Positions 1-27,048 of a stretch of DNA of 27,048 nucleotides are shown here, in pieces. The DNA comes from a virus. The notes under the pieces were generated by a model, which saw only the letters and a program-made list of their open reading frames with translations, was not told the DNA's origin and did no database searches. The stretch covers positions 1-27,048 of the IMG/VR virus record IMGVR_UViG_3300038960_000106. One strand, written 5' to 3'. The translations under genes and the position numbers were made by a program. How positions within the stretch are numbered: the first letter of the stretch is position 1; every line of letters starts with the position of its first letter.

Positions 1-1843
1 CGTTTTCTGTCGCTGGATCTACTGGTGCAGGTGGTTGTGGTGGCGGTAAAATGCCATCAATGTTCTTTACATCAAGTGCATCATACATTCTTCGGTATGC
101 CTCGTACTGATTATGTATTTGTGGTGCAGCTTGTGCTAGTTGCAACTGTGTTTGTGCCAATGACAGACGTTGTGACATAGAAAATATGTTAGGATCTGAC
201 ACTGGAAGTATATCCACACGACCATCAAAGTCATTTTGCATGATTTGTGGTGCAACATTTCCTACAAAATACGGATAAGGCACTGGATTTTCCGAAAAAA
301 TCTCTGCTAACATACGAAATTCTTGTTTTTGTGCGTAGTGCAAACGCTTGTGTATGCTAGAAATAATCTTAGAACCTTGTTCTATTAACGCAACTGTAGT
401 TCCAACTGGTGCTTGTGAGTTAACATCTGCTATTTTTGCATCAGCAACTTGTGCAAAACGTCTACCAGAGTCAACAACCACACCTAAAAGCTGTGCGAGT
501 GTCGCAGATGGCTCTTTGTACGGAAGGGGAATGATAGAGTTTTTCAAATCGCCACCTGGGACATCTATATCTCTAAACTCACCTGGGTTCAAAGGCTCGT
601 CATCATTTCGGATCCTAACACCTCTTGCCTTAAATCCAGCTGGTAAGTTTGATAATGTGCCCGCATCTATTAGCTGTCTCAAAATAGATGTGGCTGCACG
701 AGATAATCCACCTATTGTATGTAATAAACCAAAGCCATAAAAGCCAAAACCTGGTAAAAACTTAAAATGAACAAAGTATTGTCTCTTTCTTTTTAACGGA
801 TCTTGTTCTCTAAAGTTTCTAACCACTGATAAAACTTGATTTGAATTTTGATCGATGGTGACAATATAAGGGAGCATAATACCCGAAGGCTGCCCTTGAC
901 TATCCATATCTTCAAAGCCTTCCAAGTCCAAGTCAACATGGACTTCAAGTAAGGTGTAACTGTCGTCTGAGTAATTAGGATGTAATCCTTGAAGGTCATC
1001 AGTAGTTTCTTGGATAGCTCCTTCGTCCTCTCCAGAATCTGTTTTAGATAATTCAACATCTTTATACACTCCCGCAACTTGTAGTTTACGGATATCGTTA
1101 TAACTCATTCGCACCATGTGTGTAACTCGCTCTGCCGTTCTAATATCAGAAGCAGAGTACGGAACTATTAAATCTTCTGCTGGTACAAACTTAGATACCG
1201 CTCTTTGTTTCGTAGGATCAAAGTACACTTTCTTAAATGTAGAACCAGTGAGTGGTAAATAAAACAACATCTGGTCTGTGTCTTGATCGTATTCCTCCAT
1301 GACTTCAGTAATCTGATAGTTCATGTAATCTTTAATTCTTTGTGCTTGATCTTCTGTTTCTTTTGTAGCAACACCAAGTATCTGTGTTTTTACTGGACCA
1401 CCACTCGGTAACATTTCTTTGTATGCTTGTGATTGAAACTGTGTTGTTGCCTCTGACAATAGTGGATGTGTTACACCACTTGCACCAAGAAACGGATCAC
1501 TTCTGTCCTCGTAGTTGATGCCAAGCAAGTTTAAACCCTTGGCGATTGCTTCTTCCCAGTCTTGTCTTGACTCTAAATCTTCTTTTACTTTTGATTGTAG
1601 ATCAGATGCAATAGAAGCCAACACACCTTCTTCTATAACTTCTGCAAGGTTAGCATCGTGAATGTATGGTTCTGCCATGACTGGGATTTGTTCTTCACCC
1701 ATGTCAAGTTCTATACCCTCTGGTAGCTCATCAACATCATCTTGTATTTGTAAAGCGAGTTGTTCTTCCATGGGCACAGGTTCACCACCTGCTCCCATAG
1801 CTTTTTCGACCATGCCTGCAATGTCTCTTGGTTGTTCTGCCAT
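1..1843 (-). CDS. Phage portal protein (C-terminal end cut by window edge)
   Basis: An uninterrupted minus-strand frame of 614 codons runs off the left edge, so the end is missing. The ATG at 1843 follows TTAGGAGAAAGGCAAGTTA, a good ribosome binding site, and overlaps the stop of the upstream gene as TAATG. The N-terminus is acidic. It is followed by a region reading PLTGSTFKKVYFDPTKQR, then FVPAEDLIVPY and a VTHMVRMSYND segment; I associate this pattern with P22-type portal proteins of marine phages. The visible part ends in a proline-rich stretch (PPPQPPAP). A portal forms the dodecameric ring at one capsid vertex through which the terminase pumps DNA. It lies two genes after the large terminase in a coupled operon, which fits. 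Portal is confident; the P22-type assignment rests on remembered similarity. Confidence 0.85.
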   Translation of the reverse strand, partial: MAEQPRDIAGMVEKAMGAGGEPVPMEEQLALQIQDDVDELPEGIELDMGEEQIPVMAEPYIHDANLAEVIEEGVLASIASDLQSKVKEDLESRQDWEEAIAKGLNLLGINYEDRSDPFLGASGVTHPLLSEATTQFQSQAYKEMLPSGGPVKTQILGVATKETEDQAQRIKDYMNYQITEVMEEYDQDTDQMLFYLPLTGSTFKKVYFDPTKQRAVSKFVPAEDLIVPYSASDIRTAERVTHMVRMSYNDIRKLQVAGVYKDVELSKTDSGEDEGAIQETTDDLQGLHPNYSDDSYTLLEVHVDLDLEGFEDMDSQGQPSGIMLPYIVTIDQNSNQVLSVVRNFREQDPLKRKRQYFVHFKFLPGFGFYGFGLLHTIGGLSRAATSILRQLIDAGTLSNLPAGFKARGVRIRNDDEPLNPGEFRDIDVPGGDLKNSIIPLPYKEPSATLAQLLGVVVDSGRRFAQVADAKIADVNSQAPVGTTVALIEQGSKIISSIHKRLHYAQKQEFRMLAEIFSENPVPYPYFVGNVAPQIMQNDFDGRVDILPVSDPNIFSMSQRLSLAQTQLQLAQAAPQIHNQYEAYRRMYDALDVKNIDGILPPPQPPAPVDPATEN

Positions 1844-4800
1844 TAACTTGCCTTTCTCCTAAGATCTATATAACCACCTTTTGCTCTAAAAGTAAATTTA
1901 CCTTCTGCTAATTTTCTTCCTTTTGATCCAGGTGATAGATCAATAACAAATTGTACTGGTCTGTTCAACTGTGCTCTTCTAGTATTATCCGCAGAAACCA
2001 TTTCAAATATTCTATCTCTGTCAACTGTTGCACCAGCGTCTTCAAATCTTTTTGCCACGGTATCTAACGTACTACCATACGTTCCTAATCCAAAAGTTTT
2101 CTTAAGTCCTTGTACAGTGGTATCCTCTTTTGCTCTTGATGTCCACTGATCTTCTCTGTGTGGAACGACTATACCAGCAATAGGCTCTTTATATAGCTCT
2201 TCAAATCTAGGGTCTGTTAATTTATGAATTAAAGATTGTAATAGACCTCTTGATGTCTGTGCCATAGTAGCATTATTCGGTGATCTAGTGTATTTCTTGT
2301 TATCGTTAATGTGAGCATATAATCTCATAGCTGCTTCTCTTAATTCACTAGGAGCATAATTGTATTCTTTTGCTTTTTTTCCGATTTGGTCGTATAGTTT
2401 CTTAAATCTCCTATCTATTTCTTTGTTGTTATCTGCACCGACTTCATTGTCTTTCATTTGTTTTTCAAGAGCAGGTAGTTGTTTTTCAAGATTTGTTTTT
2501 TGCTTTAATATTTTTTCTGCTCTAACTTTATCACCCTCTAAGAAACCTTTGTAACTAGGTGTAAGAAATAATTTATACACACTTGTTAAACTTGGACGGT
2601 ATCCACTAAAACTGCTACCAGGATTGTAATCATTTTCCTCATACGGCACTGGAGCCAATCTTAACTGTATTTGGCGAAGTCGATCTGCCTCTACGCCTGT
2701 GGGTAAAGTTCTAATAAACCTATTCAAAAGAGAATCATCTTGTTCTAATCTTTTCTCTTTTTTCTCTCGCATACCTCCTTGTACACCAGAATACGCATAT
2801 ACCTTTTCATTTCTCAACATAGATCCGATTAAAAGTTTTTTCTTCAAAGCATCTTTATTATCTAATCCAAGTTGTTTTGAGTATTTATTAACAGTCTGTG
2901 CTCCTATTGTTCGTTGTTTTTGAGTGTCTATCTCCTCCATATACTCTTTATAATTACCATCTTCTGGAACAAAACCTATGCTATCTGATACGTTATCTAT
3001 GATTCTAGACAATTCTTTTTCTATATCTTTTTTTACTTTTGGTGGTATTAAGTTTTCTATATCTGACAAAATTTTATCATATTTATGATTAAAATATGCA
3101 GGAAATCGTCCTATTGCTCTGTCTCGTGCTCCTTCTCTTAGAGCACTTTCGTCAGCGTGTCTGTCTTGTATTGCATCAAAATCTATTGAAGAAAGCTCTG
3201 TTTTAAATTTATTAGCCATGTATGATCCGATTTCATGTCTTATAACATTCAAGGCTTGTTCATTAACGGCTTCGTTTACACCTCTTTCTAAAGTAGATTG
3301 CATTGTTTTAATTATTGCATCTGTTAGATCTTCTTCACTTATTGAGCCACGAAAACCAAAATCAGAGTCTGCTTCTTGTCTAAAAGCACTAGTAGAATCT
3401 GCTAAGAGAGACGTTGTTTCTGAATAATTATAACCCTTTTCTTGTAAGTTTTGATCTAGTAGTGCCTCAAAAAAACCCTCTGGACTGCTTATATAAGAAT
3501 CTTTTATTTCTCTTTCTTCCTTGCCATGAGCGTACATGAGACCCGCTCTTCTAAAATCTCTAGTTTCTCCTACATCACTAGTTTGTTTACCAAGATCGCT
3601 ATAACTATCACCTGGCATCCCTTGATAGTTTGATCTAAGAGGCATGTGACCCACTAGAGTTTTTACAAGAGTTGATTGTCCTCGTTTCTCATTATACTCT
3701 ATTGGAAAACCAAGTTGACTTATATAAGCCTCGTTTTGATCTCCAGTTAAATTATAATCATTAAGACGAAGTTTTCCTTGTAAATTATATTTAGGAGCGG
3801 CTGCTGCAACTTTTTTAGTTCTGTCAGAAACTGGTGTTCTTAATTTAGTACGTCCTAATTCTTTTAAAATTATTGCCGCTAATCTATCTGGTGCTGGTTT
3901 AGCAAACTCGCCATTCTGTGCCATTTGAAAACCATCAAACTCCCTCATGGCTTCTTGACGAGGATCATTAGCAAATTGTGTTCCCTCAAATCCATCCATG
4001 GCTTCGAGACCTTCTATAAAGTTTTCTGCCATCGTGCTATAGTCAGTATCTGTAAACAAAATACTTTCTAGCATAGACTCTGCTTTATTTAGTCTTTCAG
4101 TGTCTACTTGTCTGCCACTAACTGATCCTTCCTCTTTTTGTTTAGCGTATGCTTTTACATAACTCATAACATTTTTAGGTAAAGTTTTTCTTAAAGTTTT
4201 CAAATCATCTAGAGTTACATTTTGTATCTTAGATATCTCCATGGGAGCAGTTCTAGTGGTTTGAAATCTTTCTATCTGATTATTTATTTTTTCTATCTCT
4301 TCTTTTGCTAGATTTACTTTCTTTTCTGCTTCTTGAAAAAGTTTTCTTTTTCTTGTTAAATCTTGATTAAATTGTGATGGAGCGTCATCATCTGACATTT
4401 CTTGATCCATAGCATCAAGAACTCTAATTTTATTTTTCTCACTTGGTGTAAATAATCTATAACTACTAGGACTATCTCTGCCTGTAAAATCGCCCATAGT
4501 TGTGTTAAGAGTTCTTATTGGTCGTTTGTCCGTGGGTCTCGCTCCACCAGAAAAAGTTCTGGTCAGATATGGATCGTTACCTCTCAAAGCCGTATCAATA
4601 GCACCAGAAAATAATTCTGGTATTCCACCATACTCTACTGGTGTGCCATACGCATATTCTGGTTTTGCAAAATCTAATAAGTTTTCATAAGTTCTGGTTA
4701 CGTCTGATTGTATCTCTTCAACAATAGCATATAGTTTACCATCTGCTCCTCTTACAATCATAGCTCTCGTATAACCAAAACCTTTGTTGTAGTAGTCGTG

Positions 4801-7020
4801 AGGTAAATTTAATTCTTTCTCTCCAACTAAATTCTCTTCTATTGTTTTATCGTTCAGTTTAGTTTTTTGTTGAAGTGCGTTTATAACTGGACTGTTTGTT
4901 AAAGAACCAGCTTTCAATGATTCTTGGTCTGGGTTCACTGCAACAACACTTATATTGTCAATTTCAAAGGCTTTGCCACTCCCAAGTCGTTGAGCATCTG
5001 GATCTCTGTTTTGTACAATTTTTATTTTTTGATTACCTCTAGCGTCAGTTTGACCTGTAGGTTGTTCCACATTAATTGGTTTACCAGTCACTGTGGCAAA
5101 AGAGCTAAATATCCTTTGTCCAGAATAACCCTCTTCAGAATCAATCGTGCCTGGAGGAGCTAAACTTGGATCTGCTAGTATCTCTCCAGCACTAAGGGCA
5201 AAATTTCTAAAAGGTCCGTTTGTTCTTCTGTTCATACCACTTCTAACTTCTAATCTAACGGTTGGACGCATTTGGTCAAACTCATAGATAATCTCTTCCA
5301 TGGTTTTTGTTTCGTTTTGATTTCTTATAAGGTATTCTTCTAGTCCAGAGATAAACGCTTCACCACCTCTGTTGTGAATAATTAAATCACCTCGTTCATT
5401 TGGTGCATCAAAAACTGTCCCCATCGATTTAATCTTTTTAGGTATGGTAGTTTTAACTGCTATATCTTTAATATTAGGGATAGACTCATAGTCTATTCTA
5501 CCATCTTCTGTTTTACCTGCCGCTTTCACTGCTTGACCAAATTCTTTTCCTTTTCCTTGTATTGGTATGTACTTGACTTGGTCTTGAATTGATTCTGTGT
5601 ATTGTTCCTTTCCAAGAAGACCAACAGAACCCTCCCTTCTACGCTCTTGTTTTCTTAACTCATCATAAACTTCAGAAACTTTTACTGGGTTTTTCATGCC
5701 AAACTTATCATCCGCTGCTAATTTAATTAACTTAATTCTTAATGGAGATACGACTGGATCTTCTGGATCAGTAAATCTTTCTTTGTTTTTGGCTTTGTTA
5801 AATTCTTGATTAATAAAATTTTTTACAAACTGAGGATCTGTAGTAAAACCTGCGTCTTGATCTTGTTTTACAATTTCTTGTGCTTTTTGCTCTATGGCTT
5901 TTAATTCTTCTTCTGCTATCTTCTGCACAGATGGATTGCCAACAGAACCACCTTCAAGATCTTTGCTAAAAAACGTCTGCTCTTCGTCAATGTTTGGATC
6001 AGTATCTTTCGTAATCGATAAGTTACCATCCACCTTTTGTTGTGTTGTTAGTTCTGTGCCAGTTTGACCAACGGCTTCATTCATCAATGTCTCAGCCGTG
6101 CCTGGGGGTACGTCTTTTGCTCTGTATTTGGCAAAACTAGGTCCGTACAAAGAAGCGGCAGTTTGCATAGCTAGTTGTTGAGAAGGTGGTAACATGCCTC
6201 CAGGTCCCATGGTGTCACCAATCAAACCTGCAATCCCAGGTCCTTGACGAAATGCTTCGATGGTCGTGGTCATTCCTCCACCCATCGTGCCACCAAGAAC
6301 CACGCCTTCTAATAATCTGTCGGCAATTTGCTCACCAGTGTACTCTCCACCAGTCAAGGCAGTCGAACCAACGACCACGCCCTCTTGCAATCCTTCGGTT
6401 CCACCCTCAAACGCCACAGATTTACCAATTCGTCTACCAATTTCTTTTGCAGCATCAATTTTACCCGCTTCACCGAGCTTTTTTATCAGTTCCTTACCAG
6501 TAATTGTTAGTAATTCGTCTCTTGGAATCACTCTTCCAGCGCCAAATCTGTCCAAAAGTGCTATAATTGTACCCGCTCCAATAGCCACAGAGTCGTTATA
6601 ACTGCCAGTTTTTTGCTCCATTTCCTCGGCAACTTCACCAGTTCCCACGATTCCAGAGCCTAAAATGGTCGCTCCACCTATCAAAGCTGCAGCTGGTACA
6701 CTAAAAGGTGCAGTCAGAGCAGATGCCAAACCACCACCAAGTGCAATACCACTTGTCGCTATATTTTCACCAGTTTTCTCGGCAACCCAACCAATCGCAT
6801 CACTCAAACCACCTTGTCGGTAGGCTTCACGAAGTCCCATGGTGTATTCTGGTTGATAGTTACCCTCTCTTATGTCCTTGTCTTGTTGTGCAACAATCTC
6901 TTGTCCATAATTAAAAAGAGATTCAATCCCAGTTCGGGAACCAATAACCTCAAGACCTTTACCAAAAAGTCTTTGTGCTTGGTCTATGCTGTATGCAAAT
7001 GACGAATCTCTTGTTGCCAT
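1843..7020 (-). CDS. Giant (1725-aa) polyvalent/internal virion-like protein
   Basis: This very long leftward gene sits between the terminase and portal genes, with TAATG overlaps at both ends; its start is preceded by AGGATC. Residues about 85-130 and 235-252 are glycine/alanine-rich and hydrophobic. They alternate with amphipathic stretches such as FEGGTEGLQEGVVVG, a layout seen in phage internal or DNA-ejection proteins. Residues about 769-773 read EIQSD, after a strand reading GYTRAMIVRGADGKLYAIVE. This EIQSD signature recurs in large polyvalent proteins of marine phages. The remainder is hydrophilic, with charged helical stretches near residues 920-950 and 1570-1650. It probably travels in the virion and may be ejected with the DNA; no catalytic residues can be assigned. 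The C-terminus ends in lysine/arginine-rich sequence (YIDLRRKAS). Confidence 0.7.
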   Translation of the reverse strand: MATRDSSFAYSIDQAQRLFGKGLEVIGSRTGIESLFNYGQEIVAQQDKDIREGNYQPEYTMGLREAYRQGGLSDAIGWVAEKTGENIATSGIALGGGLASALTAPFSVPAAALIGGATILGSGIVGTGEVAEEMEQKTGSYNDSVAIGAGTIIALLDRFGAGRVIPRDELLTITGKELIKKLGEAGKIDAAKEIGRRIGKSVAFEGGTEGLQEGVVVGSTALTGGEYTGEQIADRLLEGVVLGGTMGGGMTTTIEAFRQGPGIAGLIGDTMGPGGMLPPSQQLAMQTAASLYGPSFAKYRAKDVPPGTAETLMNEAVGQTGTELTTQQKVDGNLSITKDTDPNIDEEQTFFSKDLEGGSVGNPSVQKIAEEELKAIEQKAQEIVKQDQDAGFTTDPQFVKNFINQEFNKAKNKERFTDPEDPVVSPLRIKLIKLAADDKFGMKNPVKVSEVYDELRKQERRREGSVGLLGKEQYTESIQDQVKYIPIQGKGKEFGQAVKAAGKTEDGRIDYESIPNIKDIAVKTTIPKKIKSMGTVFDAPNERGDLIIHNRGGEAFISGLEEYLIRNQNETKTMEEIIYEFDQMRPTVRLEVRSGMNRRTNGPFRNFALSAGEILADPSLAPPGTIDSEEGYSGQRIFSSFATVTGKPINVEQPTGQTDARGNQKIKIVQNRDPDAQRLGSGKAFEIDNISVVAVNPDQESLKAGSLTNSPVINALQQKTKLNDKTIEENLVGEKELNLPHDYYNKGFGYTRAMIVRGADGKLYAIVEEIQSDVTRTYENLLDFAKPEYAYGTPVEYGGIPELFSGAIDTALRGNDPYLTRTFSGGARPTDKRPIRTLNTTMGDFTGRDSPSSYRLFTPSEKNKIRVLDAMDQEMSDDDAPSQFNQDLTRKRKLFQEAEKKVNLAKEEIEKINNQIERFQTTRTAPMEISKIQNVTLDDLKTLRKTLPKNVMSYVKAYAKQKEEGSVSGRQVDTERLNKAESMLESILFTDTDYSTMAENFIEGLEAMDGFEGTQFANDPRQEAMREFDGFQMAQNGEFAKPAPDRLAAIILKELGRTKLRTPVSDRTKKVAAAAPKYNLQGKLRLNDYNLTGDQNEAYISQLGFPIEYNEKRGQSTLVKTLVGHMPLRSNYQGMPGDSYSDLGKQTSDVGETRDFRRAGLMYAHGKEEREIKDSYISSPEGFFEALLDQNLQEKGYNYSETTSLLADSTSAFRQEADSDFGFRGSISEEDLTDAIIKTMQSTLERGVNEAVNEQALNVIRHEIGSYMANKFKTELSSIDFDAIQDRHADESALREGARDRAIGRFPAYFNHKYDKILSDIENLIPPKVKKDIEKELSRIIDNVSDSIGFVPEDGNYKEYMEEIDTQKQRTIGAQTVNKYSKQLGLDNKDALKKKLLIGSMLRNEKVYAYSGVQGGMREKKEKRLEQDDSLLNRFIRTLPTGVEADRLRQIQLRLAPVPYEENDYNPGSSFSGYRPSLTSVYKLFLTPSYKGFLEGDKVRAEKILKQKTNLEKQLPALEKQMKDNEVGADNNKEIDRRFKKLYDQIGKKAKEYNYAPSELREAAMRLYAHINDNKKYTRSPNNATMAQTSRGLLQSLIHKLTDPRFEELYKEPIAGIVVPHREDQWTSRAKEDTTVQGLKKTFGLGTYGSTLDTVAKRFEDAGATVDRDRIFEMVSADNTRRAQLNRPVQFVIDLSPGSKGRKLAEGKFTFRAKGGYIDLRRKAS

Positions 7021-7145
7021 TATGTGATCCTAGTTACCCTTTTTTTGCCTGAAGCCAGTATATCAGAAAATCTGTTCTTAACCAGTCTTCCTTTTCTAAT
7101 TGGTTTTTTGTTTAACTTTTTTCTAATTTTAAGAAGTCTAGTCAT
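7020..7145 (-). CDS. Small basic protein, 41 aa, between terL and the giant gene
   Basis: This short frame fills the whole gap between terL and the 1725-aa gene. Its ATG overlaps the terL stop (TGATG) and its TAA overlaps the next ATG (TAATG), so it has no intergenic space on either side. The product starts MTRLLKIRKKL and ends KKRVTRIT. Roughly 40% of residues are Lys or Arg and it has no cysteine, suggesting nucleic-acid binding or a connector-like accessory role. I recognise no family. The exact tiling is the main evidence that it is translated; it could instead act mainly as a translational coupling element. Confidence 0.6.
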   Translation of the reverse strand: MTRLLKIRKKLNKKPIRKGRLVKNRFSDILASGKKRVTRIT

Positions 7146-8623
7146 CAATAATATTCCCTTTTACTTCTTGGATACCAGTCTTCGCCTTCGTCTTCTCCGT
7201 CCAGTGCTATAAACCCACCTTGTCTAAATCGCATAACTGCCATTGTCATACTATCACAATAATCGTCATGGTCTCCGTTTGGAAAAGATGCCACTTCTTC
7301 TATTACATCTTCTGCAAACTTCTCTCCACTAGGATACCACACTTTTCCCGATTCGAAAATAGGCGATACAATGTGCATCCTCGTGGTTTTGTCTAAGTTA
7401 CCCGCCTTTCGTCTTCCAGGACTGAATGTCAGAACTGGTAGGTTTTGTAACCTTAACTCGTCTGCCAAGGGTTGTCCACTTGCTTTTGCCTCGATTAACA
7501 TCATGTCTGGTTCCCAGTATTCGTTTTCTTCTATCGCTATCTCTTTCAACTCTGGAAAACTCCAACGACCTTTCTTCGCATCTAACATTATCAAATGTTG
7601 TTCGCCATTCTTTTTTGGCTCAAATACACCCCAAGTTGTGATAGCAGAATAGTCTGCCGTCTCTTTTTTACTGTAGGCAGTATCGTAACTTTGCAGAATA
7701 TAATCTAATCTTGGCACATCTTTTTCTTCCCACGGAGTCCACCACTCCCTTTTTATCATCGCAGTTTCTTCAGATGTAGGATTCTGCTGCCACTGTGCGT
7801 TCCATTTCATAGGTGACAGTGATGCCTTGACTTTTAACAACTCGTCCTTGTTCCAAAATTCAGGCCACAAGATCTTATCATTCGGTAAAATCGCTGGGAA
7901 CTCCACGATCTCCCATTGATCTGCCATACTATCCTTTGCTTGTGCCTGTAATAATCTGCCTGTCAGATCCTTCTTTGACCATCTTGTTTGCACAATGATG
8001 ATGGTTCCCCCAGGTTGTAATCTCTGTCTCGGACCTGATGTGTACCACTCGTATGTATTATCATAAGCAGTCGTGGACAGTGCATCTTGTTCCGAGTGTG
8101 GATCATCAATAATCAACAAGTCTGCACCACGACCAGTCATCGCTGCTCCAACGCCTGCTGCAAAATACTCACCACCTTGGCTAGTCTCCCATCGACCCGC
8201 GGCTTGACTGTCTTGCTTCAAGTCCGTGTCTGGAAAAACTTCCGTGTACACTGGATCGGCAATCAAGTCCCTAACCTTACGACCAAACCTCACGGCAAGT
8301 TCTGTATTCATCGTGGCTTGAATAATCTTTAACTTTGGATTACGGCCCAAGAACCACGAGGGCATGAGATAAGATGCCATCTCTGACTTCGAATGTCTGG
8401 GTGGCATGTTTACGATAAGTCTTTTGAGCTTTCCTTGTGCGATTAGCTCCAATTTTTCTGCAATGATTTTATGGTGTCGTCCAACGATAAAATTTTCATA
8501 TACATGTTGAGCATAAGCTAGAAAATTTTTTTGAGCTATATCGCGGGTGTCCAGTTTATTTTTCTGTTGCTCAAGCAGAAATACTTCTTGTAACACCTCT
8601 TTAGGTAAAGCATCTAGGTTCAT
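7145..8623 (-). CDS. terL: Terminase large subunit (packaging ATPase/nuclease)
   Basis: This is the motor that cuts concatemeric DNA and translocates it into the prohead. Counting from the ATG at 8623 (492 aa), the Walker A-like segment MPPRHSKSE is at about residues 73-81 and Walker B (LLIIDDPH) at about 169-176. A coupling segment IIVQTRW follows. The C-terminal RNase H-like nuclease shows YDTAYSKKETADYS (acidic D near 314), MLIEAKASGQ and a final HDDYCDSM acidic cluster. Length is typical. An in-frame TTG at 8629 would add two residues; no strong ribosome binding site decides between them. It heads the leftward structural operon and overlaps the next ORF as TGATG. The small subunit is not adjacent but lies near 14.7-15.2 kb. 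Confidence 0.93.
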   Translation of the reverse strand: MNLDALPKEVLQEVFLLEQQKNKLDTRDIAQKNFLAYAQHVYENFIVGRHHKIIAEKLELIAQGKLKRLIVNMPPRHSKSEMASYLMPSWFLGRNPKLKIIQATMNTELAVRFGRKVRDLIADPVYTEVFPDTDLKQDSQAAGRWETSQGGEYFAAGVGAAMTGRGADLLIIDDPHSEQDALSTTAYDNTYEWYTSGPRQRLQPGGTIIIVQTRWSKKDLTGRLLQAQAKDSMADQWEIVEFPAILPNDKILWPEFWNKDELLKVKASLSPMKWNAQWQQNPTSEETAMIKREWWTPWEEKDVPRLDYILQSYDTAYSKKETADYSAITTWGVFEPKKNGEQHLIMLDAKKGRWSFPELKEIAIEENEYWEPDMMLIEAKASGQPLADELRLQNLPVLTFSPGRRKAGNLDKTTRMHIVSPIFESGKVWYPSGEKFAEDVIEEVASFPNGDHDDYCDSMTMAVMRFRQGGFIALDGEDEGEDWYPRSKREYY

Positions 8624-8661
8624 GCCCAAACGATAATATATTCAAATGAATTTATCAAGCC

Positions 8662-8684
8662 TACTATACAACATGTATATAGTA
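8662..8684. repeat. 7-bp inverted repeat upstream of terL
   Basis: TACTATA and TATAGTA flank a 9-nt spacer about 40 bp upstream of the terL start. It could be an operator for the structural operon; no clear -35/-10 pair was found here. The rest of 8624-8904 holds G-rich sequence (runs of six and five G near 8703-8714) and the three hairpins listed separately, and no credible gene. Confidence 0.35.
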
Positions 8685-8721
8685 ACACCGCCGTGTAATT
8701 TAGGGGGGTGGGGGTGTAAAA

Positions 8722-8755
8722 TTACTGACGAGTCACAGTCGTTCCTCGTCAGTAA
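8722..8755. repeat. Perfect 11-bp inverted repeat (hairpin)
   Basis: TTACTGACGAG (8722-8732) and CTCGTCAGTAA (8745-8755) pair perfectly around a 12-nt loop. No T-run follows on either strand, so it is not a classical intrinsic terminator. It is the first of three strong hairpins between terL and the 100-aa gene. Confidence 0.75.
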
Positions 8756-8800
8756 CCCTATCTTTTGGGGAGTTGCAGTGTGTTTGGAAGCCACGGAGGG

Positions 8801-8861
8801 GTGTGCCTCGGTAAAAGGCACACAGACTCGCAGTGTTGCTCGTTTTATCTGTGTGCCTTTT
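8801..8861. repeat. Repeat family copy A: GCCTCGGTAAAAG plus long hairpin
   Basis: The conserved box GTGTGCCTCGGTAAAAGG leads directly into a perfect 14-bp inverted repeat, AAAAGGCACACAGA (8813-8826) with TCTGTGTGCCTTTT (8848-8861), and the loop is 21 nt. Copies B and C have the same box followed by differently sequenced but still paired stems. It lies downstream of the leftward 100-aa gene, so it may sit in that gene's 3' untranslated region. Confidence 0.75.
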
Positions 8862-8870
8862 GGAACTTGT

Positions 8871-8897
8871 CTGTGAGTCGCATCTAGCGACTCACAG
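8871..8897. repeat. Perfect 11-bp hairpin after the 100-aa gene
   Basis: CTGTGAGTCGC (8871-8881) and GCGACTCACAG (8887-8897) pair perfectly around a 5-nt loop, starting 8 bases beyond the stop of the leftward 100-aa gene. A 3'-end stabiliser or factor-dependent terminator is plausible, but there is no T-run. Confidence 0.7.
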
Positions 8898-8904
8898 TGT
8901 GTGT

Positions 8905-9207
8905 TTAAGCTACGTCCTTGGACTTTGTAGCTTGGTCTTTGAGGTCTTGTAAGTGTGACCTCTTAACCATGACGTAATCACCATCTACGGTAGAGATTAG
9001 CTTGTGGATAACTTGTTTAACGACCTCGTTAACAATGTCATCATCAAGTCTTGCCTCAAGAGTTTCAAGATTATGCTTGACCTCTTGGACTTCGTGATTA
9101 TCACTGATGGCATCATCAATGATGTTTCTGATGTCTCCATCATTAATCTTAGACTCGACTTGCTCGTCTATATATTCCGTAATGGAATCTTGTATTTGGT
9201 ACGACAT
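8905..9207 (-). CDS. Acidic helical protein of unknown function, 100 aa
   Basis: The start is well supported: AAAAGGAGACTAT precedes the ATG and a near-consensus promoter lies 37-65 bp upstream. The protein is acidic and predicted helical, with heptad-like stretches (VQEVKHNLETLEARLDDDIVNEVVKQVIHKL) suggesting a coiled coil and oligomerisation. The C-terminal part contains HLQDLKDQATKSKDVA. There are no cysteines, membrane segments or recognisable catalytic motifs. It is a single-gene unit reading toward terL, with its own promoter and a downstream hairpin. I do not recognise the family; the length and charge would suit a small phage regulatory or structural accessory protein, but no function is assigned. 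Confidence 0.75.
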   Translation of the reverse strand: MSYQIQDSITEYIDEQVESKINDGDIRNIIDDAISDNHEVQEVKHNLETLEARLDDDIVNEVVKQVIHKLISTVDGDYVMVKRSHLQDLKDQATKSKDVA

Positions 9208-9243
9208 ATAGTCTCCTTTTCTTCTTGAGTTATTGATAATAAT

Positions 9244-9272
9244 GTTATATAAGATTTCATGGGATATGTCAA
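9244..9272 (-). promoter_or_regulatory. Sigma70-like promoter for the 100-aa gene
   Basis: On the minus strand TTGACA and TATAAC are separated by exactly 17 bp. The spacer begins TATCCCAT, the reverse complement of the ATGGGATA motif found in the neighbouring rightward promoters. Apart from copy B and this promoter, 9208-9449 holds only AT-rich sequence. Confidence 0.8.
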
Positions 9273-9340
9273 ATAAAAAATAAACTTTTTGATTAACATG
9301 TTAACTAATTATTTACCGAAGCCTCTTGACAATCGCCCTT

Positions 9341-9416
9341 CGAGATGCGTTGCCTCGGTTAAAGGTGCAGAGAATCGCAAAGTTATTATTGTTTCTTGTT
9401 CTTGCGATTCTCTGCA
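9341..9416. repeat. Repeat family copy B: TGCGTTGCCTCGGTTAAAGG plus 15-bp hairpin
   Basis: After the conserved box, TGCAGAGAATCGCAA (9366-9380) pairs perfectly with TTGCGATTCTCTGCA (9402-9416) across a 21-nt loop, the same loop length as copy A. Upstream, CCTTCGAGATGCGTTGCC aligns with copy C. It sits just upstream of the promoter of the 59-aa gene. Confidence 0.75.
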
Positions 9417-9449
9417 TTGAAACTTTTTAAAAAAAAGCAAAGAAAGTTG

Positions 9450-9478
9450 TTGACTTATGGGATTTCCTGGGATATATT
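9450..9478 (+). promoter_or_regulatory. Promoter with paired TGGGAT motifs, drives 59-aa gene
   Basis: TTGACT (9450-9455) and TATATT (9473-9478) are 17 bp apart. The spacer carries two TGGGAT motifs (9458 and 9468) exactly 10 bp apart, i.e. about one helical turn. The same arrangement recurs at 9955 and, with altered spacing to the boxes, near 10816. Confidence 0.8.
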
Positions 9479-9511
9479 ATAGACAACATTAACTAGTATA
9501 GAGGACGACCA

Positions 9512-9691
9512 ATGACACAACCAATAATTAAAAAGGATTCGCCATTCGAATTTTTTGGCAATCATTTAGAAGTAGCTTATAGAAGAGGCGAACTGCTCGG
9601 ATATAAGAAAGCCATGTTGGAACTAACCAAGATGGAAACTAAACTAGAACTAGAACTTAAGAAGTTAGAAGATAATTTAAAAAGAGATTAG
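9512..9691 (+). CDS. Small coiled-coil protein, 59 aa
   Basis: The ATG follows GAGGACGACCA, an acceptable ribosome binding site, and lies about 34 bp from the -10 box of a strong promoter. The gene has its own intrinsic terminator 20 bp downstream, so it forms a complete single-gene transcription unit. The product starts MTQPIIKKDSPFEFFGN. It ends in a strongly helical, Leu/Lys/Glu-rich tail (METKLELELKKLEDNLKRD) likely to form a coiled coil. The family is not recognised. The compact dedicated unit suggests high early expression of a small effector or structural factor, but that is inference. Confidence 0.75.
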   Translation: MTQPIIKKDSPFEFFGNHLEVAYRRGELLGYKKAMLELTKMETKLELELKKLEDNLKRD

Positions 9692-9710
9692 CTTTCTCCT
9701 TGAGCTAGTG

Positions 9711-9740
9711 AGCCACAACAGAAATGTTGTGGCTTTTTTT
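9711..9740 (+). terminator. Rho-independent terminator after 59-aa gene
   Basis: AGCCACAACA, a GAAA loop and TGTTGTGGCT form a perfect 10-bp stem followed by six T, a textbook intrinsic terminator. Confidence 0.92.
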
Positions 9741-9780
9741 GTTCCTCCCAAAACGCTAAACAACCCCGTCTTCCAGAAAC

Positions 9781-9858
9781 AACGCACCTTCGGGGTGCGT
9801 TGCCTCGGTAAAAGTCGCAAAGGATCGCAAACGACCCTTTGCGATTAAATCAACTTTT
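9781..9858. repeat. Repeat family copy C: two hairpins around GCCTCGGTAAAAG
   Basis: AACGCACC and GGTGCGTT (9781-9801) form an 8-bp stem with a TTCGG loop. The conserved TTGCCTCGGTAAAAG follows. A second stem pairs TCGCAAAGGATCG (9815-9827) with CGACCCTTTGCGA (9832-9844) with one mismatch, enclosed by AAAAGT/ACTTTT. It lies inside the span downstream of the strong minus-strand promoter at 9894-9921. Confidence 0.7.
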
Positions 9859-9887
9859 GTGATTCGCAAATATCCCACCCACCCAAC
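9781..9887 (-). ncRNA. Candidate structured small RNA containing copy C
   Basis: A near-perfect minus-strand promoter (TTGACA-16-TATAAT) points into this segment, and no minus-strand gene with a ribosome binding site occurs before the 100-aa gene's own promoter some 600 bp away. The predicted transcript would begin near 9887 and contain the two copy C hairpins separated by ACCGAGGC. No T-run terminator is seen after the last hairpin, so the 3' end is a guess; transcription could continue antisense to the 59-aa gene. Confidence 0.35.
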
Positions 9888-9893
9888 CCGTTT

Positions 9894-9921
9894 ATTATAT
9901 CAGAAAAAATGGGATTGTCAA
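9894..9921 (-). promoter_or_regulatory. Near-perfect minus-strand promoter without a coding target
   Basis: On the minus strand TTGACA (9916-9921) and TATAAT (9894-9899) are both perfect consensus hexamers with a 16-bp spacer starting ATCCCAT. Another ATATCCCA (9870-9877) lies in the predicted initial transcribed region. 9741-9954 has no protein gene I can support. Confidence 0.8.
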
Positions 9922-9954
9922 GGATTTTATTTTATTTTTTTTGCTTTATTCGGG

Positions 9955-9983
9955 TTGACTTATGGGATTAAATGGGATATATT
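9955..9983 (+). promoter_or_regulatory. Promoter with paired TGGGAT motifs, drives 88-aa gene
   Basis: TTGACT (9955-9960), a 17-bp spacer and TATATT (9978-9983). TGGGAT occurs at 9963 and 9973, again 10 bp apart. The layout is nearly identical to the promoter at 9450, including the shared TTGACTTATGGGATT. Confidence 0.82.
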
Positions 9984-10015
9984 AACCAGGCCTAATAAAA
10001 ACGAAAGGATAAAAA

Positions 10016-10282
10016 ATGAGATCTTATAAAACCAACGTCATGGACTTTGACGATAAAACTTTAGTCCAACATCATCAAACTATAATCATAGAACATGATT
10101 ATACTAGTGGGACAATCACTTTAAATAATGGGGGGTGGTTTTCAAAAACCACCAAGGATAGATTAAATAGTTATCTAAGACCTTTTAAATATAATGTGTT
10201 CCAAAAAAACTTTGAGTGGTTCGTGATGACACCGAGCCTCCAAGTTATACCTTATCAAAACCACATGACCCTCGAGGTCTAA
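10016..10282 (+). CDS. Hypothetical protein, 88 aa, own promoter and terminator
   Basis: The ATG follows AAAGGATAAAAA. The gene is a self-contained unit, with the TGGGAT-type promoter upstream and a strong terminator 3 bp after the stop. The sequence starts MRSYKTNVMDFDDKT and alternates beta-prone and polar segments (QTIIIEHDYTSGTITLNNGGW), then contains aromatic residues (YNVFQKNFEWFVMTP). It has no cysteine, membrane segment or recognisable motif. The overall look is a small beta-rich globular domain. No function is assigned. With the 59-aa gene it forms a pair of short, similarly regulated units in the repeat-rich region. Confidence 0.75.
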   Translation: MRSYKTNVMDFDDKTLVQHHQTIIIEHDYTSGTITLNNGGWFSKTTKDRLNSYLRPFKYNVFQKNFEWFVMTPSLQVIPYQNHMTLEV

Positions 10283-10284
10283 GC

Positions 10285-10317
10285 AAGAAGCACCCCCGAA
10301 GGGGGTGCTTCTTTTCT
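10285..10317 (+). terminator. Rho-independent terminator after 88-aa gene
   Basis: AAGAAGCACCCCC (10285-10297), a GAA loop and GGGGGTGCTTCTT (10301-10313) form a 13-bp perfect stem followed by a T/C-rich tract. On the minus strand it may also help stop leftward transcripts from the nuclease gene. Confidence 0.88.
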
Positions 10318-10346
10318 TCTGCCTCCGTTCACATTTCCTCATGTTG

Positions 10347-10386
10347 GGGTTGCAAAGGTGCAAAGATTCGCAAACTCATCTTTGCA
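10347..10386. repeat. Degenerate repeat family copy D overlapping the nuclease stop
   Basis: GGGTTGCAAAGG is followed by TGCAAAGAT (10359-10367) pairing with ATCTTTGCA (10378-10386) around TCGCAAACTC. The left arm and loop align with copies B and C (TGCAGAGAATCGCAAA, CGCAAAGGATCGCAAA). The GCCTCGG box is weak here (GCCTCCGTT at 10321). The hairpin spans the stop codon of the leftward nuclease gene. Confidence 0.5.
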
Positions 10387-10798
10387 AAATTGATGCCACA
10401 ACTCGATTCGCACACCCCAAACAATCTTCCAAACTCCCGAAGGTCAAAAGTGCCTCGGCTTCGGGGGACACCGAGAGGGACGCAAGGTGCTTGGACGCAA
10501 GGAACTCGCAGAGTTTACCACCTTCAAACAAATATAGAACCGACTTAGAAGATGCACGAACCAAGAAAAAAGAAACATAATTATTGGCTTTTAGCCTCAA
10601 ATGTGTTGAAATTTGTGAAGGTTCGACCTTGAAAGTGTTTCCTTTTGTGGGGGATTTTAATTCAATAAACAAAGGATATTTTTCATTGATGATTATTACA
10701 TCTGGAAACCCACTATTAAATTTATTTTCTATCTTTTGGATAAATGTGCCTTTTGGCAAATTATCTTTTATTGATAAAAAAAAGTTTTTTTCTGTCAT
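10376..10798 (-). CDS. PD-(D/E)XK-superfamily nuclease, 140 aa
   Basis: The visible core is KIENKFNSGFPDVIII (E24, D33) then PLFIELKSPT (E46-L-K48), the order of acidic and lysine residues in the PD-(D/E)XK nuclease fold, as in VRR-NUC or Holliday-junction-resolvase-like phage enzymes. A basic/polar stretch (FKVEPSQISTHLRLKANNYVSFFLVR) follows and fits the Gln-containing motif after the catalytic strands. It would cleave DNA, perhaps branched intermediates or host DNA; the substrate cannot be read. It is encoded alone on the minus strand, divergent from the short-gene cluster. Its 3' end carries the copy D hairpin and a CCGAGGC segment like the repeat box. The start at 10798 overlaps the region of the rightward promoter, so the two may be co-regulated. 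Confidence 0.7.
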   Translation of the reverse strand: MTEKNFFLSIKDNLPKGTFIQKIENKFNSGFPDVIIINEKYPLFIELKSPTKGNTFKVEPSQISTHLRLKANNYVSFFLVRASSKSVLYLFEGGKLCEFLASKHLASLSVSPEAEALLTFGSLEDCLGCANRVVASILQR

Positions 10799-10805
10799 TT
10801 AGTGC

Positions 10806-10846
10806 TTGACCTTTATGGGATTATGTGGGATAAACATTTATATAAT
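10806..10846 (+). promoter_or_regulatory. Promoter region with paired TGGGAT motifs for short-gene cluster
   Basis: TTGACC (10806-10811) is followed by TGGGAT at 10816 and 10826, 10 bp apart as in the other two rightward promoters. A perfect TATAAT lies at 10841-10846, too far from TTGACC to be a simple pair; TAAACA at 10831 is an alternative -10 with 19-bp spacing. It precedes the first gene of the 10.9-14.6 kb cluster. Confidence 0.55.
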
Positions 10847-10870
10847 TTATTATAGCGAAAGGATAATAAT

Positions 10871-11008
10871 ATGGAAGTAGTAATGATACCACAAGACCAA
10901 CAATGGTTTTTAAGTGGGTTGTATGTTCTTGAAACAATAGTAGATGAACAAGAAGAAACAACCGAGTATGTTCAACAAAATTTTAAGGATATTTCTAAAG
11001 ATGACTGA
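10871..11008 (+). CDS. Hypothetical acidic protein, 45 aa
   Basis: First gene of the cluster. The ATG follows GAAAGGATAATAAT, and the frame reads MEVVMIPQDQQWFLSGLY, then a glutamate-rich tail (DEQEETTEY). It ends at a TGA overlapping the start of the next gene by 8 bases. Its position directly after a promoter and its coupling support translation. No family recognised and no motif seen; the function is unknown. Confidence 0.6.
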   Translation: MEVVMIPQDQQWFLSGLYVLETIVDEQEETTEYVQQNFKDISKDD

Positions 11009-11195
11009 CAAATATAAAATTGCTTACGAAGAGGAGCAAGAAAAAATATTATCTCTTTGGTATAAATATTTAAGTAACGATAAAAGATCATTTATCGAAT
11101 ACTTTCAAGAGGAACATAACATTAAATTAGCAGACACGACTTCTTACAAAAAAATTAAGAGATTGTGTAAAACATTTTTGAAAGGAAAAAAATGA
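11001..11195 (+). CDS. Hypothetical small helical protein, 64 aa
   Basis: An upstream in-frame ATG exists at 10944, but it lies inside the previous gene. The ATG at 11001 is preferred because it overlaps the previous stop and follows AAGGAT. The product (MTDKYKIAYEEEQEKILS...) is charged and helical, ends in a lysine-rich tail (RLCKTFLKGKK), and overlaps the next gene as ATGA. Composition suggests a small DNA- or RNA-associated protein, but no fold is recognised. Confidence 0.6.
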   Translation: MTDKYKIAYEEEQEKILSLWYKYLSNDKRSFIEYFQEEHNIKLADTTSYKKIKRLCKTFLKGKK

Positions 11196-11632
11196 GAGCA
11201 ATATTAATTAATCCCATGCAAGAAAGTGTTCGTCATATTAGTTATGATGGAGACTATAGAAGCATTTATAGAATAATAGGTTGCACGACTTTTGAGGCAG
11301 TTTATCCGTTTGATAATGGAGATACTCTTTGGATAGATGAAGAAGGTTTATTGAAAGAAAGTAATTATGCTTTTAACCTCAAAGCAGACAATCCAAAATT
11401 TAACCAAACGATTATGGGAAGTGCTTTGATTTTAGGTACAGATGCAGAGGGCGAAAGTATCGAATGTAAATCTAAGGTGCTTGATATAGCTAAAAGAGTT
11501 AACTTTCAAGGTAAGGTTGCAATTGAAAATGATGGACAAGGATTTACTATAACTCCTTGGCATATTTATCAAAATAATCTTGAAGAAGCTAGATTACTTT
11601 TAGAAAAAATAAAAACTGAAGGGAGTGCTTAA
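11192..11632 (+). CDS. DUF3846-like phage protein, 146 aa
   Basis: The sequence opens MRAILINPMQESVRHISYDGDY, then YPFDNGDTLWIDEEGLL and GSALILGTDAEGES. This order of motifs (start strand, DNGD, a D/N-EGLL element and the GxxLxLGTD turn) resembles the DUF3846 family, common in phages and mobile elements and of unknown role. The C-terminal third, from about residue 95, is an extra charged region ending in helix (NNLEEARLLLEKIKTEGSA). It overlaps both neighbours (ATGA and TAATG), so it is part of a coupled string. The family assignment is from memory of the motif pattern, not a search. Confidence 0.65.
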   Translation: MRAILINPMQESVRHISYDGDYRSIYRIIGCTTFEAVYPFDNGDTLWIDEEGLLKESNYAFNLKADNPKFNQTIMGSALILGTDAEGESIECKSKVLDIAKRVNFQGKVAIENDGQGFTITPWHIYQNNLEEARLLLEKIKTEGSA

Positions 11633-11793
11633 TGCAATCTAAAATTATAAAAGATATTGAGAAAGGACTTTCCCATGATGCTATCGTGGGGAAGTACGTT
11701 AATAAATGGTGCGATAATGTTGACCAAATCAAAAACATTATCAAAACATACAAATGGGAACAATACAAAAAATTTGGAAGGAGATTTGTATGA
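11632..11793 (+). CDS. Hypothetical protein, 53 aa
   Basis: This short frame starts within the TAATG that ends the previous gene and stops inside the ATG of the next one (ATGA), filling the gap exactly. The product reads MQSKIIKDIEKGLSHDAIVGKY and continues with Trp/Lys-rich helix (TYKWEQYKKFGRRFV). The first half (KIIKDIEKGLSHDAIVGKY) looks like a short helix-turn-helix (the 'eKGLSxdeIv' type), so DNA binding is possible. Weakly supported beyond its tiling. Confidence 0.55.
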   Translation: MQSKIIKDIEKGLSHDAIVGKYVNKWCDNVDQIKNIIKTYKWEQYKKFGRRFV

Positions 11794-11996
11794 CAAAATT
11801 TTATGAATGTTGTCTTTGTGATGGTCTCATAGATCATCACAAAAATGCAAAGGGAGAGACTTATTGGACTAAAGGACATAATGCTCAACCGATTAAAGAA
11901 GGACAATGTTGTGATTGGTGCAATGCAAATGTTGTCTTACCAAAAAGATTTGAAAATATACAGAAAGGAAATTTTTATGTCGAAAAGAATACATAA
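11790..11996 (+). CDS. Small zinc-finger-like cysteine/histidine protein, 68 aa
   Basis: The start at 11790 follows a strong GGAAGGAGATTTGT and overlaps the previous stop; the upstream in-frame ATG at 11754 lacks this. The sequence contains CCLC near residue 7, a histidine pair (DHHKN) and GHN, then CCDWCN near residue 40. Two CxxC-like knuckles with histidines between them indicate zinc binding, as in small phage DNA-binding or anti-host proteins. It starts MTKFYECCLCDGL and ends in FYVEKNT. It overlaps the next gene by 20 bases. Confidence 0.65.
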   Translation: MTKFYECCLCDGLIDHHKNAKGETYWTKGHNAQPIKEGQCCDWCNANVVLPKRFENIQKGNFYVEKNT

Positions 11997-12120
11997 GGCT
12001 AAACAAAGATCTAACCAACACAAGCGAAAGCATAACCCAAAATCAAACCATTTTAATGGGTTAATAATTGGCAAAAGATCAAGATATAATGGTGGCTTAC
12101 TAAATGCCTTTAAAAAGTAG
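11977..12120 (+). CDS. Very basic small protein, 47 aa
   Basis: The ATG at 11977 follows CAGAAAGGAAATTTTT and overlaps the end of the zinc-finger-like gene. The product (MSKRIHKAKQRSNQHKRKH...) is rich in Lys, Arg, His and Asn with almost no acidic residue and ends NAFKK. It is probably a nucleic-acid-binding or RNA-associated peptide. No family recognised. It is the last gene before a hairpin and a fresh ribosome binding site, so it may end a sub-operon. Confidence 0.55.
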   Translation: MSKRIHKAKQRSNQHKRKHNPKSNHFNGLIIGKRSRYNGGLLNAFKK

Positions 12121-12132
12121 CAGTCGTCAAAG

Positions 12133-12157
12133 TAGTACACGGATCATTCGTGTACTA
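12133..12157. repeat. 9-bp inverted repeat between sub-operons
   Basis: TAGTACACG and CGTGTACTA form a perfect stem around GATCATT, 12 bases after the 47-aa gene. No T-run follows on the plus strand, so it may be an operator, an RNA-processing site or a weak terminator. Confidence 0.55.
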
Positions 12158-12193
12158 TCTTGAAAATTGCAACAACAAACGAAAGGAAAAGAT

Positions 12194-12706
12194 ATGCAGA
12201 TTTCAAAACTAGAGGTAAAAAATATCTCACACTATGCGAGGGGTTCAGAAGAAACTCCTTGTTATAATGCCACAGTATATGTCAACGGCAAGAAAGCAGT
12301 TGAAGTATCAAATGACGGACATGGTGGAAGTGATAGACAACACACCTATCCTCAATGTGCTTTTAATCTTAGAGAAATTAATGATTGGTGCATAAATACT
12401 TTTGGTAAAGAAACTTGGGAGTATAATGGAAAAACTTATTCCACAGATCTAGACCTAGAGCATTATTGCCACCAAGAGTTATATAATTGGCTTGATCGAA
12501 AAGAACTAAAGAAAGAGTTAAAGGGCAAGTATATTTGCTTTGATGAAGCAAAAAAAGAAATGTTTGCTTTTGGAAAACTTAAATACAAAACCGAAAATCA
12601 AGATGTGGTTATGAAAAAGATCTTGAAAGACAGACACCCAACATCAAAGTGTTTGAACTTTTTAGACTTTGAAGAAGCACTTAATGTATGGAAGGAGTTT
12701 GCATAG
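12194..12706 (+). CDS. Hypothetical protein, 170 aa
   Basis: The ATG at 12194 follows GAAAGGAAAAGAT; a TTG at 12167 in the same frame has no such site. The N-terminal half is beta-prone and reads VKNISHYARGSEETPCYNATVYVNGKKAVEVSNDGHGGSD, where the NGKK...VSNDGHGG turn recalls proteins on plasmids and phages. The middle has four Cys/His residues (YPQCAFN, WCINT, HYCHQE). The C-terminus is a charged helix ending LNVWKEFA. I do not recognise a characterised family. It is coupled to the next gene through TAGTG. Confidence 0.7.
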   Translation: MQISKLEVKNISHYARGSEETPCYNATVYVNGKKAVEVSNDGHGGSDRQHTYPQCAFNLREINDWCINTFGKETWEYNGKTYSTDLDLEHYCHQELYNWLDRKELKKELKGKYICFDEAKKEMFAFGKLKYKTENQDVVMKKILKDRHPTSKCLNFLDFEEALNVWKEFA

Positions 12707-12933
12707 TGCAAGACTTTAAGCAAGAGCATAAGAATGGTTGGAGATACATAGTTTGGGTTGGTGGTTGTGATAACTACTACAAGAACTTTTTAATAGCACA
12801 GATGGATTTCTATAACTGGGTTCTCAAAGGCTATGATGATGTGTTTCTAACCGAGATCAAAAAAGATGGAACTGAGGAAGTTCTTCGTAATTCAGAAGAG
12901 TATAATTTTAAAGAAAGGAAAAATAATGGGTAG
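12706..12933 (+). CDS. Hypothetical aromatic-rich protein, 75 aa, GTG start
   Basis: An in-frame ATG lies at 12688 inside the preceding gene, but the GTG at 12706 is better: it overlaps the previous stop (TAGTG) and sits 8-9 bases after AAGGAG. The protein reads VQDFKQEHKNGWRYIVWVGGCDNYYKNF, with many Trp/Tyr/Phe residues, and ends in a charged tail (NFKERKNNG). The core alternates beta strands and helix. No function recognised; it overlaps the next start by 8 bases. Confidence 0.65.
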   Translation: MQDFKQEHKNGWRYIVWVGGCDNYYKNFLIAQMDFYNWVLKGYDDVFLTEIKKDGTEEVLRNSEEYNFKERKNNG

Positions 12934-13318
12934 ATATTATAATGGAGATATTGACGGCAAATTTTGGTTTGCCGTTCAATCAAGCAATGATGCCGATTTC
13001 TTCGGAGTAGAAGGAGAAACAAGGTTTCTAGATTATTATTTTGATGAAGATAATAAGAAAGATGTTCACAGAGGTATGCTTGAATGTGATAGGCATTTGG
13101 GTAAATATCGAAAACTCTTAGATGAGTTTTTTGATAATCGTGAAGGCTATAACAACAAGATGTTAATTGAATATCTTGATGAAAAGGCACACCCTACAAA
13201 ACATACTGAACAAGGAATTAAGTATTACTTGGAATGGTATGCAAGGTTAATTCTTGGTAAAAAGATTTATGATTGCATACTTGAACAAGGCAGTTGTAGT
13301 TTTGAGGCAGAGTTATGA
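12926..13318 (+). CDS. Hypothetical protein, 130 aa (MGRYYNGDIDGKFWF type)
   Basis: The start at 12926 follows AGAAAGGAAAAATA; an in-frame ATG at 12866 is inside the previous gene. The opening MGRYYNGDIDGKFWFAVQSSNDADFFG is a well-defined, aromatic-rich segment that I recall from other phage hypothetical proteins. A negatively charged helical middle (YYFDEDNKKDVH) and a C-terminal hydrophobic helix (YYLEWYARLILGKKIYDCILEQG) follow. The family is probably widespread in phages, but I know no function. It overlaps the following gene by 4 bases (ATGA). Confidence 0.7.
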   Translation: MGRYYNGDIDGKFWFAVQSSNDADFFGVEGETRFLDYYFDEDNKKDVHRGMLECDRHLGKYRKLLDEFFDNREGYNNKMLIEYLDEKAHPTKHTEQGIKYYLEWYARLILGKKIYDCILEQGSCSFEAEL

Positions 13319-13527
13319 TGCTTAAAACAATAGAAGATGCCGAAAAAGAATTTCAAGAAAAATTATATAATCTTAGAAATTCAATTACCTATCAAAAACT
13401 ATGTATAGTTTGTTCAAAAATCATGGAAATAAAAATACATAAACAAGGTAATAGCAAATCTAGAAAAACTTGCAGTAATACTTGTAGGTCAAGATATAAC
13501 AGACACAAGGACAAATATAATGCTTAA
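13315..13527 (+). CDS. Small zinc-ribbon-like protein, 70 aa
   Basis: The start overlaps the previous stop (ATGA). An N-terminal helix (MMLKTIEDAEKEFQEKLYNLRNS) is followed by CIVC and then CSNTC in the context TCSNTCRSRYNRHKDKYNA. The two cysteine pairs, C-x2-C and C-x3-C, with a basic tail resemble short phage zinc-ribbon proteins that bind nucleic acid. Its last 8 bases overlap the start of the methyltransferase, so expression is coupled to it; it could supply a regulatory factor for it. Confidence 0.65.
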   Translation: MMLKTIEDAEKEFQEKLYNLRNSITYQKLCIVCSKIMEIKIHKQGNSKSRKTCSNTCRSRYNRHKDKYNA

Positions 13528-14623
13528 ACACTTAGATTTATGTAGTGGTATTGGTGGCTTTGCCGTGGGTTTTTCCATGGCAAAGTTATCCGAGCCTATC
13601 GCTTTTTGCGACACAGACAAGTTTTGTCAGAAAGTTCTTGCCAAAAACTTTCCAGGAATTCCAATCTATGATGACGTAAAGGAGATCGCAGATGACCCAA
13701 CAAGATTTATTTCAGAACGACCCGATATCCTCACCTCTGGATATCCATGCCAACCCTTCTCAACAAGTGGCAAAAGGGGAGGCACAGAAGACCCTCGCCA
13801 CATCTTTCCGTACTTGCATAAACTTATTAAACAAATCAGACCCACTTATTGTGTTTTCGAAAATGTTTATGGACACCTCTCATTGGGACTTGACGAGGTA
13901 TTGTTTGCAATGGAAAGCATCAACTACCACACGAGGACATTTGTACTTCCGTCTAGTGCAATCGGAGCGAGACACAAACGAGACAGATTGTGGATCATCT
14001 GTAGAAACTTGGGCGACCCCGACAACTATGGATTCCCTACCACCGAGGAGTGCAGAAGCAACCAAGAAATTGCAAGAGGGTGCAAGGAAGGGTCGAAAGA
14101 GACCGAGCAACTTGAGGGAACAAGTCGATCCGAAGACTATGGAGATGTATCCGACCCCCACGACCAAGGGTTTTGGACACGCCTCGGAGGGACAGACAAT
14201 GATCTTCAGAAAGAAAGTGGAGAGAGGGGAACTCACAGAGGCAGAAGCACAAGCCATGATGAACGGAGTGACCTTGAGACCACCACGAATGGAAGAGTGG
14301 AAGTTTCCAACACCAAATTCGGGATTGAAGAAACACAGTTACAACGGCAACAACGATTACTACAAGAACCGAGAGGAGAAGGGCAGACAGATGGATCTTG
14401 CTCAAAAGATGTATCAAATCGAGGGAGATGCAAGACTGAACTGCGATTGGACGGAGTGGTTGATGGGGTATCCTATTGGTTGGACGAGCCTAGAGGAGTC
14501 CCAAGAATTATCTCAAACCAACCCGACAGAGCCAACAGACTAAAAGCATTGGGTAATGCTATTGTTCCACAAAATGCAAAGTTAATTGGATTAGCAATCA
14601 AGAAAGAGTTGACTTCTAAATGA
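13520..14623 (+). CDS. DNA (cytosine-5-)-methyltransferase, 367 aa
   Basis: Transfers a methyl group from S-adenosylmethionine to cytosine C5. All main motifs are visible: motif I DLCSGIGGF (residues 6-14), motif IV GYPCQPFS (74-81, catalytic C77), motif VI ENV (114-116), motif VIII GARHKRDRLWI (149-159) and a final RLKALGNAIVPQ (340-351). Between about 165 and 310 is a low-complexity Gly/Arg/Glu/Thr-rich stretch in the position of the target recognition domain. The start follows AAGGACAAATATA and overlaps the previous gene. It lacks an obvious partner nuclease, so it is probably an orphan enzyme protecting phage DNA. A second, out-of-frame 283-codon gene is nested inside it (13692-14543); that overlap may explain the odd composition of the middle section. 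Confidence 0.9.
   Translation: MLKHLDLCSGIGGFAVGFSMAKLSEPIAFCDTDKFCQKVLAKNFPGIPIYDDVKEIADDPTRFISERPDILTSGYPCQPFSTSGKRGGTEDPRHIFPYLHKLIKQIRPTYCVFENVYGHLSLGLDEVLFAMESINYHTRTFVLPSSAIGARHKRDRLWIICRNLGDPDNYGFPTTEECRSNQEIARGCKEGSKETEQLEGTSRSEDYGDVSDPHDQGFWTRLGGTDNDLQKESGERGTHRGRSTSHDERSDLETTTNGRVEVSNTKFGIEETQLQRQQRLLQEPRGEGQTDGSCSKDVSNRGRCKTELRLDGVVDGVSYWLDEPRGVPRIISNQPDRANRLKALGNAIVPQNAKLIGLAIKKELTSK
13692..14543 (+). CDS. Overprinted gene nested in the methyltransferase, 283 aa
   Basis: An uninterrupted 283-codon frame lies in the +1 frame entirely inside the methyltransferase gene. Its ATG follows AAAGGAG by exactly 7 bases, an excellent ribosome binding site, though one also constrained by the other frame. 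Its protein is not random-looking. It has FSKMFMDTSHWDLTRYCLQWKAS (residues about 55-77), RGHLYFRLV, repeated PTPT/PTPN elements (WATPTT at 107-112, YPTPTTKG at 153-160, FPTPNSG at 205-211) and EWLMGYPIGWT (255-265). I recall these Trp/Pro signatures from phage proteins next to, or fused as C-terminal parts of, C5 methyltransferases. Three cases remain open: a true second product, an alternative C-terminus joined by frameshifting, or a conserved by-product of methyltransferase sequence. Function unknown. Confidence 0.6.
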   Translation: MTQQDLFQNDPISSPLDIHANPSQQVAKGEAQKTLATSFRTCINLLNKSDPLIVFSKMFMDTSHWDLTRYCLQWKASTTTRGHLYFRLVQSERDTNETDCGSSVETWATPTTMDSLPPRSAEATKKLQEGARKGRKRPSNLREQVDPKTMEMYPTPTTKGFGHASEGQTMIFRKKVERGELTEAEAQAMMNGVTLRPPRMEEWKFPTPNSGLKKHSYNGNNDYYKNREEKGRQMDLAQKMYQIEGDARLNCDWTEWLMGYPIGWTSLEESQELSQTNPTEPTD

Positions 14624-14667
14624 TACTTAATCTATGTTTGAAATGCACGGAGCAATATCGGGAATTG

Positions 14668-15159
14668 CTATTTGCCCAAGTCGGAGAGAGTCCCCACCCC
14701 ATTACTCTCTTCGACTACTTCATATTCTCCATCAAATGCAGAGGGGTAATTCTTTCTTATTTCTGCGAGACGACCAACGATTTCTTCACGAGAGAGTTTG
14801 TCTAGGTTATGAGTTACATTAGTTTCCCTACGATCAACGGCAAGACCACCGAGGTTAGACCTATATTTTTCTGCATTGACTGCCGCAGAATATTGACCTG
14901 CCTCCTCGGCTCCCTTAGAAAGGTTCGCAAACCTTTTCAACTGACCCATCAAAGTTACTCCGTATTTCCTTTCGTAATTATCACGGAGTTCTTTGATGTG
15001 TTCAACCACCAGAGGAAAATCTTTGCCATTGAGGAGCAGACTTGCAGTCTTTCTTGCTTGACCTTCAGAATAACCTGCTTGTCTAGCACATTCAGAATTA
15101 GAATGGGTTCCTTCTACAATAAGTCTAGCAAAAGTTTTTTGTCGATTAGTCAATGGCAT
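14668..15159 (-). CDS. terS: Terminase small subunit, 163 aa
   Basis: The minus-strand product opens MPLTNRQKTFARLIVEGTHSNSECARQAGYSEGQARKTAS, the typical start of Terminase_2-type small subunits (L-T-x-R/K-Q-x-x-F, then a helix-turn-helix with A/G-G-Y-S). That domain binds the packaging-start site on phage DNA; the C-terminal part (REEIVGRLAEIRKNYP) would contact the large subunit. An upstream in-frame ATG at 15240 would add 27 residues without similarity, so the ATG at 15159 is chosen, although no strong ribosome binding site is seen for either. The gene stands alone between rightward genes, about 6 kb from terL, an unusual separation. Confidence 0.85.
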   Translation of the reverse strand: MPLTNRQKTFARLIVEGTHSNSECARQAGYSEGQARKTASLLLNGKDFPLVVEHIKELRDNYERKYGVTLMGQLKRFANLSKGAEEAGQYSAAVNAEKYRSNLGGLAVDRRETNVTHNLDKLSREEIVGRLAEIRKNYPSAFDGEYEVVEESNGVGTLSDLGK

Positions 15160-15229
15160 AAGCAGATAGTAGTGTTTCTCCCATATTTTATCAATAAAAA
15201 AAGGAAAAAAAATGACGCGGTCGGCTTTG

Positions 15230-15328
15230 AAGTGTAGCAAGTGTTACCAAAGTGTAGCAAGAATAAATAAAAAAACACAGTAAAAACAACAAACTATTTT
15301 TGATGCTACAGATGCTACAGATGCTACA
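15230..15328. repeat. Iteron-like repeats (AGTGTAGCAA and GATGCTACA)
   Basis: Three 10-bp units read AGTGTAGCAA, GTGTTACCAA, AGTGTAGCAA (15231-15260), the outer two identical. About 40 bp on, GATGCTACA repeats three times in tandem (15302-15328). TGTAGC and GCTACA are reverse complements, so one protein could bind both clusters in opposite orientation. A very AT-rich tract (15333-15395) adjoins. It is the intergenic region between leftward terS and the rightward early operon; an origin, packaging-recognition or operator role is possible. The rest of 15160-15465 holds a promoter and no credible gene. Confidence 0.65.
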
Positions 15329-15401
15329 CCTATTTTTAAAAAATTTTTATAAACAAAAAAATATGACAGAAACACTATACAAAAAAAGTTTTATATACTA
15401 C

Positions 15402-15430
15402 TTGACTTATGGTCTCCCATACATTAAGTA
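15402..15430 (+). promoter_or_regulatory. Promoter of the early/replication operon
   Basis: TTGACT (15402-15407) with TAAGTA 17 bp downstream; a TATATAAG follows. It shares TTGACTTATGG with the 9450 and 9955 promoters, but its spacer contains the inverted pair TATGG-TCTC-CCATA instead of a direct repeat. The RHH protein encoded next could bind this palindrome. Confidence 0.6.
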
Positions 15431-15465
15431 TATATAAGTACAAATCATTAATTAAAGGAGATATT

Positions 15466-15729
15466 ATGGGAGGTACAAAGAGACTCTGGGAAGACAGTAT
15501 CGACAATGAAGTTGGAGATTATGTTGACGGCATCATTCCTAGAGACAAAGTTAGTGAAGATGCCGAAGCAGTTTACGATCTCGATAATGAGGACGTAAGC
15601 TACAAATCTTTAAATGTCCGTGTTTCGGTGTACGAGCAGATAAAGAGAATAGCCAAGGAAGACAACAGAACTATTGCTAGTACAGTTGCTTTAATGGTCA
15701 AAGAAAACTTAAAAAATCGGAGGATATAA
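15466..15729 (+). CDS. Ribbon-helix-helix-type regulator, 87 aa
   Basis: The ATG at 15466 follows TAAAGGAGATATT; an earlier in-frame ATG at 15409 lies inside the promoter and is rejected. The N-terminal half is acidic and unstructured-looking (VGDYVDGIIPRDKVSEDAEAVYDLDNED). The last 40 residues read SLNVRVSVYEQIKRIAKEDNRTIASTVALMVKENLKN: a short strand (LNVRVS) followed by two helices, the classic Arc/CopG ribbon-helix-helix DNA-binding pattern. As first gene of the early operon behind a palindromic promoter it is a candidate autorepressor; that role is inference. Confidence 0.7.
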   Translation: MGGTKRLWEDSIDNEVGDYVDGIIPRDKVSEDAEAVYDLDNEDVSYKSLNVRVSVYEQIKRIAKEDNRTIASTVALMVKENLKNRRI

Positions 15730-15730
15730 A

Positions 15731-16480
15731 TTGGAAGACGATAAGAAAGATAAGAATAAAATTCATTCGACTACGGATTATAGTCAATTCAAATACATAA
15801 AAGGTAATCGTGATCTTGTTGAAGCTCATGTAAAAAAATTATCGGATCAGATATCAAAGAAAGATTTTCAGATACCGATAATAGTTAATGAGAAGATGGA
15901 AGTGTGCGAGGGTCAACACAGACTTGAAGCATATAAGTCCTTGGGTATGCCAATAACTTACATGATAAAAGAAGGTTTAGTGATCCAGGATATAAGGAAG
16001 ATGAACTCAACTGCGAGAGCATGGACTATGCAAGAGTTTCTTGATAGTCATGTAACCCTTGGTAACAAGGACTATGAAGTATTAAAGTGGTTCCATGAGA
16101 AGTATGAGTTTTCCATATCAGACTCTATCTCCATGTTGAATGGTAAAGGGTGGCACTCTTCAGAAGATCTAGCAGATTTTAAGGACGGAAATTTTAAAGT
16201 CACTGACTTAGAATGGGCAAAAGATACGGCAGATAAGATCCAAAAGATTGGAGAATATTTTCCATATTATAAAAAGAGATCTTTTGTTGGTGCTATAATA
16301 TCTGCACTAAAAGACTCTACTTTTATTTGGAAAGTATTTTTAGCAAGGTTGGAGAGCCATTCTTCAAAGCTAAAAAATCAAGGCAGCCGTAACGATTTCA
16401 TCTTGAATATTGAAAGGTTATACAATCATAATACTTCGGCAAGTAAAAAGATAAGACTGCAAGTGTATGGAAATAGATAG
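15731..16480 (+). CDS. ParB-like (Srx/ParB-type domain) protein, 249 aa, TTG start
   Basis: The TTG at 15731 is chosen because GGAGG lies 7 bases upstream and the frame has no better start. The N-terminal third has the ParB-like fold signature: HVKKLSDQISKKDFQIPIIVNEKMEV, then CEGQHRLEAYKSLGMPITYMI with the GQHR motif at residues 61-64. In ParB this is the CTPase/nuclease-like domain; phage proteins with only this domain are often called ParB-like nucleases and act on DNA near replication or methylation genes. The remaining about 150 residues are helical and Lys-rich, without a recognisable centromere-binding helix-turn-helix. It follows the RHH gene directly, so a partition system is conceivable, but no ParA gene is present. 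Confidence 0.75.
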   Translation: MEDDKKDKNKIHSTTDYSQFKYIKGNRDLVEAHVKKLSDQISKKDFQIPIIVNEKMEVCEGQHRLEAYKSLGMPITYMIKEGLVIQDIRKMNSTARAWTMQEFLDSHVTLGNKDYEVLKWFHEKYEFSISDSISMLNGKGWHSSEDLADFKDGNFKVTDLEWAKDTADKIQKIGEYFPYYKKRSFVGAIISALKDSTFIWKVFLARLESHSSKLKNQGSRNDFILNIERLYNHNTSASKKIRLQVYGNR

Positions 16481-16488
16481 GAGTTGGT

Positions 16489-16803
16489 ATGTATATAAAA
16501 AATATTAAAACTTGGGAAAATGAAATTCATGGCATATCCACGAGGTTCGAGTATAAGAACCTCACGATAGAACTTTATGAAGGTCAAAGAAGTGAGGAGC
16601 TAAACTATGAGCCGTACTTCTTAATCAGAGCATGGGATACAGAAGAAGCGAGATTAGAAGAGAAAGATCTTAGAGAAACTTGGGACGAAAAAAATCCCAC
16701 CATCAGGTGGAGAACCAAGTTTGATGCTATTGAACTTTCAGATAAAATAAAAGATCCACATATAGATCCTTCCAAATGCCCTATGGGTCTTTATAAAGAT
16801 TAA
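16489..16803 (+). CDS. Hypothetical protein, 104 aa
   Basis: The ATG follows GATAGGAGTTGGT. The protein is compact, acidic and aromatic-rich: MYIKNIKTWENEIHGISTRFEYKNLTIELYEGQ then YFLIRAWDTEEARLEEKDL and WRTKFDAIELSDKIKDP, ending in a Pro/Cys turn (PSKCPMGLYKD). The first half looks like a beta-meander. No family or catalytic motif recognised. Its position between the ParB-like and SNF2 genes in the early operon suggests a replication or host-takeover accessory role. Confidence 0.7.
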   Translation: MYIKNIKTWENEIHGISTRFEYKNLTIELYEGQRSEELNYEPYFLIRAWDTEEARLEEKDLRETWDEKNPTIRWRTKFDAIELSDKIKDPHIDPSKCPMGLYKD

Positions 16804-16807
16804 TCAA

Positions 16808-18271
16808 ATGATAGATGAATTTCTTTTCAGATGTTTCAAAACTAAGCCATATGCTCATCAGTTGAAAGCATTACAACTAAGCTATGACAAAGAAAACTTT
16901 GCATACTTCATGGAGATGGGGTGTGGTAAATCAAAAGTTCTCATTGATAATATAGCTTGGTTGTATTGGCACAAAAAAATAGATACTGCAATTATTGTAG
17001 CACCGAAAGGTGTTTACACTAATTGGAGAAACAATGAGATACCAACACATTTAACAGATGATATATCTTATAAAGTATATACTTGGAAATCTAATCTCAA
17101 CAAACGAGAAACCATGGAGTTGAAAAACTCCGTGGGCCATGAAGCAAGATCCCATTTACGAATACTATTAGTCAATGTCGAGGCATTTGCGACTAAAAAA
17201 ATTTTCAAGTTCTTGGACACTTTCACACATAGAAGCAACTTTCTAGTGGCAGTTGATGAATCTACCACGATCAAGAATATCAAGGCGAAGAGAACCAAGG
17301 CACTGATACAGTTTGCCGAGAAAGCAAAGTATAAACGAATACTTACAGGTGCTCCGATAACAAAGTCGCCTTTGGATTTATATTCACAATTCTTATTTAT
17401 GGACAGAAAAATTTTGGGGTTCTGCTCCTATTGGTCTTTCCAAGGTAGGTATGCCGTGATTATGAATAGGAAGATGGGATCACATCAGTTCAACCAGGTG
17501 GTTGGATACAAGAACTTAGAAGAACTGAAAAAGAAAATAGATCCACATTCATTTAGAGTAACGAAGAAAGATGCACTCGATCTACCACCAAAGACTTATG
17601 TAACAAGGCAAGTTGACTTGACCATGGAACAAGAAAGACATTACCAAAGCATCAAGAAGACATCAGTTGCTTTCTTAGAAAGTGGCGACATGGTTACTGC
17701 ACCCGAAGTTATGACAAGACTTCTGAGACTACAACAGTTGCTATGTGGCTATCTTGTAACAGATGATGGCGAAGTAAAACACATACCAAACAATAGGTTA
17801 ACTGTGCTTCTTGAAGTAGTGGAAGAGATGGAAGGTAAAGTTATTATTTGGTCTAGGTTTCGCCATGACATAATGAAGATATGCAGTAGCTTGAAAGGTG
17901 TGTATGGGCAAGACTCTACAGTCACATATTTTGGCGACACGAGCATGGCAGATAGAGACGAAGCCATTGCGAGGTTTCAAGATCCGTCAGATCCCACGAG
18001 GTTCTTTATTAGTAATGCACAAACTGGTGGTATGGGAATAACTCTCCATGCCGCAACAAACGTAATCTACTACTCCAACGACTTCAACCTGGAGTCAAGG
18101 GTGCAGTCAGAGGATCGGGCACACAGAGTTGGTCAACACCACCCAGTGTTGTATGTAGATTTGGTCTGTCCAAATACAGTTGATGTGCATATAGTTAAGA
18201 CATTAGTTAACAAAAGCAAATTAGCAAACATAACATTAGGGGAAAGGGTACTAGAGTGGTTGAAGGTATAA
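16808..18271 (+). CDS. SNF2-family DNA helicase/translocase, 487 aa
   Basis: Superfamily 2 helicase motifs are clear: an N-terminal QLKALQLSYD (Q-type), Walker A MEMGCGKSK (residues 35-43), a DEST box (150-153) in VAVDESTTIKN, motif III ILTGAPITKSPLDL, and a C-terminal helicase domain with VIIWSRFRHD, ISNAQTGGMGITLHAA and RVQSEDRAHRVGQ (431-443), the hallmark of SNF2 enzymes. ATP-driven translocation along duplex DNA would remodel protein-DNA complexes or forks. It sits with the primase, UvrD-like helicase and polymerase. The start has no strong ribosome binding site and lies 5 bases after the previous stop, so reinitiation is likely. Confidence 0.92.
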   Translation: MIDEFLFRCFKTKPYAHQLKALQLSYDKENFAYFMEMGCGKSKVLIDNIAWLYWHKKIDTAIIVAPKGVYTNWRNNEIPTHLTDDISYKVYTWKSNLNKRETMELKNSVGHEARSHLRILLVNVEAFATKKIFKFLDTFTHRSNFLVAVDESTTIKNIKAKRTKALIQFAEKAKYKRILTGAPITKSPLDLYSQFLFMDRKILGFCSYWSFQGRYAVIMNRKMGSHQFNQVVGYKNLEELKKKIDPHSFRVTKKDALDLPPKTYVTRQVDLTMEQERHYQSIKKTSVAFLESGDMVTAPEVMTRLLRLQQLLCGYLVTDDGEVKHIPNNRLTVLLEVVEEMEGKVIIWSRFRHDIMKICSSLKGVYGQDSTVTYFGDTSMADRDEAIARFQDPSDPTRFFISNAQTGGMGITLHAATNVIYYSNDFNLESRVQSEDRAHRVGQHHPVLYVDLVCPNTVDVHIVKTLVNKSKLANITLGERVLEWLKV

Positions 18272-18399
18272 GAAAGAAGTTCTACATCTACGACAAAGAT
18301 AAGAAAAAGATAAAAGAAACTTATGTCAAAAAAGATGCAATGAAATATAAAGAAAAAGGATACAGAGTAACTAGTAGAAGGAGAGTAAAAGATGACTAA
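18256..18399 (+). CDS. Small basic ORF, 47 aa, GTG start
   Basis: This frame begins at a GTG inside the end of the SNF2 gene, 7 bases after AAAGGG, and ends 8 bases into the next gene. The product reads VVEGIRKKFYIYDKDKKKIKETYVKKDAMKYKEKGYRVTSRRRVKDD in two blocks, with strand-like KKFYIYD and a basic tail. It fills the 120-bp gap otherwise left in a tightly packed operon, which is the main support. No other evidence; the function is unknown. Confidence 0.45.
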   Translation: MVEGIRKKFYIYDKDKKKIKETYVKKDAMKYKEKGYRVTSRRRVKDD

Positions 18400-18868
18400 A
18401 TTAAGAGGCGAAAAAATTGTGGGTAATGCAGGTGAAAACTTAACAGTGTTTGAGTTATCCATGCTTGGTTACGCGGCATCAACAGTAAAACAAGATGGTG
18501 TTGATATAGCCGTGGTTGGTGGAGAAGGATTGAAGGTAGCACAACGAGTGGAAGTGAAGACAGTTTTACAAAGAGATGATATGGCTAGATACTCTTTCAC
18601 TATATGCAAAGGTGCAGACAAAAGGTGTTACACCCGAAAGGACTGCGACATCATAGCACTGGCGGCACTGGACATAAGATCAGTGCTATTCTTTCCAGTG
18701 GAGTCTTTCACAAGTGTAAAAGCACTGACCTTAATAAAGAATGATTTTCATAAACCATTTGAAAAAAACCAGTGGGGAGCGGTGCTAGAATATAGTCAAA
18801 ACATGCAGGCAGAGATGCTTAAAATGCACAACTTAAAAAAAGAATATAAAATATATGAGAAAGTATAA
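18392..18868 (+). CDS. PD-(D/E)XK-type endonuclease, 158 aa
   Basis: The N-terminal half reads GNAGENLTVFELSMLGYAASTVKQDGVDIAVVGG, then RVEVKTVLQRDD. Visible catalytic-type residues are E15 (GEN), D38 in the VD strand and E54-V-K56, the order of the PD-(D/E)XK fold as in Holliday-junction or VSR/DUF4365-type enzymes. A later strand CDIIALAALDIRSVLFFP fits the family core. It may process recombination or replication intermediates, being coupled to the SNF2 helicase operon. The start follows AGAAGGAGAGTAAAAG. Its substrate cannot be read from sequence; it is distinct from the nuclease at 10376. Confidence 0.75.
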   Translation: MTKLRGEKIVGNAGENLTVFELSMLGYAASTVKQDGVDIAVVGGEGLKVAQRVEVKTVLQRDDMARYSFTICKGADKRCYTRKDCDIIALAALDIRSVLFFPVESFTSVKALTLIKNDFHKPFEKNQWGAVLEYSQNMQAEMLKMHNLKKEYKIYEKV

Positions 18869-18877
18869 GATTTTATG

Positions 18878-19021
18878 TTGACTTATGTGAATAAATTTGG
18901 TAGGACTATGATTGCAACGGATGTTGTTATTGCAACAATATCTCAAGTATGGGTAGGGTGGTTCTCCTTTTTTCCTTTCGTTATTGGTGTTTCCCTACCC
19001 ACACTTACTTTGGAGTAAACA
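18878..19021 (+). promoter_or_regulatory. Leader region with TTGACTTATG box and long hairpin
   Basis: TTGACTTATG (18878-18887) matches the operon and neighbour promoters, although the hexamer 17 bp on (TAGGAC) is a weak -10. ATTGCAAC repeats at 18911 and 18929. TGGGTAGGG (18950-18958) and CCCTACCCA (18993-19001) pair perfectly across a 34-nt loop ending 21 bases before the next ATG. This gap of about 150 bp has no gene and may be an internal promoter plus structured leader. Confidence 0.5.
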
Positions 19022-19183
19022 ATGGATACAGATAAATGGAAGTCAATAGCAGTACCGATTGAGACTTGGAAAAAACTCAATGAGTTAGCTAAAGAAAACT
19101 TTAGAACTGTTGGTGGTACGATTACCTATTTGACACAAAAAGAATACGAGTCTGAGAAAAAACTCGTTGACGAGAAGGTATAA
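19022..19183 (+). CDS. Small RHH-like protein, 53 aa
   Basis: The ATG follows TTTGGAGTAAACA. The product starts MDTDKWKSIAVPIETWKKLNELAKENFRTVGGTITYLT: a short strand (SIAVPIE) followed by two helices, a pattern like ribbon-helix-helix proteins, as in the 87-aa gene at 15466. It ends in a charged helix (QKEYESEKKLVDEKV). It sits behind the structured leader and ahead of the replication gene block, so local transcription control is plausible. The stop overlaps an inverted repeat. The RHH call rests on pattern and is tentative. Confidence 0.6.
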   Translation: MDTDKWKSIAVPIETWKKLNELAKENFRTVGGTITYLTQKEYESEKKLVDEKV

Positions 19184-19202
19184 TTAATTAAACTATACCT
19201 TC
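19174..19202. repeat. 9-bp inverted repeat over the stop codon of the 53-aa gene
   Basis: GAAGGTATA (19174-19182) pairs perfectly with TATACCTTC (19194-19202) around an 11-nt AT-rich loop. No T-run follows; it may attenuate rather than terminate, since the next gene is 49 bp away. Confidence 0.55.
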
Positions 19203-19250
19203 AACTATAACCGCCGAAGGGCATAAACTTTAACGTAGAAGGAGAGAACG

Positions 19251-19820
19251 ATGAGTGATGTGTATTCACTATTCGAGCAAGAGGCAGCTGACCCTCAAGC
19301 ATTTAAGCAAGTCAGAGAAGGCGATACTAAAAGTCTATCGTCTTTAATCCGTAGATCTGTTGAGTTAGATCAACAAATCAAAGATACCGAAGCACAACTA
19401 AAAGACCTACAACAGAAAAAGAGATCTGTTGATGAGGAAGATATACCCTCATTGATGGAGACTATGGGTGTTGAAAGTCTTACAGTTGACGGCAACAAAG
19501 TTTCAATCGATAAGTTTGTTTCTGCTAGAATACCCGAAACTAAGAAGCAAGAGGCTTTCCAATTCTTAAGAGAGATTGGAGAGGGGGATCTTATCAAGAA
19601 CGAAGTTGTTGTAAGTTTCAGTATGGGTCAAGATAATCAAGCTGGTTCTGTAGTTGCAGATCTTGAGAATAAAGGTTTTGCGCCTGTCAAGAAACAGCAT
19701 GTGCATCCAATGACTTTAAAAACCTGGGTAAAAAATAGAATTGAAAGTGGTAAAGAAATAGACTTTGATCTATTTGGAGTATACCAGGGCAACCGTGCTA
19801 AGATAAAGGGAGGTCAGTAA
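19251..19820 (+). CDS. Phage coiled-coil protein, 189 aa, probably replication-associated
   Basis: The ATG follows GAAGGAGAGAACG. Residues about 35-65 form a likely coiled coil (LDQQIKDTEAQLKDLQQKKRSVDEED). A strand-rich section (VESLTVDGNKVSIDKFVSARIP), a helix-loop (EAFQFLREIGEGDLIKNEV) and a C-terminal helical part ending in FGVYQGNRAKIK follow. This layout recurs in phage proteins of unknown function encoded directly before a putative ssDNA-binding protein, as here, where the stop and next start overlap (TAATG). It could act as an assembly or loading partner for that protein. No catalytic motif is visible. Confidence 0.7.
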   Translation: MSDVYSLFEQEAADPQAFKQVREGDTKSLSSLIRRSVELDQQIKDTEAQLKDLQQKKRSVDEEDIPSLMETMGVESLTVDGNKVSIDKFVSARIPETKKQEAFQFLREIGEGDLIKNEVVVSFSMGQDNQAGSVVADLENKGFAPVKKQHVHPMTLKTWVKNRIESGKEIDFDLFGVYQGNRAKIKGGQ

Positions 19821-20596
19821 TGAACCAAGTTGCACAGAGAAAGACCACTCAAGTAGTGGCATCAGAGTTAGATAAAATGTTAGAAGCTGACGCTGGTGTT
19901 GGTCTTGAAAATATCACTACGGAAGATATGCAGATACCTTTTATAAGGATTATCCAAGCATTATCTCCACAATTACAAAAGGACGATCCTTTGTATATCA
20001 AAGGTGCTGAGCAAGGCGACATCTTCAATACTGTCTCGCAAGAGATTTATAAGCAAGACGAAGGTGTCATTGTTGTTCCTGCTTTTTTTGAGAAGAAATT
20101 CTTAGAGTTTCAACTTAGATCAAGTGGTGGTGGTTTTGTAAGAGAACTAGCGGCAGATGATAAAGACATTACAATGACGAGCCGTGAAGGTACAATCGAA
20201 TTGTTACCTAACGGAAACGAGTTGGTCAGAACTCATCAACACCTAGTGATTGCACAGTCTGCTGATGGGACTATAGCACCGAGTGTTCTTGATATGAAGA
20301 AGACACAGTTAAAAGTGTCTCGTAGATGGAATACTTTAAAGAATAGTGCGAGATTACCAAGTGGTGCTCTCATGCCTATTTATGGAACGGCTTGGCAGGT
20401 TACAACTGTCTTAGAAGCCAACGATCAAGGCAAGTGGTTTAACTACAAGCTAGATCGTGTTAATGATATTACACCAACGATAGAGAAGATGATGCTTGAA
20501 GCTCGTAATATGTATCAAGGTGTGAGCAAAGGGGAAGTCAAAATGGCTGCTGCTTCTGCTGATGAAATAGCAAAGGAAGAAGACGTACCATTTTAA
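19820..20596 (+). CDS. Putative ssDNA-binding protein, 258 aa, with DVPF tail
   Basis: The sequence resembles a conserved phage replication-module protein: residues 38-55 MQIPFIRIIQALSPQLQK, then DPLYIKGAEQGDIFN and EGVIVVPAFFEKKFLEFQ, followed by GGGF and KVSRRWNTLKNSARLPSG. I recall such proteins annotated as ssDNA-binding or hypothetical. The C-terminus is an acidic tail ending KEEDVPF. This resembles the DDDIPF tip of bacterial SSB, which recruits polymerase, primase and helicase partners. The primase next door ends EEEEVPF. The gene overlaps its upstream neighbour and is followed by a strong terminator. Binding to ssDNA is inferred, not demonstrated. Confidence 0.55.
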   Translation: MNQVAQRKTTQVVASELDKMLEADAGVGLENITTEDMQIPFIRIIQALSPQLQKDDPLYIKGAEQGDIFNTVSQEIYKQDEGVIVVPAFFEKKFLEFQLRSSGGGFVRELAADDKDITMTSREGTIELLPNGNELVRTHQHLVIAQSADGTIAPSVLDMKKTQLKVSRRWNTLKNSARLPSGALMPIYGTAWQVTTVLEANDQGKWFNYKLDRVNDITPTIEKMMLEARNMYQGVSKGEVKMAAASADEIAKEEDVPF

Positions 20597-20605
20597 TTAA
20601 ACTAG

Positions 20606-20640
20606 CCGTGTAGATACCACACTCATCTACACGGTTTTTT
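20606..20640 (+). terminator. Rho-independent terminator before the primase
   Basis: CCGTGTAGAT (20606-20615) and ATCTACACGG (20625-20634) form a perfect 10-bp stem with a 9-nt loop, followed by six T. It separates the coiled-coil/ssDNA-binding pair from the primase-polymerase block, so levels can differ. Confidence 0.9.
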
Positions 20641-20656
20641 ATTTTAGGAGTGTAGA

Positions 20657-22195
20657 GTGAATTTAACAGAAGAATTATTACATGCTTTCGAAGGTTTTAG
20701 TGGAGCACACGGACAGACGGAAGTTTCAAATCAAAGAATGAACGGCAAACAAAAAGCCAAATCATTTATCGTAAGACAACCACTGACACTAGAATTGATG
20801 CAAGGACACATAGACGGAGTGAAAGGTGTCGGTGCTATACCAATTAACGAGAAGAACCAATGTAAGTTTGGTGCTCTTGATATAGATGAATACCCGCTAG
20901 ACCACAAACAGTTGGTGGACAAATTAGATCAATTTAAAATACCGTGTATCGTGTGCCGTAGTAAAAGTGGGGGTGCACACATATTCTTTTTCTTTACAAA
21001 GTGGATGGAAGCGGCAGACTTCAGAGACAAAGCTGCCGAGATAGCTGCGGCACTTGGTCATGGTCGTTGCGAGATATTCCCGAAGCAAGAGCAAGTATTG
21101 GTAGAGCGAGGAGATGTGGGGAACTTCATCAATCTACCATACTTTGATGCAGAAAAGACTTTGAGGTTTGCATATTGGAAAGATGGTCGTGTATATGTAG
21201 AAGCTACCCTTCAAGAATTTATAGATAGAATACACAAAATAAAATGTGATCCGAATAAGTTTATGGAACTATCTGTCGGTGGCAAACCAAACTTATACCC
21301 AGGCTATGTTCCGTGTCTTAAATCTTTGCTTACCATGGGGATCTTTGAAGGTGGCAGAAACAAAGCTGCTTTTCAACTCGGTGTTTTTTTGCAGAAGTCT
21401 GCACCTAATAATTGGAAGTCGCAGTTGGAAGAAATAAATGTAAAACGATTTACACCACCACTACCAGCATCAGAGATAGTTACAATACAGAATACATTAG
21501 AAAAGAAAGAGTATCAGTATATATGTAAAGAAGAACCCATGTCATCACATTGTAATCAAAGTGTATGTCGTGGTTTGAAACATGGTATTGGCACAACATC
21601 TATGCCTGCAATCAGTGGCTTGTCAGTTATATTATCAGAGCCTCGTCTGTGGTTCTTGGATATAGATGGCAGAAGATTAGAGCTAACTACAGAGGAACTA
21701 CAAGCACCAAGACTATTTCAAAGAGCATGTATGGAGCAGTTAAACTTCATGCCACCAAAGATGAAGGATGGAGATTGGGAAGTACAAGTTAACATGTTGC
21801 TTGAGAACTGCAATGAGATAGCAGTGCCACAAGAACTGACATATAAGGGACAGTTCTTATCGTATCTCGAACTGTTTTGCACAGGTCGAGTACAAGCACA
21901 GAGTTTTGAAGAAGTTGTGTTGGGTAAACCATATACAGATGTAGAAGAATCAAGGACATACTTTAGATTAGATTCGTTGATGGAGTTCTTGAGAAACAGA
22001 AAGTTTGATAACTATACGAGAGCACAAGTCCAAGAAAGATTGAAAGAAGTAAACAACGGAGATAGTTCTGTTGTGAAAAAATTTCAAACATCACAAGGTA
22101 AATGGAAGAATGTCAGAGTCTGGTGGATACCAGAGTTTGGAGCAGAAGTAGAAATCAAACCGATAACAATCGAAGAAGAGGAGGTTCCGTTCTGA
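20657..22195 (+). CDS. Archaeo-eukaryotic-type (TOTE-like) primase, 512 aa, GTG start
   Basis: Primase of the AEP superfamily. Seen in order: FGALDIDEY with the DID metal ligands at residues 75-77, CRSKSGGAHIFFFF with SKSGGAH at 102-108, EIFPKQ (139-144) and GNFINLPYF (155-163); this combination matches TOTE-type AEP primases. Residues about 290-310 carry Cys/His (CKEEPMSSHCNQSVCRGLKHG), a likely zinc element. The C-terminal 170 residues are helical. No helicase domain is fused; helicase work falls to the SNF2 and UvrD-like genes. GTG at 20657 is chosen because AGGAG lies 6 bases upstream. The protein ends EEEEVPF, echoing its ssDNA-binding neighbour. Synthesises RNA/DNA primers for the polymerase. 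Confidence 0.85.
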   Translation: MNLTEELLHAFEGFSGAHGQTEVSNQRMNGKQKAKSFIVRQPLTLELMQGHIDGVKGVGAIPINEKNQCKFGALDIDEYPLDHKQLVDKLDQFKIPCIVCRSKSGGAHIFFFFTKWMEAADFRDKAAEIAAALGHGRCEIFPKQEQVLVERGDVGNFINLPYFDAEKTLRFAYWKDGRVYVEATLQEFIDRIHKIKCDPNKFMELSVGGKPNLYPGYVPCLKSLLTMGIFEGGRNKAAFQLGVFLQKSAPNNWKSQLEEINVKRFTPPLPASEIVTIQNTLEKKEYQYICKEEPMSSHCNQSVCRGLKHGIGTTSMPAISGLSVILSEPRLWFLDIDGRRLELTTEELQAPRLFQRACMEQLNFMPPKMKDGDWEVQVNMLLENCNEIAVPQELTYKGQFLSYLELFCTGRVQAQSFEEVVLGKPYTDVEESRTYFRLDSLMEFLRNRKFDNYTRAQVQERLKEVNNGDSSVVKKFQTSQGKWKNVRVWWIPEFGAEVEIKPITIEEEEVPF

Positions 22196-22419
22196 TGGAA
22201 ATGCTGGTGGCTTTTTGTGTAATTTTTGTTGAGCAATGTAGATACAAAGGTGGAGATGCTTTGTGTAGTTTCTGGGAACCTGGGGTCGTATACAAAACGA
22301 GGCAAGAATGTGTTGAGGGTAAGAAATTAATAGAAGAATACCTACAAGAAGAACTGTGGAGACTATACCCAGAGGCGGTAAAAATAGATGCAAAGGGAGT
22401 ATGTGGCGATGTCGATTGA
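22195..22419 (+). CDS. Small cysteine-rich protein, 74 aa, possibly exported
   Basis: ATG at 22195 overlaps the primase stop (TGATG) behind GAGGAGG. The product opens MEMLVAFCVIFVEQC, a short hydrophobic stretch resembling a weak signal or membrane segment. It has about six cysteines in total, including DALCSFWEPG and RQECVEGKK, and ends GVCGDVD. Paired Cys suggest disulfides, so an envelope location is possible. Marine phages often carry such short Cys-rich genes inside replication operons; its role is unknown. It overlaps the helicase start by 11 bases. Confidence 0.65.
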   Translation: MEMLVAFCVIFVEQCRYKGGDALCSFWEPGVVYKTRQECVEGKKLIEEYLQEELWRLYPEAVKIDAKGVCGDVD

Positions 22420-24004
22420 TTTTGAAAAATATAAAAACCCACCGACAGAATATTTGAAAGATGGTAAAGAGGTTACAATCTTTGGACCACCTGGAACAGG
22501 TAAAACCACAACTTTAATTAAATTAGTTGAAAGTAAATTGGGATCTTATGTCCAACCTTGGAAGATAGGGTTTATGTCTTTTAGTAGAAAAGCTGCAACG
22601 GAAGCAAAGACTAGAGCGTTAAAAGATATAGAAGGTTTAGACTCAAAAGATCTAATTTATTTTAGAACTTTACATTCTCTTGCTTTCAGTTGGCTTGGAC
22701 TAAGCACATCAGAAGTTATGTCGGGTCGTGACTACAACGAGTTAGGTAAACTTGTAGGTTTAGATTTTAGAACCACACAAACAGTGAGTATGGAAGAAGG
22801 TCCACTCTTTAATGTTGGTGCTGGTGGCGATAAATATATGTCACTAATACAGTATGCTAGAGTGAAACAAGTTGATCTCATAGAAGAGTTTCATAGGGGT
22901 TGGGATCAAAGTTTAAACAAACAACAACTATTAGTATTAGATAAGGCTTTCAAAGATTATAAAAAAGCGAAGGGTAAACTCGATTTTATTGATATGATAG
23001 AAAAGTTTATTTGGCAAGGAACGTCTCCCGACTTTGATTTACTTATTATAGATGAAGCACAAGACTTAGCTCCACTACAGTGGAAGATGGTTAAGGATGT
23101 TCTTGTTCCAAACTCAAACAAAGTTTACTACGCTGGAGATGATGACCAGGCGATATATTCTTGGATGGGTGTTGATGTAAATAATTTTCTTAATGCTAGT
23201 GAAACTAAATATGTATTAAGTAAATCATATCGTGTTCCAGAACATCCGTTTGCTTTTGCTGAAGGATTAACCGATCAAATCACGAAACGAGAAAATAAAT
23301 CGTGGAACCCAACAAAAGAAAAGGGACTTGTTACATGGCATAATGACATTCTTGATGTTGATATGACAGAGGGCGAGTGGTTGATTCTTACAAGAACTAA
23401 CTATATCGCCAACAAAGTCTGTCAGAAATTAAGAGAAGAAGGTTATGTATTCTGGAGAGAAGGAGAGGGTTGGTCTGTATCTGTCAACGTACTAGTGGCT
23501 ATAGAAGTGTGGTTAAAGTTACAGAGAGGAGCATCAGTGCCTGCCGATTTATTAAAACCTTTTTCAAAACTGATTAATCCGAAATACATAACAAGATCGG
23601 GTCGAAAGTTAATGTATTCTTTAGCAGATGTTAATAGTGAAAGACCACCAGACGAAAGTTACTCTTTAGGTAATCTAGAAAGATTATGTGAGTTTACGGC
23701 AAATAGATTTGTGACATGGCAAAATGTATTAAAAATATCAGAACAAGTTGCTGCATACATAGTATCTGTTAGAAAAAGAGGAGAGAAGATTCTATCGGCA
23801 GATCCCAGGATTCGTGTATCCACAATCCACAGAGCAAAAGGTGGAGAAGCTGATAATGTAGCATTGTTGCTAGACTCAACGAAGGCATGTGTGGAAAGTC
23901 CAGATCAAGATGCAGAGAGAAGAGTTTGGTATGTGGGTGTAACGAGAGCAAAGAAGGAGTTACACATAATAGAAAAATCTGGACAGTTTGGATTTGAATT
24001 ATGA
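22409..24004 (+). CDS. UvrD/Rep-like superfamily 1 helicase, 531 aa
   Basis: Superfamily 1 motifs: Walker A GPPGTGKTT (residues 26-34), motif Ia with FMSFSRKAATEAK, motif II IIDEAQD (DEAQ at 215-218), motif III GDDDQAIYSW (243-252), motif IV LSKSYRVPEHPF, then RVSTIHRAKGGEADNV and VWYVGVTRAKKELHI. This is the UvrD/Rep/PcrA pattern, ATP-dependent 3'-5' unwinding of DNA at forks or repair tracts. At 531 aa it is shorter than UvrD (about 720), consistent with compact phage versions. The start at 22409 is preferred over an in-frame ATG at 22388, because AGGGAG lies 9-10 bases upstream. It precedes the DUF6378-like and polymerase genes in one operon. Confidence 0.92.
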   Translation: MSIDFEKYKNPPTEYLKDGKEVTIFGPPGTGKTTTLIKLVESKLGSYVQPWKIGFMSFSRKAATEAKTRALKDIEGLDSKDLIYFRTLHSLAFSWLGLSTSEVMSGRDYNELGKLVGLDFRTTQTVSMEEGPLFNVGAGGDKYMSLIQYARVKQVDLIEEFHRGWDQSLNKQQLLVLDKAFKDYKKAKGKLDFIDMIEKFIWQGTSPDFDLLIIDEAQDLAPLQWKMVKDVLVPNSNKVYYAGDDDQAIYSWMGVDVNNFLNASETKYVLSKSYRVPEHPFAFAEGLTDQITKRENKSWNPTKEKGLVTWHNDILDVDMTEGEWLILTRTNYIANKVCQKLREEGYVFWREGEGWSVSVNVLVAIEVWLKLQRGASVPADLLKPFSKLINPKYITRSGRKLMYSLADVNSERPPDESYSLGNLERLCEFTANRFVTWQNVLKISEQVAAYIVSVRKRGEKILSADPRIRVSTIHRAKGGEADNVALLLDSTKACVESPDQDAERRVWYVGVTRAKKELHIIEKSGQFGFEL

Positions 24005-24417
24005 AAAAAGAATGGTATTTACAAAGAGCAACTGACGAAGAAAACCCTAGTCCGTTTTGGGATAGTTACGTCCATGACATGTGCGAAGTCCTTGAAACCA
24101 CAAACAAATCTCCTTTTGGTAAACCAATAAAAGAGTTTAAAGAAAATAAAAAAGACAGAAAATATTTTTTAGATCAAGCAGAGAAGCTAATCAATGGTCC
24201 GAGAGCCAAAGAGTATGGGCCTGCTAAATTTAATCACGAAAGAATAGCAAGAATATGGTCTGTTATATTAGACAGAGAAGTTACGGCACAAGAAGTTGTG
24301 GCTTGTATGGTTGGTGTAAAACTAGCCAGACTAGCAGAAACGATAGAACACGATGACAGTTGGGTCGATATAATAGGCTATGCTGCATTAGGTGGAGAAA
24401 TTATAAATGACAAGTGA
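24001..24417 (+). CDS. DUF6378-like protein, 138 aa
   Basis: The C-terminal half matches a pattern I associate with DUF6378, common in phage replication modules: LDQAEKLINGPRAKEYGPAKFNHERIARIW, then EVTAQEVVACMVGVKLARLAE and HDDSWVDIIGYAALGGEI. The helical bundle with a D-D-x-W-x-D motif is reminiscent of MazG-like nucleotide pyrophosphohydrolases, but the role is unproven. The first 45 residues (MKKEWYLQRATDEENPSPFWDSYVHD) are a separate variable extension. It overlaps the helicase stop (ATGA) and the polymerase start by 11 bases, tightly co-expressed with DNA synthesis. Confidence 0.7.
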   Translation: MKKEWYLQRATDEENPSPFWDSYVHDMCEVLETTNKSPFGKPIKEFKENKKDRKYFLDQAEKLINGPRAKEYGPAKFNHERIARIWSVILDREVTAQEVVACMVGVKLARLAETIEHDDSWVDIIGYAALGGEIINDK

Positions 24418-26317
24418 CCAATACCATTTATTGGAACAAGACATAAAAGATGTGGCATGGGGGAATGTTGATTCAGACTGGACTCCACCCGAAGTTATAC
24501 CAGATCTATCGCAGTACGATACGATAGCCATTGACTTAGAAACGAGAGATGAGAATCTAACAAAGCTAGGACCTGGATGGTGTAGAAAAGACGGACACAT
24601 CATAGGCATAGCCGTGGCGGCTGGAGATAGTTCTTGGTATTTTCCAGTGGCACATACTGTGGGTAATATGCCAAGACGACCAGTGTTTCAGTGGTTGACA
24701 GATCTGTGTAAAGACACAACTAAAACATTCGTGTTCCATAATGCACTATACGATCTTGGTTGGCTTAGAGCAGAAGGTGTAGAAGTCAAAGGCAAGATCA
24801 GAGATACCATGGTTGCAGCGCCTTTACTAAACGAGAATAGAAGATACTATAATCTAAACTCGTTAGCTGGAGATCATCTTGGCACATACAAAGACGAGAA
24901 GATGCTCAAGAGTGCCGCCGAAGAGTTTGGTGTAGATCCAAAGTCTGGTATGTGGAAACTACCGCCTCGATATGTTGGTGCTTATGCAGAACATGACGCT
25001 GCAATAACTTTGAGATTATGGAACGAGTTACGAAAACAGATAACAAAAGAAGAATGTAGTGGTATATTTGAACTAGAAACTAGACTCACACCTCTGCTTC
25101 TTGACATGAAAACAAAAGGTGTACGAGTGGATTTAAACAGAGCAGAGCAAGTTAAGAAAGAACTGACTGCGTTAGAGAAATCACTTGTAGAGGAGATAGT
25201 CAAAGAAACTGGAGTTACGATTGAACCTTGGGTCGCCACATCTGTAGCAAAGGTCTTTGATGCTATGGGACTTGCGTATTCTCGCACAGAAAAGTCCAGG
25301 GCCCCCGCGTTTACAAAACAATTTCTTGCTAATCACTCTCATCCCATTGCGAAGAAGATTATAAAAATAAGGGAAGTTAATAAAGCCAACACGACTTTTA
25401 TTGATACAATTCTTGAACACTCGCATGATGGTAGAATACATTGTGATTTTCATCCTTTACGTTCTGATGGCGGAGGCACTGTTACTGGTAGATTTAGCTC
25501 AAGTAATCCTAACTTGCAACAAATACCTGCAAGAGATCCATACATAAAGAAACTTATTAGAGGATTGTTTATTCCAGAAGAAGGATCTAAGTGGGGATCT
25601 TTTGACTATGCTTCACAAGAGCCTAGATGGCTTGTGCATTATTGTGCAACATTAAAAGGACTTGATAGACACCCACAGATAGATGACGTTGTGGCTTTGT
25701 ATAACAAAGGCGAAGCTGACTTTCATCAGATCGTGGCAGATATAGCAGGCATACCAAGAAAACAAGCAAAGACTGTGAATCTTGGATTAATGTATGGCAT
25801 GGGTAAAGGCAAGTTGGCAAACATTCTTGATCTGTCTGTTGATGAAGCAACAACTTTATTAGATAAATACAATGACAAAGTTCCATTCTTAAGATCTATT
25901 TCAGAGAAGACAACAAGGAAAGCTGCCGAGAGTGGGATTATCAGAACTTGGTTGGGCCGTAAATGTAGATTCAATATGTACGAGCCTAGATCGTACAAGT
26001 ATAATAAAGCATTACCGATGAAAGAAGCCATTGATGAATATGGTGGCAAGGGCAGTATCAGAAGAGCTTTTACATACAAGGCACTTAATAGACTAATACA
26101 AGGGTCTAGTGCCGATCAAACTAAGAAAGCCATGGTCGATTGTTACGATGCTGGTCTTACACCAATGTTAACTGTGCATGATGAATTATGTTTTAACATA
26201 CAAAACGACAAGCAAGTGGAGCAAATCAAAGAGATTATGTGTAATTGTGTGCCCGAACTCAAAATACCCTTTGATGTAGACGCTGAAATGGGGTCAAACT
26301 GGGGAGAAGTTGGATAG
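24407..26317 (+). CDS. polA: Family A DNA polymerase with 3'-5' exonuclease, 636 aa
   Basis: Replicative polymerase. Exonuclease motifs: AIDLET (D43, E45), HNALYDLGWL (N112, D116) and YAEHD (Y193, D197). Polymerase motif A is FDYASQEPR (D400), motif B RKQAKTVNLGLMYG (R451, K455, Y463), motif C TVHDEL (H591-E593). There is no 5'-nuclease domain, normal for phage enzymes. Leucine L459 occupies the position of E. coli Pol I F762, as in the Leu762 group of phage polymerases that has been associated with slower or temperate replication. Motif A DYASQEPR differs from the bacterial DYSQIELR. The start overlaps the DUF6378-like gene by 11 bases; a weak terminator follows about 70 bp later. Confidence 0.95.
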   Translation: MTSDQYHLLEQDIKDVAWGNVDSDWTPPEVIPDLSQYDTIAIDLETRDENLTKLGPGWCRKDGHIIGIAVAAGDSSWYFPVAHTVGNMPRRPVFQWLTDLCKDTTKTFVFHNALYDLGWLRAEGVEVKGKIRDTMVAAPLLNENRRYYNLNSLAGDHLGTYKDEKMLKSAAEEFGVDPKSGMWKLPPRYVGAYAEHDAAITLRLWNELRKQITKEECSGIFELETRLTPLLLDMKTKGVRVDLNRAEQVKKELTALEKSLVEEIVKETGVTIEPWVATSVAKVFDAMGLAYSRTEKSRAPAFTKQFLANHSHPIAKKIIKIREVNKANTTFIDTILEHSHDGRIHCDFHPLRSDGGGTVTGRFSSSNPNLQQIPARDPYIKKLIRGLFIPEEGSKWGSFDYASQEPRWLVHYCATLKGLDRHPQIDDVVALYNKGEADFHQIVADIAGIPRKQAKTVNLGLMYGMGKGKLANILDLSVDEATTLLDKYNDKVPFLRSISEKTTRKAAESGIIRTWLGRKCRFNMYEPRSYKYNKALPMKEAIDEYGGKGSIRRAFTYKALNRLIQGSSADQTKKAMVDCYDAGLTPMLTVHDELCFNIQNDKQVEQIKEIMCNCVPELKIPFDVDAEMGSNWGEVG

Positions 26318-26386
26318 TGGACAATACAAAAACACTCAAAAACAAAAGTATTTCTAGGGTACAATCACACACGGACACTTTGTTTT

Positions 26387-26420
26387 GGCTCTGTGTGGCG
26401 ATCTGAGAGCCTATTTTTTT
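26387..26420 (+). terminator. Weak terminator of the replication operon
   Basis: GGCTCT (26387-26392) pairs with AGAGCC (26406-26411) and is followed by TATTTTTTT. The 13-nt loop is long and the stem short. The hairpin abuts the stop codon of the converging leftward gene, so it may work in both directions. Confidence 0.55.
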
Positions 26421-26593
26421 CTGACAGGTTTACAATATGCAGTGATTTTGCCTATTTTACCATCTGGTAGTGGGACATCGGGCTGATTGTTCAAACGTCT
26501 GGCAAAATACAAACAACTGTTAATATTTTCAAATCTTTGTGTCTGATCTATCACTCTTTCGTTGAGCATGAAGATCAGAAGAAACTCTATCAT
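26411..26593 (-). CDS. Hypothetical protein, 60 aa
   Basis: The minus-strand product (MIEFLLIFMLNERVIDQTQRFENINSCLYFARRLNNQP...) starts with a short hydrophobic helix, then a conserved-looking SCLYFARRLNNQPDVPLPDGKIGK and ends TAYCKPVRKK. The pattern C-L-Y-F-A-x-R-L-N-x-Q-P ... T-A-Y-C is one I recall from small marine phage proteins near structural genes. Its start overlaps the upstream gene's stop (ATGA), so the two are co-translated. Function unknown; it converges tail-to-tail with the polymerase gene. Confidence 0.6.
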   Translation of the reverse strand: MIEFLLIFMLNERVIDQTQRFENINSCLYFARRLNNQPDVPLPDGKIGKITAYCKPVRKK

Positions 26594-27048
26594 TCATCTT
26601 TTGCCTTCCAAAAATACTCGTCTGTGTCTCCGAGTCTGAACTTCTGTCCGTTCTCAACTTGATATATCTCTGTGCTAACTTTGAAGTCTGGTTGTAGTGG
26701 TTTGTCTGGTGTCAGTGAATTGTCGTACACTCTCATTCTGTTGTTTGGATACAGACAGAATTGATTATTTTCTAGTTCTAGTAAGTTAAACGATTTGTGT
26801 TCTGCTGGTTTCTCACTGGTTGAGTAATCTATTGTGTCTATGCTTTCGTGATAGTTATCAAGAGTACAAACGTAAGATCCTTTCACGATACCATGGTCTC
26901 TTGTATAAACCTCAAAGTCCATAGATCCTATAAACTGTTTGCTAACTGCCACCACCCCATAGTCCATGCAATTCCAAAACTGGAGATTATAAAGATCCAT
27001 ATCTGGAGTCGGGGTCTGTGGTTCAACAGTAAAAGCACTAATAGGAAG
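26590..27048 (-). CDS. Hypothetical protein, N-terminus beyond window
   Basis: The frame is open to the right edge, upstream of the ATG at 27000. The extra 16 codons read LPISAFTVEPQTPTPD before MDLYNLQFWNC, and no ribosome binding site precedes 27000, so the true start probably lies outside. The body is beta-rich (YGVVAVSKQFIGSMDFEVYTRDHGIVKG) and contains CLYPNNRMRVYDNSLTPD, ending DTDEYFWKAKDE. A Pro-rich N-terminal linker before a globular part would fit a virion component, but no family is recognised. It belongs to a leftward operon continuing past the window. Confidence 0.65.
   Translation of the reverse strand, partial: LPISAFTVEPQTPTPDMDLYNLQFWNCMDYGVVAVSKQFIGSMDFEVYTRDHGIVKGSYVCTLDNYHESIDTIDYSTSEKPAEHKSFNLLELENNQFCLYPNNRMRVYDNSLTPDKPLQPDFKVSTEIYQVENGQKFRLGDTDEYFWKAKDE

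Follow-up and report, generated by a model that had tools for sequence, protein, structure and literature searches.

The small domain of C5-cytosine DNA methyltransferases (C5-MTases) comprises a variable region and motif IX, and two of these enzymes, M.EcoHK31I and M.AquI, are made of two polypeptides (PMC3404938). In M.EcoHK31I (YGGCCR), motif IX is found in the smaller polypeptide and motifs I to VIII and X in the larger one (Lee, Kam and Shaw 1995, NAR 23:103, as cited in PMC3404938), and the predicted recognition domain has been placed in the larger subunit (PMC3404938). In M.AquI (CYCGRG), which has an alpha and a beta chain, the smaller chain carries the distal variable region and motifs IX and X (Karreman and de Waard 1990, as cited in PMC3404938). 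If a C5-MTase is divided between motif VIII and the recognition domain, the break coincides with the domain boundary (PMC5944983). The two-polypeptide kind of C5-MTase has been known since 1995.

Here, we describe a C5-MTase locus in a 27,048-nt stretch of DNA (the window), which is part of a 38,398-base virus record of a marine phage. The MTase ORF, designated alpha, and a second ORF in its +1 frame, designated beta, lie on the same DNA, and their frames overlap over ~280 codons (Table 1). By layout, the locus is of the M.EcoHK31I-like kind. First, the large chain has motifs I to VIII and X and is without motif IX. Second, beta is encoded within the large gene in another frame, as is also said of the small polypeptide of M.EcoHK31I. 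There are differences, too. The constrained recognition region is in beta, unlike in M.EcoHK31I, where the recognition domain is assigned to the larger subunit, and beta, at 283 aa, is longer than the M.EcoHK31I small chain, reportedly of 176 aa. Also relevant to this comparison, no restriction enzyme was seen among the window ORFs scanned with PHROGs.

M.AquI is likewise a C5-MTase in two chains, and six of the related loci described below resemble its motif layout. However, its alpha chain has motifs I to VIII only and its beta chain motifs IX and X, whereas motif X of the window locus stays in alpha and the two chains are encoded, for most of their length, by the same DNA in two frames. The canonical single-chain enzyme, M.HhaI, has a catalytic domain homologous to alpha but, unlike in the window locus, its recognition domain and motif IX belong to that same chain and are read in one frame. 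Among phage genes, the same +1 position is taken by Paenibacillus phage Shelly gp56 ("g55 internal gene"), which matches phrog_1008 as beta does, and, inside the MTase gene, by Escherichia phage K1G ORF30 ("Mte8-like protein"). The phrog_1008 relatives carry no label other than DNA methyltransferase, Mte8-like, or hypothetical, none of which states a subunit role, and many records leave the protein unannotated. In the literature searched, we found no description of this overlap in phages, nor of the breadth of the overprint or of a recognition region in beta. What seems to be new is this breadth, the selection evidence for a recognition region in beta, and a natural series of frame arrangements.

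Layout of the locus

A preliminary description of this DNA had reported that a 367-aa MTase frame coexists with a 283-codon +1 frame, had placed the sequence AAAGGAG 7 nt before the ATG of the latter, and had quoted several motifs from its translation. Both ORFs, the AAAGGAG, and the motifs were all found in the sequence (Table 1). When the MTase codons were redrawn synonymously according to the genome codon usage in 20,000 trials, the longest +1 open run had a mean length of 68 codons and a maximum of 237, compared to 287 observed. Permuting the codons of the MTase gene gave a +1 run that reached 283 codons with P = 0.00075 (0.075%). This second test is conservative because the gene's own codons have already been shaped by the overlap. 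Both frames were open in 80 out of 80 near relatives, the best 80 matches in IMG/VR, most of which are 65 to 100% identical to the window locus. In many near relatives, L017 and L015 among them, beta ends ~11 codons earlier and the codons that follow still resemble the longer form.

The surroundings of the locus have some features of their own. The genes for the large (7145-8629, minus strand) and small (14668-15240, minus strand) terminase subunits are ~6 kb apart, and plus-strand genes, including the MTase gene, lie between them. A 1725-aa ORF without a PHROG match (1843-7020, minus strand) adjoins the terminase large subunit gene, and a phage-encoded ferredoxin (phrog_3704, E 3e-61) is found at 26590-27000 on the minus strand.

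Table 1. Features of the overlapping MTase locus, in window coordinates
Feature	Position	Strand	Basis or remarks
Alpha: C5-cytosine DNA methyltransferase, motifs I-VIII and X	13520..14623	+	367 aa, ATG start
Alpha motif I (DLCSGIGG, AdoMet)	13535..13558	+	Conserved columns, alpha alignment A5
Beta Shine-Dalgarno (SD) sequence AAAGGAG; core AAGGAG 13679-13684	13678..13684	+	AAGGAG invariant, 54/54 loci
Beta: +1-frame overprinted protein, putative recognition region and motif IX-like element	13692..14543	+	283 aa
Beta start codon	13692..13694	+	ATG 40/54, GTG 14/54 loci
Alpha motif IV (GYPCQPFS, catalytic Cys)	13739..13762	+	G74, P76, C77, Q78, P79, S81 invariant
Alpha motif VI (ENV)	13859..13867	+	E114, N115, V116 invariant
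Alpha motif VIII (SAIGARHKRDRLWI)	13958..13999	+	A150, R154, R156 invariant
Beta TP element 1 (WATPTTMD)	14010..14033	+	T109 at least 90% conserved
VIII-X interval: beta constrained, alpha near-neutral and modelled unstructured	14051..14500	+	Alpha codons 178-327; substitution classes, pLDDT
Beta PTP element 2 (YPTPT)	14148..14162	+	T155, P156 nearly invariant in alignment A1
Beta PTP element 3 (FPTPN)	14304..14318	+	Sequence; alignment A1
Beta motif IX-like element (LNCDWTEWLMGYPIGWT)	14436..14486	+	L249, N250, E255, M258, G259, P261 invariant, 72 sequences
Alpha motif X (GNAIVP)	14552..14569	+	G345, N346 invariant; helices modelled with high confidence

Catalytic motifs of alpha

Alpha matches phrog_363 (E 5.6e-60) and, over residues 3 to 185, the C5-MTase family PF00145 (E 1.3e-35), with no PF00145 match beyond residue 185. 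The hallmarks of the family, motifs I, IV (PCQ), VI (ENV), VIII, and X, are all present, and a phmmer comparison with M.HhaI gave an E value of 1.3e-15. Rows from annotated records were left out of the alignments used for structure modelling. In the resulting model of alpha, residues 1 to 165 are mostly of high confidence, as is the motif X helix, and the catalytic part matches the large domain of M.HhaI (Foldseek E 8e-13); the model is without a small domain. Two segments, residues 177 to 274 and 282 to 318, have a pLDDT below 50, and it is in this part of the chain (177 to 318) that the small domain of a C5-MTase is expected. By all three measures, the PF00145 match, pLDDT, and selection (see below), a folded recognition region with motif IX is absent between motifs VIII and X of alpha.

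Start of beta and its ribosome-binding site

The constancy of the AAGGAG core across 54 loci extends to two wobble positions of alpha, where AAG is always used and not AAA, and GAG and not GAA. None of the 54 distinct aligned loci had a non-start codon at the beta start position. The signal is also found farther afield: among 186 distant loci, 75 had SD matches of at least 6 nt, compared to ~4 expected, and this enrichment supports internal initiation as a general feature.

These observations bear on another way of reading the +1 frame that the preliminary description had raised, namely that programmed frameshifting from alpha into the +1 frame would produce an MTase with an alternative C terminus. 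Such a product is compatible with the ~280 codons over which the frames overlap and with the existence of single-frame fusions of the catalytic part and the recognition region (L287 and L290). However, beta is marked by its conserved AAGGAG and an always-valid start codon, a stop codon lies in the beta frame just upstream of it, and it has a conserved N-terminal part of its own that overlaps the catalytic motifs. Furthermore, the frameshift product of the 270 loci with motif X in the alpha frame would lack this motif. Because the SD sequence is invariant and the start codon is always there, frameshifting is disfavored, and we regard it as very unlikely.

Selection on the two frames

Substitution patterns differ along the gene. 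Outside the overlap, the third codon position of the MTase is the most variable (diversity of 0.35 to 0.44). Within MTase codons ~178 to 327, the most variable position is the first, which is the third position of the +1 frame (0.26 to 0.42, depending on the subwindow), and diversity at the MTase third position is low (0.06 to 0.12). The relative rates of the substitution classes between motifs VIII and X were 3.63 for changes that alter alpha and are silent in beta, 0.18 for changes that are silent in alpha and alter beta, and 5.36 for changes silent in both. Beta-silent changes were therefore ~20 times faster than alpha-silent ones, and omega in this region was roughly 0.03 in the +1 frame, as against 0.7 in the MTase frame; since the sequence pairs are not independent, these selection figures are descriptive. 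Changes that create a stop codon in the beta frame were frequent outside the overlap and did not occur within it. Inverted selection in the same direction was found in 8 other MTase clusters outside the clade of the window, some of which contained few changes. In the catalytic part of the overlap, on the other hand, constraint is mainly on the MTase frame and milder on the +1 frame.

In the VIII-X interval, then, it is beta that bears the coding constraint, and alpha does little more than remain an open frame. The preliminary description had expected both proteins to be constrained, and selection does act in both frames, but in this interval almost all of the constraint falls on the +1 frame, leaving the MTase frame nearly free to vary. 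It had also named two observations that would count against a +1 gene, a frame routinely broken by stops and a lack of purifying selection. What we found was a frame open in all 80 near relatives and under strong purifying selection. Beta is a genuine protein under strong selection, equipped with a conserved ribosome-binding site and start codon of its own.

The same data speak to the idea that the +1 ORF is untranslated and its conservation a shadow of MTase conservation, for which it can be said that +1 tblastn matches coincide with MTase genes in nearly all records inspected, as those of a shadow would. However, the +1 frame is conserved between motifs VIII and X and the MTase frame hardly at all; in that interval, changes silent in alpha are suppressed and no stop codon arises in the +1 frame. 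The substitution classes in the clade of the window and in the 8 others contradict such an artefact, and we give it practically no credence.

Sequence and model of beta

Beta matches phrog_1008, a family described only as DNA methyltransferase (E 1.9e-22; residues 14 to 268 against profile positions 41 to 282 of 329), as do 10 out of 10 members of beta alignment A1. The preliminary description had linked the +1 motifs to phage proteins in the neighborhood of MTases, and this link holds. The most conserved part of beta is the C-terminal LNPxWVEWLMGFPxGWT, an element that resembles canonical motif IX (RRLTPRECARLMGF in L177). When the beta profile was compared with canonical MTases, the best local alignment fell on motif IX, at an E value (0.47) that is not significant. 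In the six loci that resemble M.AquI, LNPxWVEWLMGFP directly precedes an in-frame motif X.

Other searches with beta gave little. Pfam and NCBIfam yielded no usable match, and searches of PDB sequences with the beta profile or with beta of L111 gave no matches. A Pfam hit to Glycos_trans_3N (PF02885; E 0.029), below the cut-off, was attributed to chance. Modelled alone, beta has low confidence (mean pLDDT of 57, pTM of 0.20), and Foldseek found no significant structural match to this model in the PDB. A poor model of beta alone is compatible with a chain that depends on a partner and proves nothing.

The low-confidence segment of alpha (residues 177 to 318), its M.HhaI-like catalytic part, and the motif IX-like end of beta ahead of motif X together lead us to assign the large and small domains to the two chains. 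Alpha would be the large catalytic domain, with AdoMet binding, the catalytic Cys, and the C-terminal helix, and beta, judging from sequence, would be the small domain, with target recognition and motif IX.

Distribution and arrangements of the two frames

By tblastn, the +1 protein was found in phages of Paenibacillus, Lacticaseibacillus, Bacteroides, and Escherichia, and a second query added phages of Klebsiella, Salmonella, Pseudomonas, Xanthomonas, Vibrio, and Mycobacterium. The match sits +1 to an MTase in all but a few of the records inspected. In bacterial genomes, all of the best 80 loci, from several phyla, were +1 overprints. The locus searches used short motifs and the best 80 matches per scan, and the 306 loci scored form a redundant set in which the clade of the window is overrepresented. 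All of those that could be judged have the +1 protein overlying a C5-MTase catalytic region, or a layout derived from this one. The overprint is an old arrangement, found across phages and prophages of many bacterial phyla, and is usually unannotated.

Several arrangements were apparent. First, in 270 of the 306 loci the catalytic part and motif X are in one ORF, accompanied by the +1 protein. Another 23 are without one part, nearly all of them at contig ends, and L277, counted separately, is without the catalytic part. Second, in seven loci, six of them distinct (L102, L111, L270, L285, L289, and L291; L276 is the same as L111), the alpha ORF terminates beyond motif VIII and the beta ORF is extended to include motif X. 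Third, L090 (2331-3314) and L165 (2724-3752) have an alpha stop codon between motifs VIII and X and an intact beta, so that motif X, unless translated from a start of its own, is lost. Fourth, L287 (1877-2959) and L290 (2284-3543) have the catalytic motifs, the PTP region, and motifs IX and X in one ORF, and only the N-terminal half of beta is left in the +1 frame. These two could be real fusions or the outcome of single indels, biological or from sequencing, in a locus of the L111 type. Finally, L266 (542-2082) is in three pieces: a catalytic ORF, a +1 beta ORF, and a separate downstream motif X ORF. A candidate in-frame fusion, L194, was set aside as its frames are disrupted and it is probably a decayed prophage copy.

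Two further loci are of interest. Mycobacterium phage Rhynn gp83 (L170, 2032-2745) is a much shorter version, with a 237-aa MTase gene whose +1 frame has retained a single WPTPTAS element together with EWLMGFPDGWT. The chromosome of a Roseovarius metagenome-assembled genome (OX638333.1) has five MTase/+1 copies (L144 to L148) with the same match at different positions, which suggests a multicopy prophage or an assembly effect.

The arrangements help to decide whether beta belongs to the enzyme at all. It may be a separate accessory protein, overprinted on the MTase gene and acting outside the enzyme, either as a modulator of the MTase or in an unrelated job such as anti-restriction. In favor of this, beta alone has no confident fold or PDB match, and its N-terminal half, which overlaps the catalytic region, persists as a separate ORF in L287 and L290. 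However, no stand-alone +1 protein was found in the 306 loci (best 80 matches per scan): wherever the contig allowed judgement, a MTase catalytic region was adjacent. In addition, no recognition region that is conserved or foldable is present in the alpha frame, and in the six distinct loci with a short alpha, beta is continuous with motif X and alpha is without everything after motif VIII. We consider an accessory protein improbable.

A probable two-subunit enzyme from two frames

We think it very probable that the locus encodes a two-subunit C5-cytosine DNA methyltransferase, both subunits of which come from the same DNA in two frames. The suggestion in the preliminary description of a second, overprinted protein, possibly a target-recognition partner, is supported by the open frame, selection, and the conserved start. 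In the proposed mechanism, ribosomes would initiate translation of alpha at its start codon and, as separate events on the same mRNA, translation of beta at its internal SD sequence and ATG. The two chains would then associate, neither presumably being active alone, and beta would read the target in the major groove so that alpha may methylate the flipped cytosine at a specific site. For the phage, the most likely use would be protection of its DNA from host restriction.

The same may apply widely. On balance, we favor the view that a broad class of phage C5-MTases annotated as single proteins are obligate two-chain enzymes with the entire small domain in the +1 frame. On this view, the overprint is ancient and separates the evolution of specificity, in one frame, from that of catalysis, in the other. 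The two genes share a long stretch of the same strand, their overlap is ancient and very widespread, and selection is clear in both frames, which makes the locus suitable for calibrating methods that detect overlapping genes. It also raises a testable question, whether recognition and catalysis of one enzyme can stay in two frames of one DNA. If the two-chain view is true, many phage MTases have been annotated as complete although the other frame conceals half of the enzyme. The annotated chain expressed alone would look inactive, and specificity predictions made from it would use the wrong sequence.
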